Source: a virus. Taken from it: a stretch of 64,000 nt of DNA. Each line of letters starts with the position of its first letter. The stretch's first letter is position 1. A model generated the notes under the pieces. The model was not told the DNA's origin, made no database searches, and saw only the letters and a list, made by a program, of their open reading frames with translations. Positions 1-64,000 of the stretch are shown in pieces. Location: IMG/VR virus record IMGVR_UViG_3300029258_002326, positions 1 through 64,000 of that record; one strand, written 5' to 3'. Position numbers and translations under genes: made by a program.

Positions 1-39
1 GGAGGACAGGCGGCGACGGGGACAACGGTGAGTCCTTGA
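1..39 (+). CDS. C-terminal end of an upstream gene (partial)
   Basis: Frame 1 reads as a short Gly/Thr-rich tail and ends at a TGA at 37-39, which overlaps the next gene's ATG in a TGATG arrangement typical of this region. The gene begins outside the window and nothing can be said about its function. It could also be non-coding. Confidence 0.35.
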   Translation, partial: GGQAATGTTVSP

Positions 40-308
40 TGTATCAGATGGATGCGTTCTTCGAGTCGATGGATATACACGGGACTCCAATGGACAAGCT
101 CCAGCAGCTAACCGTGGCCCTTGGGTTCAAGATTACTGATAAAGTGAGCCTTATGCGCTGCAAAAAAGGGTTTAATAGTCCTCGGTGGTGGCTGACCGGG
201 TGTGTTGGTGGGGACCATGTTTTGCCTGAAACGATTAACTGCGAGACAGAGGAAGAGGCTATAGATGCGGCTTTGAATGCCATATCCAGGGCAGATAAAC
301 CCGGTTGA
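39..308 (+). CDS. Small phage protein of unknown function (89 aa)
   Basis: An 89-residue protein with a central PRWWLTGCVGG stretch and an acidic C-terminal helix (ETEEEAIDAALNAI). That layout, an aromatic-rich strand followed by an 'EA...ALNA' helix, resembles the phage ABA-sandwich type of small protein, but the match is only by eye. The start is placed at the ATG at 39, overlapping the stop of the preceding frame, with GGTGAG 6 nt upstream; a TTG at 36 is also in frame. First complete gene of the accessory run. Confidence 0.6.
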   Translation: MYQMDAFFESMDIHGTPMDKLQQLTVALGFKITDKVSLMRCKKGFNSPRWWLTGCVGGDHVLPETINCETEEEAIDAALNAISRADKPG

Positions 309-429
309 CGAAGCCCTGGTAACGCTGTACAAAGATTGGGCTCGAATATAGGGTCCTGAGTGGTTCCTCGTATTGATGCGGGGGTGATTTCGTTGCTGTT
401 GTTTTAATTGATGTTTTGGAGGCTGAAGA

Positions 430-1014
430 ATGAAGTGGCCTAGAAGAATCACAATGAGAATTGGCGACATGGTTGACGGCATGTGCACTGTGTATCCTGT
501 TGATAAGAGTTGGTACAAGGCATTTGGCGAATACACTGCAACAGTGTGTGGAGAGAGTATGCCGGATCTGTTGCTTGACGTCGACTATGCTGTTGGTAGA
601 GCTGTCTGTATTGCTGACGAGGTTATGAATGAGAAGTCATTAATCCGGATCCTTGAAGAGGAGTGCGGTTATTGGGATTTCGACACTGATCCGGTTTGGA
701 TTGTGCGCGAATATGCACTGAAAGCGGAGAAGGTGGACAAGGAGATCAGGAGGCGAGTCACCATGGATCTCCTGGATCAGGAGGCGCTCGAAGACGGGGC
801 TCAAGAGGAGCCCAAGCCTTCGTGTGCAGAGTGTTACTTCGCAGAGGGTCCACCTGGTGATCGTTCGCTTTTTCGATGTACTTATGGAAACCTCATGGTC
901 GCGACGCTTATCGACCAGATACCGGATGTGGACAAAGAGATGGGGTGCAGGCACTTCGTTCGAGCCCGGAAGGCAAAGGCGGCGGTCTTTGTTGATTGCA
1001 AAGGAGGCGAGTGA
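430..1014 (+). CDS. Hypothetical protein with C-terminal Cys module (194 aa)
   Basis: Starts at ATG 430 behind a TTGGAGG ribosome site. Residues 1-125 are mixed alpha/beta and match nothing I recognise. Residues 130-185 carry CAECYF, a Cys 17 residues later (RCTYG) and CRHF, a CxxC-Cys-CxxF arrangement that recurs in at least seven other proteins of this phage (for example at 1014, 6858, 13032, 17290, 18676 and 20295) and probably binds one zinc ion. It appears to be a fusion of an unrelated domain to that module. The stop overlaps the next ATG by one base. Function unknown. Confidence 0.75.
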   Translation: MKWPRRITMRIGDMVDGMCTVYPVDKSWYKAFGEYTATVCGESMPDLLLDVDYAVGRAVCIADEVMNEKSLIRILEEECGYWDFDTDPVWIVREYALKAEKVDKEIRRRVTMDLLDQEALEDGAQEEPKPSCAECYFAEGPPGDRSLFRCTYGNLMVATLIDQIPDVDKEMGCRHFVRARKAKAAVFVDCKGGE

Positions 1015-1355
1015 TGGCCAATTGTTTCAGGTGCAGTCATCTCAAGAAAGCGCGGAGCGATGTGTGGAGATGGGAGTGTCTGGAGGCAGACACTTATTTC
1101 CGTACAGACGACGATAAGTCCATGAGGTTCATTAACTGTGACTACTTCAATGAAGCGCCTGGTGTTAAATCCGGGCGTCATGTGGTGCACACATCCGTGG
1201 CGGTGTCCGAGGATTATGTTGCGGTTATTGCGACGTGTCGCGACGGCACGATATGGGTTGTCGATCCGACGGCGAAGGACGACATGAGCAGTGAGGACTG
1301 GACTAAGTTTCCGGACATTCCTTTGGATGAACAAGGAGACAATGATGAGTGCTGA
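1014..1355 (+). CDS. Cys-module plus 'DGT-W' domain protein (113 aa)
   Basis: The N-terminus MANCFRCSHL with later Cys residues and CDYF forms the recurrent zinc-finger-like module (residues 4-45). The C-terminal half reads VAVIATCRDGTIW followed by W-x-K-F-P-x-IP, a compact beta-rich unit also present in the proteins at 3416, 20295 and 21687. ATG 1014 is chosen over an upstream TTG because it overlaps the preceding TGA and has AAGGAGG 7 nt upstream. The beta unit recalls one blade of a propeller (inference). Function unknown. Confidence 0.75.
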   Translation: MANCFRCSHLKKARSDVWRWECLEADTYFRTDDDKSMRFINCDYFNEAPGVKSGRHVVHTSVAVSEDYVAVIATCRDGTIWVVDPTAKDDMSSEDWTKFPDIPLDEQGDNDEC

Positions 1356-1719
1356 TAGAGATATTGTTAAACTTGAGAACGGGAAGTACACCTTCGTGAA
1401 AGAGGGCGTGGAGTTCCGGTGCGATCGATACGGCGAGGAGTGGATGGACTTCGGAGTCACGGTGGCGGGGAACAGAGCGATAGTGGCATTGTTTGACAGG
1501 GTGCTTGAGCTGGAAGGCGAACTCAAAGCTCTTAAGGCCGAACAGCAAGAAGATGAAGATGACATGGGCACTGACGAGGCGTGTCACATGTGCGGGAATG
1601 ACCTGATCGAGGTTGAAGATTCCAAGCCAAGAGAAATTGCCAATGGACCTTACAAAGGCAGGATGATGACTCCTACCCATGTGTGTCCTGTGTGCGATTG
1701 CTTGGTGCACAGAGGGTAA
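1342..1719 (+). CDS. Small zinc-ribbon protein (125 aa)
   Basis: Starts at ATGATG (1342/1345) behind AAGGAG, overlapping the previous gene. Residues 1-70 end in a short acidic coiled coil (ALFDRVLELEGELKALKAE). Residues 78-125 form a ribbon with CHMCGND, a P-T-H-V-C-P-V-C-D pair and an H at the end. The same ribbon (C-x2-C-G-[NS]-D ... P-T-H-[VL]-C) closes the protein at 3742, so the two share a module. Function unknown. Confidence 0.7.
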   Translation: MMSADRDIVKLENGKYTFVKEGVEFRCDRYGEEWMDFGVTVAGNRAIVALFDRVLELEGELKALKAEQQEDEDDMGTDEACHMCGNDLIEVEDSKPREIANGPYKGRMMTPTHVCPVCDCLVHRG

Positions 1720-1730
1720 GAAGGAAAGCA

Positions 1731-2114
1731 ATGTCAGACATTCATACATGGATCTTGTTCGTGGGACTGATCACGTTGGTTGGGGCGGTATTTGTTGCTG
1801 TTAAGCTCTGGGTTGTTCGTCTCATGCTTCCGAAGAAGCTGGAGCTTCCGCCGATTGACGTAGATACGATTCTCTACGTGGATGAATTCTGTGGCTCCGA
1901 CAGCAACGATGGGACGTCCTGGGAGCAGGCGAGGAAGACTGTGGACGGACTTCCGAAGCAGTTGAACGCCGAGTTGACCATAAGGTTGAGGAAGGACCCT
2001 TGGACGCACTGCAACTTGAGCGGGTTCTACGGGGTTGGCAAGCTGATGTTTCAGGGCGAGTTGCCGCCGAAGATAAACCCAATTAGGCCAGGAGAAGACA
2101 ATGAGGGTCTTTGA
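1731..2114 (+). CDS. Membrane-anchored fragment resembling the N-end of a beta-helix protein (127 aa)
   Basis: Residues 5-32 are a hydrophobic membrane segment (WILFVGLITLVGAVFVAV). After a short linker the protein reads ILYVDEFCGSDSNDGTSW, which resembles the first turn of right-handed beta-helix proteins such as pectate lyases and phage fibres ('YVD..GSDSNDGTSWATA'). The protein stops after about 60 more residues, too short for a full helix, so it is either a truncated relic or a small membrane protein that reuses this cap. ATG 1731 follows AAGGAAAGCA. It overlaps the next gene by 14 nt. Confidence 0.65.
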   Translation: MSDIHTWILFVGLITLVGAVFVAVKLWVVRLMLPKKLELPPIDVDTILYVDEFCGSDSNDGTSWEQARKTVDGLPKQLNAELTIRLRKDPWTHCNLSGFYGVGKLMFQGELPPKINPIRPGEDNEGL

Positions 2115-2334
2115 TGAACACCTGAGTGAGCTTAAGCCGTGTCCGTTTTGCGGGGCGGGAGAGACGTTTTTCGATGCGGTGTTCGAAAGGAATTCGACTG
2201 TCATGAGCGAGGCGTTGAAGCTGAGGCACACTTGTCTTTATGGTGGCGCGGTGATTGTCATGGTTGGTTCTGATTTGCCATCACTGGTAGCAAGATGGAA
2301 CAAAGGAACAGGAGGACAAGATGGACATAGGTAG
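2101..2334 (+). CDS. Lar-like restriction-alleviation family protein (77 aa)
   Basis: ELKPCPFCGAGE at residues 10-21 and a closing LVARWNKG are the two hallmarks of the Lar family of short phage zinc proteins; HTC in the middle supplies a further Cys. Rac-prophage Lar modulates type I restriction-modification, so an anti-restriction role is possible here, but many family members are uncharacterised and the match is by motif only. ATG 2101 follows AGGAGAAGACA. Confidence 0.65.
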   Translation: MRVFDEHLSELKPCPFCGAGETFFDAVFERNSTVMSEALKLRHTCLYGGAVIVMVGSDLPSLVARWNKGTGGQDGHR

Positions 2335-2527
2335 GGTGTTGAATGACATGGTCGAGAAGAAGAGTCCTTATGAACCGGTTCGACGTTTTCATGTCTGGAA
2401 CAGCAAGCGTGTTTATAGGGGTGTCAAATCAATGATCCTTGAGACGCCCGACGAGAAGGAGTTCCCCTACTACGAGGAGATTGTTCCACCTCAGTGTCCT
2501 GGGTGCAAAGAGGGAGAGGGTACTTGA
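2321..2527 (+). CDS. Small hypothetical protein (68 aa)
   Basis: ATG 2321 has AGGAGG 6 nt upstream and lies inside the end of the Lar-like gene. The protein is charged and ends with QCPGCKEGEG, a lone CxxC. No family is recognised. Confidence 0.6.
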   Translation: MDIGRVLNDMVEKKSPYEPVRRFHVWNSKRVYRGVKSMILETPDEKEFPYYEEIVPPQCPGCKEGEGT

Positions 2528-2528
2528 G

Positions 2529-2774
2529 ATGGATCATGTGTACGCCGTAACAGTCGTTGAGGATGGAAAAGTCAAGTTTCAGGTTGTATTTTCGCGCATG
2601 AAGTCAGCAGTAGAGCGACGTAAGAAGTGGGCTGATAAATACGGCGAAGAGAACGTTATTGTCCTTAATCATATAATTGATGGAACTGTAGGCGCTGTGC
2701 CTGCGCACGGGACGGTGATTTCACCTGGTGATAGTTTCGTATTAAAGGATGTGTACAATGTTGAAACCGACTGA
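2529..2774 (+). CDS. Small hypothetical protein (81 aa)
   Basis: Starts at ATG 2529, one base after the preceding stop. The N-terminal half (YAVTVVEDGKVKFQVVFS, then a basic helix) has an alternating beta-alpha pattern similar to many phage proteins that begin 'V.....F' and carry a K/R-rich helix. Function unknown. An upstream in-frame extension exists, but the GGGAGAGGG site favours 2529. Confidence 0.6.
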   Translation: MDHVYAVTVVEDGKVKFQVVFSRMKSAVERRKKWADKYGEENVIVLNHIIDGTVGAVPAHGTVISPGDSFVLKDVYNVETD

Positions 2775-2982
2775 AAAAGAGATCGAGGACTTTCTTGAGT
2801 GGTCGAAGAAGCCTTGTATGTGCGAGTCGTACTACAGCTACCAGTGCACTAAACACCGAGATGTTGCTGATGGCTTCCTGAATGACCAAAAAGAAGTGTT
2901 GAACCATTGCTTGCGAGAAGGGCTTGTGGAGTGGGATTCCTACCATACGCTGAATGTAGTCGTGAAGCAAAATGGGCGTTGA
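2758..2982 (+). CDS. Small Cys-rich hypothetical protein (74 aa)
   Basis: Starts at ATG 2758 behind AAAGGA, overlapping the preceding gene. It contains MCESYYSYQCTKHRD, a C-x8-C-x2-H arrangement that could hold a metal. The rest is helical and charged. It overlaps the SLOG gene by 11 nt, so translation is probably coupled. Confidence 0.55.
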   Translation: MLKPTEKEIEDFLEWSKKPCMCESYYSYQCTKHRDVADGFLNDQKEVLNHCLREGLVEWDSYHTLNVVVKQNGR

Positions 2983-3403
2983 TCCCTTCGTTGAGAGATT
3001 CCTGCGGGTGTTCAGGATAGGGCAAGAATGCGTCTTTACCACATTCTCCGTGGTGGTGGCAGGGACGCGCACGTTTGACGACTACGAACTCCTCAAAGGG
3101 AAGCTGGATGTCCTGATTGGGGAGAAAGCCAAAGAGCACAAGATAGAGATCGTATCCGGGGGCGCTACAGGTGCGGACGCACTCGGGGAGAAGTACGCAG
3201 AGGAGCGCGGGTTCGCCGTGAAGAAGTTCCCTGCCAACTGGGGCAAGCACGGGAAGGCGGCGGGGCCGATAAGGAACAAGGAGATGGCCGAGTATGCTCA
3301 TGCGGTCGTTGTATTTTGGGACGGCCTGTCGCGTGGTTCTATGAGCATGACCAATGAGGCGCGGGCGGCGGGCAAGCCAACTCGCGTCATTAGGTATCAA
3401 TAA
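2972..3403 (+). CDS. SLOG-superfamily (YspA/DUF2493-like) protein (143 aa)
   Basis: After a roughly 24-residue lead the protein reads FSVVVAGTRTFDDYELL (residues 25-41), the first strand and Gly-rich loop of DUF2493/YspA-type SLOG proteins. It continues with VSGGATGADALGEKYAEERG, the nucleotide-binding GGA.G.D loop, and ends with a strand-helix containing PIRNKEMAEYA. SLOG folds related to DprA and LOG bind nucleotides or nucleotide-derived ligands; the ligand here is unknown. Such genes are common in phage accessory regions. The true start might be internal, close to the first beta strand. Confidence 0.8.
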   Translation: MGVDPFVERFLRVFRIGQECVFTTFSVVVAGTRTFDDYELLKGKLDVLIGEKAKEHKIEIVSGGATGADALGEKYAEERGFAVKKFPANWGKHGKAAGPIRNKEMAEYAHAVVVFWDGLSRGSMSMTNEARAAGKPTRVIRYQ

Positions 3404-3415
3404 GAGGAGAAGGCG

Positions 3416-3694
3416 ATGAGTGACAAGGACGAAATAACCAAGGGTGAGTCGTGGGTTCCGACGCACACGGGCGATCGAACTGGGTGCACGACAGCTGGTG
3501 TGACTCTGTGTGATTACCCTGCTGACTATTCGCCCCATGGTGACAAGCGTGTAATCATCCAAATTGCCGTTAGCGAGTGCCCAGAGTCAGACACTGTCGT
3601 GGCTCTCTGCAATGACGGGACTGTGTGGAGATCGATCTACCCGCATGAGAAGTGGATCAAGATGCGAGAGATTCCGCAGGGGGAAGAGGAATAA
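3416..3694 (+). CDS. 'DGT-W' domain protein (92 aa)
   Basis: Good ribosome site AGAGGAGAAGG before ATG 3416. The C-terminal two-thirds read VVALCNDGTVW then EKWIKMREIPQ, matching the unit seen at 1014, 20295 and 21687. The N-terminal CxxC module of the relatives is missing; only two isolated Cys residues remain there. Function unknown. Confidence 0.65.
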   Translation: MSDKDEITKGESWVPTHTGDRTGCTTAGVTLCDYPADYSPHGDKRVIIQIAVSECPESDTVVALCNDGTVWRSIYPHEKWIKMREIPQGEEE

Positions 3695-3741
3695 GGGGTT
3701 CGGGTGAGCATTCATATGTTGGCTGTTGATTGAGGAGAAGA

Positions 3742-4404
3742 ATGGGCAAGACAGAATATACAGTTGAGCATGTTTATTGGGCTGCTTACGAGGCGAGGCG
3801 CAGGAAGAAGACGCCTGTGTTCCTCAGCGGTGATCGTATGCAGGAAGTCGATATTGAAGAGACGCAACCTGTTGTCACTGTGCTCTTGGGCGGCGACGCT
3901 GAGGTGCTGGATTCATACAATGGTGAGACTGGACCAGTGCCATGGATCGAGGTTAGTGCACGCAGGTTTTTTGCTTGCAGAGGAGACAGCAGTATTGCGG
4001 CGTATCTCGAAATCGGGTGCGGTCTGATTGAAGAGGAGACTCCGCCGAAAACTAAGCACATCTGTGTTGATTCAGCGAAGGAGTTGGAGCCGTTATTGAT
4101 CGCGGCGGCTGTCCGATGCAGGGAATGTTACAAGGATATTTCTTGTGAGGAGTGCGGAGGGAGGAAGGCATGGAGAGCATTGTCCGTGATATGCAAAGGG
4201 CACTCTGATGATGTTCCCGCTGATAAAGGGTCCGACCCTGATGATGATAGCAAGTGTTTCCAGTGCGGGTCCGACTGGGAGAAGGTCGACAATGCGGAGC
4301 CAGAGCCGACCGGTTTTAATATGCTTAACAAGGATACGGAGTTGTGGGTGAAGCCTACGCATCTGTGTTCCAAGAGGTGCGGAGAGTGGAAACGAGAGGG
4401 ATAA
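3742..4404 (+). CDS. Hypothetical protein with zinc-ribbon tail (220 aa)
   Basis: ATG 3742 has TGAGGAGAAGA directly upstream, better than the in-frame TTG at 3730. The first 60 residues resemble small phage domains with a 'LSGD..QE' pattern. The middle holds CRECYKDISCEECGG, and the end holds CFQCGSDW ... PTHLCSKRCG, the same ribbon that ends the 1342 gene. About ten Cys residues suggest two metal sites. Function unknown. Confidence 0.7.
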   Translation: MGKTEYTVEHVYWAAYEARRRKKTPVFLSGDRMQEVDIEETQPVVTVLLGGDAEVLDSYNGETGPVPWIEVSARRFFACRGDSSIAAYLEIGCGLIEEETPPKTKHICVDSAKELEPLLIAAAVRCRECYKDISCEECGGRKAWRALSVICKGHSDDVPADKGSDPDDDSKCFQCGSDWEKVDNAEPEPTGFNMLNKDTELWVKPTHLCSKRCGEWKREG

Positions 4405-4431
4405 GGAGGAGTAGGCAATGGAGGAAAAGGG

Positions 4432-4857
4432 ATGACAATGTTTAAGTACGAAATAGGACAAGAGGTTTGGTACACAAACAAGCGTGGGAAGGCGGCGGTG
4501 GCGGAGGTTGGTGGTCGGAAGTCAGAGGAGATGACAAAGGGTAATGTTAGCAGGGATTACTTCCTAAAAGGGATTGGAATGAAAGATGAGGATCAGCTGT
4601 ACAAGAGTGCGCCTGATCTGGTGGCTGATCTCTTGTCCGAAGCAAAAGGCGTCGATTACATGGTTCACGAGCAAGATCGCGAGAGGGTTGAGAGATACAA
4701 CAAGCTGTACGTCCTGTGTAGACGGTTCATAGTTGAGGCTGGAATCGACAGCGAGGAAGCCATTGGACGGGCTTCGGATAACTCATGGGGGCTCGTGAAA
4801 AGGATTTGTGATTTGATTGGTTACTACGATGGGGGGCGAGGGGAGGAAAAAGGATGA
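4432..4857 (+). CDS. Hypothetical protein, first of a tandem duplicate pair (141 aa)
   Basis: Opens MTMFKYEIGQEVW; the next gene opens MTMFRYEIGQRVW, and both close with an R-x2-CDLIGYYD or K-x-CETIGYYD helix. The pair is a tandem duplication whose first ~50 nt, including the ribosome site GGAGGAAAA, are still nearly identical. The 'F.YEIGQ.VW' opening recalls small beta-barrel domains in phage proteins (inference). The stop overlaps the downstream ATG by 4 nt. Confidence 0.7.
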   Translation: MTMFKYEIGQEVWYTNKRGKAAVAEVGGRKSEEMTKGNVSRDYFLKGIGMKDEDQLYKSAPDLVADLLSEAKGVDYMVHEQDRERVERYNKLYVLCRRFIVEAGIDSEEAIGRASDNSWGLVKRICDLIGYYDGGRGEEKG

Positions 4858-5276
4858 CAATGTTTAGGTACGAAATAGGACAAAGGGTTTGGCTTGAGGA
4901 CGATGGCCGGGCAGCCATCGATGCAGTCAAGGGGCGCAAGTTCGAGGAGAAAGACAACATAAAGAGCATTACTTATTACCTAGAAAATAGCTCTCCCAAG
5001 GATGAGAATCAGCTGTTTGGAGAGGCGTTTGATTTAGTGTTGGAGTTCCTGTCTGATGTCGATGTTGATTGTGCGATTACTGAACTGGACGGCAAGACAA
5101 TGGAGAAGCGTTCCTGGCTCCATGATTTATGCGGGCGCTTCATTGATGATCACAGGCTGAAGGACAAAGACTCTGTTTGGGCAAGTGACGAGGTTACTGC
5201 GAAGGAGATCCGAGCGTTCATCCAGAAGATTTGCGAGACAATCGGTTATTACGATCCTCCGGGAGAAAACGAATGA
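4854..5276 (+). CDS. Hypothetical protein, second of a tandem duplicate pair (140 aa)
   Basis: Paralogue of the gene at 4432: same N-terminus, a central helix around DENQLF (DEDQLY in the partner), and the same GYYD end. The intervening sequence has diverged strongly, so the duplication is not recent apart from the conserved 5' end. Function unknown. Confidence 0.7.
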   Translation: MTMFRYEIGQRVWLEDDGRAAIDAVKGRKFEEKDNIKSITYYLENSSPKDENQLFGEAFDLVLEFLSDVDVDCAITELDGKTMEKRSWLHDLCGRFIDDHRLKDKDSVWASDEVTAKEIRAFIQKICETIGYYDPPGENE

Positions 5277-5509
5277 GAACCATGTTCTGTTGTCCGACTT
5301 GTGGGAAAGCGCCTCGGTTGCGCCAAGTGGAGCTAGGTGGTGTACATCACTATCAATACCAATGTTGTCTCGTGAGAACGCAATTGGTTGAGGAAGATCC
5401 CGCTCGCGCCGAGAAGGAATGGAGTCTTAACCCAGAGGTTCTGGCCGGGGCGGTTGAGTCGCTAATGGCGCGAGTATATGCGTTAGAACACGAGGTAGAC
5501 AGCAAATGA
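5273..5509 (+). CDS. Small zinc-finger-like protein (78 aa)
   Basis: ATG 5273 overlaps the preceding stop. MFCCPTCGKAP (residues 4-14) and a later QYQCC form a Cys4-like knuckle similar to the N-terminal part of Lar-type proteins. The C-terminal half is an amphipathic helix ending in VYALEHEVDSK. Function unknown. Confidence 0.65.
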   Translation: MRTMFCCPTCGKAPRLRQVELGGVHHYQYQCCLVRTQLVEEDPARAEKEWSLNPEVLAGAVESLMARVYALEHEVDSK

Positions 5510-5901
5510 AAAAAGAGCAAATAAATATAGGTGACTACGTATTCCACTTGATTGGATCCGTCAGAGACGACGGTGACATCATCAAGAAGGTCATTTGTAG
5601 TCGGGTGATCGCGATATACGAACGCGAGCGGGAAGATCTGCCTGGTAGAATATCTGAGTATCGATACGAGCTTAAGGATACCGAATTCGGAAGGGTCTAC
5701 ATCGGAGAAGGATGCCTCCTGGGCGCATGTGCGGTGGACGCCGTCGATAGGGCGATTGCCTACGGAGAGAGGGAAGTGGCTTCTCTGAGGCAGCTTTTAG
5801 AGGAGATGGAGGATGAAGAGCCGGTGGAAGGGAAGAACGAGGAGATCGAAAAGTTCAGAGCAACGCAGATCACTACAGAACCAAGGGGAACAAATGACTA
5901 A
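5506..5901 (+). CDS. Hypothetical protein (131 aa)
   Basis: The start MKKEQINIGDYVFHLIG suggests a small beta-barrel ('GDYV') domain; residues 85-131 are a charged helix with EEMEDEEPVE. ATG 5506 overlaps the previous stop by 4 nt. No family is recognised. Confidence 0.65.
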   Translation: MKKEQINIGDYVFHLIGSVRDDGDIIKKVICSRVIAIYEREREDLPGRISEYRYELKDTEFGRVYIGEGCLLGACAVDAVDRAIAYGEREVASLRQLLEEMEDEEPVEGKNEEIEKFRATQITTEPRGTND

Positions 5902-6073
5902 TCTATACTGGATATATGCAAATATTAGCGGAAGTGCAAAATGGCACCTCGTACTGGATAGACGACCAGGACTGTACTTCATTCAGGAAGATTTCGAAGA
6001 AGAAGAATACGACATTGAACTATACCGAGAGGAAAATCCAGACCGTGAGGTTATAGCGGTGCCAATCGAGTAG
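5894..6073 (+). CDS. Short acidic hypothetical protein (59 aa)
   Basis: ATG 5894 has AAGGGGAACAA upstream and overlaps the preceding gene. The product is acidic (EDFEEEEYDIELYREE) and aromatic-rich. Small acidic phage proteins sometimes inhibit host enzymes, but there is no direct evidence here. Confidence 0.5.
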   Translation: MTNLYWIYANISGSAKWHLVLDRRPGLYFIQEDFEEEEYDIELYREENPDREVIAVPIE

Positions 6074-6081
6074 ACTGCCCA

Positions 6082-6318
6082 TTGTGTGATGCTCTGTTCT
6101 TGCATGACCGTCTCAGCCTAGCTATCAGCGTGATTGGAAGTGCTTTGGAAGGACTTTCGAAGATACCGGACACAGGTAGTGAAGAAGGAGATCTAGACGC
6201 GGACGAAAGGGCTAGGGGTCAAGCATGTATTAACATGGAGCGGTTTTTAAACTACGCAAAAATGGGCAACGTGTTTGCCGAGAGTTTGCGGTTGGCAAAG
6301 AAAGACAATGGCGAGTGA
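6082..6318 (+). CDS. Hypothetical protein, start uncertain (78 aa)
   Basis: An open frame of helical character fills the gap and its TGA overlaps the next ATG, which supports a real gene. The start is unclear: a TTG at 6082 without a good ribosome site, or a TTG at 6100, are the options, and there is no in-frame ATG near the 5' end. Confidence 0.45.
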   Translation: MCDALFLHDRLSLAISVIGSALEGLSKIPDTGSEEGDLDADERARGQACINMERFLNYAKMGNVFAESLRLAKKDNGE

Positions 6319-6548
6319 TGCCAGCGTTATTTGATTACGAGATGGCCCTCGCTGCCGTGGACCCGTGGAAATTGCGTGAGGATGGGTCAAACAACTGGAG
6401 TGTCCACTACTTTGACCGCATGGGGCGATGGACGGCCAGTGCAACAGGCATGAGCAAGGCCGACGCAAAAAAGAAGGCAGCAAAAAAGCGGCGTAAGGCA
6501 CGCCAGAAGATTGCCCAAAAACATTCAACCAGGTTAAGCAACGGCTGA
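6318..6548 (+). CDS. Small basic-tailed phage protein (76 aa)
   Basis: Residues 1-45 contain NNWSVHYFDRMGRW; the rest is a long Lys/Arg/Ala helix (SKADAKKKAAKKRRKARQK). Such positively charged tails suggest nucleic-acid contact. ATG 6318 overlaps the upstream stop. Function unknown. Confidence 0.6.
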   Translation: MPALFDYEMALAAVDPWKLREDGSNNWSVHYFDRMGRWTASATGMSKADAKKKAAKKRRKARQKIAQKHSTRLSNG

Positions 6549-6563
6549 GAGGCTTGAAGGCGA

Positions 6564-6842
6564 ATGAAGAAGAAATACTGGAAAAAGGTAACGCCGGACT
6601 GCACCAGGGGCTGGGGACTGAAGAAGCAGGGCCGGTTGTTCAGGAACAAGGACCGAGTCCGGCTAGAGGTTACCAAGCGACAGATCGGGCCTGGCATGAC
6701 CTTTGGTGCAATCACAGAGCGATTCGAGTTGCGTGTACACGACAACGTAACGGGGGTTGAATGCGTGATAGAGGATGACTTCCGAAGCGAGATCGAAGCC
6801 GTCACCGAGGCCGCCCAGTTGTTCAGGCTGGAGAAGTGGTAA
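6564..6842 (+). CDS. Small basic hypothetical protein (92 aa)
   Basis: Begins at ATG 6564 behind GAAGGCGA. The N-terminal 30 residues are strongly basic; the C-terminal half is acidic and ends in an amphipathic helix. The base pattern resembles its neighbours and no domain is recognised. Confidence 0.6.
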   Translation: MKKKYWKKVTPDCTRGWGLKKQGRLFRNKDRVRLEVTKRQIGPGMTFGAITERFELRVHDNVTGVECVIEDDFRSEIEAVTEAAQLFRLEKW

Positions 6843-6857
6843 GGAATAGAGAAGAAG

Positions 6858-7340
6858 ATGAAAGAAAACAGAGAGTTCAAGATGAGTTGTTACTTGTGCA
6901 AGCGGCACGAGCCTAGCATGGGGGCCGACGGTGTTCATTGTCGGGCCAAGGGTTTCGAAATTGACCATGAGCGTGCCGTGAGTATTAGGTGTGAGATGTT
7001 CGAGCGCATGGCGGCGTCGGAGTGGCGCTATTGGTGGGTATGGAACAAGGATAAGTACTCCAAGGGGATATACGCGAGCAAGGATGGAACGCCTGATAAG
7101 CAAGCCTCTCCATACCAGTTAGAGATAGAGCAGCCCTCATGCCCGGAGAAGCCGGTAGAGCCAGACTGGCCGAATGGTTGGTACTGGGTGAAGGATGAAA
7201 ACGGGCGAGAGTTGTTCCGTAGAAAAAGCGGCTATCATGCCTACGATAAGTACAACGGAAGGCGCGAAGAATGGGATTGCTATGAGGTGGTAGCCAGCTT
7301 TAATGGAGTCAAGTTCGTCAATGAGGAGGATGACAGATGA
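6858..7340 (+). CDS. Cys-module protein with Trp-rich domain (160 aa)
   Basis: MSCYLCKRH ... VHCRAKG ... IRCEMF at residues 9-52 is the recurrent CxxC-Cys-CxxF module. The remainder carries YWWVWNKDKYS and WPNGWYWVKDENGRE, repeated aromatic-rich strands probably forming a small beta sheet. ATG 6858 follows GAGAAGAAG; ATG 6882 is a possible alternative. Function unknown. Confidence 0.65.
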   Translation: MKENREFKMSCYLCKRHEPSMGADGVHCRAKGFEIDHERAVSIRCEMFERMAASEWRYWWVWNKDKYSKGIYASKDGTPDKQASPYQLEIEQPSCPEKPVEPDWPNGWYWVKDENGRELFRRKSGYHAYDKYNGRREEWDCYEVVASFNGVKFVNEEDDR

Positions 7341-7765
7341 TATACAAGAAAAGACCGTTAAAGGTAGATGCAGAGCGTTGGTACAAGGTTGAGTACGACA
7401 GGCAGGCGGGGCAGAATACGCAGCCGATCTATCACCTAGACGTTGGGCACTTTCGGGATCCGGAGGTTGACGGCCAGGAGATGTGCGATCTGTGTAACAA
7501 TGAAATGTACAAACACGGATGGATAGATAAGTACGACGGTAGTGGGCATGTGGTTTGTCCGGAGGACTGGGTTGTGACCGAGATAGATGGATCCAAGGTT
7601 CCGTACAAGCTTCACGATTTCGAAAAGTCCCATGAGCCCAACCTCGCATATGCTGTTTCGGCGCTCAGGGACAATTTCGAGAGAGACGCCGTTGTCTTGA
7701 TAGAGAGAGTTGGCTCAGGAATGAGGTTCACCCCGATGGAGGGCGACGAAGAGATCATCGGGTAA
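7337..7765 (+). CDS. Phage 'YKKRPL...PxDW' family protein with Cys insertion (142 aa)
   Basis: The start MIYKKRPLKVDAERW and the later GHVVCPEDWVVTEIDG match a widespread small phage protein type usually reading 'YKKKPV.IEA..W ... PGDWI..G..GE'. A segment CDLCNNEMYKHGW is inserted between the two halves and, with the Cys of CPEDW, could hold a metal. Role in phage biology unknown. The start overlaps the preceding stop. Confidence 0.65.
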   Translation: MIYKKRPLKVDAERWYKVEYDRQAGQNTQPIYHLDVGHFRDPEVDGQEMCDLCNNEMYKHGWIDKYDGSGHVVCPEDWVVTEIDGSKVPYKLHDFEKSHEPNLAYAVSALRDNFERDAVVLIERVGSGMRFTPMEGDEEIIG

Positions 7766-7775
7766 AGGAGGCGTG

Positions 7776-8222
7776 ATGCCTGGTACAGATATTGGTTTCT
7801 GGTTGTTCCTGGTCAGCCTGATCCCTAGCTTTCTAATGCTTGTGGTTGTTGGGGTGATCACGTGGATACAAATCAAGTACAAGAATAGGCTATGGGGGGT
7901 GAACTGGGTCATTGCTTTCGGGGTCATGCTGATTGTGTTTTGGGCAACCTTTGGGTCTTACGGGCCGGGGATCGCGCCGGATCTCCCGCCACCGTCTGAG
8001 GAGGGGGTCAATGTGAGGATGGAGAGTGTTCCGCCAGAGGATGTAGGAGGCGCGGCGGCCAAGGCAGAGAGCAAGGTTCCCCCGGTGCTTAAGCAGGTGC
8101 GGGAAACCGCTCAGGGCGGGGCCGGGCCAGAGAAGATTGACGAAGACGAGAAGTTCAAGCGGACTCTTGAGAATGCACTCAGGATCCAAGACAATAAAAA
8201 GCGGAGAAAAGCCAAGAAATAG
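7776..8222 (+). CDS. Two-helix membrane protein with cytoplasmic-type tail (148 aa)
   Basis: Two hydrophobic segments, around residues 7-32 (FWLFLVSLIPSFLMLVVVGV) and 42-60 (NWVIAFGVMLIVFWATF), are followed by a Pro/Ala/Glu-rich linker and a Lys-rich end. Two membrane spans plus a charged tail would suit a class II holin, but no lysin is adjacent and the tail is long, so function remains open. AAAGGAGG precedes ATG 7776. It is the last gene before the promoter at 8262. Confidence 0.65.
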   Translation: MPGTDIGFWLFLVSLIPSFLMLVVVGVITWIQIKYKNRLWGVNWVIAFGVMLIVFWATFGSYGPGIAPDLPPPSEEGVNVRMESVPPEDVGGAAAKAESKVPPVLKQVRETAQGGAGPEKIDEDEKFKRTLENALRIQDNKKRRKAKK

Positions 8223-8261
8223 CCCCCCCTTTCTTTCTTTCCGCAAAAGCACTTCCCCCTG

Positions 8262-8290
8262 TTGACAAACCACTAACGAGGCTGTAAATT
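8262..8290 (+). promoter_or_regulatory. Sigma70-type promoter
   Basis: TTGACA (8262-8267), a 17-bp spacer and TAAATT (8285-8290) preceded by TG. The same TTGACAAA...TGTAA[AT]TT layout recurs at 9799 and 21625. It lies in a 114-bp gap before the gene at 8337. Unlike the other two it has no palindrome upstream. Confidence 0.75.
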
Positions 8291-8336
8291 AGCAATGAGA
8301 GCACAGCCCGAAGTTGACCGCTGAAAGGGGTTTCAG

Positions 8337-8996
8337 ATGAATAGTGAATTTAAAGACAGGGTAGCTTCTGATGTGGAGGCCATCGACAGTAACAACAGTA
8401 ACAAGGGGATTATGTATTCACTAAACGATATGACTTACCAGTCTCCTCTTAGCGATCGATACTCTGTTAAATTCTTCAACAAGATATGGGGCAAGAAGTT
8501 GATTCTCTCGGCGACCGAGGTTGCCAGGTTGGACGCCAGTGATTCAGACAAGATCTCTATTCTTCTTTCTAAGGTTAAAGACGAGGCGGCGATCCTGTGG
8601 GCCATTGAGTGTGTGAAGAACTCGGTCTGTCATGTCAATATGGCAAGGGCTGAGTTTGGGGTAGAGGTAGATAGCCGCTTTGACAGGGCGCTGTGGGCAT
8701 TGTCTTCGACGGTAGCGTGCGGGAGCGACCACCCCGGCCTGAGCCGGATACGTGAAGACTGTGCGCGATTCAAGGCCGAGGAGGGGGACTATGAGTCAAG
8801 TTGTATAGCGGGGGCAGTGAACGATCTGTTCATCGCTGTCAGGAGACTCCGCGAGGATGTTGAGGTCGAGGGTGACGGCGCGGATGATACCATAGTCGAG
8901 ATGGCAGAGAACGCTGCTGCGCTGGCGATGTTCAGTGACGAGGAAGAGAGGTGGCAATTGAACCTTCTCGTCAAGATGGCAGGAGGCCAGGTATGA
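8337..8996 (+). CDS. Hypothetical helical protein (219 aa)
   Basis: First gene after the promoter at 8262, with GAAAGGGG before ATG 8337. Mostly helical, with Asp/Glu-rich stretches. No signal peptide or motif is recognised. It ends with a helix containing EERWQLNLLVKMAG. Confidence 0.65.
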   Translation: MNSEFKDRVASDVEAIDSNNSNKGIMYSLNDMTYQSPLSDRYSVKFFNKIWGKKLILSATEVARLDASDSDKISILLSKVKDEAAILWAIECVKNSVCHVNMARAEFGVEVDSRFDRALWALSSTVACGSDHPGLSRIREDCARFKAEEGDYESSCIAGAVNDLFIAVRRLREDVEVEGDGADDTIVEMAENAAALAMFSDEEERWQLNLLVKMAGGQV

Positions 8997-9077
8997 TCGA
9001 CTGCCCAGGGGCAAGGGCGGAGACGACAGAAGAGAATGAAGGCAATGTTGCCGGTTAACAGCTGAAAGGAAACGAAG

Positions 9078-9305
9078 ATGGAAAGCAATCAAGGAATCAA
9101 TCAAGTTGAGAAAACCACAACCATTCAGCAGACGAGCAAGAGTATCAAGCTGATGTCTCTGGCTGGCACTCTAATGTTCTGGGGAGGGCTCGCGTTCACG
9201 ATATGGGGAGGGGACGTGATGAAGGTTGTGGGATTTCTTTCGGTGGTGTCTGGGGTGATCATGGTAATCGGAGCCAAGATCTCCAAGTGGTGGTATCACA
9301 GCTAG
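9078..9305 (+). CDS. Small two-helix membrane protein (75 aa)
   Basis: A polar N-terminus (KTTTIQQTSKSIKL) is followed by two hydrophobic helices (LAGTLMFWGGLAFTIW and VVGFLSVVSGVIMVIGA) and a short basic/aromatic end. Ribosome site GAAAGGAAA. Similar tiny membrane proteins occur in bacteria and mobile elements without known function. Confidence 0.6.
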   Translation: MESNQGINQVEKTTTIQQTSKSIKLMSLAGTLMFWGGLAFTIWGGDVMKVVGFLSVVSGVIMVIGAKISKWWYHS

Positions 9306-9322
9306 AGGTGGGTGGCTTTCTC

Positions 9323-9338
9323 GCGAACTCAAGTTCGC
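9323..9338. promoter_or_regulatory. 16-bp near-palindrome, copy 1
   Basis: Exact GCGAACTCAAGTTCGC: two 7-base arms around a CA centre. It lies between a gene end and the ribosome site of the 9361 gene, 22 nt before its ATG. One of 11 copies in the window. Confidence 0.8.
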
Positions 9339-9360
9339 AAAATAAGGAGACGAAGAGTCA

Positions 9361-9756
9361 ATGTTAAAGGGTACATCTGGTCGAGAAGTCGTGTTTCATA
9401 TCCAGGATGGCAAGCAGCACTTAATCTCTCCTCCTCCAGGTTGGGAGCGCGGAGAGGTGAGGAGCGATGGTGCTGCTTGGGTTAACAGGAAGAAGTCGAT
9501 GAGTGTCATTGCGAGCATCTCTGTTGAATCAGATGGCAAGCACTGGCTTCATGTGTCTTGTGCACATTTTAGAAGGATGCCGACCTATGAAGAGATGGCG
9601 ATGGTGAAGAATGTTTTTGTCGGCAGAGACAAGTACGCGATCAGCGTGATGCCTCCAACCGAAAAGCATGTGAATATTCATAGGTACTGCCTTCACTGGT
9701 GGTCCTGCATGGATGGGCATCCGCTTCCGGAGTTTTCCTCTGGCGGAACCATCTGA
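9361..9756 (+). CDS. DUF7694-like phage protein (131 aa)
   Basis: Pattern GWERGEVRSDGAAWVNR, then HWLHVSCAHFRRMPTYEEM, VKNVFVGRDKYAISVMPP and HVNIHRYCLHWW. This is the sequence order of a small family common in phages ('WLH.S.S...R.P...E...VK..F.G.....V.PP...HVNIH...LHLW..LDG'). I believe this corresponds to DUF7694, recalled from pattern and not checked. Function is unknown for the family. AAGGAGACGAAG precedes the ATG. Confidence 0.7.
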   Translation: MLKGTSGREVVFHIQDGKQHLISPPPGWERGEVRSDGAAWVNRKKSMSVIASISVESDGKHWLHVSCAHFRRMPTYEEMAMVKNVFVGRDKYAISVMPPTEKHVNIHRYCLHWWSCMDGHPLPEFSSGGTI

Positions 9757-9772
9757 ACTCGCCTCTAGTTTC

Positions 9773-9788
9773 GCGAACTCAAGTTCGC
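9773..9788. promoter_or_regulatory. 16-bp near-palindrome, copy 2 (upstream of a promoter)
   Basis: Exact GCGAACTCAAGTTCGC, ending 10 bp before the -35 box at 9799. The position fits an operator or an upstream activator site. Confidence 0.85.
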
Positions 9789-9798
9789 AATATTCATG

Positions 9799-9827
9799 TT
9801 GACAAAAGAATAACACGGTTGTAATTT
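9799..9827 (+). promoter_or_regulatory. Sigma70-type promoter
   Basis: TTGACA (9799-9804), 17-bp spacer, TAATTT (9822-9827) with an upstream TG. It drives the gene at 9877 and probably the operon after it. Confidence 0.8.
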
Positions 9828-9876
9828 TCGGGCACAGTGTCTCGGGCGATTGATGTCCGATTGAAGGGGTGCGTCG

Positions 9877-10284
9877 ATGACCAGTGAAGAATTGTTGATG
9901 TTGAAGGAAAGTCCGGGTTTTGCTTACATAGCTGCTCCGTATTCGCATGAATCACAGGCGATCACTTTAGGGCGCGTGAGGATCGTCAATGCCGTGTGTG
10001 CTGCATTGATGAAAGAGGGCGTTCATCTGTTCTCTCCCATTAGTCACTGTCATCCAATTATGAAGGCGGGCAATCTGCCTGGGGACTTCGGTTTCTGGGG
10101 TGGTTACAACAGGAAGATGCTCAGTCATTCGGAGCATTTTGTTGTCTTGGAGCTAAAGGGTTGGAAGGAATCGGATGGTGTTAACGGCGAATCCAAGACG
10201 GCCAAGGGGCTCCATGTTCCACGCATAGGAATAAGCTGGGAAGAGATTTGCGACAGGTGGCTGGATCAGGCGCTCGGCATTTAG
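9877..10284 (+). CDS. DUF1937-family, nucleoside deoxyribosyltransferase-like protein (135 aa)
   Basis: FAYIAAPYSHESQAITLGRV (residues 15-34), HLFSPISHCHP and GFWGGYNRKMLSHSEHFVVL, then GW..SDGV, are the conserved blocks of DUF1937, a Rossmann-like family related to nucleoside 2-deoxyribosyltransferases. Members occur in phages and are presumed to act on nucleotides or their derivatives; the reaction is not established. First gene behind the palindrome-promoter unit at 9773-9827, so probably a separately controlled transcript. Confidence 0.8.
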   Translation: MTSEELLMLKESPGFAYIAAPYSHESQAITLGRVRIVNAVCAALMKEGVHLFSPISHCHPIMKAGNLPGDFGFWGGYNRKMLSHSEHFVVLELKGWKESDGVNGESKTAKGLHVPRIGISWEEICDRWLDQALGI

Positions 10285-10345
10285 GGCTCGGTTGAAAGAT
10301 GTTGTTGTTTACCTGGGCAGGGTGCCCGGTGTTGAGGAGGAAAGA

Positions 10346-10978
10346 ATGTTCGAGAATGTAGAAATCGGAGACAAGATCGTAGCGTATCGCGGCAATTACA
10401 CGGATAAGATCCTTGTTACCGTGACCGACATAACCAACAAGTACATTAATACTCGCTGTGATCGCGGTGATAGAAGTGAGCGGGACGCTCGCTGGCATAA
10501 GTCTGATGGAGTTAGGACAAGATCAAGCAATGTAAAAGATGCCAACAAAGAGAGGATCACAGACGATGAAGAAGTTGTTGCCGAAGTTGAGAGGGTGTGG
10601 GCAGACGAGAATGAGCGACAGAGTCTTTTGAGAGAGAACAGAACAACTGCTGCAATCATACGGTCACTTTGTATTGACTTGGATTTGCCTGGCAATAGGG
10701 TTGCTGGCTGTATGCTCGGCAATGTCATAATTGCCTTAAAAGACCTTGGGAGGGTGGCAGGCGGAGATGAGCCTGCAAAAAGAAGCAATGGGCGTTATCC
10801 GCATCCGAAGTGTCCCTCTTGTGGCAAGCCCATGAATAAAACCATGACCAAGGGGAAGGCTGTAAAGCCGACCGATCCGTGGGCGTTTTGCCGAAACAAA
10901 GGATGCAAGCTGCATGGTAAGGATCAGATACTAAGAGGGAAGCTCAGGAAGCTCAAAAAGAAGAGCAAATCTTCCTAG
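10346..10978 (+). CDS. 'GD..IT..RW' domain plus zinc-finger protein (210 aa)
   Basis: ATG 10346 sits behind GAGGAGGAAAGA; the longer TTG-started frame is rejected. The N-terminus MFENVEIGDKIVAYRG ... VTDIT ... ARWHKSDGV matches the protein at 13398 (MFEDTKVGDTLVV...VTRIT...VRWFRSNG) and more loosely 21186. The C-terminus has CPSCGKPMNK ... FCRNKGCKLHG, a zinc ribbon like those in topoisomerase-type fingers, followed by a Lys-rich tail. Possibly nucleic-acid binding. Confidence 0.7.
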   Translation: MFENVEIGDKIVAYRGNYTDKILVTVTDITNKYINTRCDRGDRSERDARWHKSDGVRTRSSNVKDANKERITDDEEVVAEVERVWADENERQSLLRENRTTAAIIRSLCIDLDLPGNRVAGCMLGNVIIALKDLGRVAGGDEPAKRSNGRYPHPKCPSCGKPMNKTMTKGKAVKPTDPWAFCRNKGCKLHGKDQILRGKLRKLKKKSKSS

Positions 10979-10998
10979 TCACGGATTGGAGATGACAG

Positions 10999-11409
10999 AT
11001 GAGAGTACCAAAGAGGTTCATACCTGGTTTCCCTAGTTGTCGGTTCAAGTGGTTAGAGAACAAGCTCCGGGATCTGCACTTGAAGCTGTTCCGGGGGTAT
11101 TACGATGTTTTCATCCCTCCTTCGATGACAAACGGAGGCAAGGGGGTTTATATCTGGAATGGCGGCCCTGAGATGACTTCCGATGAGATAGTCAGTGCTC
11201 AGCCTTTCACAGGCATGGGAGTGGATTGTCCATGGGAGTTCGTGTCTAGCGATGGCACCGAGGAGACCTCGGACGATCTGTGTGTCCAGATAAGCAAGAA
11301 ATGGCAGGCGTATTTCCTAGCGATTGGACAGCCAGGGGAAGAAGAGCGGTTGGCCGAGATAAGAGAGATGTCGGATCGGGCGCTCAAGCTCGTGAGGGAT
11401 CGAGACTGA
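10999..11409 (+). CDS. Hypothetical protein (136 aa)
   Basis: No motif is recognised. It contains a WNGGPEMTSDEI turn and an acidic C-terminal helix (EEERLAEIREMSDRALKL). ATG 10999 lies 20 nt after the preceding stop; TGATG overlap with the next gene. Confidence 0.6.
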   Translation: MRVPKRFIPGFPSCRFKWLENKLRDLHLKLFRGYYDVFIPPSMTNGGKGVYIWNGGPEMTSDEIVSAQPFTGMGVDCPWEFVSSDGTEETSDDLCVQISKKWQAYFLAIGQPGEEERLAEIREMSDRALKLVRDRD

Positions 11410-11717
11410 TGGCCTACCGATCTGTTAGGAAGAAAAGGTTACAATCCATCCTCGGAAACGGCGGAAGCGATCTAGACAGCAGGGATGCGTCTATAAAGTC
11501 GATAAGAAAAGCGTTGCGTAAAGGTCTTATAAAAAGGCCGAGCAGGTGTTCGTACTGCAAGCGTATCCCAGGTGTCGACGCTAAGGGAAATCCCAAGATA
11601 GAGGCTGTGCATCTGAAGGGGTATGCTCCAGAGCACCGTTTTGATTTTGAATGGTTGTGTGTAAGTTGCAGGTCCAGGGCCGTGTGGGCAAAGAAGAGGA
11701 AAGTTCAAAATGGATAG
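11409..11717 (+). CDS. HNH-like zinc protein (102 aa)
   Basis: A basic, helical N-terminus (RSVRKKRLQ...IKSIRKALRKGLIKRPSR) precedes CSYCKRIPG, a block EAVHLKGYAPEHRFDFEWLC and VSCRS. This is the shape of short phage HNH-like proteins ('C.YC ... IQAHH.DY..PL.V.WLC..CH'), but the second His of HH is missing, so nuclease activity is doubtful. Paralogue of the protein at 17625. Confidence 0.65.
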   Translation: MAYRSVRKKRLQSILGNGGSDLDSRDASIKSIRKALRKGLIKRPSRCSYCKRIPGVDAKGNPKIEAVHLKGYAPEHRFDFEWLCVSCRSRAVWAKKRKVQNG

Positions 11718-11889
11718 AGACATAAAGAGGTTCCTGGTTGCGTTGGCAGAATTCCTAGACGTCCACGACGCGGAGTTCAAGAGCGAGAGCGGAGGCATAA
11801 AGGTGTCGATTGGAAGCAATAACTTTGATACCGATCTCACCTTGTCGGCTGATGCTGCTCGGTATCTAGTCGAGACGTATGGATCTTGA
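11710..11889 (+). CDS. Small hypothetical protein (59 aa)
   Basis: ATG 11710 overlaps the end of the HNH-like gene; the frame runs to TGA 11887-11889 and overlaps the next ATG at 11879. The product is acidic, beginning MDRDIKRFLVALAEFLD and ending AARYLVETYGS. It fills exactly the space between two genes in the overlapping style of the region, which supports it despite its size. Confidence 0.6.
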   Translation: MDRDIKRFLVALAEFLDVHDAEFKSESGGIKVSIGSNNFDTDLTLSADAARYLVETYGS

Positions 11890-12085
11890 TTTTGTTGTCC
11901 TTTTGATCCTGGTGGCAGGGTTCGCTTTGCTGATCGTCAAAGGGGTAGCATCGGAGCGCAGGTTTCGTAGAGGACATCGAGGGTATCGCTGGGGTAGTCA
12001 TAAGAAGCCTCCGAAGTGGGCGACCTTGAAACGGAGCGGGCGCAAGAAATGGAAGAAGGTGCTTAGGATGAAGGGTGGAAGATGA
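11879..12085 (+). CDS. Single-pass membrane protein with basic tail (68 aa)
   Basis: Residues 4-22 (DFVVLLILVAGFALLIVKG) form one membrane helix, followed by an Arg/Lys/Trp-rich tail (RRFRRGHRGYRWGSHKKPPK). The tail is predicted cytoplasmic by the positive-inside rule. Function unknown. Confidence 0.6.
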   Translation: MDLDFVVLLILVAGFALLIVKGVASERRFRRGHRGYRWGSHKKPPKWATLKRSGRKKWKKVLRMKGGR

Positions 12086-12540
12086 TCAAATTTGACATTG
12101 CGGTCAGGTGCGATATTTGCCCTGAGGACAGATACCGGGCTTTGACAGTGCGGCTTCCGCCATGTGGGATCGATGAGGAGCCGATAAGGGATCTTCTTTT
12201 TTGGGCTAGCAAGGACGCTTGGTTTGGGCTGTGTTGTGATTGCGAGTCGTTGCCTACATGTGATTATGCTCGCGCTAACTCTACAATGCGCGACTATGAC
12301 GGCGAGCAATTGCTTCCTGAAACGGTGAAGATTATCAGAGATCTTGGCAATGCGTTCAACAGTCGAATGCAGCGTTTGGTGGGCTACTATTCCGATGATA
12401 CCGAGGTGGCTTCGTTGCATATTCTCAGGGACAGGGCCATCGACAGGGGCGACATTGAGGCTGCCATTGAGTGCAGTCGGAGGATGGGCTTTTTGGAAGG
12501 GCTAAGGTCTCAGGTTAAGAGTGTGAAATGCGGAAGATAA
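12082..12540 (+). CDS. Hypothetical protein with CxxC pairs (152 aa)
   Basis: CDICPEDR near residue 10 and CCDCESLPTCD near residue 51 could make a metal site; the second half is helical. ATG 12082 overlaps the preceding stop (ATGA). No family is recognised. Confidence 0.6.
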   Translation: MIKFDIAVRCDICPEDRYRALTVRLPPCGIDEEPIRDLLFWASKDAWFGLCCDCESLPTCDYARANSTMRDYDGEQLLPETVKIIRDLGNAFNSRMQRLVGYYSDDTEVASLHILRDRAIDRGDIEAAIECSRRMGFLEGLRSQVKSVKCGR

Positions 12541-12824
12541 AGCGAAAGAAAAAGAAACCCGTGGAAGAATTGCACAGTGGCAGGCTCAACAGGTGTCTGG
12601 ACTGTGATGCCATGTGGAACAGTGGGAACAAATACTACAAGGGGTTTCCTGTAAAGAACGAGACTTCTCCTACTGCTACAGATGAGGGGTTCATTCGGTC
12701 TTCCGGGCCTTTCGTTTCTTCTGATACAGAGTGCGTTCATTGCGGCTCTGAAAATGTGGTAGAGAACGGGAAGGAGAGGGAGAATGAAGGACGGAATGAC
12801 AGATGCAGTGTCACAGGATTTTAG
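12528..12824 (+). CDS. Small zinc-finger-like protein (98 aa)
   Basis: A basic N-terminus (MRKIKRKKKKP) precedes CLDCDAMW and CVHCGSENV, two CxxC knuckles about 50 residues apart. ATG 12528 lies 13 nt inside the previous gene. Possibly nucleic-acid binding (inference from charge and Cys pairs). Confidence 0.6.
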   Translation: MRKIKRKKKKPVEELHSGRLNRCLDCDAMWNSGNKYYKGFPVKNETSPTATDEGFIRSSGPFVSSDTECVHCGSENVVENGKERENEGRNDRCSVTGF

Positions 12825-13032
12825 CGCTAAGTTCGACGCCTTGATAATCAGGGCGGCGACGATTCGAAGTAAGAGCACATACCCTTTGCCGAAGAGGGCA
12901 TCGGAGGCGGTCAGGAGGATCGAGGCGGGCATGGAGAGCAGGGATCCGCTGTCCGTGTTTACAATGATCAGCGACCTTAGCTATTTCATCGGGTACATGG
13001 AGGCTCTTACAGATCCCAAGGGTGGCAAGTGA
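12784..13032 (+). CDS. Small helical hypothetical protein (82 aa)
   Basis: Strong ribosome site GGAGAGGGAGA before ATG 12784. The product is all-helical with alternating charges. It overlaps the previous gene by 41 nt and the next by one base. Confidence 0.6.
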   Translation: MKDGMTDAVSQDFSAKFDALIIRAATIRSKSTYPLPKRASEAVRRIEAGMESRDPLSVFTMISDLSYFIGYMEALTDPKGGK

Positions 13033-13394
13033 TGTGCAACTGCTTCAAGTGTAGGCATCACAGGATACGCGGTGATGGTGCATTGATATGCAAAAAGGAT
13101 GGCGAGTATCTCGATCCGGAGACCCAAGGCAAGTGTATCGAGGAGTGCAAGTGCATTGGGTTCGAGGAGGATCTGGAATACTCGAACTGCCTTGAGTGTG
13201 ACCTTTTGTTCGAAATACAGGGACGCAAGGGAATGTACTTGTGCGAAGGCAATACGCGTCGATTCGGAAACGGGTTGGTGGATGTCTCGGAGCCTGGGGT
13301 AAGGGCGCTCATGCGTGAAAGGGGGTGTGGCTGTTTTTCCCAAAAAGAGAAGGCTTCCCAGTCTTCACGGGAAGAAGCAAAGGAGCCAAGATGA
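13032..13394 (+). CDS. Double Cys-module protein (120 aa)
   Basis: Two copies of the recurrent module: CNCFKCRHHR ... CKKDG ... CIEECKCIGF (residues 2-47) and CLECDLLF ... YLCEGN ... CGCF (about residues 56-105). This internal duplication makes the module boundaries clear. Starts at ATG 13032 overlapping the stop upstream. The C-terminal 16 residues are charged and low complexity. Confidence 0.65.
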   Translation: MCNCFKCRHHRIRGDGALICKKDGEYLDPETQGKCIEECKCIGFEEDLEYSNCLECDLLFEIQGRKGMYLCEGNTRRFGNGLVDVSEPGVRALMRERGCGCFSQKEKASQSSREEAKEPR

Positions 13395-13397
13395 GCG

Positions 13398-13790
13398 ATG
13401 GGGACCCGAATGTTTGAGGACACAAAAGTCGGAGATACACTGGTCGTGAGGACGAGTGGGTTCAAGGAACACGCTTACGAGACGGTCAAGGTGACGAGGA
13501 TTACCAAGGCATCTGTTTTTACAGTGCTGAAGGATGGAGCGGCTGAGGTTCGGTGGTTCAGGAGTAACGGACGCCAGTATGGGGGCACTCATGACCGGTG
13601 GCATCCTCGCATGTTGTCGGACAATCCGAGGGATCTCACGAGGGCGCGGCGGTACAGGAAGATGGATAGGCTATCTAGGCTGTGCAACTACATCTCTAGT
13701 CGTGCTGGCGGGTTGACAGATGAGGACTTAGATGCGGTTTTGCGTCAGCTGAGTGCTATACGTGATCAGTTTTTCATGGACAAGAAGTAG
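13398..13790 (+). CDS. 'GD..IT..RW' domain protein (130 aa)
   Basis: Paralogue of the N-terminal domain at 10346 (MFEDTKVGDTLVV, VTRIT, VRWFRSNGRQYG). ATG 13398 or 13410 (MFED) are both possible; alignment with the paralogue favours 13410. The C-terminal half (RLSRLCNYISSRAGG...) is helical. Function unknown. Confidence 0.6.
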   Translation: MGTRMFEDTKVGDTLVVRTSGFKEHAYETVKVTRITKASVFTVLKDGAAEVRWFRSNGRQYGGTHDRWHPRMLSDNPRDLTRARRYRKMDRLSRLCNYISSRAGGLTDEDLDAVLRQLSAIRDQFFMDKK

Positions 13791-13811
13791 CATATGGAAA
13801 AGGAGGCGGTA

Positions 13812-14339
13812 ATGGACCAGAAATTTATAAGTTTCATGCTTGAAAGACTAGGCGGGGAAGCGGCTGCACGGGAGGAGTACGAGAAGGCTCGTCCGGTGGA
13901 GATTGCCTTTGAGCTACCCGGCGAAGTGGTCACGATGATCGACAAGCAAGCTAGCGAGAAGGGTGTAGCCAAAAGCGAGGTCGTGGAGACGGCTGTGAGG
14001 GCATACGATGCGAGCGACAGAGCGCCTAAGAAGAAAAGACTGAATCTTGCTCCGGTTGAGAAGGTTATAAACGACGAGTGCGTTCTCAGGGTTTTGACTA
14101 TCCAGACGGAGGGCGGCGGATCTGTTTTCATGACAGCTGTTCAGGTGGCTGATTGCATTGACCACCTCGACAGGAACACCGCGAGGTCAACGCTGGATAG
14201 GCTGGTGCACTTCGGTAAAGTCATGCTTGACAAGAGGGGTCGCACGAACGAGTACAAGATCAATCCTGAATACGTGAGGACGATTGATGTTCTGAGGGAC
14301 GTTGTTGCCGGTGTCCTTAATGGAGAAGGTGAGTCCTGA
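13812..14339 (+). CDS. Ribbon-helix-helix plus winged-helix DNA-binding protein (175 aa)
   Basis: Residues about 30-65 read VEIAFELPGEVVTMIDKQASEKGVAKSEVVETAVRAY, reported here in parts: strand VEIAFELP, helix EVVTMIDKQASEKG and SKSE-like helix VAKSEVVETAVRAY, the ribbon-helix-helix pattern. Residues about 95-160 (VLRVLTIQ, VFMTAVQVADCIDHLDR, TARSTLDRLVHFGKV, RTNEYKIN) look like a winged helix. Two DNA-binding folds in one protein suggest a transcription regulator, and it is the clearest one in the window, so a candidate for binding the 16-bp near-palindrome. ATG 13812 is preferred over 13794 because of AAAAGGAGG just upstream. Confidence 0.65.
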   Translation: MDQKFISFMLERLGGEAAAREEYEKARPVEIAFELPGEVVTMIDKQASEKGVAKSEVVETAVRAYDASDRAPKKKRLNLAPVEKVINDECVLRVLTIQTEGGGSVFMTAVQVADCIDHLDRNTARSTLDRLVHFGKVMLDKRGRTNEYKINPEYVRTIDVLRDVVAGVLNGEGES

Positions 14340-14659
14340 TGGCCGACGACATACTCTCCGTCAAGGAGTACCCAGGCAGCATTTATATGCGGCGCGGGAA
14401 AGAGGGTCTTGATGGGTGGGGGGTTACTCGTGAGACAGGTAGCGATATAGAGTACATCCGAGGGGACATCGTGCGGGCCAGCGCGGCGCGTGCTGCGTTT
14501 ATGTGGCACCACTTGACCGAGCGGGCAGGGTTGGCGCTTGCGGAGCTGAAAGGCGACTGTGAGGCCAATTGCAGAAACCCAGGGAAGTGCGACGAAGTGG
14601 AGCATTGCTACATTCGAAGCGCGATGGATATTCTTAAGAAGATGACAGGAGAGGGGTAG
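14339..14659 (+). CDS. Hypothetical protein (106 aa)
   Basis: Starts in a TGATG overlap. Contains AFMWHHLTERAGLALAEL and a C-x3-C-x4-C-x5-C cluster (CEANCRNPGKCDEVEHC), an unusual spacing that could be a small metal site. Function unknown. Confidence 0.6.
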   Translation: MADDILSVKEYPGSIYMRRGKEGLDGWGVTRETGSDIEYIRGDIVRASAARAAFMWHHLTERAGLALAELKGDCEANCRNPGKCDEVEHCYIRSAMDILKKMTGEG

Positions 14660-14662
14660 CAG

Positions 14663-14914
14663 ATGGTGAGCGAAAAAGGTCTCTCAGAAGAAGAAAAGGC
14701 CGACCTGGACAAAGCCATTAGGGCGATGCTCAAGAAGGCTCGTGATCGTGGCGATATTACGACGGAGCACTTCGTTAGTGTACCTCGCTCTAAGATCGTG
14801 GAGAGGCTCGACTCGTTTTGTGCGCATCATTGTCATGGCCGAGACGAGGGGTGCGATCCAGAGCGATGCCCGGTGGTTCAGGTTGTAGAGATGATAAAGT
14901 GGGACAAGGAATAG
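14663..14914 (+). CDS. Small hypothetical protein with Cys/His cluster (83 aa)
   Basis: A charged helical N-terminus is followed by FCAHHCHGRDEGCDPERCP, a dense Cys/His cluster similar in layout to that of the preceding gene. Function unknown. Confidence 0.6.
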   Translation: MVSEKGLSEEEKADLDKAIRAMLKKARDRGDITTEHFVSVPRSKIVERLDSFCAHHCHGRDEGCDPERCPVVQVVEMIKWDKE

Positions 14915-14916
14915 GA

Positions 14917-15132
14917 ATGAAAATCAGCTCTGAATTAAGGTCTCATCTTGAGATAGGGGTTCTCTTTCTGGCTCTGGTCTTGTTGATTGTTTGGCTCTCG
15001 ACGAGGGGAGCTATCTGGGACACTTGCGAGTCGGAGTGCGCCCCGTACACGGTGGCGTTGTGCAGTCGAAAACTTGCTGTGTGTAAAACTGTTGACGGTT
15101 ACTCCGTCAGGGAGAAAAAAGGTAAATTCTAA
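14917..15132 (+). CDS. Single-pass membrane protein with Cys-rich ectodomain (71 aa)
   Basis: One hydrophobic helix (residues 12-29, IGVLFLALVLLIVWLS) is followed by CESECAP, LC, VC and KTVDGYSVREK. The ectodomain matches the end of the protein at 15348 (C-x3-C-x-P ... C-[KR]-T-V-[DE]-G-[YF]-x-V-R). ATG 14917 follows AATAGGA; a longer frame beginning at 14818 is rejected. First of a run of six small membrane proteins. Confidence 0.65.
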   Translation: MKISSELRSHLEIGVLFLALVLLIVWLSTRGAIWDTCESECAPYTVALCSRKLAVCKTVDGYSVREKKGKF

Positions 15133-15133
15133 G

Positions 15134-15325
15134 ATGAAACAGACATTTTTAGATTACACGTGTACACGAGAAACAGAGAAGGCGATCCTTGTCGAAGACG
15201 GTGGCGGGGAAGAGACATGGATCCCCAAATCACAGATCGACGACGATAGCGAGGTCTACAAAATGGGCACGGAGGGCGACCTGGTTATCTCGGAGTTTTT
15301 CGCTGGCAAGCTAGGGTGGTTGTAG
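15134..15325 (+). CDS. Small phage 'WIPxSQI' protein (63 aa)
   Basis: The core reads ETEKAILVEDGGGEETWIPK then SQIDDDSEVY and a final 'GDLVIS..FA...GW', the pattern of a small beta-rich protein common in phages and prophages, of unknown role. It interrupts the run of membrane proteins. ATG 15134 lies directly after the preceding stop and has a poor ribosome site, so translation is probably coupled. Confidence 0.65.
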   Translation: MKQTFLDYTCTRETEKAILVEDGGGEETWIPKSQIDDDSEVYKMGTEGDLVISEFFAGKLGWL

Positions 15326-15347
15326 GGCTGCCAGAAAGAGGATTTAG

Positions 15348-15704
15348 ATGAATGTTGAAGATGGGTCTTATGCTGATGTTGCGTCCGTTGAAGACTGTAT
15401 GGTGACCACCACTGGGAAAGATGAGTACCTCACTGGGTATGAGGACGGGTTGGCCAAGGGCAAGCGGGACGCTAAGTTTAACAGTCAAGCTCTTCATATT
15501 GTGTACCTTACTTGCATTGCGTTCCTCTTTATCCTTTACATTGGATCGAGGTCTTTCAGGGCAATTGGTGAGCACGATGAACAGGTAATAGAGAACAAGT
15601 GCCGAGACATGTGTGAGCCATTTCGCATGGAGTCATGCGGCCCCAAGGCTAGGACTGCAACGTGCAGGACTGTCGAGGGCTTTGTAGTGAGGAGTAAGGA
15701 ATAA
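15348..15704 (+). CDS. Single-pass membrane protein with Cys-rich ectodomain (118 aa)
   Basis: About 45 soluble residues, then a membrane helix (ALHIVYLTCIAFLFILYIG) and a Cys-rich end (KCRDMCEP, SCGPKARTATCRTVEGFVV). The end matches the protein at 14917. Four conserved Cys could form two disulfides outside the cytoplasm. Function unknown. Confidence 0.65.
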   Translation: MNVEDGSYADVASVEDCMVTTTGKDEYLTGYEDGLAKGKRDAKFNSQALHIVYLTCIAFLFILYIGSRSFRAIGEHDEQVIENKCRDMCEPFRMESCGPKARTATCRTVEGFVVRSKE

Positions 15705-15705
15705 A

Positions 15706-15936
15706 ATGAGTGAGTATACCTCCGAGCGGACAGTTTGGATAATCGTGGTGGCTCTTTTGCTTTTAGCGGCTACCTTGATTGAGTCTGGACAACGTGACGT
15801 TGCCCAAGAGGACGAAGGGCATGTTGCGCAGTGCGAGTGTGAGGAGTGCGAGCCGTGCGGAGCGTACTACGCTGAGCCATGCCCGACATTGGATGAACTT
15901 GAAGAAATGATTAATCTACTTAGGAGCCAGGAATGA
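15706..15936 (+). CDS. Small membrane protein with Cys-rich ectodomain (76 aa)
   Basis: Helix VWIIVVALLLLAATLIESG near the N-terminus, then CECEECEPCGAYY and CPTLDELEEMINLL. The CP[TS][LI]xE[LVM] motif recurs in the proteins at 16175 and 16439. AAGGA before ATG 15706. Function unknown. Confidence 0.65.
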   Translation: MSEYTSERTVWIIVVALLLLAATLIESGQRDVAQEDEGHVAQCECEECEPCGAYYAEPCPTLDELEEMINLLRSQE

Positions 15937-16175
15937 AAGACCGTAACGTGCTTTTTTGGCAGAGTGTCTTTATCGTCGTCTGTGCCGTTTTCATAGCCTT
16001 GCTCCTCCTTGATGGCGCCAGCTTCTCGGAGACACCAGAGGCACAGGAAGTCCTCGAAATACCTCTGCAAGAATGCCCATGCAGCTGCGAGGAAGTCATC
16101 AATTGCCTCGAAGACTGCAATGAGAAGCTAGAGGGAATCAACGAACTTCTTAAACGCAGGTCAGGGGGCATGTGA
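15933..16175 (+). CDS. Small membrane protein with Cys-rich ectodomain (80 aa)
   Basis: Helix VFIVVCAVFIALLLLDG, then ECPCSCEEVINCLEDCNEKL and an amphipathic helix. Same architecture as its neighbours, with a CPC-x-C cluster. Starts within the last codons of the previous gene. Confidence 0.65.
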   Translation: MKDRNVLFWQSVFIVVCAVFIALLLLDGASFSETPEAQEVLEIPLQECPCSCEEVINCLEDCNEKLEGINELLKRRSGGM

Positions 16176-16435
16176 TGCGTGATCGACTAGTTGTTTGGTT
16201 TGCGGCAGTGATGTCAGTGGTGTCTGTAATCGGGTTAATCGTTCTGTTCTTGACATCACTTTATAACAACAGATTCACCCACGATGAGGCCAAGTCATGT
16301 CACTGTTACACCTATGAGGAGGCTGTCGGGATTTTTGATGGAACGATGGAGAGGCGCAATGATGCCTGCTATGGTACTAACAAATGTCCGTCCTTAACAG
16401 AGCTTGTGAATACAAAGGGCATGGAGAACTGGTGA
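16175..16435 (+). CDS. Small membrane protein with Cys-rich ectodomain (86 aa)
   Basis: Helix VVWFAAVMSVVSVIGLIVLF, then CHCYTYEEAVGIF, CYGTNKCPSLTELV. The CPSLTEL motif aligns with CPTLDEL at 15706. TGATG overlap with the previous gene, ATG 16175. Confidence 0.65.
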   Translation: MRDRLVVWFAAVMSVVSVIGLIVLFLTSLYNNRFTHDEAKSCHCYTYEEAVGIFDGTMERRNDACYGTNKCPSLTELVNTKGMENW

Positions 16436-16438
16436 AGC

Positions 16439-16723
16439 ATGAAGTCGAAGATTGTAGTAATGGTTCTAAGTATAATCGCTGCGGTGACGCTGCTGGCATT
16501 GGCGGTAACCAATATTTCCGGATGTGGAAAAAAGAAAGAGGAGTGCCCTCCTTGCCCGACGCTTGATGAGGTGAGAGAGATACTGGCCGGGACAAGACCT
16601 GCCCTTCCAAAGGGGTGTGGCCCCGAGTCGCCGAAGTGCCCTTCTATCGATGAGATGCTTTCAGAGGAAATGTCGCGCAGCTTCCGGATAATAGAGGACT
16701 ATCGGCTAGGAGGGGCGAGGTGA
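16439..16723 (+). CDS. Predicted lipoprotein with CP[TS]LDE motifs (94 aa)
   Basis: A signal-like helix (IVVMVLSIIAAVTLLALAV) ends in NISGC, a plausible lipobox with Cys29 as the lipidated residue. The mature part has CPPCPTLDEVREIL and, 35 residues on, CPSIDEML. A lipoprotein next to single-pass proteins recalls o-spanin/i-spanin pairs, but the genes are too many and no endolysin is adjacent; only the lipoprotein call is supported. Confidence 0.6.
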   Translation: MKSKIVVMVLSIIAAVTLLALAVTNISGCGKKKEECPPCPTLDEVREILAGTRPALPKGCGPESPKCPSIDEMLSEEMSRSFRIIEDYRLGGAR

Positions 16724-16974
16724 TACTCGAAGGGACCGTCAAGAAGAGCAAAGAGTACTGGTTAGTAGAAGTGCCTGCGATCGATCTTATGACCCAGGGC
16801 AAGACTCGGGGCGAGGCGTTGGACATGATAATCGACGCGGTTGAGACCCTGGTAGATAAACCTGGTTTCAAGGTCGGGATACACGACAGGCGCAAGAACG
16901 TGATAGGTGTCTGGTCGGACGATGCTCAGGCTTTTATGGATCTGATGCTTGAGAGGGGTAAGAAGAGGGAGTAG
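16720..16974 (+). CDS. Orphan HicB-like antitoxin-family protein (84 aa)
   Basis: YWLVEVPAIDLMTQGKTRGEALDMIIDAVE (seen as EVPAID, TQGKTRGEAL and a helix) is the HicB/UPF0150 alpha-beta core. A GTG start at 16720 has TAGGAGGGGC upstream. No HicA-type toxin (short double-stranded-RNA-binding-like ORF) is next to it, and HicB's usual C-terminal DNA-binding domain is absent. It could neutralise a host HicA or regulate, both unproven. Confidence 0.7.
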   Translation: MILEGTVKKSKEYWLVEVPAIDLMTQGKTRGEALDMIIDAVETLVDKPGFKVGIHDRRKNVIGVWSDDAQAFMDLMLERGKKRE

Positions 16975-16979
16975 GCTTT

Positions 16980-16995
16980 GCGAACTTGAGTTCGC
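16980..16995. promoter_or_regulatory. 16-bp near-palindrome, copy 3
   Basis: Exact GCGAACTTGAGTTCGC in the 39-bp gap between the HicB-like gene and ATG 17014, 18 nt before the start. Confidence 0.8.
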
Positions 16996-17013
16996 GAGAG
17001 CACGGGGGCTGAT

Positions 17014-17223
17014 ATGATAGAGTGGCCGAGGGTAGAATTTTTTACAGTTAGACCTGTAATAGAATGCGGAGAAGAGAAGCGCAGACAGGCCATGGAGGTC
17101 CGGTGCAAAAAATGCCCCCACACCGACGAATGCAAGGGATTCCAGTACGGTGACAAACTGGGACCTGCGGAAACTGCTGAGTTTTTGCGTATATACAGAG
17201 AAGAGTTGACAAACAAAAGATAG
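17014..17223 (+). CDS. Small Cys-module protein (69 aa)
   Basis: VRCKKCPHTDECKGFQYG near residue 30 is a compact CxxC-x5-CxxF module; the N-terminus also has a single Cys. The ribosome site (GGGGG) is imperfect. First gene after the palindrome at 16980. Confidence 0.55.
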   Translation: MIEWPRVEFFTVRPVIECGEEKRRQAMEVRCKKCPHTDECKGFQYGDKLGPAETAEFLRIYREELTNKR

Positions 17224-17234
17224 CAATGTAAGGG
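17206..17234 (+). promoter_or_regulatory. Candidate promoter inside a gene end
   Basis: TTGACA (17206-17211), 17-bp spacer, TAAGGG (17229-17234) preceded by TG. The -35 and TTGACAAA context match the stronger promoters; the -10 is weaker. It would serve the gene at 17290. Confidence 0.5.
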
Positions 17235-17289
17235 ATCTGAGTGAGATGGCGAGCGACGATGCTCGTCAGAGGCGAAAAGAGGCAAGTTG

Positions 17290-17628
17290 ATGGCTGGTTG
17301 TAATGGTTGCGAGCACGGGAAAGAAACGTTCAAGGTCGATGTCGTAGGCACGGTCGTTTATTGCAAGAAAAAGGGCAGGTCCGTGATTCCTGAGTTGTTT
17401 AACAATTGCCCTTCTCGTTCTACCATGGAGGGCAAGAAAGTCGCCAGGAGGGTGTTTCCAGACGAGAATGTGCCGTGCGATAATCCGTTTGATGAAGTGA
17501 AGCGTCTTGAGGGTCTTCTCAGGAATGCGAAGCGTGAGAATACCAAATTGCTGGACATGATAGGCAAGATGCGGGGCGCGAGCGCCGTAGTGATCAAAGC
17601 GGCTGATAAGGTATTGGGGGCGGGGTGA
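17290..17628 (+). CDS. Cys-module plus coiled-coil protein (112 aa)
   Basis: MAGCNGCEHGKE ... YCKKKG ... NNCPSR is the recurrent N-terminal module; residues 65-100 form a coiled coil (EVKRLEGLLRNAKRENTKLL). Preceded by 66 bp holding the weak promoter at 17206 and GAGGCAAG. Function unknown. Confidence 0.65.
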   Translation: MAGCNGCEHGKETFKVDVVGTVVYCKKKGRSVIPELFNNCPSRSTMEGKKVARRVFPDENVPCDNPFDEVKRLEGLLRNAKRENTKLLDMIGKMRGASAVVIKAADKVLGAG

Positions 17629-18038
17629 GCGAGCACAACAAGAGCGGGGAAAAATGGGGAAGGACAGCTACGAAGGCGGCGGCTGTAAAGACGATCTTCG
17701 AGGCGGTCAGAACCGGGCGCATTATTCGTCCGGATACCTGTTCACAGTGCGGTGAAAAGCCGGGACTGGACGCGGTAGGTAATTCAAAGATTCAGGCAAT
17801 ACACACCAAGGGTTATGAGTTCGAGCACAGGATGGACGTGGTCTGGATGTGCGTGAGCTGTAGGAATAAATTTGCGTGGATAGCCAGGAGAGAGCGAGAG
17901 AACGAAAAGTGCGACATCTGCGGGGAGCCGACAAAAAGGGGAGAAGGCGAGCCCCGGCTGACACAGGTGAACGGAGAGGAACACGACAGTTATCACTCCA
18001 TCTGTTTCGATTGCTATTTGCCTGGCGGATATGGCTGA
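17625..18038 (+). CDS. HNH-like zinc protein (137 aa)
   Basis: CSQCGEKPG, IQAIHTKGYEFEHRMDVVWM and CVSCRN reproduce the scaffold of the protein at 11409. This copy adds a C-terminal CDICGEPTKR ... ICFDCYL ribbon. As in the paralogue, one His of the HNH pair is replaced, so cleavage activity is doubtful. GTG start overlapping the previous gene. Confidence 0.65.
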   Translation: MSEHNKSGEKWGRTATKAAAVKTIFEAVRTGRIIRPDTCSQCGEKPGLDAVGNSKIQAIHTKGYEFEHRMDVVWMCVSCRNKFAWIARRERENEKCDICGEPTKRGEGEPRLTQVNGEEHDSYHSICFDCYLPGGYG

Positions 18039-18049
18039 GGAGAAAAGGG

Positions 18050-18460
18050 ATGTCGGATTACTTTAAGCAGGCGAACGTTGCGTTTTTGATTTTGGCGGCG
18101 TTGTCCCTGGAGAAATCACTGGAAATCACGTGGTTCATGACACTGTTTCCGTATTTGCTGATAGTGATATGGTGGTTGCTTGATTATCTGGTCCGGCCAT
18201 GGTTCGGGCTGTCCAGCGAGGACACCTCTGATGACAGCATGGTCAGGGGGCTAGTGGACGGGACGTTCAATAATGCGAGGGCAGCCAAGTCTGTGTTACG
18301 GTACTATTGTGACAGCGTTTGTTCCCAGGATTACGGAGACTCGAAGCATTGTGAACGGTGTGAGCACATGAGGGCGCGTGAGTTTTTTGAGGCGGTGGAT
18401 AGCATAGGTGCAAAGATCCGGTCGCGCAAGAGGCTCGAAGGAGAGGGCCGGAATGCCTGA
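18050..18460 (+). CDS. Two-helix membrane protein with Cys tail (136 aa)
   Basis: Two hydrophobic stretches (ANVAFLILAALSL and TLFPYLLIVIWWLLDYLV) and a soluble tail with CDSVCSQDYGDSKHCERCEHM, a CxxxC/CxxC cluster. ATG 18050 follows GGAGAAAAGGG; the longer upstream frame is a shadow of the HNH-like gene. Function unknown. Confidence 0.65.
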   Translation: MSDYFKQANVAFLILAALSLEKSLEITWFMTLFPYLLIVIWWLLDYLVRPWFGLSSEDTSDDSMVRGLVDGTFNNARAAKSVLRYYCDSVCSQDYGDSKHCERCEHMRAREFFEAVDSIGAKIRSRKRLEGEGRNA

Positions 18461-18683
18461 AATCGGAGGATCGGTTGCTGAGGTAATCGTGGAGCAGGCT
18501 GCGACCATCAAACACCAGGCTGCGGTTATCGAACATCTCAGGAGTGTCATTCTGGATCTGTGTCCGAGGGTTACGGTGAAGGATGTAGCCGATCTTGTGG
18601 CTATAGAGGCGGATCTAAAGAGGGCGGCTGCCAAGCGCAAGGAAATACGAGAGAAGCACAACATAGGGGGGTCTGATGGCTAA
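18453..18683 (+). CDS. Small helical protein (76 aa)
   Basis: GAAGGAGAGGGCCGGA precedes ATG 18453. A long helix with QAATIKHQAAVIEHLRSVIL heptads suggests a coiled coil. Function unknown. Confidence 0.6.
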   Translation: MPEIGGSVAEVIVEQAATIKHQAAVIEHLRSVILDLCPRVTVKDVADLVAIEADLKRAAAKRKEIREKHNIGGSDG

Positions 18684-19086
18684 CTGTCACGAGTGCGAGC
18701 ACAACGAGGAATTCAATACGAAGTTTGTGTGGTGCGATGCCAAGAAGTGGCACGTCGAGCCTCATAACGAGCAGGACTGCAAAGAGTTCAAGAGCACCCT
18801 TGGGCGCAAGTTGTCTCCCAGTGAGGCAATCATGGGTTTTGCGCAGTGGCTCTCTACCCGGAACTATGAAGTTTCGATGTCGTGCCAGTGTGATCGCCGT
18901 ACGGTCAAGGAGTTGATCGATGCTTATTGCGAATCGAACAATCTGGAGGATCCGAAGAGCGGGTGGTGGTCCATCTCCAAAGATCCGGGCAGCGATTACA
19001 TGTCGGAAAGAGAGATAAGAAAATCGAACGAGCTGGGGATACTGGCTCCATTCAAGAGGGTGAAAAATGGAATGGGTAAAAGATAA
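18676..19086 (+). CDS. Cys-module protein (136 aa)
   Basis: MANCHECEHNEE ... VWCDAK ... DCKEF is the recurrent module at residues 4-40. The remaining 95 residues include IMGFAQWLSTRNYEVSMSCQ and TVKELIDAYCESNNL, reminiscent of short phage helical domains. Function unknown. Confidence 0.65.
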   Translation: MANCHECEHNEEFNTKFVWCDAKKWHVEPHNEQDCKEFKSTLGRKLSPSEAIMGFAQWLSTRNYEVSMSCQCDRRTVKELIDAYCESNNLEDPKSGWWSISKDPGSDYMSEREIRKSNELGILAPFKRVKNGMGKR

Positions 19087-19468
19087 GTTTAAGAATTTCT
19101 CTAGCTTGTCCATATGGATGAAGATCCTGACGGTCCTGGCGGCTATCCTGTTCCCTGTCCTGTTCGTGCTCTGGGTAGTGGGCAAAGTTGCTGGCTACAA
19201 AAGAGGATCCATTGCTGACAGAGAGGGTGGGTCGGACGAGGCTCACGAGAGCGTCGTTGACGTTGCTCTTGACGAGTTGGTTATTGTGGATCTTGGTATA
19301 GAGAAAGGCCAGAAAGAGGCAAAGATAAAGAGGCTGATCGCTGAAGAGAAGGTAATGGAGGAAGACAATGGCCGGAAGGAATTCCATGACAAAGTTGATG
19401 CTGCTGCTGACGCTGGTGGCGTCGATACTATTTTACTCTGGAGAGATGATCGCAGAGGAAAAGACTAG
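19067..19468 (+). CDS. Single-pass membrane protein with charged cytoplasmic-type tail (133 aa)
   Basis: Basic start, helix WMKILTVLAAILFPVLFVLWVVG (residues 17-39), then a long acidic/basic helix. The last 100 nt overlap the next gene in another frame. Such nesting of membrane-protein genes recalls spanin pairs, but no lipobox is present downstream. Confidence 0.6.
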   Translation: MEWVKDKFKNFSSLSIWMKILTVLAAILFPVLFVLWVVGKVAGYKRGSIADREGGSDEAHESVVDVALDELVIVDLGIEKGQKEAKIKRLIAEEKVMEEDNGRKEFHDKVDAAADAGGVDTILLWRDDRRGKD

Positions 19469-19895
19469 CGTCGAGTTCGATGCGTTCAGGCTATTGGACT
19501 CGGCACCCAAAGCCAGGCGAGAGCTTCCAAGGGGGAAGAAGATAGTAAGAGACGGTGTGGAGTACCAGGCTTTCACGGCGCGAGAGCTTGCCGAGATCGT
19601 CAAATTGGAAGACGACTATGTGTGGCTCCACAAGCGGTTCTTCCCGCTAGTTCACGCGCACGCGCAGGGGCACTTGGAACTCAAGGCGCTGGATAACAGG
19701 AAGGCGCTGTGCGATGGTTCGAAGGAGATCCTAACAAGTGATCGCCTGTACTACAAAGAGCGACTGAAAGAGAACAAGGCGTATACGCTAAAGCTCTCGA
19801 AGAGCGCCAAGGTAGAAAAGGTTTTACTGATAGGTGCTGTATTGATTGAGGCGGCGATCATAGGGGCGCTGGGCGTCAAGGTTGTTGTTGACTGA
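19368..19895 (+). CDS. Exported or membrane protein with two hydrophobic ends (175 aa)
   Basis: The N-terminus MTKLMLLLTLVASILFYSGEM looks like a signal peptide or anchor; residues 152-172 (KVLLIGAVLIEAAIIGALGV) are a second membrane segment. The middle is soluble, with a coiled-coil-like region. ATG 19368 has TGGAGGAAGA upstream and lies within the previous gene. Function unknown. Confidence 0.65.
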   Translation: MAGRNSMTKLMLLLTLVASILFYSGEMIAEEKTSVEFDAFRLLDSAPKARRELPRGKKIVRDGVEYQAFTARELAEIVKLEDDYVWLHKRFFPLVHAHAQGHLELKALDNRKALCDGSKEILTSDRLYYKERLKENKAYTLKLSKSAKVEKVLLIGAVLIEAAIIGALGVKVVVD

Positions 19896-19909
19896 GAAGG
19901 GCGAGAGAG

Positions 19910-20119
19910 ATGAAAGTTGATATTGAGCCGTTCGTTGCGATTGTCATAGTCGTCGGGATACTGGGGGCCATGTTCATTGGGCAGTACAACTGGAATGTCT
20001 GTGAGAAGTGCGATGTTTGCCATGAGGTAGATGTTGACTCTGATGAGCAAGACGGCGGAGTCTTTGTTGAGAATGTTCCGTATCAGGTTGTCCCAATAGA
20101 GGTTGGAGCTATGCCATGA
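19910..20119 (+). CDS. Single-pass membrane protein with CxxCxxC (69 aa)
   Basis: Helix FVAIVIVVGILGAMFIG then VCEKCDVCHEVDVDSDE. Short acidic ectodomain; same general design as the 14.9-16.7 kb set. Function unknown. Confidence 0.6.
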   Translation: MKVDIEPFVAIVIVVGILGAMFIGQYNWNVCEKCDVCHEVDVDSDEQDGGVFVENVPYQVVPIEVGAMP

Positions 20120-20295
20120 CCACGATTCAAGTAATTACAGTTGCTCTTTGTATTTTCTCGCTTGCGACTTCATGCTTGGCGTTTGCTCTTACCTTCAGGA
20201 AGGCGAGAGGGTCAGAAATAGCCAGGGATAGGACACTCAGGATCTTAGGTGAGATAGAGAGAGAAGCTGAAAAGTGGAATAAGGAGATCAGTTGA
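20116..20295 (+). CDS. Small membrane protein (59 aa)
   Basis: ATG 20116 overlaps the previous stop (ATGA) and TGA 20293-20295 overlaps the next ATG. One N-terminal helix (VITVALCIFSLATSCLAFAL) and a charged helical tail (EIARDRTLRILGEIEREAE). It exactly fills a 180-nt space. Function unknown. Confidence 0.6.
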   Translation: MTTIQVITVALCIFSLATSCLAFALTFRKARGSEIARDRTLRILGEIEREAEKWNKEIS

Positions 20296-20603
20296 TGGAT
20301 TGTTTTGCTTGCGGATATTCAGACACAGGCGGCGACTTCGTGAGGTGCTGGCAAGGTGACCGAGAGGGGAAGAGGATCAGCAGAGAAGAGTCGATAAAGG
20401 GTTGTAAGTATATAGATTGTACTGGTGAAGAGTGGAGGCACCCGATCCAGATTGCGCCAGCGGAAAAGGGCGTCAAGGGGACTTTGTATGCGCTCTGCAA
20501 CGATCATACGATCTGGTCTTATGCAGTGGGGGCCAAGGCGTGGTCGCGAATAAAGGGGATCCCTCAGCGCAAAAAGGGGGAGGAAGTTGATGGAGCGCGT
20601 TAA
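20295..20603 (+). CDS. Cys-module plus 'DGT-W' domain protein (102 aa)
   Basis: MDCFACGYSDT ... VRCWQG ... GCKYIDC is the zinc-like module; LYALCNDHTIW ... AWSRIKGIPQ is the C-terminal unit (here DHT rather than DGT). Full two-domain organisation as at 1014 and 21687. ATG 20295 behind AAGGAG. Confidence 0.7.
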   Translation: MDCFACGYSDTGGDFVRCWQGDREGKRISREESIKGCKYIDCTGEEWRHPIQIAPAEKGVKGTLYALCNDHTIWSYAVGAKAWSRIKGIPQRKKGEEVDGAR

Positions 20604-20617
20604 TAGGGAGACAGTTG

Positions 20618-21196
20618 ATGCCTGATGATAAATTGAAAGGTTGCCTTACACCCGTGGAGGTGCTTGAGAAACTGGGATCGGTTAGTTTCGTGAGGCCAGT
20701 GACGGATGACACAGAGAGGTACGCTGAGCAGAGTGGGTGGTTAAGATCTCATGCTGAGGATATTTCCGTCCTTACAATTGAGCATCTAACCGATTTTTGC
20801 GCCCTGGATTGCAAAGCGTGCTCTCCTGGCTGCCCCGGCTGCCCGATTGGGTGCGAGATAGAGATCCGGGCAATGGAGGGCAAAGGGCTCCGCGTTAGGG
20901 TGGATGAGAAGGACGGTACTACTTGCATGACCATGATCCACGGCGGGAAAGAGCCAGAGCCGTTAAGGTTCGACATAGGCCCTGTCGCCGAAGATACGGA
21001 CGTTATGATGCTGGTCGGAAACGACTTCCGAATTGTGAAGGCCGGGGACTTGGCTGATCACGTGAACAAGGTCCGGGATGCCAAGGGGGTTAGCAGGGGT
21101 CTGGGTTTGAGCGGAGAGGTGGCCAAGGGGCTCAAGGAGAGCGCCGAGCATATCAGAAAAATGGAAGCAAAACGCTGGGTGGGCAATGATGAGTGA
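20618..21196 (+). CDS. Hypothetical protein with dense Cys cluster (192 aa)
   Basis: Residues about 62-82 hold CALDCKACSPGCPGCPIGCE, seven Cys with C-x3-C-x2-C-x3-C-x2-C-x3-C spacing. This could bind an Fe-S cluster or two zinc ions; no oxidoreductase domain is recognised. The C-terminal half is mixed alpha/beta with a final helix. TTG 20615 and ATG 20618 are adjacent candidate starts. Confidence 0.6.
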   Translation: MPDDKLKGCLTPVEVLEKLGSVSFVRPVTDDTERYAEQSGWLRSHAEDISVLTIEHLTDFCALDCKACSPGCPGCPIGCEIEIRAMEGKGLRVRVDEKDGTTCMTMIHGGKEPEPLRFDIGPVAEDTDVMMLVGNDFRIVKAGDLADHVNKVRDAKGVSRGLGLSGEVAKGLKESAEHIRKMEAKRWVGNDE

Positions 21197-21569
21197 CGAG
21201 TTGAAAGTTGGAGACGTGGTCTACGGAAAGTCTACAGAATGGGGATGGAGGGGGATGGTGACCGGTCCCCCTAGAACCATTACCCGTGAGACGAAGACGT
21301 TGTGGATAACCGACGAGGGAACGCCGAACGAGCACAGGTGGAAGAAGGCGGGCATGGGTTTGAGTCTCTACGATGACAAGGCGAGAGCCGACAGGAAGAT
21401 CTACCAGGAGAACAAGGAGATCGGGATATTGCTGTACAGGCTGGGAAAGTTCAGATTCGACAGGCCCAGAGCCTGCACTCCAGAGGTGGCAAATCTTCTG
21501 CGGTTGGCTGTTAAGATCCTGTCGGATGAGGAACTGTCAAAGGAAAAGGCAGACCTCTCGCCCAAGTGA
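21186..21569 (+). CDS. 'GD..IT..RW' type protein (127 aa)
   Basis: ELKVGDVVYGKSTEWGWRG ... ITRETKTLWITDEGTPNEHRW resembles the opening beta domain of 10346 and 13398. The second half is helical (LLRLAVKILSDEELSKEK). Start at ATGATG 21186/21189 inside the preceding gene end. Function unknown. Confidence 0.6.
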   Translation: MMSDELKVGDVVYGKSTEWGWRGMVTGPPRTITRETKTLWITDEGTPNEHRWKKAGMGLSLYDDKARADRKIYQENKEIGILLYRLGKFRFDRPRACTPEVANLLRLAVKILSDEELSKEKADLSPK

Positions 21570-21601
21570 ACCATTAGGGGATTCCTGATAGTTGGATGCT
21601 C

Positions 21602-21617
21602 GCGAACTTGAGTTCGC
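21602..21617. promoter_or_regulatory. 16-bp near-palindrome, copy 4 (upstream of a promoter)
   Basis: Exact GCGAACTTGAGTTCGC, 7 bp before the -35 box at 21625; same arrangement as 9773-9827 but opposite orientation of the centre. Confidence 0.85.
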
Positions 21618-21624
21618 AATTCTG

Positions 21625-21653
21625 TTGACAAAGCATCATGCGGCCTGTAAATT
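21625..21653 (+). promoter_or_regulatory. Sigma70-type promoter
   Basis: TTGACA (21625-21630), 17-bp spacer, TAAATT (21648-21653) with TG immediately before. It lies in the 117-bp gap before the gene at 21687. Confidence 0.8.
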
Positions 21654-21686
21654 GCCAGGGTGGAAAGTTGATAGTGGAGGCTGAAA

Positions 21687-22058
21687 ATGAAGATGAAGAT
21701 TGGCGAGGCAAAAGAGATGATTAAGGTTTGCAGCGATTGTGTTCATGGCCGGGGTTACTCGGATTTGGTTCACTGTTGCCACCCTAGTGGTAAATTTTCC
21801 TTACCCAACATTGACATTAGAACTGCTGAAAAATGCAAATTCTTTCAGGTAAAGCCGGATTTGGAACGCCCCAGGGTGAGTCCTGTGTCGCGCAAGATTA
21901 TCGGTATAGCAGGATACGGGGACAAGGAAGTAGTTGTTGCGTTGTGTAACGACGGTACGACATGGGAGCTGTGGCGCGAGCTAGTGGATATTCAGAATGG
22001 CCAGGCTGAGTACAGGGATTCATGGAGGAAGTTGCCTCCGATTCCACAGGACGAATAA
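21687..22058 (+). CDS. Cys-module plus 'DGT-W' domain protein (123 aa)
   Basis: VCSDCVHGRG ... VHCCHPSGK ... KCKFF (residues 14-52) followed by VVVALCNDGTTWELW and WRKLPPIPQDE. This is the clearest example of the two-domain family. First gene of the transcript from the promoter at 21625, so probably strongly expressed. Function unknown. Confidence 0.7.
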   Translation: MKMKIGEAKEMIKVCSDCVHGRGYSDLVHCCHPSGKFSLPNIDIRTAEKCKFFQVKPDLERPRVSPVSRKIIGIAGYGDKEVVVALCNDGTTWELWRELVDIQNGQAEYRDSWRKLPPIPQDE

Positions 22059-22069
22059 GAAGGTTCAAA

Positions 22070-22309
22070 ATGAATAAAGCAGAGGCAAAAAGAAGGGTCT
22101 GCATGGATGTAGCAAGGTATCTGCGTGTCAATGCCGAGCTTGTGTTGGACAGGCTGGAGGCGCACGCCTTGGATCATAATTCGTTGCCATCGGCGCGAAA
22201 AACCGATTCGGAGAGAATGGTGGAGGCTACCTTGGAATTGGCAGCCGAGCTAGAGCGCCGGGGCACCCGTAGATACAGAGATGAGTCGGGGGACAACCAA
22301 GATGTATAA
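22070..22309 (+). CDS. Small helical protein (79 aa)
   Basis: ATG 22070, AAGAAGGTTC upstream. All-helical, Arg/Glu-rich, one Cys. Overlaps the next gene by 8 nt. Function unknown. Confidence 0.6.
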   Translation: MNKAEAKRRVCMDVARYLRVNAELVLDRLEAHALDHNSLPSARKTDSERMVEATLELAAELERRGTRRYRDESGDNQDV

Positions 22310-22511
22310 GCCGAACAAGGTTGAGATATTTTTGCCGGATGGAACGAGGCTGTTCTCGTCCGAGGATAAGCCGCCTGCGAAGAATGCGTACGCCTATCCG
22401 CCTCCGGTATCGGGGGTTGTCGGGCTAAAGAGGACGGCCAAGGACGGCGACGACTACGATGGCCTAGTTGGTTTTTTGATTGCTGGTAAGGAGAAGGATG
22501 ATGAGCGTTGA
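22302..22511 (+). CDS. Small hypothetical protein (69 aa)
   Basis: Begins MYKPNKVEIFLPDGTRLFSS, a beta hairpin, followed by a Pro/Ala/Tyr-rich segment. Overlaps the DUF5131 start by one base. Confidence 0.55.
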   Translation: MYKPNKVEIFLPDGTRLFSSEDKPPAKNAYAYPPPVSGVVGLKRTAKDGDDYDGLVGFLIAGKEKDDER

Positions 22512-23488
22512 TGACAAATAAATCCAAGATAACCTGGACTGACAGAACGTGGAACATAATGACAGGATGCACCCAGGTGTCGGACGGTTGCAAATTCTGC
22601 TATGCGAAGCGACAGGCTAGGCGGCTGGCGACGATCCCAGGCAGTGGGTACGAGGGTGACTATGCGCACCCGTTTGACGGCATGGGCTTCGAGGTCCGGC
22701 TGAGGCCAGACAGGATGGAGGATCCCAAGGGATGGAGGAAGCCGTCCAAGGTGTTCGTCTGCTCCATGGGCGATCTGTTTCACGAGGAAGTTCCGTTTGA
22801 GTTCATCGGAGAGGCGTTCTATGTAATGGCGCGGACTCCTCAGCATACGTATCAGGTGCTCACGAAGCGACCGGCACGAATGCTCGAATTCTTTGAGTGG
22901 CTGGGCGGCACGAGCGGCGCGGGCTGGATAGCGATGCGTAAGGATTGCGTGTTCCCTCTCCCTAATGTGTGGCTAGGTGTATCGGTAGAGAACCAGGCGG
23001 CGGCGGACGAGCGCATTCCGATATTAGCTAAGGTTCCTGCTGCTGTTCGGTTCTTGAGCTGCGAGCCATTGCTGGGGTTCGTTAACCTGGGCTTCGGAGG
23101 TTCTTTTCCCAGTCATGGCCGATGGGGATGGATGGACAACGAGGTGATTCATCTCGTAATTGTTGGGGGAGAGAGCGGGCCTGGCGCACGCCCTATGCAC
23201 CCAGAGTGGGCGATAGATCTGAGGGATCAATGTGTGGGTCACGACGTTCCGTTCATGTTCAAGCAATGGGGTGAATTCCAGCACGGGAGTGATTTGTCTA
23301 GGTCAACTGTGAACAAGATAGTTTTGAACGATGGTCGATATTGCGATACTCCTGCTGAACTTGGTTTTTCATCATCTGATGCCAGGAAGTGGTACGATCT
23401 GGATCCGACCATGATGGGCAAGGTCGGGAAGAAGAAAGCGGGCAGGTTGCTCAAAGGCAAGCTATGGAACGAGTATCCAAGAGAGTAG
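22511..23488 (+). CDS. DUF5131 / phage Gp37-Gp68 family protein (325 aa)
   Basis: The N-terminus ITWTDRTWNIMTGCTQVSDG with CKFCYAKR gives C20-x6-C27-x2-C30, the family's signature, and later VFVCSMGDLFHEEVP, YQVLTKRPARM, VWLGVSVENQ, RFLSCEPLLG, VIVGGESGPGARP and FMFKQWGE complete the conserved blocks in order. The fold is radical-SAM-like (related to SplB), so the Cys triad may hold an Fe-S cluster; the substrate is unknown. Common in phages of many hosts. Full length, no interruption. Confidence 0.9.
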   Translation: MTNKSKITWTDRTWNIMTGCTQVSDGCKFCYAKRQARRLATIPGSGYEGDYAHPFDGMGFEVRLRPDRMEDPKGWRKPSKVFVCSMGDLFHEEVPFEFIGEAFYVMARTPQHTYQVLTKRPARMLEFFEWLGGTSGAGWIAMRKDCVFPLPNVWLGVSVENQAAADERIPILAKVPAAVRFLSCEPLLGFVNLGFGGSFPSHGRWGWMDNEVIHLVIVGGESGPGARPMHPEWAIDLRDQCVGHDVPFMFKQWGEFQHGSDLSRSTVNKIVLNDGRYCDTPAELGFSSSDARKWYDLDPTMMGKVGKKKAGRLLKGKLWNEYPRE

Positions 23489-23763
23489 CGAATTGCGAGT
23501 TGGAAGAGTTTTATCAGTTGCTCACGCGCGCACAGGGTGCCCTCTCCAAGGGCATAGCGGCCATACGAAGGTTCGATAAGAGCAAGCAGGGGAAGGGCGT
23601 CATGAGGGACGCAGCGACGCGGGTGCGTGCGCTTGCGATGATCAATGATCGGATGGCCGTCCGTCGTCATGAGGTTGGGCGTCAACTAGACAAGAAAAAT
23701 GCTGCGGTTCTAATGCCGTGGCAGACGAGTACACTCGGGCATTATGACTCGCCTCCGGCATAG
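23464..23763 (+). CDS. Small basic helical protein (99 aa)
   Basis: ATG 23464 lies inside the end of the DUF5131 gene, with AAAGGCAAGCT upstream. The product is helical and Arg/Lys-rich. No motif. Function unknown. Confidence 0.55.
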   Translation: MERVSKRVANCELEEFYQLLTRAQGALSKGIAAIRRFDKSKQGKGVMRDAATRVRALAMINDRMAVRRHEVGRQLDKKNAAVLMPWQTSTLGHYDSPPA

Positions 23764-23831
23764 GCGATCACGTGCAGAGAGGGTGAACGAAAATGAGAGA
23801 ATTAATAGAGAGGATAAAAGGAGGCAAGAAA

Positions 23832-24173
23832 ATGGATAGGTACATAGCAGTGGACTTGGACGGAACGCTGGCCGAATATCACGGCTGGGTAGGAGTCGAT
23901 CACATTGGAGAACCGATCCCTAAGATGGTGAATCGAGTGAAAAAGTGGCTGGCAGAGGGCAAGGATGTCAGAATAATGACGGCCAGGGTTTCTCCTCAGC
24001 CGGAGGGAAGAACAGCAACAACGGTTCAAGCAATAGAGCGCTGGTGCTTGGAGCACATCGGCCAGTTGCTTCCTATAACGCACAGCAAAGACTATGGTAT
24101 GATTGAGCTGTGGGACGACCGAGCGATCCAGGTTATTGAGAACACCGGAGAGAGGGCAGACGGCAAAGAGTAA
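23832..24173 (+). CDS. HAD-superfamily phosphatase (113 aa)
   Basis: MDRYIAVDLDGTLAEYH places the catalytic D8-x-D10-G-T; IMTAR near residue 55 is the motif II Thr region and ELWDDRAIQV the acidic motif IV. Very short for a HAD protein, with no cap domain, similar to phage HAD proteins acting on nucleotides or nucleic-acid 3' phosphates. ATG 23832 with AAAAGGAGGC is preferred over 23793. The substrate is unknown. Confidence 0.8.
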   Translation: MDRYIAVDLDGTLAEYHGWVGVDHIGEPIPKMVNRVKKWLAEGKDVRIMTARVSPQPEGRTATTVQAIERWCLEHIGQLLPITHSKDYGMIELWDDRAIQVIENTGERADGKE

Positions 24174-24224
24174 GCCGTCACTGTGGGGACTGGGCCTACT
24201 TGAGCCCTTAAACAGGAGGGCAAT

Positions 24225-24779
24225 ATGTGGGCAACTTTCGTTAGTACCATCAAATATCTGGGCGTGATAATCAGGCACAAGTTCTTTGTGATCATTGCTG
24301 GCTTCAGGGTAAGGGCTCCGCTCATGCGGCTGCTCAGGCATGACATGTCCAAGTTCAGCCGGGCTGAGTTTCATCATTATAGGCGACAGTTTTGTGGGGA
24401 CGCCGGGGATCCTGGCGGGTTCAGAGCAGCGTGGCTTCATCATCAGAACTCAAACGATCATCATTGGGAGCACTGGATGCTTTCTAGGCGCATGTCTGCT
24501 TCTGAGAGCGCGGGCGCTGAAGTGGCTATGCCGATGCCGGAAGGGGCCGTCAGAGAGATGGTGGCGGACTGGATGGGCGCAACCAGGGCGTACGGCGGGA
24601 AGTGGCCCACGGTGGTGGAGTGGGACTGGTTCGTGGACAAGTGGCCCAGTGTTAGCAGTAAGATGCACCCGTCCACGAGAGCCAGGGTTTTCGCGGTAAT
24701 GAGAGAGGCCGGTTATCACGATATTTTGAAGCAAACGGCGGAGTCCAAAACGCCGGTTCGGGAGCAGTCCGAGGTCTAG
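24225..24779 (+). CDS. DUF5662-family protein (184 aa)
   Basis: LLRHDMSKFSRAEFHHYRRQF, AAWLHHQNSNDHHWEHW and AVREMVADWMGATRAYGGK match the conserved His/Asp-rich pattern of DUF5662 ('HD.SKFS..E ... AW.HH...N.HHWE.W ... EM..DW'). The clustered His/Asp residues suggest a metal-dependent hydrolase fold, possibly HD-like (inference). Frequent in phages and firmicutes. The N-terminus is hydrophobic-helical. Confidence 0.8.
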   Translation: MWATFVSTIKYLGVIIRHKFFVIIAGFRVRAPLMRLLRHDMSKFSRAEFHHYRRQFCGDAGDPGGFRAAWLHHQNSNDHHWEHWMLSRRMSASESAGAEVAMPMPEGAVREMVADWMGATRAYGGKWPTVVEWDWFVDKWPSVSSKMHPSTRARVFAVMREAGYHDILKQTAESKTPVREQSEV

Positions 24780-24836
24780 GATTCTCCGTCATTTAAATCA
24801 CCTATAGCATTGCGAGATTTTGGTTTAACGTCGTGG

Positions 24837-24865
24837 TTGACCCGTGGTAGTGTTGTCGCAATGTT
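24837..24865 (+). promoter_or_regulatory. Weak promoter candidate
   Basis: TTGACC (24837-24842), 17-bp spacer, AATGTT. It lies in the 109-bp gap before the MazG-like gene. The -10 is poor, so this is tentative. Confidence 0.3.
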
Positions 24866-24888
24866 GCATGAATGAAGAGAGGTTGAAG

Positions 24889-25497
24889 ATGAAGTTTGAA
24901 TACTATGTTGACAATGTTGTGATGAAGCTGGCGAGCGATGCTGGGGCAAGCTCCGGGCGGCTGGCTGAGTTGATGAGCAGTAGGCAGTTCGTGGATTTCT
25001 TACACGGTACAATCGGTATATCCAGTGAGATGGGCGAGCTTTTGGACGCTTATAGAAAAGCAGATGCCAAGCCAGGTCCTATGTCCGATGAGCATCGCCG
25101 AGAGGTATTGGGAGAGCTTGGGGATATTTTATGGTTCACGGGCCTAGCTAGTCGGGCTCTGGGCGCGAGCGTTGAGGTGGGACAAGGGGTCGACAGTGGC
25201 AGTCGCAAATGGTCCGGGGATGCGGAGCTGGACATGGTCGTGTGTTCAGGGGAGCTTCTGTCCATAGCCAAGGCTCGGATCTTCTATGGTCGAGAGATAG
25301 CCCCAGGGCTGGCGATTTCAATGCTTAGTCGTATTGTGGACGGGGTGCGATCTTTGGCTCGCAAGGAGAGATGGACTCTTGAGGATGTAATGAGGGCGAA
25401 TATTGCCAAACTTTCGAAGCGCTATCCCGAGTTAGAGTTCTCGGACGACAGCGCCAACAACAGGGACACGGACGCAGAATTCGTGGCCATGGAGTAG
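24889..25497 (+). CDS. MazG-like nucleotide pyrophosphohydrolase (202 aa)
   Basis: SSEMGELLDAYRK (E47, E50) and EVLGELGDILWF supply the ExxE...ExxD metal site of the all-alpha NTP pyrophosphohydrolases (MazG/dCTPase superfamily). The C-terminal end, ANIAKLSKRYPELEFS...NNRD, is the usual tail of phage MazG-like proteins. Phage MazG has been linked to ppGpp or dNTP pool control; the substrate here is unknown. ATG 24889 has GAGAGG upstream; the GTG at 24844 is not needed. Confidence 0.85.
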   Translation: MKFEYYVDNVVMKLASDAGASSGRLAELMSSRQFVDFLHGTIGISSEMGELLDAYRKADAKPGPMSDEHRREVLGELGDILWFTGLASRALGASVEVGQGVDSGSRKWSGDAELDMVVCSGELLSIAKARIFYGREIAPGLAISMLSRIVDGVRSLARKERWTLEDVMRANIAKLSKRYPELEFSDDSANNRDTDAEFVAME

Positions 25498-25522
25498 GTA
25501 GAAAATGGACGACACGGTCTTC

Positions 25523-25538
25523 GCGAACTCAAGTTCGT
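25523..25538. promoter_or_regulatory. Near-palindrome, copy 5 (one mismatch)
   Basis: GCGAACTCAAGTTCGT, last base changed. It precedes a -35-like TTTGCA (25545-25550) by 6 bp, with TACAGG at an 18-bp spacing: a weaker version of the operator-promoter unit ahead of the DHH gene. Confidence 0.65.
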
Positions 25539-25640
25539 GTTCTGTTTGCAAAACAGATTTGACCGTAGTACAGGTTGCCCAGTTTTTTAATTGCCAGTTG
25601 AACATTGGACAGGGTGAGTTCGATGAAAAGGAGGGCGAGG

Positions 25641-26585
25641 ATGCTCGGAGCCACGTGGGTGATTGGACATCGCGACGCAGATGGTTTTATGTCGGGGTAT
25701 TTAGCGCACAAGAAGCTGAGCGAATTGGGCGTGCGCGATATAAAGATGCACTCGATCCAGTACGGAGAGAATCTCCCAAAGATCAATTACGACTTTGACG
25801 AAGTGTACATGCTTGACTTTTCGTTGCCTGATCAGGAGATGCGCGAGCTTGCTGACAAGCTCGGCGATCGGCTCATATGGATAGACCATCATAAGACATC
25901 GCTTGATACTGAGAAGAAGATGGAACTGTCCACAGTTCGCGGAGTAAGGATCTCCTCGGACAATGAGAAGGTTGCAGCGTGCGAGTTGTGCTGGGAGTAT
26001 TTCTGGCCAGGGCGGAAGGTCCCTGGATGTGTGACGCTGGTAGGAGACTGGGATACGTTCCGGTGGGTTGATATGTTGGATGGATCCAATGGCAAGAGGT
26101 TCGCTAGGTTCTTCGCTCAGTTTATTGATGGGCTAGGTCTGGATCCGTCCCTCAAAGAGGCGCGTGACCTTATGGAAGGGTCAATCGAGGAGATACCATC
26201 GCTGGAGCATGTTGGGGTCCGAATCGGGAAGATGCTGTGCGAAAAGCAAGACGCTCTCCACGCTGAGATCATGGAGAATTGCTCATTCACTACGGTGATG
26301 ACAGTTCCAGAGGGTGATCAGCAGCTTACTGCATTGGTGGTAAACCATCGTGGCAATAGCTTGATGTTTCAGTCCAAGGTTCAGCCTCGGCATGAGATCC
26401 TGGTTAGCTACAGGATGAGGGGGAGAGACTGGGTGGAAGCCAGCTTGTACGGGGCGTCGGATCATGTCCATTGCGGGGAGATTGCGCGTTCGATAAGCAA
26501 CGGTAAAGGCGGCGGACACAGGGGTGCTGCTGGGTTCACGATGCCCATGAGTGAGTTCTACGTGCGCATGGGCATGGATAGATGA
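25641..26585 (+). CDS. DHH-family phosphoesterase (314 aa)
   Basis: WVIGHRDADGF (residues 6-16), MLDFSL and IDHHKT (D82-H83-H84) are DHH motifs I-III, and GKGGGHRGAAGF near residue 295 is the DHHA1 glycine motif. This is the organisation of NrnA/RecJ-like enzymes that hydrolyse short oligonucleotides or cyclic dinucleotides; whether the substrate is nanoRNA, pAp or c-di-NMP cannot be read from sequence. ATG 25641 is chosen because AAAGGAGGG precedes it and it opens the first beta strand. Upstream sits the weak palindrome-promoter at 25523. Confidence 0.88.
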   Translation: MLGATWVIGHRDADGFMSGYLAHKKLSELGVRDIKMHSIQYGENLPKINYDFDEVYMLDFSLPDQEMRELADKLGDRLIWIDHHKTSLDTEKKMELSTVRGVRISSDNEKVAACELCWEYFWPGRKVPGCVTLVGDWDTFRWVDMLDGSNGKRFARFFAQFIDGLGLDPSLKEARDLMEGSIEEIPSLEHVGVRIGKMLCEKQDALHAEIMENCSFTTVMTVPEGDQQLTALVVNHRGNSLMFQSKVQPRHEILVSYRMRGRDWVEASLYGASDHVHCGEIARSISNGKGGGHRGAAGFTMPMSEFYVRMGMDR

Positions 26586-26845
26586 GCGGCATTCTCAGTC
26601 TGAGTAAGTTCCTTTCCAAGAGGGGCAAGGCTGATCTATGTGGTCATGACGTCATCGTTATCGACCGAGCGAAGCGCATAGTGATATGCGAGAGGTGCCT
26701 TGAGGAGCTGGACCCATTGGAGATGCTTGCCAGGTGCGGAGGTTTCAGTGATCAAGGAGAGATTGCTATTCAGCCGGGATCAGATAACGATAAGGGTGAG
26801 CCGACCCCGTATGCGACCGTGCATCGTTTGCGGCCAAAAAGTTAA
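26582..26845 (+). CDS. Small zinc-finger-like protein (87 aa)
   Basis: DLCGHDVIVIDRAKRIVICE followed by RCLEEL gives a C-x2-H ... C-x2-C knuckle, typical of short phage zinc proteins ('C.H......V.C..C'). Overlaps the DHH stop by 4 nt. Function unknown. Confidence 0.65.
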   Translation: MSGILSLSKFLSKRGKADLCGHDVIVIDRAKRIVICERCLEELDPLEMLARCGGFSDQGEIAIQPGSDNDKGEPTPYATVHRLRPKS

Positions 26846-26972
26846 GCCTGCATACAAGGGGCTCTGCAAGGATCGTTTTTTTCATTGCAAAAAATCTTGG
26901 TCGGTGGACCATCGGACGGGGGAGATTACGTTCGCGATGGATAGCGGTATGAAAGGGGACGAGGATTATTGA
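26811..26972 (+). CDS. Very small zinc-finger-like protein (53 aa)
   Basis: ATG 26811, inside the end of the previous gene, with GGGTGAG upstream. MRPCIVCGQKVKPAYKGLCK followed by FFHC gives a CxxC...C...C pattern of a genuine small zinc protein rather than a shadow. Function unknown. Confidence 0.55.
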   Translation: MRPCIVCGQKVKPAYKGLCKDRFFHCKKSWSVDHRTGEITFAMDSGMKGDEDY

Positions 26973-27119
26973 AGGTTCTGTCGAGGGCATCAGATCTGTT
27001 AGTCCCGACAGGTGGGTTTGACAATAACCTGTTGTAGGTTTCAAACTTGTATGAGATACAGGTAGAGAGGAAAAAAACAGTGACAGCGGTATAAAGCTAA
27101 TTACAAGGAGGGGCTGCCC
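26973..27119 (+). other. 147-bp intergenic region
   Basis: Holds an imperfect hairpin (CTGTCGAGGG at 26979-26988 with CCCGACAG at 27004-27011), a TTGACA at 27017-27022 without a convincing -10 at 17 bp, and the ribosome site AAGGAGGGG for the next gene. Probably a transcription start or attenuator, but no firm element can be named. Confidence 0.3.
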
Positions 27120-27338
27120 ATGGCGAAAAAAGGTGCTGAGAGGCGAAAGAGTAAAAGGCCGAGTCGGTATAAGATTTTTCGTTCACAGTGCGAGTGTGGA
27201 GCCAGGGCGGTTGATTGGTACAAGGAGGAATTCATTTGCCGGGATTGCATGTGCCCCGAAGTGGAGGGGCAAGAGATCGGCGATTTAGTGAGGGTGGCCA
27301 GCTCTCTTGACTGGTGTGTCCTCGGAGACATGAGATAA
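27120..27338 (+). CDS. Small zinc-ribbon protein (72 aa)
   Basis: Basic N-terminus (MAKKGAERRKSKRPSR), then CECGARAVDWYKEEFICRDC, a Cys4 ribbon like those in phage late regulators. AAGGAGGGGC lies upstream. Could bind nucleic acid or protein; function unknown. Confidence 0.65.
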   Translation: MAKKGAERRKSKRPSRYKIFRSQCECGARAVDWYKEEFICRDCMCPEVEGQEIGDLVRVASSLDWCVLGDMR

Positions 27339-27340
27339 AT

Positions 27341-27634
27341 ATGACCCCAAGTGTTTTTAAGAAGATCGCCCCAGGCGGGCGAGCGGGACGCGTTGGTGCG
27401 GGCATTAGCTGTGACGCTGGTAAGTTCTACTGCGAGATAGACGTTGCTTCCGGTGTGGGGAGCTTTGTTGCTCGGCTGAGTAACGGCGAAGAGTACAGAA
27501 GATCTCTGGATGAGTTAAGGATAGAATACGATGTGGCTGACGGTAGGGTCGACGAGCCGGTGTCGGCTGATTCGTATCTCTTGAAGGGGATCGGATGGGT
27601 CCTGACTAAGTACAAACTATCCAAGAGTGACTAA
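27341..27634 (+). CDS. Hypothetical protein (97 aa)
   Basis: ATG 27341 just after the previous stop. Beta-rich middle (KFYCEIDVASGVGSFVARLS) and an acidic turn. No family is recognised. Confidence 0.55.
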   Translation: MTPSVFKKIAPGGRAGRVGAGISCDAGKFYCEIDVASGVGSFVARLSNGEEYRRSLDELRIEYDVADGRVDEPVSADSYLLKGIGWVLTKYKLSKSD

Positions 27635-27737
27635 TTGGTGAGATCTTCGTAAAGTCGTGATATGTGTTGATGATTCAATGCTGTTCGGAGCGTAGGCTGA
27701 TGGAGGAAAACTGTGAAATTGGAAGTTGGTGTCTTCA

Positions 27738-28643
27738 ATGGGTAAAGCAGCTAAACGTCTAAAGGGTAAGCCAACTGGGCGGATTGCTAATCTTAGGTGT
27801 TACGAGACTGTCCATGACATGGTGTGCGCAGGCTATCCGCTGACCGCGATTGCCAACTTGATACAGGACAAAATGCAAGAGTATCTTGATGTGCCTAAGC
27901 AGGCTGTTGTGATGGCCCTTCACAGGTACAGGGAGAGTCTTAAGGATAGCGGGGATTTGGTCCAGGGTGCAATGCCGAGGGTATTTGTAGAGGCCAAGAA
28001 GAAGTTCTCCAACAAAATGCAGGAGCTTGAGCGCCTGGAGGATATGATCCTCGTGCTCCAGTATCGGATTGATTTGGCCCATGGCGTGGAGCGGATAGCG
28101 AACGCAGTTGACCCTGGGGTCGACAGGATGACGAGGGAATTCACGAATGTGGTTGCGCGAATGCACGACATCAAAATGGATCTTGGACTTGTCGGCTCGC
28201 GGGACATCGGTACGATCACAGTCTCTGCGGAGAGACTGGAGGAAGTACGACTTAAGTACGGGGACAATGCAGCTAAGGCATACGCCGATCCTGTATCTCG
28301 AAATAGAGTTCTGGCAGCCATTGGTGCGATACGGAAGGTGTCGGGAGATAAGTCAGTCGAGCGACTTGCTACTGAGATGGGGGTTTCCGATCCTGACGGT
28401 GCTGTGATTGACGCTGAGTTTACGGCCAAAGAAGAGTCTGTCGCGATTCCTGTCGCGAAAGACGCCGGAGATGTCGCGAAAGCCAAGGGCAAGCCAGTGA
28501 AGAAGACCGCGAAAAAGCCCGCGAAGAAGAAGGCCAAGATCAAGCCAGCTGACAAGCCAGTGGCGAAAGAGGCGCCGGTCGAAAAGCCTGCCCCAGTTTC
28601 AGTTCTCCCTCCTGGGCCAGAGAAGCCGAAGATAAAGAGGTGA
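27738..28643 (+). CDS. Putative small terminase / DNA-recognition protein (301 aa)
   Basis: Lies directly before the large terminase. Residues 15-75 are helical with an HTH-like core (ETVHDMVCAGYPLTAIANLI, then a second helix before VPKQAVVMALHRY), followed by a coiled-coil-like region (NKMQELERLEDMILVLQYRI) that could drive oligomerisation. The last 75 residues are Lys/Ala/Pro-rich and disordered. Position, helix-turn-helix and coiled coil fit a small terminase, but no family match can be proven by eye. ATG 27738 is chosen; GTG 27729 and TTG 27726 are alternatives. Confidence 0.5.
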   Translation: MGKAAKRLKGKPTGRIANLRCYETVHDMVCAGYPLTAIANLIQDKMQEYLDVPKQAVVMALHRYRESLKDSGDLVQGAMPRVFVEAKKKFSNKMQELERLEDMILVLQYRIDLAHGVERIANAVDPGVDRMTREFTNVVARMHDIKMDLGLVGSRDIGTITVSAERLEEVRLKYGDNAAKAYADPVSRNRVLAAIGAIRKVSGDKSVERLATEMGVSDPDGAVIDAEFTAKEESVAIPVAKDAGDVAKAKGKPVKKTAKKPAKKKAKIKPADKPVAKEAPVEKPAPVSVLPPGPEKPKIKR

Positions 28644-28652
28644 GCTTAGCTC

Positions 28653-28668
28653 GCGAACTCAAGTTCGC
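28653..28668. promoter_or_regulatory. 16-bp near-palindrome, copy 6
   Basis: Exact GCGAACTCAAGTTCGC in the 40-bp gap before the large-terminase start, 15 nt upstream of it. Confidence 0.8.
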
Positions 28669-28683
28669 AGATGGGGATGACTG

Positions 28684-31600
28684 TTGATAGTTACGACACG
28701 CAAGGGGAGAAAGAAGTCTGTAATAACCAAGGAGGAGCTGGCGGCCCATGCCGGTGACATGGTTGACGCCCTGACAGACGCAGAGCTAGAGCTGGTGATG
28801 GGCCTGATAGACGAAGATCCGGAGATTCAGATAGAGCACCACAAGACGATGCGCGGGCACTTGTACCACCGAGAGCCTGTCTCTATGGAGCAATTCATAG
28901 AGGATCCACATTACCTGGGCGAGTCTTGCTCGACTCTCTACCCAGAGCTTAAGAAAGATCTCATAGATCTGTTTGATTATCCATTCAGAGAAGTTGTGCT
29001 CACAGGCGGAATTGGAGTTGGCAAATGCCAACGAGGGGTGAACGAGCTTTATGATCCGGTCATGGGGAGAAGGCTAACTGTAGAAGATGCTGCATCTTTT
29101 GGCAAGTACAAAGCGTGCGCCACGTTCAACAAGGATGAGCGGAAGACAGTGAGTGGAGGGTGCAAAGTATTCGAAAGCGGAAGAAAGAAGGCGGGGGATC
29201 TCGTGCTTGGGAGCGGGAAGAAGATTGGACTAACTCCTGATCACCCTGTCTTGACACCGTGGGGATACAAGCCAGTCGGAGAGCTTAAGAAGGGGGATCT
29301 TGTTGCGACTTCGCGAGAGATGCCCTTACCTGAGATGCCTTTGGCTATTTCTGACAATGAGGTCAAGTGGGTGGGCTACATCTTGGCAGACGGCGGTGTG
29401 ACAACGTCTCGGATTGTCTTCGTAAAGGGTGTTGATGAAATAATCTCAGAGTTTTGGTCTCTGTCGGAATCGCTTGGCGGGGATGTGAAGGAAGAGGATG
29501 TGGATGCTGATGCGCGGAGGGTTCGTGTCCTGGGGCTTGATCGCTTGAGGGATAAATTTGATCTCAAACACAAGTCCAAGGACAAGAGAGTTCCGAGTGA
29601 GTTCTACGGGCTAGACAATCGCCAGCTTGCCTTGTTGCTGAATCGCATTTGGTCGTGTGATGGATGGTTCTGTCGCAGGGATAAGAAAAAGGGCAACTGG
29701 GAGATTGGAATATCCTTAGCCAGTGAGCCGTTCGTGAGGGATATTCAACAGCTCTTGCTTCGTTTTGGGATTCACTCTCGGATGCGTCCGCGTGAGATGG
29801 GGTACACGCACAACGGAGAGAGGAAGCATAGCGATGCTTGGTCTTTGCAGGTGCTGGGTAGGGATGAAGTTATTAGGTTCTTGAATTCGATTGGAAACCT
29901 CGTAGGCAAGGAAGAAGATTGCGAGACTGCGCGGCGCGAACTTGAGTTCGTAAAGGGCAACTCGAACGTGGACATTACCCCCATGAACAGAGAGGTGATG
30001 ACCAGGGTTCGTAAAGAGATCGGGCCGGTGCCCAAGAAGGCGTACTGGCCGCGTCCGGCGCAGGGCTCGCAAATGGGCCACGGGGTGTTCTTGAGATTCG
30101 CTGAGGCGTATGATCTTCCCGAGTGGTGCTCCTGGTGGGGTGGAGTATTCTGGGATGAGGTGGAATCGTATGAGTGCGGCGATGAGTTAGAGCCTGTGTA
30201 TGACATCGAGGTTCCTAAGACGAGGAACTTCTCAGTGCACGGGGTTATCGTTCACAATACGTTCGTGCTCTCAATAGCCATATGCAGGGTGCTTTACGAG
30301 CTGTCTTGCTTAGTGAATCCCCAGAAGACTTTCGGCCTGTCGTCGGGTACGGAGATGGTTATTCCGTTGATCTCAAAGAACCTTCCGCTGGCGCGTGCTG
30401 TCATGAAGACGGCGGTTGACGACAAGATCAAAGAGTCTCCGTATTTCATGAACGAGTTCTCTCCGAAGATCTCCAAGGAAGCCACGCTGTTTCCTCATAA
30501 CATCCGAGTGATCATAGGGTCGTACGGTAGTGAGCGAGTTCTTGGCTCGAACGTTTTCTGTGTTGGGCTTGATGAGTGCCTAATACTAGAGGCAGGTTTG
30601 ACAACGGAAAGAAAAGGTGTTAGGCGATCCATGACAGTTGGAGATCTTCTGGAAATGAGTCCAGAGGACGCTGAAAACTGCAAGGTTGTAGGTTTTGATC
30701 ATGCGGAGAATAAGCTCAAGGCTGGATGGTGGAGAATCAAGAAGTCCACGGTTCAAGAGCTTGTTGAGATCAGGACTGCGCTGGGGTCGGTATCGCCGTC
30801 GAGAAAACATCCCGTTCTTGTCCAAAGAGGAGACTGGCTTGTTTACGTTCATGCGGAGGATGTCGTCCCTGGCGATTTTGTTGTCATGGAGGATCGTGAT
30901 GCCAGCGAAGGGGCAGACTGTAAGCGAAGAGCAGAAGAAAAAACAATCGGAGAAGATGAAGGGTCGAGAGTTATCGGAGGAGACGAAAGAGAAGATGAGA
31001 TCTGCGCAAAAGGCGCGGTACGAGAATGGGTACGTCAATCCGATGAAGGGGAAGACTCAGTCAGAGGAGACGAAGAAGAAAATCAGCGAGGCCCAAAAGG
31101 GGAGGAAGTTCTCCGAGGAACATCGGCGGAAGATCGGAGAGGCGAATCGCAGAAGGAAGATCTCGAAAGAGACGCGGGAGCGAATGAGCGAGGCTCAAAA
31201 GAGCAAGGCACCTGCAAGCGAGGAGCACAGACGGAAGATAAGCGAAGCCAATACAGGCAGGAAGCATACGGACGAAGCTCGTGCGAACATGAGCAAGGCT
31301 CAGAAGGGTCGCGCCCTGTCAGAGGATCACAAAAAGAAGCTGTCAGAGGCGGCCAAGAAGCGCACAGGAGAGGCGAATCACTTCTACGGAAAGACTCACT
31401 CCGAGGAGGCGCGGAAGAAGATGAGAGAGGGTCAGGCGGGTGTACAGCGGAAGCCTCACTCCGAAGAGACAAAGAGAAAGATGAGCGAGTCTCAAAAGGG
31501 GCGCAAGTTTTCCGAGGAGACGAAGGAGAAGATGAGAAATGCTGCGAAGCGTCGTGCAGCCGATCCAGAGTGGCGAAAGAAGATGAGCGAGTCGTCGAAG

Positions 31601-34600
31601 AGGGGCTGGGCAGAGGGCACCATTGGCCAGAACATGCCACCCCGGCACGGAGAGGCGAACCCTTTCTACGGGAAGAAGCACACGGAGGAAACGAAGGCGC
31701 GTCTGAGCGAGGTTGCAAAGGCGAGAGAACCTCGCGTGCATACGGAGGCGTCGAAGGATGCGATTTCCGAGGGGAACATGCGGGCTATCAAGGACGGGAC
31801 GAGGACGTACAAGTTCCGTGCGACGTCTCCGGATGGTGGGGTTGTGCCTTGCCGGACAGAGGCGGAGAAGAGACTAGCCGATCATCTTTGTTCTCAGGAC
31901 GGGGTTGTTTCTGTTGTCGGCGAAGACAAGATGCCGTTTGTGGAGTACGATTTCAACGGCCAATCCAGGATAACGGTTGCGGACTTCATGGTAACAGCAA
32001 GCGACGGTCGAATCATTATCGTAGAAGGGAAGGCGCAGGGGTCGCTATACGGAGAGAGAGAGAGGGCTCGGTTTCTTGCTACATGGGAGCACTGCAAGGC
32101 GTGCGGGTTCGACATGATTATATCATTCAACCATGCAAGGGACCCCGATCTGTCTCTCGGTCCATTTGTGACACAGGAATTTGTGGAGATGGTGAAACAG
32201 GGGTTTGTTCCCATGTCACTGCTTTCGGACAATCGTGCCACTGGGGTTGCGGCAAGGCGAACGGGCTTTGGGCATCACGGGAAAAGAGTAGCTGGAGGAG
32301 ACAGAAAGTATCTGTTCAGCACTGTGTCTCCGGACGGGGTGATCGTCAATTGCAGGACAAGGAACAGCCTGCGTGTAGCCGATCATCTTTGCTCTCAGAG
32401 CGGGGTTGTTTCTGTTGTAGGCGAAGACAAGATGAGTGCTATTTATCACAAGGTGAATGGAGAGGGGCGCCAGACGGTTGCAGACTTCATGGTTACTCGC
32501 AGCGACGGACATATTATTTTTGTGAATGTAGAGAGCAACACGTTTGCAGAGAGCAAGGGCCTCTGTCATCGTATGAATGCAATGTGGGACCATTGCAGGG
32601 CTGTCGGTTGCAGTTTCATGATGGTATTTGCCGATGCGTCCGTGGATCCAAATGTGTGGGAGGGTCCGTTTGTCACGGATGCGTTTGTCGAGCGCGTCAT
32701 GGGCACAGGGGTGATTCGACAAGGATTAATGGCCGATGCCAGAGTTCCTGCGTTGACGGTGGCGTCTCCGAGCGGGAGCACGATCCATTGCGCGACAGAG
32801 AAGGAGATGAGGCTGGCGGAGTGCCTATGTCAGCAAGAGGGCGTGGAGTCCATTTCCTCAACAAAGAGGGAGTGCGTGGCGAGGTTCGAGTTCGAGGGGC
32901 GGGCGCGAAGGGCTGTGGCGGACTTTATTGTTCTCATGCGGGACGGGAGAGAGGTGGTTGTCTATTCCATACATGGGACAAACGCGAGGAGCGTATCATC
33001 AAGGAGTGCGCTCATGGCTATGTGGGATCACTGCAAAGAGATGGGCATGAGCATGTTGCTAGCCCTCAAGGAAGCGAGGAATCCAGATCTGTCCCTTGGT
33101 CCGTTCGTGACGCAGGAGTTCGTGGATGGGTATATGCGCGGAGATGCCAAGAGGAGTGCGCTCATAGACAAAAGGCCAAAGGGAAGGAGACCATCTCCGT
33201 TGAAGGGCAGGAAACTTGGTCCTCGCAAGAAAATGACGAACTTGAGTTCGCAGGAATCCGCCCCGAAAGAACACATGTCGAAGAAATCCCTGTCGGTCTT
33301 TGCCTCGCGGAAGTAGTGTCCGTTTCTGCCCTGCCCGCTGAACAAACATATTCTCTATGCACGGAGCATCAGACGTTCATCGCTGATGGGTTCGTGGTGC
33401 ATAATACGAACTTCCCGCCGAACCGTAAGAGCCAGCAGATCACTACAGCTATGGGCCAGAAGAAGACAAAGGCTCACTTTGATATTGTGGAGAAGGTCTA
33501 CCGGAACTTGGTCCGGCGAATAAAGTCCAGGTTCCAGGTTGCAGGCGGGGATTTCCCTGGGATGATCATCTTGGCTTCTTCGGCTGCTACCCTGGACAGT
33601 TTCACTGAGCGGAAAATCCGGGAGAGCAGGCTTGATTCCTCTGTCTTCGTCCGAGATCACACTCAGTGGACGGCCAAGCCTGGGTCTAACTTCTGCGGGG
33701 AGAAGTTCTGGGTTCTGTGTTCGGCGTCCTCTATGCGCTCTAGGATAATCGGAGACGATGAAGTGAAGCACTTCACCGACGAGTGGCTGGAGGAGAACGA
33801 TTCTTTTTTGATCGACATTCCGGTTGAGTACAAGTCGGACTTCGAGACAGACATTGAGAATGCACTAAGGGACCTTGCTGGTATATCTACTCAGGCTATA
33901 TCGATTTATATCCAGAGGCCCGACGCGGTGGACGCGTGTGTGAGCGAAGAGATGGAGCATCCGTTTACTGCGTATGAGTGGACATCCGGGCAGGCCGGGG
34001 CGTTCAAGTGGAACATTCTGTGTAACATGTTCGAGCGTCGGCTGCCTGGCGGATACACGGAGACAGCGTGGTCCCCCAAGATTAATCCTTCGAAGATGAG
34101 ATGGTGTCACATTGATACATCTCTCTCGGGGGACTGTACGGGTTTCTGTGTTGGTCATATAGACAAGTGGGTTGAGGTAGTAAGGCGAGACGGGGACGGG
34201 GTTCGTTACACGGACCTGGCACCCTCTTACGTCATTGACGTGATGTTGCGAGTGAACCCACCGGCTGGAGAGCAAATCTACATGCCGGACTTGCGTCGTT
34301 TCATTTACGAACTACAGGCACATGGTTATCAGTTCCTTGGGTTTTCGTCGGACACATACCAGTCGGCGGAGATGCACCAGCAAGTAAAGAGAAGGGGGAT
34401 TTCTACCCATATCATATCGACGGATACGTCCACGGATCCTTACGATGAGCTGAAGATGGCGATGTACGAGAACCGGATTACGTACTATCATTATCAGCCA
34501 TTTATTGAGGAAATCAAAGACTTGGAATATGATCGCAACGTGGGCAAGATCGATCATCAGCAGGCCGGGTGTTTTGTCGGAGAGACGCGGATTCCTCTTC

Positions 34601-35223
34601 TGGATGGAAGCTGCCCTATGATCTCAGAGTTGGATGGGGTGGATACGTGGGTGTACTCCTGTACAGAGGGTGGTCGCATTGTTCCGGGCCGAGCAAGGGG
34701 TCGATTAACGAAAGAGGTGACCGAGCTTGTGGATGTGGTTCTGGACAGCGGGGCTGTCGAGAGGTGTACGCATGAGCACCTTTGGATGTTGAGGGACGGG
34801 ACGTACAAGAAGGCATGCGACTTGGATCCTGGCATTGACCGTTTGATGCCGATTGATTTGAATTCTTTTCCGGTTGAGCACAAGGTCAGGCATGTAACTC
34901 CTGTTCGCCTTGATAAGCCGGTGGCTGTGTATGACTTAGAGGTTGAGGAGTATTCCAACTTCTCGCTTTCTTCTGGAGTGTTCGTCCACAACTCCAAAGA
35001 CGTTAGTGACGCAGTAGCGGGTGTGGTGTATGGTTTGATGAAGACATCGACCAAAATCCCTGCGATTGTGGGCGATAGTAAAAGTGCCGCTGTTGAAAAC
35101 GAATACGACTGGGTCTCACCTATGATCCAGACGGACGGCATAAGCGCCGAAGAGCTAAGGGACATGAAGGACGCGGGAGATACAGACGTGTCGGAGTATG
35201 TCCCTATTGTGTTTGGAGACTGA
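28684..35223 (+). CDS. Terminase large subunit precursor with three inteins (2179 aa)
   Basis: The spliced protein would be 684 residues (114 + 106 + 388 + 76). Extein 1 ends in [11 protein letters not shown], the Walker A loop; extein 2 opens TFVLSIA and ends VFCVGLDE, Walker B with the catalytic Glu; extein 3 opens TNFPPN and contains the nuclease [13 protein letters not shown]; extein 4 opens [12 protein letters not shown], the conserved last nuclease Asp region. Order and motifs are those of packaging ATPase/nucleases. Inteins occupy 1495 residues. The start is a TTG at 28684 behind GGGG; a better start is not obvious. Intein 2 carries a second gene in another frame (30899-33316). Confidence 0.93.
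29026..30258 (+). other. Intein 1 of the large terminase (411 aa, LAGLIDADG)
   Basis: Inserted between Lys and Thr of the Walker A loop. Starts with Cys1 ([11 protein letters not shown]), has block [14 protein letters not shown], and ends [20 protein letters not shown] with Thr+1. The middle shows [11 protein letters not shown] and [12 protein letters not shown], the two LAGLIDADG motifs of a DOD-type homing endonuclease. All splice-junction residues (Cys1, His-Asn, Thr+1) are intact, so it should splice. Confidence 0.92.
29936..29951. promoter_or_regulatory. Near-palindrome inside intein 1 (one mismatch)
   Basis: GCGAACTTGAGTTCGT; in frame it encodes RELEF plus one base. Its presence in a mobile intein coding region suggests either chance drift or a true operator inside the gene. 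Confidence 0.55.
30899..33316 (+). CDS. Homing endonuclease nested out of frame in intein 2 (805 aa)
   Basis: ATG 30899 has GGAGG 6 nt upstream; stop TAG 33314-33316. Frame is +1 relative to the terminase. Residues about 8-300 are roughly 13 NUMOD3-type repeats ('[16 protein letters not shown]'), known DNA-binding modules of homing enzymes. Residues about 305-775 are three copies of a ~150-residue domain, each with VADF[MI]V ... DG. Only the first retains [19 protein letters not shown], the D...ExK of a PD-(D/E)XK nuclease; copies two (FVNVES) and three (VYSIHG) lost it. Nucleotide identity between copies is high. Probably cleaves intein-less terminase genes. Confidence 0.85.
33236..33251. 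promoter_or_regulatory. Near-palindrome near the end of the nested endonuclease (one mismatch)
   Basis: ACGAACTTGAGTTCGC; first base changed. It lies 81 bp before the end of the nested gene's coding sequence. Confidence 0.5.
34570..34992 (+). other. Intein 3 of the large terminase (141 aa mini-intein)
   Basis: [18 protein letters not shown] at the start, CTHEHLWML as block [22 protein letters not shown] in parts at the end with Ser+1. There is no endonuclease. Inserted before SKDVSDA of the nuclease domain. The two ends closely resemble those of the portal intein (PLLDGS; NF[SG]LSSGV), suggesting a common source. Confidence 0.9.
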
Positions 35224-35224
35224 T

Positions 35225-38071
35225 ATGGGATTTACCGAACTAGTCAAAGGGCTCTTCAAGAGGGACAGGGATGTCCAGGCAGCAGCTATTGCCAAGGGTA
35301 CGGCGATTGCTACCAACGTCTCTGTTGACAGTATGGATCCGAGTAGCGGGACAGAGGGCGTCAATGCCCTTCAGAGCCAGCTAGCCATCGAGCAAGATCT
35401 GATTTCTCGTTACATAGATTACGAGAATATGGACGACTATGTTGAAACCAGCGCAGCTCTAACGGTGTTCGCGGATGACTCTACTATTCCAGATACCCTC
35501 CATAGGAAGACCGTGTGGGCTACGTCGGAGGATCGGCTCGTTCGCGATCTTCTGAACGACATGCTTCACAGGATGATCCGTATCGAGGAGGACGCCTGGG
35601 TCACAGTTAGGAGCTTGGCAAAGTACGGGAACTTGTACGGGGAGGTTCTGACCACAAAGGGCGGGGTAATAGGTATCAACTGGCTTCCCGCACCGTCGAT
35701 ACGTAGAATAATAAACAGCAAAGGCGTCCTTCTTGGGTTCATCCAAGATGTGTCTGGGCAGTTCAACTACGATGCGGGGGCGCTTGTAGAGGCTCTAGAG
35801 GCTGGCAAGAAGCCCATTCCTGAAAACGAGAACAACTCTGGGATTACCTTCTTCTACCCTTGGGAGATGGTCCATTGGCGGCTGCGCTCCAAGCGGCTTC
35901 GCTCTCCTTACGGGTACGGTGTTCTAGACAGTTCACGGTGGATCTGGAAGCGTCTCCAGTTGATGGAGGACACAGCCCTGGTTCAAAAGCTGACAAGGGC
36001 TCCGGGTCGGTATGCGTTCTACGTGGATACCGGAGACTTGCCGCCTAAAGAAGCGGTGGCTCTTGTCCGCAAGGTTAAGAGCGGATTCAAGAAGAAGCGT
36101 CTGATCGATCCGAGCACAGGCCAGCTGGATCTTCGCAATAACCCGCTGTGCCTAGCGGGTGACACGGAAGTTCCTCTCCTTGATGGGAGTAAAAAAACGA
36201 TAGTCGAGATGGCGGAAGCGTTCGACAGGGGCGAGGAGCAGTGGGTTTACGGCGTTGACAGGAAAAATAACAGCAAGATGGTTCCTGGCAAGGTTGTGTG
36301 GGCAGGTCAGACACGTAAAGACGCTGAGCTAGTGCGCGTTACATTAGATAATGGCGAGTCTTTCAGGGTTACTCCTGATCATAAGTGCATATTGAGAAGC
36401 GGAGATCTGAAGGATGCCCAGGACTTGGTTCCTGGCGAATCCTTGATGCCGTTGCGTAGGACAATCTCTTCTTTTGAGAAGGGAGACACGATGGACGGGT
36501 ATGAGAAGGTCTACGATCCGTCCAGCAAGAAATATGTGTATACGCACAGGATGGTTGTGCGGGAACTAGGGATGAAGGAAAAAGGCAAGCTCACTCATCA
36601 CAACGCAGGGAAGCTGAATAACAATCCTAGTTGCCTTGAGAGCATGACATGGAGAGAGCACTCGGAGCATCATTGTAAACTGGGGCAAATGGGCGGTGCT
36701 AAACTCAGAGAGCTTCGCAAGACGGATAAAGCTCTGGATCAAAAGTTACGAGATGCAGCGTCGAGGACGCTTAAAGAGCGTCACGCTGATCCTGAGTGGA
36801 AAAAGAGGAATGCTGAGGCAGTGCGTCGGAGTAACATCGAGCGTGATAGTGGTAGGTACATCCGTGCCTATAACGATTCTGACAAGCATGTAGAAGACAA
36901 CGCGCAGAGAAGCTCCGCCATGAAGGCGTTCTGGACCGATGATGCCAGGTCTGAGTATTCGGAAACTAGGACGATCAGCTACTCGGATGTCTTCATTTCG
37001 GCGCTAGAGGAATTCGTCAGGAGCAACCCTGGGTCGAGCGCAGACGATGTGGCAGACTTCGTGTCTAGCGATTCTGTTGCTCTAGGTCTTCTCAATGAGG
37101 GAAGTTGCCGCGTGATAAAGAAAGCCCATCGTCATTTGCTTTTAAAGGCGTATAGGGCGCATGGCTATTCTAACTTCAGCGAGTTCAAGGAATCTGCGTG
37201 TTCCTACAATCACAAAGTTGTGTCTGTTGAGCGTCTTTCCGAGAGAGAGGACACGTATACGCTGACTGTTGACTCGTGTCACAACTTTGGCCTTTCTTCT
37301 GGGGTTGTAGTTTGCAACTCGCCATCCGAAGATTTTTGGATTCCTACCCGTGGAGGGAAAGATTCCACAAGGATCGAAGTCATCTCTGGGCCAGATGTTC
37401 AGATGATGGACGACGTGGAATACTTCCAAGGCAAGCTGGTTACATCGACGACGGTTCCGAGGCGCTTCATGGGTCTTGGGGATCCTGGTGACTCTACGAA
37501 CATGATGGCGTCCCAGGATGACGTGAGATTTGCCCGTGCCTGTATGAGGCTCCAGCGTGAGTACGTGCAGGGGCTTGAGAAGGTTGCCCGTATACATCTC
37601 GCGGCGTTGAACATCGATCCCGATTCTGTGCCTTGGCAAATCAAGATGACGGTTCCGTCTGCGATCTTCGAGATGCAGCAGATTGAGGTTATGAATGCCC
37701 AAGCTGGGCTGGCGTCTTCGCTGTCTGATTACATGAGCAAGCCTTGGATTCTCCAACGCGTGTTCAACTTCACGAGAGACGATGCCCAGGCTATGATCCA
37801 GGCGAAACGCGATGAGGAGTCCGGGGATGTTGTCCGGGAAGCCGAAGCGCAAGCGAAGGTCATGAAGTTATTCCCCGAGCTTGAGGGCGCACTCGACGAC
37901 AAAGACGGGGGAGGGAAAGAAGAAAGCGTTTCCCCTAAGAAGGCACCTATAGCGGAGAACGAGGACAGGAGGCTTCTTCGCTCCTTGAGCAAGAAGGCTA
38001 ACGCGATTGAGCGTTCTGTCACTCGGATCAATAAAATGTCACGGATCAACGGGTCCGGAAAGAGGAGTTAG
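35225..38071 (+). CDS. Portal protein precursor with one intein (948 aa)
   Basis: ATG 35225 follows the terminase stop by one base, with TTGGAG upstream. The spliced portal would be 558 residues (308 + 250). Extein motifs include ALTVFADDSTIPD, HWRLRSKRLRSPYGYGVLD and, across the junction, NPL/SPSEDFWIPTRGGKDST, the block typical of T4 gp20-type portals ('EDfwiP.R.G...T'). It forms the dodecameric ring that docks the terminase. The C-terminal region is charged and helical. Confidence 0.92.
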   Translation: MGFTELVKGLFKRDRDVQAAAIAKGTAIATNVSVDSMDPSSGTEGVNALQSQLAIEQDLISRYIDYENMDDYVETSAALTVFADDSTIPDTLHRKTVWATSEDRLVRDLLNDMLHRMIRIEEDAWVTVRSLAKYGNLYGEVLTTKGGVIGINWLPAPSIRRIINSKGVLLGFIQDVSGQFNYDAGALVEALEAGKKPIPENENNSGITFFYPWEMVHWRLRSKRLRSPYGYGVLDSSRWIWKRLQLMEDTALVQKLTRAPGRYAFYVDTGDLPPKEAVALVRKVKSGFKKKRLIDPSTGQLDLRNNPLCLAGDTEVPLLDGSKKTIVEMAEAFDRGEEQWVYGVDRKNNSKMVPGKVVWAGQTRKDAELVRVTLDNGESFRVTPDHKCILRSGDLKDAQDLVPGESLMPLRRTISSFEKGDTMDGYEKVYDPSSKKYVYTHRMVVRELGMKEKGKLTHHNAGKLNNNPSCLESMTWREHSEHHCKLGQMGGAKLRELRKTDKALDQKLRDAASRTLKERHADPEWKKRNAEAVRRSNIERDSGRYIRAYNDSDKHVEDNAQRSSAMKAFWTDDARSEYSETRTISYSDVFISALEEFVRSNPGSSADDVADFVSSDSVALGLLNEGSCRVIKKAHRHLLLKAYRAHGYSNFSEFKESACSYNHKVVSVERLSEREDTYTLTVDSCHNFGLSSGVVVCNSPSEDFWIPTRGGKDSTRIEVISGPDVQMMDDVEYFQGKLVTSTTVPRRFMGLGDPGDSTNMMASQDDVRFARACMRLQREYVQGLEKVARIHLAALNIDPDSVPWQIKMTVPSAIFEMQQIEVMNAQAGLASSLSDYMSKPWILQRVFNFTRDDAQAMIQAKRDEESGDVVREAEAQAKVMKLFPELEGALDDKDGGGKEESVSPKKAPIAENEDRRLLRSLSKKANAIERSVTRINKMSRINGSGKRS
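36149..37318 (+). other. Portal intein with HNH endonuclease (390 aa)
   Basis: Starts CLAGDTEVPLLDGSKK, block B RVTPDHKCIL, ends YTLTVDSCHNFGLSSGVV then VCN with Ser+1. The penultimate residue is Cys where His is usual. The insert holds LTHHNAGKLNNNPSCLESMT plus EHSEHH, an HNH (His-Me finger) nuclease, and a NUMOD-like basic helix (ADPEWKKRNAEAVRR). Joined exteins read NNPLSPSEDFW. Confidence 0.9.
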
Positions 38072-38074
38072 CAA

Positions 38075-38932
38075 ATGCCATTTATCCAAGGATCCAAGCT
38101 GGACAAGTATTACCGTGGCAGCCTAGCGCACCGGAGTCATGCCGTGGACGTGGCTGTAGCGGAGCGATTCGAGGGCAAGAAAGCTCAGGTCATGGTAGTC
38201 CAGGAAGACTCGGCGGTAGTGGTTATGGATAACAGTCCTGTCCTGATCGTTGGTTACGAGATGGACGGGGACATTGCCAAGATCACAAAAGAGTCCATAT
38301 GTAAAGATATACCCGTGATAGAGAGCGGTAACATGGATGCTTTTGTAGCAGGTGAGCTTAGGGACATTGCGAAGAAGATGGCAATGGGCGAGGACGTTTC
38401 ACGAACTCAAGTTCGCGAGCTGGCATCTGTGATGGAGCCGGGCGGGGACTATTGGCTCACTGGCGTTTTGTCCAAAATAGACGAGTCTACTGAGGACTCT
38501 GATTGGTTCAAAATGTACGAGGCCAACCAGGAGAAGGTCCGCACTGCCATGCACGGTAGTATTAGGGCTATCGAGGGGGCGGTCCCGAGTACAAAATACG
38601 CGAGCATTTCCCCTGGAAAGCTCCATGCGTTTGAGGAAGAAATCAGGGAATCCATGGGTGTCATATCGTCCGTTATTCAAGGAATAGTTGACGAATGCGA
38701 CGCGATCATGTTTGATCAAAAGGAAGATGAGTTCTTTGGTGCCACCTGTGAATCGTTGAAAGTTGAAGCGCAAGTCCTCACGGGCTTGCTCGGCAAGGCA
38801 GAAAAGTTGATGCGTTCTGAAGATATGGAGCGCATGTCCGTGGCACATGACAAACTTGCTGGGCGAGCAAAACAAATGGCAGTCGTTGCCGCTTACCTCA
38901 AAAAGCGCAGCGCAAACGAAGTGAGGAGCTAG
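38075..38932 (+). CDS. Putative head-core or prohead-associated protein (285 aa)
   Basis: Lies between portal and the core/protease genes, where T4-like phages encode small prohead core proteins. It begins MPFIQGSKLDKYYRG; the second half is helical and coiled-coil-like (LKVEAQVLTGLLGKAEKLMR). No family is recognised. It carries a near-palindrome at 38401. Ends GAG CTA GCA ATG-close to the next gene. Confidence 0.6.
   Translation: MPFIQGSKLDKYYRGSLAHRSHAVDVAVAERFEGKKAQVMVVQEDSAVVVMDNSPVLIVGYEMDGDIAKITKESICKDIPVIESGNMDAFVAGELRDIAKKMAMGEDVSRTQVRELASVMEPGGDYWLTGVLSKIDESTEDSDWFKMYEANQEKVRTAMHGSIRAIEGAVPSTKYASISPGKLHAFEEEIRESMGVISSVIQGIVDECDAIMFDQKEDEFFGATCESLKVEAQVLTGLLGKAEKLMRSEDMERMSVAHDKLAGRAKQMAVVAAYLKKRSANEVRS
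38401..38416. promoter_or_regulatory. Near-palindrome inside the 38075 gene (one mismatch)
   Basis: ACGAACTCAAGTTCGC within codons for S-R-T-Q-V-R-E. First base changed; arms otherwise intact. Confidence 0.5.
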
Positions 38933-38934
38933 CA

Positions 38935-40002
38935 ATGATCACGCGCAAAGTCAAAAGTCTAGATGAAGATCTTAGGTCACTCGGTCTAATCGCAGAGGGC
39001 GAAGAGGTTAACTCCAGCTTGCTGGGTGAGGAATCCACGGAAGAAGCCGTTGCAGAAGACGACGATGCTGAAGAATCCGTAGAAGAGGCCAAGAAGCCTG
39101 CATGTGAAGGCGACGATTGCCCCAAGGCTGACGACGAAGAAGAGGAAGAGAAGGAAGAAAAAGACGAGGAGAAAGAGGAAGGCGCCAAGGAAGAGGATGT
39201 CGAGGATCTAGAGATCGACATGCTTGACGAGGACGACGCTCTTGACTCTGATAACGTTAATATGGAGATGCTCAATGCTATCTCCGAGCTTCCGATTTCC
39301 GAGATGGACACAGATGACATAGCGGACGTCTTAGAGGCGCTCAAAGAGAAGAATCTCCCAGAAGGTGACGAAGTTCTCGCTGAACGCGCAGAAGAAATCG
39401 TTGACGTTCTGGTTGCAGAGGCCGTAGCCAAAAAGACCCGTAGGTCCAAGGCTGGCTCCATGGCTAAAAAAGCATCCTTCCAGTGTCCTCAAGGCACTCG
39501 CAAGGATCCAAAAGATCCCGGTGGCCGTCGTTGTGTAAAAGCGGCGAAAGCTGCGGGCGGTGCTGGCAAGCTCGCCAAAGAGGGTCGCAAAAAAGCTCGC
39601 TGGTCCAAGAGCGGCGGCGGACAGAAGTCCCAGAAGAAATCTGCTCGCTGGGCAGCACGTCGTGAGGATGTAGAGCTATCCCCATTCGCAGCGGAACTCG
39701 CTGGGTTGCTGGAGAACGACGATATTCAAGTCGAGAGCGTAGTGACTATTCGCGGTGAGATCATTGATCGCATCGGTTCCATCATGGAGATGCTCCACGA
39801 GGAATTCCTGGACGAGAATGTCACATCCGTCATGGAAGGCGTCTATGAAGGCGTCGTTGAGGCTATGGACGAAGGTCGCCTTGACGAGAACACCATGGGC
39901 GAAGACGACTTTATTGCAGAGCTTAAAGCTCCTCTCCAGCTTATCGCTAAGTCTCTCGGTCAAATCGAGCAGAACGAAGGTAGTGAACTGGGAAACGAGT
40001 AG
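38935..40002 (+). CDS. Head-core-like acidic/basic protein, zero-frame product (355 aa)
   Basis: Strongly acidic N-terminal half (EEEEKEEKDEEKEEGAKEED), then a basic Cys-containing middle (FQCPQGTRKDPKDPGGRRC and a Lys/Ser-rich run) and a helical end (IRGEIIDRIGSIMEMLHEEF). Position before the protease and the charge pattern suit an assembly-core or scaffold component. The frame ends TAG 40000-40002, immediately after a slippery heptamer, so a longer product by -1 frameshifting is predicted. Confidence 0.7.
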   Translation: MITRKVKSLDEDLRSLGLIAEGEEVNSSLLGEESTEEAVAEDDDAEESVEEAKKPACEGDDCPKADDEEEEEKEEKDEEKEEGAKEEDVEDLEIDMLDEDDALDSDNVNMEMLNAISELPISEMDTDDIADVLEALKEKNLPEGDEVLAERAEEIVDVLVAEAVAKKTRRSKAGSMAKKASFQCPQGTRKDPKDPGGRRCVKAAKAAGGAGKLAKEGRKKARWSKSGGGQKSQKKSARWAARREDVELSPFAAELAGLLENDDIQVESVVTIRGEIIDRIGSIMEMLHEEFLDENVTSVMEGVYEGVVEAMDEGRLDENTMGEDDFIAELKAPLQLIAKSLGQIEQNEGSELGNE

Positions 40003-40196
40003 GCCGTCGCAAAGGCGGCAAAGAGAGAAGGACGAAGTATTCGTCTGGTCGCAAGGAGGCAGTAGGTTTTGAGTCACTCAAGAAAAGCGCTCGTCCGGAT
40101 GGGAAGAAAACTGATAGGAAAGTCTCCCCAGAAGCCAAGCGGAGGCTCAAGCGAAACCCTCTTAGAAGAATACTCGCACGTCAGAAGGCGTGGTGA
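38935..40196 (+). CDS. Predicted -1 frameshift product of the core gene (about 419 aa)
   Basis: After slippage at G GGA AAC (39990-39996) translation continues in the -1 frame through CGA GTA GGC to TGA 40194-40196, adding 66 residues of which 26 are Lys or Arg and only 6 acidic (for example RRKGGKERRTKYSSGRK and AKRRLKRNPLRRILARQ). That frame has no start codon of its own and ends 16 nt before the protease ATG. A basic tail could bind DNA or the acidic core during head assembly. Confidence 0.65.
39990..40019 (+). promoter_or_regulatory. Programmed -1 ribosomal frameshift signal
   Basis: Heptamer GGGAAAC (39990-39996), read in zero frame as ctG GGA AAC, matches X XXY YYZ. A 6-nt spacer GAGTAG contains the zero-frame stop. 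Hairpin: GCCGTC (40003-40008), loop GCAAA, GGCGGC (40014-40019), six pairs including one U-G. Confidence 0.75.
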
Positions 40197-40212
40197 AGAA
40201 ACAGGTGATGGA

Positions 40213-41829
40213 ATGCCCCAGGTGCTAATCGAAGCTAGCCCGGTTCAGATGACTCTCACGGAGTCTAAGAACGGGAAATTTGTTGCTCGTGGTGAGTTCG
40301 GACGCGTAGGTATCCCAACTCAAAATGGTCGCATCTATCGTAAAGAGCTGATGAACAGAGAGATCGGCAGACTTTCGGAGGACATCTCTTCTCGTCGGGT
40401 ACTAGGTGAGCTTGACCATCCATCCGACGGTAAGACTTCGCTAAAGCGGGTTTCTCATGTGATTACCGATCTGACAGTCAACGATGACGGTCTGATTATC
40501 GGAGAGGCAGAGATTCTGGATACCGCAGAGGGTAAGAATCTCAAGGCCCTCATCGCTGCCAATGTTCAGATAGGCGTTTCCTCTCGTGGATTCGGGAGCA
40601 CTCGCCCATCTGACGATCCCAAGGTGGAAGGCGATGTTGTCCAAGATGACTTCGTTCTGAAGACATGGGATTTCGTAGCTGATCCTGCGGTCAAGACAGC
40701 GCTTCCTGAGATCTTCATCGAGGATGTTAACGAGAAAGAGGATGCAGCAGATCTGTTCTTGGCTGAGTTCCCTGAGATTGCAGGGAAGATCCAAGAGGAC
40801 GCCAGGGTGAAGGCCCAGGCAGAGATCGACGCTACTGCCAAGGAAGAACTCCGCAGGGAAATGGCGGAGGGATTCGAGCAGCGTTTAGCGGATGCAATCA
40901 CTGGTGTGCGTGCGGATCTCACTGAGTCCATCCGTGAAGAGTTCCAGTCCGATCCAGAGGTAGGCGGGGCGAAAGGCGTCCTGGCTGCTATCTCTGAGAT
41001 GGTGTCTGCGTACAACTCGGTTCCAGACGAGGACGCTGTACGCGATTCTCTCCGAGCTTCCGAGCTAGAGGTATCCGAGGCAAGGCAGCAAGCCAAGGAT
41101 GCCGAGAAAGCGGCGCTGAGAGCGCAGTGCGAGCTGGTTATCGAGAGGAACATCGGCGAGCACCCGATGCGTGATGCGTTTAGGAATATCATCGAGGGTG
41201 TAGAATTCACCAGCGTGGATGACGCAGAACGCAAGATTGGCATCATGATCGAGGAAGCCCCTGACCTGAGTGAGGGGTATGTGTCTGATGCAGAGGCGGA
41301 GCTTCGCGAGGAGAACGCCAAGTTAAAAGGTCAAATTTCTCTCCTGTCGGAGAAGACTGATACGTTGAATGATAAATTGTTGAAAGCTGTAGAAGTGGGT
41401 ACGGAGGCCAGCGATCAATTACAGGCGGCGCGAAACGCCTTGGAAGAGTTCGATGGCAAACTTGAGGCTATGACGGAAGAGCGCGACGAAGCATTAGCCG
41501 AGGCGGATAATGCGGAGAAGCGTTCCAGGTTGGAAGCCTACAAGGTCCAAAAGGTTGCTGGATTGTCTAATGGTAGACAGTTGATGAGCGTAATGGAGGG
41601 TGTAACTTCCAAGAGCGCAATTGATACGTTGGTTGAAGAGAGGGGAGTTCAAGGGATCCCAGGAGGAGATCTGGAGGCTATGCGGGCAAGGTTGTCCCGT
41701 GGCCAGGCCATGTCCGAGAGGGAATTGAACGAGTCGCATCAAGCTAAGCCTTCCGCATCTGGTCGTCCACAGGTCGACGAGTTCGGTAACAACATGAGCG
41801 AGATGCAACGCCTAGCCGGTCTGGAGTAA
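40213..41829 (+). CDS. Prohead protease fused to a scaffold-like domain (538 aa)
   Basis: Residues 1-175 match T4 gp21-type prohead proteases: GIPTQNGRIYRKEL, LGELDHP with the catalytic His69, RVSHVITDL, and GVSSRGFGS with Ser123/124, then DFVADPAVKTALP. Residues about 180-538 are a long charged coiled coil ending NMSEMQRLAGLE, as expected of a scaffold/core protein (gp22-like), so protease and scaffold appear joined. ATG 40213 is preferred over TTG 40069 because the latter overlaps the frameshift extension and adds residues without family similarity. Confidence 0.85.
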   Translation: MPQVLIEASPVQMTLTESKNGKFVARGEFGRVGIPTQNGRIYRKELMNREIGRLSEDISSRRVLGELDHPSDGKTSLKRVSHVITDLTVNDDGLIIGEAEILDTAEGKNLKALIAANVQIGVSSRGFGSTRPSDDPKVEGDVVQDDFVLKTWDFVADPAVKTALPEIFIEDVNEKEDAADLFLAEFPEIAGKIQEDARVKAQAEIDATAKEELRREMAEGFEQRLADAITGVRADLTESIREEFQSDPEVGGAKGVLAAISEMVSAYNSVPDEDAVRDSLRASELEVSEARQQAKDAEKAALRAQCELVIERNIGEHPMRDAFRNIIEGVEFTSVDDAERKIGIMIEEAPDLSEGYVSDAEAELREENAKLKGQISLLSEKTDTLNDKLLKAVEVGTEASDQLQAARNALEEFDGKLEAMTEERDEALAEADNAEKRSRLEAYKVQKVAGLSNGRQLMSVMEGVTSKSAIDTLVEERGVQGIPGGDLEAMRARLSRGQAMSERELNESHQAKPSASGRPQVDEFGNNMSEMQRLAGLE

Positions 41830-41858
41830 CTAGAGCGGCCTAACCAACGGAGAAATTG

Positions 41859-43457
41859 ATGGAAGCTAGAGAACTATTCGAGCAAGCCGGAGCCAAGACT
41901 GTTTTTGACGAGTCTTATACTGGTGCATGCGTCCAAAAATGGGGAAAGATGCTTGGCGGCATCGAGGACACCCATCTGAAGAAAAACACCGCTGTCCTTT
42001 TGGAGAATGAGCTTCAACATTTGAAGAGCTTCAATGAGGATACTCTATCCACAAACGCAGGCGCGTTCACGAAATACGTGTTCCCGATCCTGCGCAGGGT
42101 TTTCCCGAATCTGATTGCCAACCAGTTGGTATCGGTTCAGCCCATGACCTCTCCTGTTTCCGGCATCTTCTACTACGAGAAAAAGTACGAAGATCGCAAA
42201 GGAACCAAGATTCCTCAGACACCTATTGCTGATCTTCCGACAGCCATGGGTTACGACGGTGAATTGGCAGCAGGCGACAATCTCAATCAGAACTTCGCGA
42301 AGTATTACAGCTCTGAGTTCGTAGACTACGACGTAGTTTGCACAGACACAGGAACGTCCACAGACGCCCTGACCCAGGCTGGAACCAACTGCCGTGGAGC
42401 AGCATGGTCTCCCATCCGTGACAACGGAACAGTCGGACAGCGCACTTTCTACGTCAAAGCGTACTACCGCTTTGTCGATCCTGATGCTGCATCGGCTCCA
42501 ACCGAAGCCATCGCCACAATGGATGCTTCTGGCAATCTGATCGACAATACTGCCACTGGCAACACCGTTGGAACATTCACCATCGCCACAGGCGCATGGG
42601 CGATTGATCCTGTCGGTTCCGGTGGTACAGCTGCTGGCGCATTGTTCGTCGACAACACCGTCATCTACCTCCAGTATTTCGTGAACTGGGAACTCGTAGG
42701 CCAGACTTCTGGTGCCGAGATTCCTTCGATTGGTCTGGACATCACTCTATCGACCGTTCAAGCCGAGAGTCGTAAGCTCAAAGCTCGTTGGTCCGTAGAA
42801 GCCATGGACGACCTCAAAGCCCTTCACGGCTTGGATGCAGAGACAGAGTTTGTTTCTACGTTCTCCAACGAGGTTCTTCTGGAGACAGACCGCGAGATCA
42901 TCACAGACCTCGTGAACAACGCCGGTCACACCGCTGCTTACACCTACAGCTCGACTGTTCCTGGTGAAGTAGAGAGCATTCGCCAGCTGCTGACTCAAAT
43001 CAGTGCAGTGTCCGCTCGCATTCACAAAACAACCACTCGCGCTCCCGCGAACTTCCTGGTTGTTTCGACTGCGGTCGGTGGACTCCTGGACCAACTCTCG
43101 ACACACGGCGACTTCGCCTCCATCGAGCAGAATATCCAGAGCCCAAGTTACGGTCCTGTGACTGCCAACTTCGGCATCACCAGAATCGGAACTCTGCTTC
43201 GCAAGTATGCGGTCTACCAAGATCCTTACATGGCGGACGGACAGATCCTCGTCGGTCTCAAAGGCAACAGCTTCCTGGACGCTGGTTACGTGTACGCACC
43301 TTACGTGCCACTACAACTGACACCAACCTTCATGGATCCGAACGACTTCACATTCCGTAAGGGTGTCCGCACTCGTTACGCAACTAAGATGTTGCGTCCT
43401 GAGTACTACGGAGTGATCAACGTTTCGGGTCTGCCTTCGGTGACAACTAGTCTCTAA
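41859..43457 (+). CDS. Major capsid protein, T4 gp23-like (532 aa)
   Basis: NTAVLLENELQHL, DTLSTNAGAFTKYVFPILRR, PNLIANQLVSVQPMTSPVSG and FYYEKKYEDRKGTK are the N-terminal hallmarks of gp23-family HK97-fold capsid proteins; KARWSVEAMDDLKALHGLD and DREIITDLVNNAG follow further on. A Thr/Ala-rich stretch about residues 170-270 is an insertion-type domain. The N-terminal ~60 residues are probably removed by the prohead protease. ATG 41859 follows ACGGAGAAATTG. A terminator directly follows. Confidence 0.95.
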   Translation: MEARELFEQAGAKTVFDESYTGACVQKWGKMLGGIEDTHLKKNTAVLLENELQHLKSFNEDTLSTNAGAFTKYVFPILRRVFPNLIANQLVSVQPMTSPVSGIFYYEKKYEDRKGTKIPQTPIADLPTAMGYDGELAAGDNLNQNFAKYYSSEFVDYDVVCTDTGTSTDALTQAGTNCRGAAWSPIRDNGTVGQRTFYVKAYYRFVDPDAASAPTEAIATMDASGNLIDNTATGNTVGTFTIATGAWAIDPVGSGGTAAGALFVDNTVIYLQYFVNWELVGQTSGAEIPSIGLDITLSTVQAESRKLKARWSVEAMDDLKALHGLDAETEFVSTFSNEVLLETDREIITDLVNNAGHTAAYTYSSTVPGEVESIRQLLTQISAVSARIHKTTTRAPANFLVVSTAVGGLLDQLSTHGDFASIEQNIQSPSYGPVTANFGITRIGTLLRKYAVYQDPYMADGQILVGLKGNSFLDAGYVYAPYVPLQLTPTFMDPNDFTFRKGVRTRYATKMLRPEYYGVINVSGLPSVTTSL

Positions 43458-43489
43458 GGCTTAGCTCACTAGTTTGATCAGAACCCCCA

Positions 43490-43526
43490 GGGCTGGGTCG
43501 GGAAAACCGGCTCGGCCCTTTTTTTT
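43490..43526 (+). terminator. Rho-independent terminator after the capsid gene
   Basis: GGGCTGGGTCGG / loop GAAAA / CCGGCTCGGCCC, a 12-pair stem with three G-U pairs, followed by eight T (43519-43526). Confidence 0.92.
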
Positions 43527-43540
43527 GAAGGAGATTTTTC

Positions 43541-43966
43541 ATGTCTAAAAAATATATGCTCGCAGGATTCCAGACCAAGCCATGTACCCATCACGGGGTT
43601 AAGCATGTGGCAGCCGAAGGAAATGCTCCTGCACGCAAGATATTTGTCGATGTAGCGTTCAAACCGGGCAAGATTACGGAGACGGATCTTGACATGAGCG
43701 CAATCGTGGAGGCCGGGTATATTACCGAGGTGCTGATTGCCAAACCGCCAGTCAAGGCGCCGGAGAAAAAAATTGTTGCTCCCGAAGTGCCGCAGGGTGA
43801 CAATGAGAAGCAAGATGAGCCTATAAAAGTCGAGATCGGCGATATGGAGGCGACCATAGATCCTGGTAAAGACGGTGAGCTTGGCACGAAAGACGATGTC
43901 GTAGAGGTCAAGCCGAAGCCCAAGAAGTCCAAAAGGAGGAGCAAGTTATCCTCTCTGAAGAACTAG
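43541..43966 (+). CDS. Small head/neck-region protein (141 aa)
   Basis: GAAGGAG before ATG 43541. About 70 ordered residues (KKYMLAGFQTKPCTHHG, KIFVDVAFKPGKI) then a Pro/Lys/Glu-rich tail. First gene after the capsid terminator. It may be a decoration or connector accessory protein; no family is recognised. Confidence 0.6.
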   Translation: MSKKYMLAGFQTKPCTHHGVKHVAAEGNAPARKIFVDVAFKPGKITETDLDMSAIVEAGYITEVLIAKPPVKAPEKKIVAPEVPQGDNEKQDEPIKVEIGDMEATIDPGKDGELGTKDDVVEVKPKPKKSKRRSKLSSLKN

Positions 43967-43968
43967 GA

Positions 43969-44127
43969 ATGACAAGGTCGATGAACCTTTCTGTGGAAAA
44001 GGCCAGCACAAGCATTGAAGCAGAGGGGTTCGTGGGTCTTCTTCTTGATAAGTGTCTGAATATTACCCGTTTACAGAGTTCATGGTTGGCGAACCGTCAG
44101 CCTGTCTCAACATGGATGAGGTTTTGA
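43969..44127 (+). CDS. Small hypothetical protein (52 aa)
   Basis: ATG 43969 follows the previous stop by two bases and the frame ends at TGA 44125-44127, one base before the next ATG. The product is MTRSMNLSVEKAS... to ...QPVSTWMRF. Tight packing supports it, but the ribosome site is poor. Confidence 0.45.
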   Translation: MTRSMNLSVEKASTSIEAEGFVGLLLDKCLNITRLQSSWLANRQPVSTWMRF

Positions 44128-44128
44128 A

Positions 44129-44776
44129 ATGAGTATTCTGAATGAGATGCTAGAGATGGCTGGGGTTTCCGATGCCGATCTTCCTGAGTCCAATGGTTCC
44201 AGCGAGGAATTAGCCGAGGCAATGTCCAGGGTCAAGCATACACATGATCCGGGCAGGCAGAATCTTGTGGTTACTCACCCACAGGATGTTTTCAGGGCTG
44301 TCTTATCTCCGCTTGGTGCTTCGCCCATGCCTATGGCTGGTTACTCAGCATCAGCTCCGGTGGACTCTCCTAATGCGATTCAGATAAGGGCAGCCCTAGA
44401 GGAGCGGGGATACAAGAACCATTATCCTGTTCTTGTTCTTTATGCGCTTAGCCCGGCGACCAACAAAGAGAGCAGGATTGCATCGTTTGAATTCGGCAAC
44501 AAGGTTCTCTACAGTGATTTAGGGGGCAGGCATAGCGCCTGGACCGTTGAAGGCGATCCATCTTTTGAACATGTCGGCAAGGCCGAAGCTGCCATTAATG
44601 TTGTAGTTTCAAAAGCCTCTAAGTTCATCAAAAATTATGTCAAAGCGGCTCAGAAGGTTCCAAAGAGCCCTGTTGGAGGAGAGTCTATCGACAGGGCATT
44701 GCAGATAAACAAGGAATTGGGTTTAAGGATACCTGAGGCAAAACTCAAGAAGCTCTTTCACGTACTGGGCAAGTAA
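44129..44776 (+). CDS. Hypothetical virion-region protein (215 aa)
   Basis: The N-terminal helix SILNEMLEMAGVSD is typical of short assembly-binding segments. The middle (IQIRAALEERGYKNHYPVLV) is alpha/beta. No family is recognised. Confidence 0.6.
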   Translation: MSILNEMLEMAGVSDADLPESNGSSEELAEAMSRVKHTHDPGRQNLVVTHPQDVFRAVLSPLGASPMPMAGYSASAPVDSPNAIQIRAALEERGYKNHYPVLVLYALSPATNKESRIASFEFGNKVLYSDLGGRHSAWTVEGDPSFEHVGKAEAAINVVVSKASKFIKNYVKAAQKVPKSPVGGESIDRALQINKELGLRIPEAKLKKLFHVLGK

Positions 44777-44809
44777 TCTCAGATCGCTTCAATTGGAAGG
44801 AAAATCAGT

Positions 44810-45484
44810 ATGGCACTGGAACACGAGATGAGAATGAAAAACGTTGTCCCTGTTGGAGAGCTTTCAACAGGTGACTCGGTTGTTGTCCGGACTCGAATGG
44901 GCAAAGAAGTCATGTCGGGGTCTGTCCGGACGGTGACTCCTTTCGGTATCATCATGGCGGAGAGCAGCGGGGGAACTAGCTTCTTCCGGAGTTCTCTCTA
45001 TCTGTTCGCGTCTGAGAAGGCGGAGGAAGAGGTAGAGAATGCCCTCGATTCTCGTGTTCAGGCCAAGCTGGATGCAATGAGTGAGGCGGGGGATCCTACT
45101 GCCTCGGATACCGGGGGAGCAAAGAAGATGTCCTCCAGTATAGCCAAGAAGGACAAAGAGGACGAAGAGGACAAGGAAGACGAAGAAGACGAAGAGTCCA
45201 AGGACGATAAAGAAGACGACAAGAAAGACGACAAGAAGGGTAAGAAGGATGGGGACAGCGATTCTGTCGATCCGGAAGACCTTCCGTCGGATATAAAAAG
45301 CTCCATTTCGTCGGCTGGCGAGTTCAGCGACGCTGAGGCTAACGAAGTTCTGTCTGACATAAACGACATAGCTATCAAGACGTTGAAGCGGAATGGCATT
45401 CTCGAAAAGGACGTTCTCCGCGTGGCTCAGGCTATCAGCGATGCTGTTGACAAGGTCTTGGCAGGAGAAGTTTCGAAGGAGTAG
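44810..45484 (+). CDS. Hypothetical protein with acidic linker (224 aa)
   Basis: Residues 1-70 form a small beta domain (GELSTGDSVVVRTRMG, SVRTVTPFGIIMAES), similar to KOW/SH3-like barrels. Residues 110-160 are Asp/Glu/Lys repeats (EDEEDKEDEEDEESKDDKED). The end is helical. Possibly a head-completion accessory; function unknown. Confidence 0.6.
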   Translation: MALEHEMRMKNVVPVGELSTGDSVVVRTRMGKEVMSGSVRTVTPFGIIMAESSGGTSFFRSSLYLFASEKAEEEVENALDSRVQAKLDAMSEAGDPTASDTGGAKKMSSSIAKKDKEDEEDKEDEEDEESKDDKEDDKKDDKKGKKDGDSDSVDPEDLPSDIKSSISSAGEFSDAEANEVLSDINDIAIKTLKRNGILEKDVLRVAQAISDAVDKVLAGEVSKE

Positions 45485-45487
45485 CCA

Positions 45488-46207
45488 ATGCGTTTCAACG
45501 AGGCTCAAATAAAAGAGTGGATCCAGCGGCGGCTAGGCTTAGGGACAGTAAAGGTCGAGCTGACTGCGGAGCATCTCAACGACGCCATAACCGACGCTAA
45601 AGTATGGTGGCAGTCCTGGGTTGGCCAGGGCAAAGGGACCCTGTTTACGCTGACCGGGGCTACCGAGTACGATGTGGATACGATTGCGGACGATGTTGAC
45701 TCAGTGGTTGATGTTGCATTTGAGGTGTCTGGTCATTCGCTGACTGATTATTTCAAGTGGGCGGATGTAGAGGTGAACCCATATCAGTGGATTTACGGCG
45801 GCGGCGGTGGTGGATACTCGGCACTTCTTCAGTACACTCAATACAGGGAGATGGCCAAGCAGATTGCAGGTGCTGAGCAGGATTGGGTTTTCGAGCGAGC
45901 AAGAAGAGTGTTGGTCCTGACTCCGCAGCCAGATGCGGGGACCACGATACTTGTGAATTACATCTCTCGGAATGTGGATCTCACGTACCTAGAGAACCAT
46001 GAGATGTACATTTTCAGGAAATATGCCCTGGCTCAAGCGATGAAGACTTTGGCTACTATCCGGATGAAATACTCTGGGAAGCCTTCGGCGACCGGGGAGT
46101 TCACGATGGATGGAGATGCTCTCTATGCGAATGGAGAGGCTCTAGAGCAAGACACCGAGGAGAAGGCCAGGTTGCTTCAGGCGCCAGTCGGCTTCTTCGC
46201 AGAATAA
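45488..46207 (+). CDS. Neck/head-completion-like protein (239 aa)
   Basis: The start FNEAQIKEWIQRRLGLGTVK with VELTAEHLNDAITDAKVWW is the pattern of neck proteins (T4 gp13-type) in myoviruses, 'I..WI.R.LG.....VELT..HL..AI..A'. A Gly run (GGGGGG) lies in the middle; FRKYALAQAMKTLATIR is a conserved helix. It probably joins head and tail. Confidence 0.65.
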   Translation: MRFNEAQIKEWIQRRLGLGTVKVELTAEHLNDAITDAKVWWQSWVGQGKGTLFTLTGATEYDVDTIADDVDSVVDVAFEVSGHSLTDYFKWADVEVNPYQWIYGGGGGGYSALLQYTQYREMAKQIAGAEQDWVFERARRVLVLTPQPDAGTTILVNYISRNVDLTYLENHEMYIFRKYALAQAMKTLATIRMKYSGKPSATGEFTMDGDALYANGEALEQDTEEKARLLQAPVGFFAE

Positions 46208-46210
46208 TTT

Positions 46211-46226
46211 GCGAACTTGAGTTCGC
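46211..46226. promoter_or_regulatory. 16-bp near-palindrome, copy in the neck region
   Basis: Exact GCGAACTTGAGTTCGC filling the gap between two genes, 11 nt before ATG 46238. Confidence 0.8.
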
Positions 46227-46237
46227 GGGAGAAAGAA

Positions 46238-47614
46238 ATGTACCACGACATCAAGAAGCTGAAAGAGATGCACGAGGACGTCCTGGAGATCCTCAGCGAG
46301 GACGACAAGGCCAAGCTCGGGTATAGGAAGTTGGACGAGAGCGCCGTTGTTGATCAGATTCATCAAATCGACGAGTCTGACATAGCAATATCCGGTAACC
46401 TGGTTCCCCTCATGCGCATGCAAGACCGCAAGGACATCAAGCCTGCGCAGGGCAAAGAGAGCGATGCAGAGATTTACTTCACATTTGAAGACCTCTCCGA
46501 CGCGCAGGAGCTGTATGACTTCGTGTTGGACACAGGGATGTTGGAAGCCGGTGAAGTCAGATTGACCATGGAGTCGGGGCAGAACTCTGTCCATTTTGCT
46601 CCACATGTGATCTGGACCAAGCCGGACGTTTTCCAGGCCGTACTCATGGCGTATGACGAGTACGTTACCGAGGATAGCGACGAAGCAGTAGACAACTTGA
46701 CTGAGGCCGTAATGGTTGCCTTAGACGAGAAGTACAAGGTTTCTGGAGCACCCAAGAAGCGCAAAAAGGGCAACCCGTTCCACGACAAAGAGGGGAAACT
46801 TTCTGGTCCAAAGGAGATCGACAAAGCGGACGGTGGATCCTTTTCCTCTGGCAAGACCAAGCTCAAGTTCACGAAGGCAAAGAAGGCCAAAAGTGGTGAC
46901 ATGGTAGCGAACTTTGCGTCTACCAAGCGTCCCTGTGGAAGAACTGCTCGCGAAAAAGGTAAAGACATTCGCTGCTGGGACGGTTCAAAAGGCGCAGGGG
47001 CCGCTATGGCCAAGGTCCTAAAGAAGAAGCTCAGGAAAGAGGACATCTCTGACGATGAACTCCGCACATTCATCGAGGCACTGGACTATCTTGACCGCAG
47101 CGTTGCCATGATGGAGGCAGAGCGCGGAGAGGAAAGAGGAGAGACACCCCCTTTTCAAAGTAAAGACATCGACTTAAGAGAGGCTCAGAAGGCCGACCCT
47201 GCATTGGCCATGCCCGACGACGAGAAGAAGGCAAAGCCAGGGGCTTTCAAGATTAGCCAGAAGGCGATCAAGCTGTTCAAGTCTGGCATTCCCGAGTGGA
47301 CACTGGACAAGGCGCTGTTTACAAAGGTCAACAAGGTCATAGACGAGATAGGCTGGGATGATTGGAACAAGGTGTTTGGTACGGAAGATCGTGCCGAGGC
47401 CCAGGATGTTATTGCTCGCTCGCCTAAGAGGGCATTTCAGAAGTTCATGCGAAACATTCACAGGCATTCCCCCATGCTTGGTAAGTATATCCGGGCGGTT
47501 CCCTCGAACGCTTCGATTATCTTTTACATAGCTGTGTCGAAAATCTCCGGGGTTGACATGGCAGACATCATTCTGAAGAAATATTTCCTTACCAAAGACG
47601 AGACAGAAAAGTAA
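46238..47614 (+). CDS. Virion-region protein, function unknown (458 aa)
   Basis: ATG 46238 behind GGGAGAAAGA; the TTG-led longer frame runs through the palindrome and is rejected. Residues 60-150 are alpha/beta (AEIYFTFEDLSDAQELYDFV). A Lys-rich middle holds KRPCGRTAREKGKDIRCWDG, reminiscent of the basic Cys segment in the 38935 protein. The last 120 residues are helical (KISQKAIKLFKSGIPEW). Confidence 0.6.
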   Translation: MYHDIKKLKEMHEDVLEILSEDDKAKLGYRKLDESAVVDQIHQIDESDIAISGNLVPLMRMQDRKDIKPAQGKESDAEIYFTFEDLSDAQELYDFVLDTGMLEAGEVRLTMESGQNSVHFAPHVIWTKPDVFQAVLMAYDEYVTEDSDEAVDNLTEAVMVALDEKYKVSGAPKKRKKGNPFHDKEGKLSGPKEIDKADGGSFSSGKTKLKFTKAKKAKSGDMVANFASTKRPCGRTAREKGKDIRCWDGSKGAGAAMAKVLKKKLRKEDISDDELRTFIEALDYLDRSVAMMEAERGEERGETPPFQSKDIDLREAQKADPALAMPDDEKKAKPGAFKISQKAIKLFKSGIPEWTLDKALFTKVNKVIDEIGWDDWNKVFGTEDRAEAQDVIARSPKRAFQKFMRNIHRHSPMLGKYIRAVPSNASIIFYIAVSKISGVDMADIILKKYFLTKDETEK

Positions 47615-47635
47615 GTCTCTCAGAAGGGTCTAACC

Positions 47636-48190
47636 ATGGCTCGTGTCTACTACGACGAAGACGCTACGTATTTGCGTAGCCTTGAGGAGGAGCGGATCGA
47701 GCTATCAGGGCCGACCTGCGAATACTTCTCACTGAACAGGGGACAGAACGTCGACGCTCTTTACGGGGAGCCGACCAATGATCCCCTGTACGGTGGGTCT
47801 TCGCCTCCTGGGACTCCATCTAGGAGCGAGGACGCGTGGAACTTTTACCCTGACGCGGAGGCAGAGATACCGGAGCCTGATATTACCTTCCCGTGCGCTA
47901 TGGAGTTCGTCGAATCTGACGGGCGGACTCCTTCTGTTCGGGAGGGTGGTTTCGTTGCTGAGTTCGACGGCATCGTATCCATATCCAGGAACCACTGGGA
48001 GTGTGCCTACGAGGGGACCACCGTGGAGGGGCGTCTACCCAAAGAAGGTGACGTGATTTATGTGTTTGATGAGTGGTGGGATGTTGTTAGATCGGGAACT
48101 AGCGGTAATGTGTTAGACTCGACGACGTACGTGGGATTCAGGCTAGAAGTGAAGAAAAGAACTCAGTTTACGCCTGATAAGAAGGACTGA
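47636..48190 (+). CDS. Head-tail connector-region protein (184 aa)
   Basis: Starts MARVYYDEDATYLRSLEEER; contains EYFSLNRGQNVDALYGEPTN and GDVIYVFDEWWDVVRSG, a pattern seen in neck-region proteins of large myoviruses ('D.LYGE ... GDVI.......YEV'). Exact role not known. Confidence 0.55.
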   Translation: MARVYYDEDATYLRSLEEERIELSGPTCEYFSLNRGQNVDALYGEPTNDPLYGGSSPPGTPSRSEDAWNFYPDAEAEIPEPDITFPCAMEFVESDGRTPSVREGGFVAEFDGIVSISRNHWECAYEGTTVEGRLPKEGDVIYVFDEWWDVVRSGTSGNVLDSTTYVGFRLEVKKRTQFTPDKKD

Positions 48191-48192
48191 CG

Positions 48193-48573
48193 ATGATTGA
48201 TGCTGATAGCGCAAACAAAGCTGTTAAAAACGGACTGGTTGCAATGTGCGCTTGGTGCGAGAGGCTATGGGAATCGTACGACAAAACAGGGTCGTTATCG
48301 TGCCGGGAGGACTGCGGCGGACCGGCGTCTAGCCGTGGGTTTCCTCGGTACAAGGGTCCTTGGAGGCAGGGGCGAGCACGCTTCTGCTTTAGGTGCGGGG
48401 GAGAGGCCACCGCAATGGTCGAGTTCAGGGAGCGAGACGGCGAGCGCCACATGATCGGGATATGCGAAGAGCATATGGATGAGCTGAAAAGGATCGTGGG
48501 CAGTCAAAAGGGTGTAATTGTTAAGGAGAAGAGAATCAGCATAATGGATCTCTTTGATTCAGAGGCAACATGA
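48193..48573 (+). CDS. Zinc-finger-like protein (126 aa)
   Basis: CAWCERLW, CREDCGGPASSRGFPRYKGP and ARFCFRCGGEAT supply up to eight Cys in CxxC-type pairs, ending with a helix HMDELKRIVG. The 'CGGP...FP.Y.GP' block is known from other phages. An unusual kind of gene inside a structural operon; it may regulate late genes or act in assembly. Confidence 0.6.
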   Translation: MIDADSANKAVKNGLVAMCAWCERLWESYDKTGSLSCREDCGGPASSRGFPRYKGPWRQGRARFCFRCGGEATAMVEFRERDGERHMIGICEEHMDELKRIVGSQKGVIVKEKRISIMDLFDSEAT

Positions 48574-50156
48574 CCAAGATTGCTCGGTTCGGAACAGGCG
48601 CAAGCGGTGGCGTTTATATAAACGACATTGAGCCAAACGGAGGAGGGAACGTCGGGGGCAAGGTCTTTGTGACCGGCTCCAATGACAACATCCTTGAGTC
48701 CTGCGTTGCCGATGATCCGAATTTGAGAGTTTACGTTGTTGCCTTGATCGGCGTGAGCAACCTAAGACCAGCTGTTTCTGTGAACGGAGTGTCCGTAGGC
48801 AACTGGGATTATGATGCGTACGAGACAGATAATCGGGTGCTGTTCAGGGGATACGCGGACATCGTTCTGAGTGGGACGGTTGTCACGGCTACCCATGAGG
48901 ACGGGGTGACAGATTCGTGCATAGTGGAAGCGGACCCTCGTCCTGTTATTTCATCTGCTGAATTCGTGGGCGTGTATCCGACTGGTCCGACGGGCGTTGT
49001 TCAGACACAGGTGAAGGACGGGGATACGTTCTCCGTCTCTGTGGCCACTGACATCGATTTTGACAGGGTTGAGTTCGAGGACAGTGGAGCGCTTAGGTCT
49101 GGGACGCAGGCGGTCACACAGGGGGTCTCAGCGACCGTGGACGCGACGATAGATGCAACAGGGACCAGTACGCAGTCCTTGGGCGGTCGCGTGCGCGTGA
49201 GTACACCCTCTGGCTCGTGGAGCGAGTGGTTCAATATTACGAACACCGTGGACTGCAATGACACTGTTCCGAGCGTGTCGTTTGGGCTGAAGACGTATCC
49301 GGCTGGGCAGAGTGCACTGAAGAACAGCGAGTCGGCTACTGTGGTGAATACCATCTCCGGATGGAGCGCTTCTGTGGACGAGGTTACGTATTCGACTCCT
49401 GGGCAGCTCGCGATAGTGAACGACACAGTGTACGAGAGTCCTAAGTCGGTAAGCCGGGCGAGCGGATCGTACAATGTTACCGTGGATAATCTCAGTATTC
49501 TGGCTACCAGGATCGCGAATGGGGCGCAGGATACGAGCAGTACAGTCATAAAGATCGCCAACGTTCTGCCCGTGATAGATGTCTCGATAGTGGGAGCGAC
49601 TAGGATGAGGACGGGCGGCAACGATGGGACACCTGTCCAGTCTTACCAAATCCTCATTGAGTCCTCTCAGGATCTGATTTCGGCGCCCTTGCTTTCCAAG
49701 GCTGTTGCCGATGACAACGCGTTTGGTATGTTCTCCGGATCCGGCGACACATGGACGGCCACGTATGAGGCCGACGATGACAACCCGGTGGGTTCTTTTG
49801 CCTGGAATACACTGTCGGCTACGAACCTATCAGGGATGACTCAGACGACGATTGCGAGCGGTGTGAACTATGAAGTTGGCGGGTTCGTGTCTCGGACGAT
49901 TGCGATACCTGGAAGCGTCGACAATGGGGAGATAAATGTAAGGATTACAGAGTGGACATCGAAGATTGTCTTCTCGTGGACGTCTGATGCGACAGTAATC
50001 ACAAAGGGAACAATCGGAGATACTACACAATACATACAGGACACATGGACCATTGATGCGCTGGACACGTATCCGACAAGGATCTTGATACAGGACACGT
50101 CTGCTGCGCTTTCATCGACCGACGTAAGTTACGTTACGCTTGAAGAGGAAGAGTGA
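48570..50156 (+). CDS. Beta-rich, Ig-like virion surface protein (528 aa)
   Basis: Long Thr/Ser/Val-rich beta pattern with repeated SV...SWSEWFN or TW.A.YEADDDNP strands, consistent with several Ig-like domains (about 100 residues each). Few charged helices and no enzyme motif. Probably displayed on the capsid or tail. ATG 48570 overlaps the previous stop. Confidence 0.6.
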   Translation: MTKIARFGTGASGGVYINDIEPNGGGNVGGKVFVTGSNDNILESCVADDPNLRVYVVALIGVSNLRPAVSVNGVSVGNWDYDAYETDNRVLFRGYADIVLSGTVVTATHEDGVTDSCIVEADPRPVISSAEFVGVYPTGPTGVVQTQVKDGDTFSVSVATDIDFDRVEFEDSGALRSGTQAVTQGVSATVDATIDATGTSTQSLGGRVRVSTPSGSWSEWFNITNTVDCNDTVPSVSFGLKTYPAGQSALKNSESATVVNTISGWSASVDEVTYSTPGQLAIVNDTVYESPKSVSRASGSYNVTVDNLSILATRIANGAQDTSSTVIKIANVLPVIDVSIVGATRMRTGGNDGTPVQSYQILIESSQDLISAPLLSKAVADDNAFGMFSGSGDTWTATYEADDDNPVGSFAWNTLSATNLSGMTQTTIASGVNYEVGGFVSRTIAIPGSVDNGEINVRITEWTSKIVFSWTSDATVITKGTIGDTTQYIQDTWTIDALDTYPTRILIQDTSAALSSTDVSYVTLEEEE

Positions 50157-50159
50157 TCC

Positions 50160-50813
50160 TTGGCGACGATTGAGGGAAATGCGTTTGAGATTCAAAGACG
50201 TTCGGTTATGTACAACCAGAACACGTCGATGTCTGCTGCCCAGGGCGGCGGAACTCTCGGATACAACGGAGATCCCAACCTAGTACCAGTCCCTCCTCTT
50301 GGAACTTCAGGGGAGCAGTTAATCTACAACTGTGCGATGGGGTCGGCGTATCAGCATTCAGACGGCACGATATACGACAAGACAGAGCGGCCAAATACGT
50401 GGGTGGTACGCATACAGGCTGGTGAGCCGAGTCTTACCGGGTACGTGGACGTGGCTTGTCTAACGACGGACGTTGTTGGGTCTCCGGTGTCGATACGGGA
50501 GGCTCCGATTAATGGGAAGTGGAGGGTCCAGACAGCGGATCCTACTGATTTCACGAAGATGCCGTCTTTAGGGGTGTTAATCTCTAAATCTACCCCTACG
50601 GTCGGCGTGGCAAAAATACTTGGTGTGTGTGATGTATTCACAGGTCTTACGCCTGGCGTTAATTACATGGTTGGAACAAGCGGGGGCCTTTTAGAAGAGG
50701 TTCCGATTTCGTCTCCGACCGGAGTGTTCTGGGGCCAACATCTCGGTGTGGCAGTAAGCGAGAGCATTTTGATGCTAGGAGGAAATGTGAATATGATTGG
50801 ATATAGTGTATGA
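50160..50813 (+). CDS. Virion-associated fibre-like protein (217 aa)
   Basis: TTG start at 50160 right after GAAGAGTGA. The C-terminal part (GVNYMVGTSGGLLEEV, WGQHLGVAVSESILML) resembles the C-terminal domain of the 51395 fibre (GARYYLDDTGGMT, KWVVVIGFAVDADTLFV), a small capping beta domain. Probably a fibre or its partner. Confidence 0.55.
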   Translation: MATIEGNAFEIQRRSVMYNQNTSMSAAQGGGTLGYNGDPNLVPVPPLGTSGEQLIYNCAMGSAYQHSDGTIYDKTERPNTWVVRIQAGEPSLTGYVDVACLTTDVVGSPVSIREAPINGKWRVQTADPTDFTKMPSLGVLISKSTPTVGVAKILGVCDVFTGLTPGVNYMVGTSGGLLEEVPISSPTGVFWGQHLGVAVSESILMLGGNVNMIGYSV

Positions 50814-50856
50814 TTAATGAAAGTTGAAAGAGATGACTGATGAAGGAGATGGAACG

Positions 50857-51363
50857 ATGAGCAAGGGTAAGAACAAAGAGGAAATGGTAAAGGCGGGAAA
50901 AGTTGAGGATCTGAGAGTCTTCAAGTTGATGTATTTAGAGAAGAGCGTTAGCGAGACGAAGCTCATGGCGGAGCTGAAAAGGCGTGCCTTTAATGACCAG
51001 ATTGAGCAGCTTAAGATCGAGAGACAGTCTCAGGCGAAGGGGTTCGAGCTTCGCGCAAAAGCCTTAGCCGATGAGATTCTTCAGATTCGTAAGATGTTCG
51101 AGGAAGAGTACGAGATTAGCCTAGCGGAGTGGGGGTATGACGACGCAACAGGAGTGCTAGTTCCTCTTAGCCATGAGGTCCTTGAGAGGATCCATTCTCA
51201 GAGAGCGTTGCAGAAGGATATTGATGTTGAGAAATCTGAGGAGAAAAAGAAGAGAGTGAGAAAGAAACGGAAGCTCAAGCTACCGGTGGGCGATTCTGCT
51301 CCAGCCGAAGTCGAGAGCAAAGAAGGCGAACAGAAGCCTCCGACTGCTACAGCGGAGGCTTAG
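50857..51363 (+). CDS. Helical, Lys/Glu-rich protein (168 aa)
   Basis: GAAGGAGATGG precedes ATG 50857. Long charged helices (KLMAELKRRAFNDQIEQLKI) and a basic run (KKKRVRKKRKLKL). Possibly an assembly chaperone or tail-fibre assembly factor by position only. Confidence 0.55.
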   Translation: MSKGKNKEEMVKAGKVEDLRVFKLMYLEKSVSETKLMAELKRRAFNDQIEQLKIERQSQAKGFELRAKALADEILQIRKMFEEEYEISLAEWGYDDATGVLVPLSHEVLERIHSQRALQKDIDVEKSEEKKKRVRKKRKLKLPVGDSAPAEVESKEGEQKPPTATAEA

Positions 51364-51394
51364 TTCGGCGCTAGAAGCGTCAGGAGGTTAGGCT

Positions 51395-53248
51395 ATGGCT
51401 ACTAGGAAGTTCCTTTATGGTGGTGCTAACGGATACCCGCGTGAAGCGGATCCAGCGGACGACATTCAACTAGGTGGACTGGAGATGTCTGGCGGCATCG
51501 ACATGAACACCAACAAAGTCACTGAGCTGGCTGCTGCTACAGCTTCTGGTGATGCGCTCTCTTTTGGACAGTCTGGCGCTGAGCTAAGCGGGCTGTCTAT
51601 CACGACTTCAGCTCTTGACATGAACTCGCAGCAGATTACCAATCTAGCTGATGGTACTGTCAGTCATCACGCGGTCAATCTTTCTCAAATGGAAGATGCG
51701 ATCACATTGGGTAGAACTTGGAAAGAGTTTCTTCTTTATTCCCGTCAGCTAAACAATGCACAAGGTGTATTGGGAGCTTCGGCATTGTACATGTCGGCTA
51801 ATCCGGTAGCTGGCGATACAATCACAATCACGAACGGGACAGTAACCAGAACGTACGGCGCGACTTCTGGTGGCGATGCTCAGTACACAATTGGTGCAAC
51901 TCCAGCCGACACGATGGCAAATCTTGCAGCAGCAATCGAAGCTGACGGGTCTGCATGGGTGTCGAATTTCGACACTGATCTGGACGCAATCAACTCCGCT
52001 GGTGTTGTTGTTATTATGGAGTCGACTACAAGCGCTGGTGATTCTGAGGTTTATGGTACGTGGGCAACGCCTGCCAGCATTCAGCTTGTTGATTTCACGG
52101 ATGAGACCGACTACACGAAGAAGACTTCGTCGAATCTTCCTGGGTCTGCTCCTGGCGCTACAAACTTCGGTATTCGCAGGACACAAGCAAACCTCATCGC
52201 TGGTGAGGTTCACTATGTAGAGAATAACGACAGGTTGTACGGTTGGGATGACGATGCCGACGAGTGGAATGCTCTGTCTGGTAGCGTTTCTATCCCTGAT
52301 GCGACTGCTGCATCTGGTGGTGGGATTAAGGGTAAAATCACAGTAGACAGTGATTTTGGTCTTGCCGTAAATACCGGTATCTTGACTATAGATCTCGCAT
52401 CCAACAGAGGTCTTGGTTTTAGTTCTGGTGAACTTGAAGTCGTAGAGAATACCGCCGCAGGTATCGAAGTCACATCTTCTGGTATCGGGATTGACCTCGC
52501 AGCATCTACTCCAGCTCTGTCATTCGATGGCAGTGGTGATCTGCAAGTAGACGTTGATACCACAGCTGGTATCGAGAAGACAGCCAATGGTGTTGCGATT
52601 GACCTCGCGGCAACCACTCCTGCTCTTGGATTTGACGGATCAGGTGATCTCGAAGTCACTGTCGTGTCGACAGGCGGCGTAGAGAAAGCGGCTGGTGGGC
52701 TCCAAATCAAAATTGACGATACGCCAGACACCTTGGACGTTGATGGCGACGGCCTTAAAGTTGTCGGTGTTCCTTCGTTGTTCAAAGTTGGTGGCACTGC
52801 TGTCAGTGCGAACGTTACTGCCCCTAACCTCGACACCTTGACAGGTGGCGGTGTTACCACGCTGCATAGTCATGCTGGTTCCGACGAGGCGACTCGTGTA
52901 GAGAACGCTTTCACAGCAGGCGAGAACGTCACGATTGGTGATCCAGTTTATCTGGATGCAACCAACAACCAAGTGGCCAAAGCAGATGCTGGCGACGACA
53001 GCAAGTACGAGACAATTGGTGTTGCCAAAGCGACCATCAGTTCCGGCAATCCAGTCGAAGTTATTACTCTAGGACCAGCTAATGTGCTTACGGGTGCGAC
53101 TGCTGGAGCGAGGTATTACCTCGATGATACTGGCGGAATGACAACTACTATTCCAACTGGCCAGAAATGGGTTGTTGTTATAGGGTTTGCTGTTGACGCC
53201 GATACGCTGTTTGTGATGCCAAGGGTACTCCACAAGCAATTCGCGTAG
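51395..53248 (+). CDS. Tail fibre-like protein (617 aa)
   Basis: Fibre signature 'GGIDMNTNKVTELAAATASG' and 'LDMNSQQITNLADGT', followed by repeated collagen-free beta units: LELVVENTAAG, IEVTSSGIGIDL and ALSFDGSGDLQV recur about every 30 residues between residues 330 and 480. The C-terminal capping domain is shared with 50160. Likely receptor-binding or whisker. A terminator follows. Confidence 0.75.
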   Translation: MATRKFLYGGANGYPREADPADDIQLGGLEMSGGIDMNTNKVTELAAATASGDALSFGQSGAELSGLSITTSALDMNSQQITNLADGTVSHHAVNLSQMEDAITLGRTWKEFLLYSRQLNNAQGVLGASALYMSANPVAGDTITITNGTVTRTYGATSGGDAQYTIGATPADTMANLAAAIEADGSAWVSNFDTDLDAINSAGVVVIMESTTSAGDSEVYGTWATPASIQLVDFTDETDYTKKTSSNLPGSAPGATNFGIRRTQANLIAGEVHYVENNDRLYGWDDDADEWNALSGSVSIPDATAASGGGIKGKITVDSDFGLAVNTGILTIDLASNRGLGFSSGELEVVENTAAGIEVTSSGIGIDLAASTPALSFDGSGDLQVDVDTTAGIEKTANGVAIDLAATTPALGFDGSGDLEVTVVSTGGVEKAAGGLQIKIDDTPDTLDVDGDGLKVVGVPSLFKVGGTAVSANVTAPNLDTLTGGGVTTLHSHAGSDEATRVENAFTAGENVTIGDPVYLDATNNQVAKADAGDDSKYETIGVAKATISSGNPVEVITLGPANVLTGATAGARYYLDDTGGMTTTIPTGQKWVVVIGFAVDADTLFVMPRVLHKQFA

Positions 53249-53266
53249 TTCTAGTGTTGTTCTTGT

Positions 53267-53294
53267 CTGGGGGTCATCGGCCCCCAGGCTTTTT
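53267..53294 (+). terminator. Rho-independent terminator after the fibre gene
   Basis: CTGGGGG / loop TCATCGG / CCCCCAG with five T after a GC. It separates the first fibre gene from the three modular fibres. Confidence 0.85.
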
Positions 53295-53314
53295 CTTCTT
53301 TGAGAGGTCTTCGT

Positions 53315-54667
53315 ATGGCGTTAGACAGGGTCAGAGTACTGAAGATCGAGAATCCGTCGACTGGTGGCACGCAGACTGACATTTACCAGACAATGATACG
53401 TCCAGAAGAGGACGCGATTGATGTTCGCGGCGTAGTCATTCAAAATGACACGTCAAACGATGAGACGGTTCTGGTTTCAAGAGATGCGTCAGACAACATG
53501 ACGTTTCAAGACGGACAAGTTGCAGGTGTAAAGACTTTGGACGACCTGCTCTCGGCAGGCGGTGATGACGACGATCAAGTGAAGGACAATGTTCCCGTTG
53601 GGGAGACATTCATTGTTAAGGAAGAGCATCAGCATATTACCTATGATGAGTTTACCGTTGCCGGAGAATATTTGGTAAACGGTGAAGCAGTTGTACTGGG
53701 AGGGTATGAAGAAGGTGGAGGGCTTGCAGAACACGCACTTGGTGGGATGTACCACACGGAGTCTACTCTAGCGCAGTTGAACGCTCTAGTTTCCGACGCA
53801 ACCTTGGACACTTCGTCTGCCAGTAGGACGCCGAATGCGCACTCAAGTTCCCATGAGAATGGCAATTCTGATGAAATAAGTGTAGCTGGGTTATCGGGAA
53901 CGCTTGCAGATGATCAACCTCCTGTCGCGCACGCGCTGGGTGGTTCGAAGCATACGTCGGCAACCCTGGCGCAATTGAATGCACTTGTTTCGGATGCAAC
54001 TTTGGACACTTCGTCTGCTAGCAGAACACCGAGTTCGCATGCCAGTTCCCATCAGGCTGCCGGTGGAGACGCAATTAAATTAGATGATTTGGCGAGTCCT
54101 GACGACAACACGGATTTGAATGCCACAACATCTGCGCATGGGCTCTTGCTCAAGCTAGGCGGCGGAATAAGTAATTTTTTGCGAGCGGATGGGACGTGGG
54201 CACCGCCTACTGCAACACCATCGTTTACTGTGTTTAGTGGTTATGACAGCGCTGGAGGGACGGCCATTGCAGCTACGTGGATTGATGTGCCTCTTGATAC
54301 GGAGAATAAAAAAACAAATGGATTTACTCACTCTACGGTGACTAGTCCGGCAGAAGTGACTATCGATGCAACGGGCACGTATAGGATTGATGTTCAAGTT
54401 TCATCTTACATTACGTCAGGAAATGATCGAAGCGAGACAACGATTAGAGTTCTTGTCGACAGTGGAAGCGGTTTTTCTGAAATAGATGGGACTAGGGCAA
54501 TTATCTATAATCGCATAGACCCTGAAGGGGGAGGGACGGCTTCTGTTTCACTCATTAAGGATTTTACTGAGGATGATATTATCAAGGTGCAAGCGATTAG
54601 GAGTGGTGGGACAAGTACCATCAATCTGTTAGCTGATGGCTCAAGGGTTGTTATAGAAAAAAGGTGA
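53315..54667 (+). CDS. Modular tail fibre A (450 aa)
   Basis: Two copies of HALGG..HT..TLAQLNALVSD with DATLDTSSASRTP, one IKLDDLASPDDNTDL ... NFLRADGTWAPP unit, then a C-terminal jelly-roll-like (C1q/TNF-type) domain: FSGYDSAGG, TYRIDVQVSSY, ending SRVVIEKR. The repeats match fibres B and C, so the three are paralogues. ATG 53315 behind GAGAGG. Likely host-range determinant. Confidence 0.75.
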   Translation: MALDRVRVLKIENPSTGGTQTDIYQTMIRPEEDAIDVRGVVIQNDTSNDETVLVSRDASDNMTFQDGQVAGVKTLDDLLSAGGDDDDQVKDNVPVGETFIVKEEHQHITYDEFTVAGEYLVNGEAVVLGGYEEGGGLAEHALGGMYHTESTLAQLNALVSDATLDTSSASRTPNAHSSSHENGNSDEISVAGLSGTLADDQPPVAHALGGSKHTSATLAQLNALVSDATLDTSSASRTPSSHASSHQAAGGDAIKLDDLASPDDNTDLNATTSAHGLLLKLGGGISNFLRADGTWAPPTATPSFTVFSGYDSAGGTAIAATWIDVPLDTENKKTNGFTHSTVTSPAEVTIDATGTYRIDVQVSSYITSGNDRSETTIRVLVDSGSGFSEIDGTRAIIYNRIDPEGGGTASVSLIKDFTEDDIIKVQAIRSGGTSTINLLADGSRVVIEKR

Positions 54668-55434
54668 GCTGATGGGACGATTAGTTTTTGAGCATCAAGA
54701 CACGCAAGACTCTCCTGCATCTGGAGCGACGGCTATTTATGTCAAGACAGATGGCGCAGTGTACAAAAAAGACTCGGATGGGAATGAGTCAGGCATAGCG
54801 GAAGCATCTGCTCCTCTCGCTCACGTTGAAACGCACCTTGTTGGTGGAGATGACGCGTTGCCTGAGTCATCGGCGTCTGTGCCTGGCCTGTTGTGTTGTT
54901 CTGACAAAACGAAATTGGACACTGTCGCAGCCAATGCTGATGTCACAGCGTCTAATGCTCCGAAGGCCCACGCTGCTAGTCATGTGTCCGGATCTAGCGA
55001 TGCAATCAAGCTCGATGACTTAGCAGCACCGGACGACAACACCGACTTGGACGCCTCTACTTCGAAGCATGGTTTGTTGAAAAAACTCGGAGGCGGAACG
55101 AGCAACTTTTTGCGAGCTGATGGGACATGGGCGGCCCCTCCTGGCGGTGGAGGTGAGAATGACAAGGTTGGAGTCGACTCGGGTGCAACTGCTGGTTACT
55201 TGGGTGCAGCATCTAATGATGGCGTACTGCGTGTCGGTTCGCAGCTTAGCTATGTAGATGGGGGAGACCACGTTACGCTGGATGTAGCTGAGGCTAATAT
55301 CAAACTGGACGATCTTGGAGCCCCAGATGATAACACTGATCTGAATGCCTCTACTTCTAAGCACGGTTTGCTTCCCAAATTAGGGGGTGGAACGTCGAAT
55401 TTTTTGCGAGCGGATGGGACGTGGGCACCGCCTG
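54071..55434 (+). repeat. Three copies of a ~138-bp fibre module
   Basis: Copies at about 54071-54208, 55002-55140 and 55296-55434 encode [IK]KLDDL[AG].PDDNTDL...LGGG.SNFLRADGTWA.P. The last ~30 nt are almost identical between copies one and three, suggesting recombination between fibre genes. Confidence 0.75.
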
Positions 55435-56531
55435 CTGGAGGGAGCAGTGGGCCATCTGAGCTTGTATATGACCGCGTTCGAGGAGAAAGCTGGACCCCCA
55501 CATGGGCACAGCTTGATTCTGCTGGGGATATGATAGTTGTAAATTCTAGGCTTATTTCGGATAACTTTGTAGGCAATGCGACGGTGGCGCAGATTAATGC
55601 AATGTCTCCTGTGCAAAACCAAGCTTATGTAGTGACTGATTCAGGAACGATCGGATTCAACAGTGTGACACCAGGTGCTGTTGTTGTGTACATGGGCATT
55701 TTTTGGATAATGGCGACTAGTGGGGTTGAAGGCTATGTTGAGTCAGGGGCTAGGCTGAGACTCTCCACAACCATAGCACTGGTAAGCCCCTACACAGATG
55801 GCACGGACGATGGGAAGTTTATGTCTTTTGATGGGACCAGCTTAACTGGTTCAGAGGCCACAGAAGACATCACAATCTCGTTGCCTTACTCTGGTGATTT
55901 AGAAGACTCTGACCGTTACCGTGGACCTATTGTTGTTCAGCGATTGGGATATGCGTCTTCGACAGAGGGCAAAATAATTGTACGCCCAGCCTCTCCTTAT
56001 GTATTCAGGGATGGCTTGGACGCTGTGCATTTGTTGCGAGACTATGAATCGGTGTCTCTAATTGCATCTCCAGAACTTGGCTGGAGCAGGACCACTAAGC
56101 TGGAGAACGTGTTTCAGGCGATCAGAGCTGCTACGTGGGCGCATACAAATTTTCAAACGGCGGCTGGGATCCCGTGGGACACTACTGCGGAGGCTGGATC
56201 TACTGAGATCATGGAGATAGACAGTACCAACACGAACAGGATAAACATCCTGCACAGTGGATGGTACGAGATAAGTACGTTTGCACAGGTGAATTCAACA
56301 ATTGTTGGTCTTGCATATACGGTTGACTCTTATTTAAGGGTGAATGGGACGACCGAGCTTACAGAAAGCAGGGTCCAGATTGTGAACTGGGAGGATGAGA
56401 ACATGTATACGTCTCATTCGTCGTATGTGGCATTTCTTGGTTCTAATACATATATAGAACTTATGTTTTGGAATTCGCAATTGGCTGGTAGCATTGATCA
56501 TGCAAGAATGACGCTGAGGAGCCTTTATTAG
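54672..56531 (+). CDS. Modular tail fibre B (619 aa)
   Basis: N-terminus GRLVFEHQDTQDSPASGATA, a short capsid/tail-binding-like region; two IKLDDL/NFLRADGTWA modules; then RLRLSTTIALVSPYTDGTDD and ATWAHTNFQTAAGIPWDT, and a C-terminal jelly-roll (RINILHSGWYEISTFAQVN). The second half is shared with fibre C. Start ATG 54672 behind AGGTGAGC. Confidence 0.75.
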   Translation: MGRLVFEHQDTQDSPASGATAIYVKTDGAVYKKDSDGNESGIAEASAPLAHVETHLVGGDDALPESSASVPGLLCCSDKTKLDTVAANADVTASNAPKAHAASHVSGSSDAIKLDDLAAPDDNTDLDASTSKHGLLKKLGGGTSNFLRADGTWAAPPGGGGENDKVGVDSGATAGYLGAASNDGVLRVGSQLSYVDGGDHVTLDVAEANIKLDDLGAPDDNTDLNASTSKHGLLPKLGGGTSNFLRADGTWAPPAGGSSGPSELVYDRVRGESWTPTWAQLDSAGDMIVVNSRLISDNFVGNATVAQINAMSPVQNQAYVVTDSGTIGFNSVTPGAVVVYMGIFWIMATSGVEGYVESGARLRLSTTIALVSPYTDGTDDGKFMSFDGTSLTGSEATEDITISLPYSGDLEDSDRYRGPIVVQRLGYASSTEGKIIVRPASPYVFRDGLDAVHLLRDYESVSLIASPELGWSRTTKLENVFQAIRAATWAHTNFQTAAGIPWDTTAEAGSTEIMEIDSTNTNRINILHSGWYEISTFAQVNSTIVGLAYTVDSYLRVNGTTELTESRVQIVNWEDENMYTSHSSYVAFLGSNTYIELMFWNSQLAGSIDHARMTLRSLY

Positions 56532-56542
56532 GAGGGTCTACG

Positions 56543-58099
56543 ATGGGCAGAATAACTGTAAAAGAAGAGAATACGCAGACCACTCCGCCGACTGGTTACA
56601 ACAAGCTTTATCCCAAAGAGGACAGTAAGTGGTATTTCAAGAATGACGCTGGGACTGAGACAGCACTTGTGACTGGTGACCATGCTGCAACGCACAAGGG
56701 TGGTGGATCCGATGAAATTGACGCTGTTACGACTGGCGTCAATGGCTTGATGTCTAGCGCTGATAAAACTAAGCTGAACGGCATCGCAACTGGTGCTGAC
56801 GTGACAGCATCAAATGCTCCGCAGGCGCATAAGGCGTCCCATGAAAACGGCAGCGGAGACGAGATAAGCGTTGCTGGATTGAGCGGGGTCTTGGCCGATG
56901 AACAGGACGCAGGTGCTATTAAGGGTTTCGATGTAGTTCTGACAGATCCAGCACGGCGTCATCCGATCGTGTATGACGAGGTAAATAACGAATGGGTCAA
57001 TGAGTCTTTGTACGCTGTTGCGTATGGAACGGTAATAATTGCAGATTGGTCCCCTAGTTGGGACGACATGAAAGAGTTCTACAAGTTTATTCCTGTCAAC
57101 ACTAAACCAGCCGTAACTTCGCACGTAGGTAACGGGACTGTTTCCTATTTGAATGGAATAACGGGAGTAACAGGTGACACGTACACTGTAACCGATGCTG
57201 GTACTTTAACTGCTGGTTCTCTGGCAGTTACGTCTGGCCATGTTGTCATGTGGTACATTGCGCAATGGATCAGCATTATGCCGCCAACAGATGTTGGGAA
57301 TGTTGTTGGCGGATTGATGGTCCAGCTGTCTACGACAACTGCTCTGATTAGCCCTTACACAGACGGGACCGACGATGGGAAGCTGATTGGTTTTCAGAAC
57401 GACGGGCTCGTTGGAGTGGAAACCAGTCAAGACATTACTATAACGCTGCCAGACCCTGCTGGTCTTCCGTATAATGATGGGTCACTTAAGGGGATGTTTT
57501 ACGTCGGCAAGCTGAGTGACGGAGGTTCAGTTACTGTTGTTTGTGATGGCGTTGAGGGCAAGTACTTGGATGGGCTTGAAAGCGTTCTACTGACTCAACA
57601 AATGCAGCAAACGACGCTTGCTGTTTCAAATGCTTCGTTGGCTAAGATTTGGATGCGTATTTCGGCTTTGCCCGATTATTTGCAAGTTCGACGGGCAGCT
57701 ACGTGGGCAGCTACAAACTTTTCATCGCCCACTGGGTTGCCGTGGGACACAATAGACGAAGCTGGGAACCCGGATGTTTCAGAATGGGACACGCCTACAA
57801 ATACATCCAGGATTTATGCTCGATACAAAAAGAACTACCAAATTGGTGGAACAATAAATATCGACACAACGGGCGGTTCAACTTGGATTTTTGAGTGCTG
57901 GTTGAGAAAAAACGGAACAACAGAGGTTCCTGGTTCGAGGGTGAGGACAGGCAACTACCAGGGCGAGGACATGGCCGTTTCTTTGTTTGGTATCGAGGTT
58001 TTGTTGGAGGTTGACGATTACATTGAGTGGATGTGTGAACACACGAGTTTGACTGGCCAGGTTTATAGCGCGACTCTAACCATGTCGACGGTTTACTAG
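56543..58099 (+). CDS. Modular tail fibre C (518 aa)
   Basis: Opening GRITVKEENTQTTPPTGYNK parallels fibre B. It has DKTKLNGIATGADVTASNAP and the ENGSGDEISVAGLSGVLADE unit also found in fibre A, then TALISPYTDGTDDGKLIGF and ATWAATNFSSPTGLPWDT as in B. The C-terminal domain has diverged most, as expected for receptor contact. AGGAGGGTCTACG precedes the ATG. Confidence 0.75.
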   Translation: MGRITVKEENTQTTPPTGYNKLYPKEDSKWYFKNDAGTETALVTGDHAATHKGGGSDEIDAVTTGVNGLMSSADKTKLNGIATGADVTASNAPQAHKASHENGSGDEISVAGLSGVLADEQDAGAIKGFDVVLTDPARRHPIVYDEVNNEWVNESLYAVAYGTVIIADWSPSWDDMKEFYKFIPVNTKPAVTSHVGNGTVSYLNGITGVTGDTYTVTDAGTLTAGSLAVTSGHVVMWYIAQWISIMPPTDVGNVVGGLMVQLSTTTALISPYTDGTDDGKLIGFQNDGLVGVETSQDITITLPDPAGLPYNDGSLKGMFYVGKLSDGGSVTVVCDGVEGKYLDGLESVLLTQQMQQTTLAVSNASLAKIWMRISALPDYLQVRRAATWAATNFSSPTGLPWDTIDEAGNPDVSEWDTPTNTSRIYARYKKNYQIGGTINIDTTGGSTWIFECWLRKNGTTEVPGSRVRTGNYQGEDMAVSLFGIEVLLEVDDYIEWMCEHTSLTGQVYSATLTMSTVY

Positions 58100-58108
58100 G
58101 AGGCACGA

Positions 58109-58594
58109 ATGAGTATGAAACAAATCATGGGGCTTCCTGGTAAGCCGGATCAAGGTTATCTGAAGTTCTTACATGATCGGTCCAGCGTGATGGCTGGATT
58201 GTCATGGATAGACATCTCTTATCATCCAGGGGAAAACTGGATAAAAATATGGTACGGCGAGGAACTGACAGGGGCACAGGAGGCTGAGCTTGAAGCCTTG
58301 GTCTCTGCATGCCAGATCTCAAGCAAGTTCAAGCTACAGGAGGGTGAGGAGTATTTTGAGCACAAGGCGGGGAATAAGCGCGGATCGAAACACCGATCTC
58401 GCGTTAAGTTTAGGAGTGCTTTTGCGTCTGAGCCGACTATAGAGATTTTTAATGCAGAGCTAACCGGACTTGCAAATATGGAGCTTGTAAAGACAACTCT
58501 TAATGGGTTTAATTTTTTAGTTGAAGCTAATGGCTCTCGCAAGGGAGACGCCATCACAACGATGCAATTTCAATGGAGAGCGTGGACGACATGA
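58109..58594 (+). CDS. H-type lectin-like virion protein (161 aa)
   Basis: The C-terminal half, RVKFRSAFASEPTIEIF ... NGFNFLVEANGS ... MQFQWRAWTT, matches the strand order of H-type lectin domains ('V.F...F...P.V ... GF.V ... W.A'). It may bind surface sugars next to the fibres. AGGAGGCACGA upstream. Confidence 0.6.
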   Translation: MSMKQIMGLPGKPDQGYLKFLHDRSSVMAGLSWIDISYHPGENWIKIWYGEELTGAQEAELEALVSACQISSKFKLQEGEEYFEHKAGNKRGSKHRSRVKFRSAFASEPTIEIFNAELTGLANMELVKTTLNGFNFLVEANGSRKGDAITTMQFQWRAWTT

Positions 58595-59184
58595 GCTTGA
58601 GTTTTGGAACACAGAAAAACGGGTTGTCAGTTGAGTGCATTCAAGACTCGATTGGCGTGCATGATTTTGCAGATGAGGGTTCTTGGATTAACGGTACGGC
58701 TGACAGTTCGTGGGTTCTAGACCCATCCGATGAAAATGCGCCATCTGATTACAAGGACAAAGTCGTCAAGATTACTGGCATGCAACTTGATCTTGCAGAA
58801 GATGTTGATATGCCTTCGGGTTCTGAGCTTTTGGTGGAGTTTTACGGGTATATTCCGCAAGACGGCTACACAACGGAAATGAAGCTAAAGACAGTCACGT
58901 ACGCGACTATGAAAGATTGGATTTCACGAGCGCACACGAAGACGCCTGTGAAAAACGAGTCAGGTGCAGTTGGTGACTACACTCAGTATGATATTTCGTT
59001 TCCGATACCGCCAACGTTTTGGTCAACAAAAGGGCTTGACGCTGCTGGCGGTCTGAAGCTTACGAAGATGGTGATTCGAATTGCAGACAACGCTCCATAC
59101 AAAAAGAAGTCGAATGTGGCAGAGAACGCAACAATCGCGAAGCCTCGTTATTTTGTTGAGATCTACGAGGATCCAGATCTATGA
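58591..59184 (+). CDS. Hypothetical virion protein (197 aa)
   Basis: ATG 58591 overlaps the previous stop (ATGA). Mixed beta, with DSIGVHDFADEGSWINGTAD at the start and a C-terminal strand pair. No family is recognised; its position among fibres suggests a structural or accessory role. Confidence 0.55.
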   Translation: MSLSFGTQKNGLSVECIQDSIGVHDFADEGSWINGTADSSWVLDPSDENAPSDYKDKVVKITGMQLDLAEDVDMPSGSELLVEFYGYIPQDGYTTEMKLKTVTYATMKDWISRAHTKTPVKNESGAVGDYTQYDISFPIPPTFWSTKGLDAAGGLKLTKMVIRIADNAPYKKKSNVAENATIAKPRYFVEIYEDPDL

Positions 59185-59714
59185 GTAATAGAGTCTTGAT
59201 AGTTCTGGCAAGGTCCAACTCTTGGTATGCGCCATTGATTCGCGCTGTCACTGATACTTGGTTCAATCATGTTTTTGTGGTGTACCAGGACAAGGGTTTT
59301 GAGGAGTGGATGGCGCTGGACATTCTAGAGGATGGCCCGGTTATTCTTCCGGTGGATCGGGCAATGAAGCGTTACCAGCGGATCGAATGCTGGGAGTACA
59401 AGGGAGATCTGTGGGAAGGCATACGTCTATCAGGAGGGGACCTTGGCGGAGGGTACGACTGGCTCGGACTATTTACTTCGATCATCAAGCTGCTGCTTTT
59501 CAAGATTCTACGTATCAAGAGGCTTAAGCCTATTCATTGGGCCTCTAGGTATATGTGCTTTGAGTGGGTGTTGACAGTGATGAAACGGGCAGGGGTTCCC
59601 GGAGGGGAGAACCTGGATCCGGTGATAGTCCCTCCTGCTCAGTTTTGCAATTTCGTGGAAAGGCACGGCGACTTTTTGAAGGTCAACCCTCCGAAGGACG
59701 TGTGGGACAACTAG
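59181..59714 (+). CDS. Permuted papain-like (YiiX/NlpC-P60-type) protein (177 aa)
   Basis: DTWFNHVFVVYQDKGFEEWM offers a candidate catalytic His near residue 30, and WASRYMCFEWVLTVMKR a Cys near residue 117 at the start of a helix. This His-then-Cys order is that of circularly permuted NlpC/P60 enzymes (YiiX/YaeF), which act on lipids or peptides. A role in cell-envelope attack or fibre modification is possible; no signal peptide is seen. Confidence 0.6.
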   Translation: MSNRVLIVLARSNSWYAPLIRAVTDTWFNHVFVVYQDKGFEEWMALDILEDGPVILPVDRAMKRYQRIECWEYKGDLWEGIRLSGGDLGGGYDWLGLFTSIIKLLLFKILRIKRLKPIHWASRYMCFEWVLTVMKRAGVPGGENLDPVIVPPAQFCNFVERHGDFLKVNPPKDVWDN

Positions 59715-59747
59715 CACGTCTGGGTGGTGGTGCGTCCGCTGCTCAAG

Positions 59748-59776
59748 TTGAATAACTAGAGGGCGGGTTAGATATA
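59748..59776 (+). promoter_or_regulatory. Weak promoter candidate
   Basis: TTGAAT (59748-59753), 17-bp spacer, GATATA. In a 106-bp gap before the gene at 59821. Confidence 0.35.
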
Positions 59777-59820
59777 TGCAATAATGTTCCTGGGTATGAC
59801 ACCGCCTACGGAGGCAAATA

Positions 59821-60291
59821 GTGGTAAAATTACAGAATGTGTCCCAGGTGGAACTTCAGGTCGTCGCCCAAGAGTTAGATGGGACCCCTAAGACGAATAT
59901 AACGACAGCCTTTGTTCGGGTTTACCATATAGTATCAGGCGTTGAGACAGAGGTCCTGGCCTCGACGGCGCTGGCTCAGGTAGGGACGAGCAGTACGTTT
60001 CGGTATACCTGGGCAACCACGGTGTCTCCGGGAACGTATTTCGCTGAATACACGCTAACCGATGTGAACTCGAAGCAGAGCACCACGGTTGAAGACGTGG
60101 ATGTTTTGGATTTGGCGGTCAAGGCAGACATCGATACCATTCGGATTATCGAGTCTGGGCGCTGGCGCATATTGAATAATCAGATGGTTTTTTATGCAGA
60201 GGATGGATTGACACCTTTCATGACTTTCGATCTGTTCGACGAGAACGGGCTCCCGTCATCCATAGATGTCTCTGAGAGGAGACCTGTTTGA
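59821..60291 (+). CDS. Fibre/baseplate-region structural protein (156 aa)
   Basis: The GTG start has GGAGG 7 nt upstream. The N-terminal beta-sandwich (VELQVVAQELDGTPK, TYFAEYTLTD) is followed by IDTIRIIESGRWRILNNQMV and a 'D..G.P ... ERRPV' tail, a tail-associated pattern common in phages ('I.R..EG.WKI..N.M.FY..DG.TPL..FDL'). Confidence 0.65.
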   Translation: MVKLQNVSQVELQVVAQELDGTPKTNITTAFVRVYHIVSGVETEVLASTALAQVGTSSTFRYTWATTVSPGTYFAEYTLTDVNSKQSTTVEDVDVLDLAVKADIDTIRIIESGRWRILNNQMVFYAEDGLTPFMTFDLFDENGLPSSIDVSERRPV

Positions 60292-60755
60292 ACAAACTGG
60301 TCACCAGAGGGCTTGGGCCAGGCCATCTACTGATCACTGGCGGATTTAACGTAGGCAGATTCCTTGATGAGCTTGTGGAGATTCTCCGCATGACATCAAA
60401 GATTGCGACGTCCATGGGTCTTACATCCAAGGTCGTCACGTCCATGGATCTTGTGTCCAGGACGTTGTCATCTATGGGGATCACGTCGGGTGTTACAGCG
60501 TCCATGGATCTTGTGTCGAAGGTAACGGAATCCATGGATCTGGTGTCCAGGGCGCTGTTGTCCATGGATCTGTCGTCTAAAGTCACAACGTCCATGGGGA
60601 TTGTGTCCAAGACGTTATCGTCCATGGAGCTTTCATCTAAGACATTGTCGTCCATGGATCTTTCATCTAAAGTTGCAACATCTATGGAACTAGTGTCCAA
60701 AGTAGTGGCAGCCGTGACCGGAACATCGAAAGTGGACCTAGAGGGAGAAGAATAA
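60288..60755 (+). CDS. Decapeptide-repeat virion-region protein (155 aa)
   Basis: After a 40-residue N-terminus, ten tandem 10-residue repeats with consensus [TS]SM[DGE]L[VST]SK[VT][VTL] cover residues 41-140. The start overlaps the preceding gene by 4 nt, and the protein lies between two structural proteins. The fold of the repeats is unknown; regular Met/Leu/Val spacing would suit a solenoid or rod. Confidence 0.65.
   Translation: MNKLVTRGLGPGHLLITGGFNVGRFLDELVEILRMTSKIATSMGLTSKVVTSMDLVSRTLSSMGITSGVTASMDLVSKVTESMDLVSRALLSMDLSSKVTTSMGIVSKTLSSMELSSKTLSSMDLSSKVATSMELVSKVVAAVTGTSKVDLEGEE
60408..60707 (+). repeat. Ten 30-bp tandem repeats encoding decapeptides
   Basis: Core TCCATGGATCT(T/G)GTGTC recurs every 30 nt with third-base and replacement changes. 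Exactly in register with the reading frame, so length change by repeat number would not shift the frame. Confidence 0.8.
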
Positions 60756-61063
60756 TGACCTGTAGCACTCCATGTGATTGTCCAGGAAAGTACTATGTCG
60801 GAGACATCGGGACTATTATCATTATCGATGTTTGCAGCGATATAACTACGGCTACCCTCATGGCGTTGGACGTAACCAAACCGGACGGAACCACCGATAG
60901 GTGGGTGGGCTCTCTTTCTGGGTCAACGAGTATTCAGTACGTGGTTGACGTGGATGACTTCGACCAGGCGGGAGAGTATCGAGTTCAGTCTTATATTGAG
61001 ATGCCGAACTGGAGTGGGCACGGGGACACTACCCAGTTCACAGTTAGCGAAGTGTATCAGTAA
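60755..61063 (+). CDS. Small structural protein (102 aa)
   Basis: A Cys-rich N-terminus (TCSTPCDCPG), then beta-sandwich YYVGDIGTIIIIDVCSDIT ... LDVTKPDGT ... GEYRVQSYIEMPNWSGHGDT. The 'KPDGT..W ... G.Y..Q.Y....W.G' pattern is common in small phage tail-side proteins. Overlaps its neighbours by one base at each side. Confidence 0.65.
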   Translation: MTCSTPCDCPGKYYVGDIGTIIIIDVCSDITTATLMALDVTKPDGTTDRWVGSLSGSTSIQYVVDVDDFDQAGEYRVQSYIEMPNWSGHGDTTQFTVSEVYQ

Positions 61064-61959
61064 TGAGCGAGAAGACTCTCAGGTATAGGCCGCCAAGGCT
61101 TTCCACAGAGTCTCCTGTGCCTGCGATCTTTATGACCCGCAAGCACATCAAGATGTACAACGAGATGGTTAGCGATGCGCTGGACAGGGCTGACTGGGGG
61201 ATGATGCTGTTCCTATTGGAAGTAGCGAATATCGTGAGGAGCAAGGTTCAGCAACTGGCGCCAGATCTTCTTGTTGGAAAAGAAAAGGTTTCATACGCGG
61301 ATGATCTTCGCATTGCCCTTCTCCATGTCGAGAAGAGCAACGTAGCCGTTGCGATATATCTCGATTCCAGGTCGTTCAAGGTAAGCGAGAAGGACGTGGA
61401 TAAACTCGCTTTGTTTTTTCAGCCCAAACATGGGTCGCCGGAGTGGGTTGACGTGCTGAGGCACTATGGTCCTTGGCCGTCCGACATGCTCCCGTTTTAT
61501 GTTCCAGAGGGAAAGGCGCGGATTATCTCGCGCCGTGCTCGCGAGGATGAGATTGGAGCACTGAAGAGACGGATACTGAAGCAGCGTAAAGCCATACAGA
61601 AGGCACTGAGGGCGACCAAGGCTCCGAGCTATGAAATCCAAGAAGACGGTTACAACGCTACGTCTGGGAATGCCGTCGGGATTGTGGCTAGAGAAGACAT
61701 GGGGTACAATGTGCTCAGGGCAGAGTTTGGGTACGACGGGGAGTCGCAAAATGCTCACTGGAGACCTGCTCTGAGGGCATTGGATGACGAAATCCCTGGC
61801 CTAATGAGAAAGTATATCGAGTATGTTGAAACCGGCAGAGAAAGCTCATTTAACATACCCAGTGAAGTGCTGGAGATGACCAGTGCTGAATACAGAAAGG
61901 GCGATGCGTTTGCGAGAGCGCTTGCGCCGTATGCACCCACGGGGAAAGTTGGAGGATGA
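61063..61959 (+). CDS. Tail-region structural protein (298 aa)
   Basis: Residues 40-100 are helical (VANIVRSKVQQLAPDLLVG), reminiscent of HK97 gp10-type tail-completion proteins. A basic middle (ALKRRILKQRKAIQKALR) and ALRALDDEIPGLMRKYIEYV at the end. Exact role unproven. Confidence 0.55.
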   Translation: MSEKTLRYRPPRLSTESPVPAIFMTRKHIKMYNEMVSDALDRADWGMMLFLLEVANIVRSKVQQLAPDLLVGKEKVSYADDLRIALLHVEKSNVAVAIYLDSRSFKVSEKDVDKLALFFQPKHGSPEWVDVLRHYGPWPSDMLPFYVPEGKARIISRRAREDEIGALKRRILKQRKAIQKALRATKAPSYEIQEDGYNATSGNAVGIVAREDMGYNVLRAEFGYDGESQNAHWRPALRALDDEIPGLMRKYIEYVETGRESSFNIPSEVLEMTSAEYRKGDAFARALAPYAPTGKVGG

Positions 61960-61960
61960 C

Positions 61961-62134
61961 ATGGAAGATAAGCTGAAGGAACTAAACGTAACGTTGAAGG
62001 ATGTAGAGAACAACCTGATGAGTCGAAAGATTGAGCGCCAGGATGCGACGATCGACGACGCGTTGGAGATTATCAATATGGCCCAGGAAGCTGGAGCCAT
62101 CGAAGTAGACGATTGCGCAGCGTGCGGAGACTGA
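61961..62134 (+). CDS. Small acidic protein (57 aa)
   Basis: ATG 61961 behind TTGGAGGATGAC. Helical, ends VDDCAACGD with a CxxC. A short frame inside the operon; it could be a chaperone-like piece. Function unknown. Confidence 0.55.
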   Translation: MEDKLKELNVTLKDVENNLMSRKIERQDATIDDALEIINMAQEAGAIEVDDCAACGD

Positions 62135-62138
62135 ACTC

Positions 62139-62154
62139 GCGAACTTGAGTTCGC
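62139..62154. promoter_or_regulatory. 16-bp near-palindrome, right-most copy
   Basis: Exact GCGAACTTGAGTTCGC between two structural genes, 12 nt before ATG 62167. Confidence 0.8.
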
Positions 62155-62166
62155 AAGGGGCAGCAA

Positions 62167-62865
62167 ATGACAGTAATCGGAACAGCGGATATTCGAGACT
62201 GGGATGAAGGGTGTATGCAGACTCTCGGCGCCGAGATCACGACATATGTTGTGGACGGCGATACCCGGAATATTTACGCGTGCGATGTTCCGGGACTTGA
62301 CTCTGGCTTCCCTGCCATAGATGGAAAAGTTCCGTGTCAATTTGTTGAGCCAGAGGGAGTGTATCAGCCGTACAGGGTTCCGTGTTTCCAGTTTAGGCGT
62401 TCTGATATGACTCCGGCGTTTGATCGCCACCCTTGGTATCAATGGGTTGCAAGAGGCCCTTCGAAGACAGCCAGGAAGGTCACTCTTGAAGACGGGACAG
62501 AGGGTTATACTGAGTATGAGAACCAATGGCGGGGTACTCCGTTTGACATATCTTACGAGTGCAGCGTCATTGCGAGGCGACAGCAGGACTCAACCCTTAT
62601 GCTGACATATGCGCTTAGGCACTTTCTTCCGCCGAGCTTCATTTTCAAAATAATTGACAGTCTAGGGGACGTGCGGGAATATGATGCTGTAGATGTGTCT
62701 ATTACGAACGCTTCGGAGCTTGTCGATATTGCGGACAGAGTTGTTGCCTGGTCGGTGTCCTTTGTTGTTCGTGGCGAGGTTGATCTACATGACTCGCGTG
62801 AATTCCCGGCCATGTTGGAACCGAGGATTACGTATGAGCAATTCGTGATAGGCGAGGAGGATTAG
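62167..62865 (+). CDS. Tail-completion/terminator-like protein (232 aa)
   Basis: TYALRHFLPPSFIFKIIDSL followed by GDVREYDAVDVSITNASELVD and GEVDLHDSREFP are conserved blocks seen in tail-associated genes close to the sheath in large phages ('LPP.F...V.D..G..R.YDA.DV....ASE..D'). Probably needed to finish or connect the tail. The N-terminus has TVIGTADIRDWDEG. Confidence 0.55.
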   Translation: MTVIGTADIRDWDEGCMQTLGAEITTYVVDGDTRNIYACDVPGLDSGFPAIDGKVPCQFVEPEGVYQPYRVPCFQFRRSDMTPAFDRHPWYQWVARGPSKTARKVTLEDGTEGYTEYENQWRGTPFDISYECSVIARRQQDSTLMLTYALRHFLPPSFIFKIIDSLGDVREYDAVDVSITNASELVDIADRVVAWSVSFVVRGEVDLHDSREFPAMLEPRITYEQFVIGEED

Positions 62866-62867
62866 AA

Positions 62868-63305
62868 ATGCCGTGGTTTTACTATTCAGGAACTGTTTCG
62901 AGATCTATCCCTGTAAAAAAAGGTTTGAGCGTTGCGGTGCGGCCACATTCGAGGGTTGAGATTTTCGATGCTCAGGCTCGCGAAGTGCAGAGTTTGATCA
63001 AAAAAGGGCAGCTGAAGAGGACCGGCAAGCCCGCAGGCGTTGAGAGCACAATTAACGCTGAGACAGTGACAGGAAAAGACATTGAGAGTGTGACTCCTCG
63101 CTCGGCTATCGCTGATAGCTTTGCGGAAAAAGGAATCTCCACTGGTCCTGACAAGCCCCCTAAGAAGCTCAAGGGGGCTCCCGAGATGACATCTGCTGAA
63201 GTAGGATTAGCTGAGGGTGACAAGCCCGTGGTTGACGAGTTGAAAAGCGTTGAGAGCAAAAAAGAAAAACAAGGCAAAGGAAAAAGCAAAAAACGCGATG
63301 CGTAG
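62868..63305 (+). CDS. Small structural-region protein (145 aa)
   Basis: Residues 1-50 form a small beta domain (MPWFYYSGTVSRSIPVKKG, VAVRPHSRVEIF); the rest is a Lys/Ser/Glu-rich disordered tail. Directly before the sheath gene. Function unknown. Confidence 0.55.
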   Translation: MPWFYYSGTVSRSIPVKKGLSVAVRPHSRVEIFDAQAREVQSLIKKGQLKRTGKPAGVESTINAETVTGKDIESVTPRSAIADSFAEKGISTGPDKPPKKLKGAPEMTSAEVGLAEGDKPVVDELKSVESKKEKQGKGKSKKRDA

Positions 63306-63333
63306 GCGCTAAACTCGGCAAACGGAGCTAAAA

Positions 63334-64000
63334 ATGACAGATTACACGTACCCAGGGGTATATGTGCAGGAGCAGTCGAGCGGTCCAGGACCGATCACTG
63401 GCGTCTCCACATCGAACTTAGGATTGCTCGGTTGGACTAACAAGGGTCCAATCGACGAGCCTACACTGTGCACCAGCTTCTCTGATTTCAAGACGAAGTT
63501 CGGGACATTTACCGAAGACGGCCTAACGCCAACAATGGCGTATGCGTTCTTCCAAAACGGTGGGCAGCGTGCGTACGTCGTGCGTGCGGCTCCGTCCGAT
63601 GCTGACGAGGCATACTACGACTACGAGTACACGATTCCCTCCGGGAGCGAAGAGGATCTTGGAAACACAGTCGAGGCGAGTGGCATTTACGAGCTTCAAC
63701 TTGCACATCCCCCGGTTACGCCGGGTTCGGTGACGATTACCTTCGAGGGTACTCTCACCAATATCTTTACTGACCCAGGTTCGGACGGAGTGCTTGTCGC
63801 TTCTGGAACTGGCGCTGGCGGATCGGGATCTATCGATTACACCACTGGCGAAGTCAACATTACGCTGACCAACCCTGCTCAGTTCACAGGTAGCTCCTAT
63901 CACATTGAGGCCGTGTACACTTATCGCGTGTTCCGCTTCCAGATGAAATGGCCTGGGGCTGCGGGGAATTATTACCGCGTAAGGATCACTCCTGGGTCTG
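63334..64000 (+). CDS. Tail sheath protein, N-terminal part (cut by window end)
   Basis: ATG 63334 behind CGGAG. Opening MTDYTYPGVYVQEQSSGPGP with ITGVSTSNLGLLGWTNKG, then FSDFKTKFG and YAFFQNGGQRAYVVR are the signature of contractile tail sheaths ('PGVY..E ... GF.G....GP ... F...FG ... F..NGG...YVVR'). The frame stays open to the window end, about 222 codons. This gene proves the contractile tail. Confidence 0.93.
   Translation, partial: MTDYTYPGVYVQEQSSGPGPITGVSTSNLGLLGWTNKGPIDEPTLCTSFSDFKTKFGTFTEDGLTPTMAYAFFQNGGQRAYVVRAAPSDADEAYYDYEYTIPSGSEEDLGNTVEASGIYELQLAHPPVTPGSVTITFEGTLTNIFTDPGSDGVLVASGTGAGGSGSIDYTTGEVNITLTNPAQFTGSSYHIEAVYTYRVFRFQMKWPGAAGNYYRVRITPGS

Follow-up and report, generated by a model that had tools for sequence, protein, structure and literature searches.

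A head-assembly gene with a highly probable programmed -1 ribosomal frameshift near its stop codon in a group of T4-related phages

We examined a 64,000-nucleotide stretch of DNA (the window) from a virus record of 157,265 bp and found that a head-assembly gene of this T4-related phage group very probably ends in a programmed -1 ribosomal frameshift. From this one gene, here called the body gene, two products are predicted: a protein of 355 aa and, via slippage, one of 420 aa with a conserved basic C-terminal tail. Signal and tail are both kept throughout the group, so that, judged from sequence, the frameshift almost certainly occurs and is of use to the phage. Canonical tandem slippage is strongly supported as the mechanism by the features described below. 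A ribosome on GGA-AAC would encounter a hairpin 6-9 nt downstream, and in a fraction of ribosomes both tRNAs would slip back to GGG-AAA and some 55-80 further codons would be read; unshifted ribosomes would terminate within 0-5 codons.

Slip site and gene order in the window

The last zero-frame codons of the body gene read CTG GGA AAC GAG TAG (Table 1). The original prediction had described G GGA AAC in the correct phase followed by GAGTAG, a 6-bp hairpin (GCCGTC/GGCGGC) with a 5-nt loop, and a basic -1 frame that is open for 66 codons, contains no start codon and stops 16 nt before the protease ATG. All of this was confirmed: the heptamer and stop lie at 39990-40002, the hairpin is part of the minimum free energy (MFE) fold, and the -1 frame from 39990 (GKRVGRRKGG...RQKAW, then stop) is about 40% Lys+Arg. 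The 70 nt 3' of the heptamer fold with a z-score of -3.4, and none of 200 shuffles folded as well.

A rough set of 67 non-overlapping ORFs in the window (17,699 codons) contains 46 in-phase XXXYYYZ heptamers, of which none but that at 39990 has a stop within 12 nt. Longer open -1 frames than that at 39990 occur in 18 of the 67 ORFs, and the length of the open frame was therefore rejected as evidence. Since many -1 frames in the genome stay open this long, the window by itself is no proof, and the case for a frameshift is made by the conservation of signal and tail in relatives.

Table 1. Features of the portal-to-coat interval in the window
Feature	Position	Strand	Basis or remark
Portal gene with intein-like insertion	35198..38071	+	Gene order and conservation in relatives
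285-aa protein; conserved neighbour	38075..38932	+	ORF and relatives
Zero-frame gene (body), 355 aa, gp67/gp68 position	38935..40002	+	ORF; no Pfam/PHROGs match
Slippery heptamer G GGA AAC	39990..39996	+	In zero-frame phase
-1 extension, 66 residues after the slip plus TGA (40194-40196); basic, core SGRxExxGFES..DGKKTDRKVSPEAKRR	39997..40196	+	First new codon CGA at 39996
Zero-frame stop TAG, 3 nt 3' of heptamer	40000..40002	+	Sequence
Candidate stimulatory hairpin, GCCGTC (40003-40008), loop GCAAA, GGCGGC (40014-40019)	40003..40019	+	6 nt after heptamer; MFE fold
Second predicted stem, 7 bp	40030..40046	+	Fold prediction
Prohead protease (Peptidase_S77, T4 gp21-like), long C-terminal coiled-coil region	40213..41829	+	Profile matches: Peptidase_S77, E 3e-12; PHROG 207 head maturation protease, E 6e-38
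Major capsid protein Gp23	41856..43457	+	Profile match, E 1e-69

The order portal, body, protease and coat gene is the same in 14 of the 15 relatives checked; the contig of the fifteenth (L051) ends before the coat gene. The 285-aa neighbour gene is likewise present in 14 of the 15.

Conservation of the signal, the stem and the tail

Relatives were collected with three probes: the tail in the -1 frame, the body in the zero frame, and the protease downstream. Searches with the body or the protease are blind to whether a heptamer or a tail is present. Loci were counted as distinct at no more than 90% identity over positions -90 to +100, with the window included. An in-phase heptamer beside a zero-frame stop, together with a homologous -1 tail, was present at 40 distinct loci. 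The heptamer is GGGAAAC at 36 of these, and the other four have variant XXXYYYZ sequences: GGGAAAA twice (L139, L153), AAAAAAC once (L034) and, directly 5' of TAG, AAACCCT once (L118). It abuts the stop at 21 loci and lies 3 nt from it at 17 and 15 nt from it at two, and the stop itself is TGA (20 loci), TAG (10) or TAA (10). The loci reached with the protease, a bait containing neither body, tail nor heptamer, agree with those found through the body and the tail, except that some start too near the protease to show the region. The original prediction had proposed examining homologues for conservation of the heptamer and hairpin; both are kept in dozens of them, including some in which the body is only about 28% identical.

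The first base of the heptamer is supplied by CTG, TTG, TCG, GAG or ATG, so that the G is constant across Leu, Ser, Glu and Met codons. In L034 the corresponding sequence is TTA AAA AAC, in which Gly has become Lys in both frames and the slippery pattern is preserved. Against the frameshift, other second codons are more prone to shifting than AAC in E. coli (PMC5009743), and the phage record yielded no tRNA gene. An upstream Shine-Dalgarno-like stimulator, which is an optional, non-defining feature of the dnaX type, was rejected, since the upstream sequence did not exceed what synonymous recoding gives (mean fraction 0.58). A TTTAAAA in L094 and L107 was set aside, its -1 frame merely continuing into the next gene.

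The arrangement also bears on whether a continuous gene has been split by a sequencing or assembly indel, which the original prediction had expected to appear as homologues with the extension in the zero frame. The two-frame arrangement itself is all that speaks for an indel. The same arrangement recurs at the 40 distinct loci, on many contigs, and the tail was in the zero frame at none of the loci examined. The independent relatives thus refute an indel, and we consider this explanation practically impossible. Slippage by RNA polymerase instead of the ribosome is very unlikely as well. The run of six consecutive A in L034 would suit it, but the runs in GGGAAAC are only three long, and polymerase slippage generally requires homopolymers longer than three. 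The phase-specific heptamer followed by a hairpin is, moreover, a ribosomal signature.

A stem follows the heptamer in most of the group. The 60 nt that follow the heptamer give a gap-free alignment in 12 main-clade relatives and contain a two-helix hairpin, which starts 8 nt after the heptamer. This hairpin has 21 pairs, with 92.9% of cells paired and compensatory changes at six pairs. Its covariation score is 0.233, compared with 0.125 +/- 0.017 in shuffles (0 of 500 reach it) and at most 0.123 with slid partners. In other relatives, the window included, the stem at this distance is shorter or of another kind; L020, for instance, has GCCCCUC/GAGGGGC, and L033 and L057 have CCGCUUAUC. Of the 40 distinct loci, 33 have a stem of four or more stacked pairs beginning 5-11 nt downstream, and the MFE fold has none at the expected place in the remaining 7. 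Thirty-eight of the 40 fold better than their own shuffles, with a mean z of -2.6; single-sequence z-scores are often modest, and they are not independent because the sequences are related. The constraint on the stem also overlaps that on the coding sequence.

Codon comparisons indicate that the -1 tail is under purifying selection as a protein. Main-clade differences at the three codon positions of the -1 frame number 685, 393 and 1988, and the median pN/pS is 0.18 in this frame versus 1.65 and 1.82 in the other two, both of which contain stops. Compared with the window, 15 relatives have tails that are 59-69% identical and bodies that are 40-53% identical. The tail core reads RxRRTAYxSGRxELxGFES...DGKKTDRKVSPEAKRK...NPLART and is followed by an aromatic-basic end, and complete tails contain 29-40% Lys+Arg. 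The tail gave no confident match to PHROGs, that of the window had none to Pfam, and a structure model yielded no confident fold (pLDDT 54).

Alternatively, the tail could be a separate small gene with a non-ATG start, or be reached by stopping and restarting after the zero-frame stop. Five distant loci (L144, L146, L147, L148 and L151) fit such a scheme, as they have a -1 homologue of the tail with no canonical XXXYYYZ in the body/tail overlap; reinitiation is therefore possible there. For the group as a whole this explanation is very unlikely. Neither the tail of the window nor that of L026 contains ATG, GTG or TTG, and elsewhere no start codon occurs at a conserved place. In addition, the -1 frame of relatives frequently opens only just 5' of the heptamer, and a separate gene would leave the conservation of both heptamer and stem without explanation.

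The head gene and the possible role of its tail

The original prediction called the body a head-core gene. As regards position this holds, the gene lying between those for the portal and the Peptidase_S77 protease, and from this place in the gene order the product is presumed to be a core or scaffold protein. The body matched no Pfam or PHROGs profile, and its structure model (pLDDT 68, partly confident) matched nothing in the PDB or BFVD. The protein has an acidic N-terminal half, a basic middle with two conserved Cys (SFQCPxGTRKDPKDxxGRRCV) and a helical C-terminal domain. The basic segment (39436-39663, body residues ~168-243; SFQCPxGTRKDPKDxxGRRCV...RKKxRWxKSG) is highly conserved without a family match, and it could possibly bind metal or nucleic acid.

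In the T4 gene order, gp67 and gp68 lie between the portal and the protease gene, a position that the body gene shares. Both are many-copy proteins of the prohead core that are degraded by gp21 (PMC9958956). No PHROGs or Pfam match links the body to gp67 or gp68, a weak test given that these are fast-evolving short proteins and that the T4 proteins were not compared directly. Nor was there a profile match between the body and the corresponding genes of the marine T4-like contigs L004-L006, in which no such frameshift arrangement was present.

Most annotated phage frameshifts are in tail-assembly chaperones, with a few in coat genes. The chaperones of lambda (G/GT), KL1 and HCTV-1/-2 resemble the present case in the type of signal and in having a longer second product. 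In the Burkholderia phage KL1, a slip between gp18 and gp19 is predicted at GGGAAAC immediately 5' of TGA (PMC3483164). The slip sites of the haloarchaeal HCTV-1 and HCTV-2 are G_GGA_AAC and A_AAA_AAC (PMC5009743), and both heptamers also occur among the relatives found here. However, the chaperone genes lie near the tape measure gene, whereas the body gene, which has no sequence relation to them, is flanked by portal-side genes and the prohead protease; it has neither the tape-measure location nor a PHROGs match that would mark it as a chaperone.

Frameshifted head genes are also known, including gene 10 of T7 and T3, the major head protein gene of Lactobacillus phage A2, and genes of the Listeria phages PSA, A118 and A500 (PMC5009743). 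As here, a head gene gives a second, C-terminally extended product. In those phages it is the major coat protein that is extended, often by an Ig-like domain, whereas here a short basic tail is added to a protein in the core position; this protein is not the coat protein, as the Gp23 gene is separate. The original prediction had considered the gene an unusual one for a phage -1 frameshift. This is right for a core-position gene and does not apply to head genes as such; the new element is the particular head gene that is frameshifted. The mechanism appears to be an ordinary canonical -1 frameshift, and what is new is its occurrence in a core-position head gene of a T4-like lineage. We found no report of a frameshift in such a gene of T4-like phages among the open-access papers that were searched.

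Taken with the gene order, the pattern of signal and tail suggests that the body protein belongs to the prohead core and that tailed copies would be a minority. While the head is assembled, the basic tail may allow a set proportion of subunits to bind nucleic acid, the capsid shell or the protease as a partner. The role we favour is thus that of a core protein in which a minority of copies would have a basic anchor.

The frameshift might instead serve mainly for translational coupling, with shifted ribosomes reaching the tail stop near the protease start so that the frameshift rate would set the protease-to-core ratio. In most relatives the tail stop is indeed only a few nt from the protease start, and the Shine-Dalgarno sequence of the protease often lies within the last tail codons (AGAGGGTGATGAGATG). 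We nevertheless regard this as doubtful as the main role: the tail is conserved as a protein (see the pN/pS above) beyond what a mere path for ribosomes would need, and the spacing to the protease match measures 16 nt in the window but 62-67 nt in two other groups, those of L129 and L149. Coupling may operate beside the tail's own role as a basic anchor. We tentatively propose, at about the same level of confidence, that one frameshift does both, producing a minority of basic-tailed subunits that connect the core to the shell, portal or DNA and setting the dose of protease by delivering ribosomes to its gene. If so, prohead assembly and maturation would have a built-in ratio control of a kind not described in T4.

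The locus offers a testable case of stoichiometric control of a head core via recoding. Gene callers will truncate the protein at its zero-frame stop and so lose the tail, which is better conserved than the body. The combination of GGGAAAC and stop with a -1 tail of the RRTAYxSGR type beside the protease should be a near-diagnostic marker for finding and annotating the group.

Range of the phage group and intein-like insertions

The group is apparently a broad, T4-related and uncultured one, encountered solely in DNA from the environment. Body and tail matched nothing among cultured phage records at the DNA or the protein level, and cultured phages with related coat or protease genes had no match to either. 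In the portal-to-coat interval of Bacillus phage SP-15 and Listeria phage LIS04, both T4-like relatives by their coat protein, and of a 595-kb uncultured phage, no in-phase heptamer was found near gene ends. A scan of genome contigs with the tail found none, and one with the protease alignment found a single contig, in a Bacteroidales bin. This 3,960-bp contig (L153, PWRF01000195.1) from a metagenome-assembled genome (MAG) bears the same head operon with a GGGAAAA slip site. It is likely a phage contig, and its bin possibly hints at a host, binning in itself not being host evidence.

In a more distant set (L136, L140, L141-L143, L144, L146, L147, L148, L151 and L152), the protease is 30-41% identical. 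A tail with an RRTAYxSGRxE-type core is again found upstream of the protease, overlapping the body gene and in the -1 frame relative to it. Where this set has heptamers, they lie farther from the stop: GGGAAAA at 45 nt in L136, CCCTTTC in L140 and L141, and several in L152.

Intein-like insertions were seen in several genes of these phages. That in the portal gene of the window (CLAGDTEVPLLDG...SSGVVVCN) splits the gene. A single 2179-aa ORF in the terminase position (28684-35223) contains three (ending ...VIVHN, ...FVVHN and ...VFVHN), and the second of them includes a long, odd Arg/Glu/Gly-rich stretch in which TRF found no tandem repeat. In L070 (~5900-7400), reading of the sequence placed an intein-like insertion in the protease gene right behind the conserved GELDHP motif. 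The same insertion is probable in L103, L112, L137 and L138, where protease matches start at residues 69-71 and a gap of ~1.4 kb is present.
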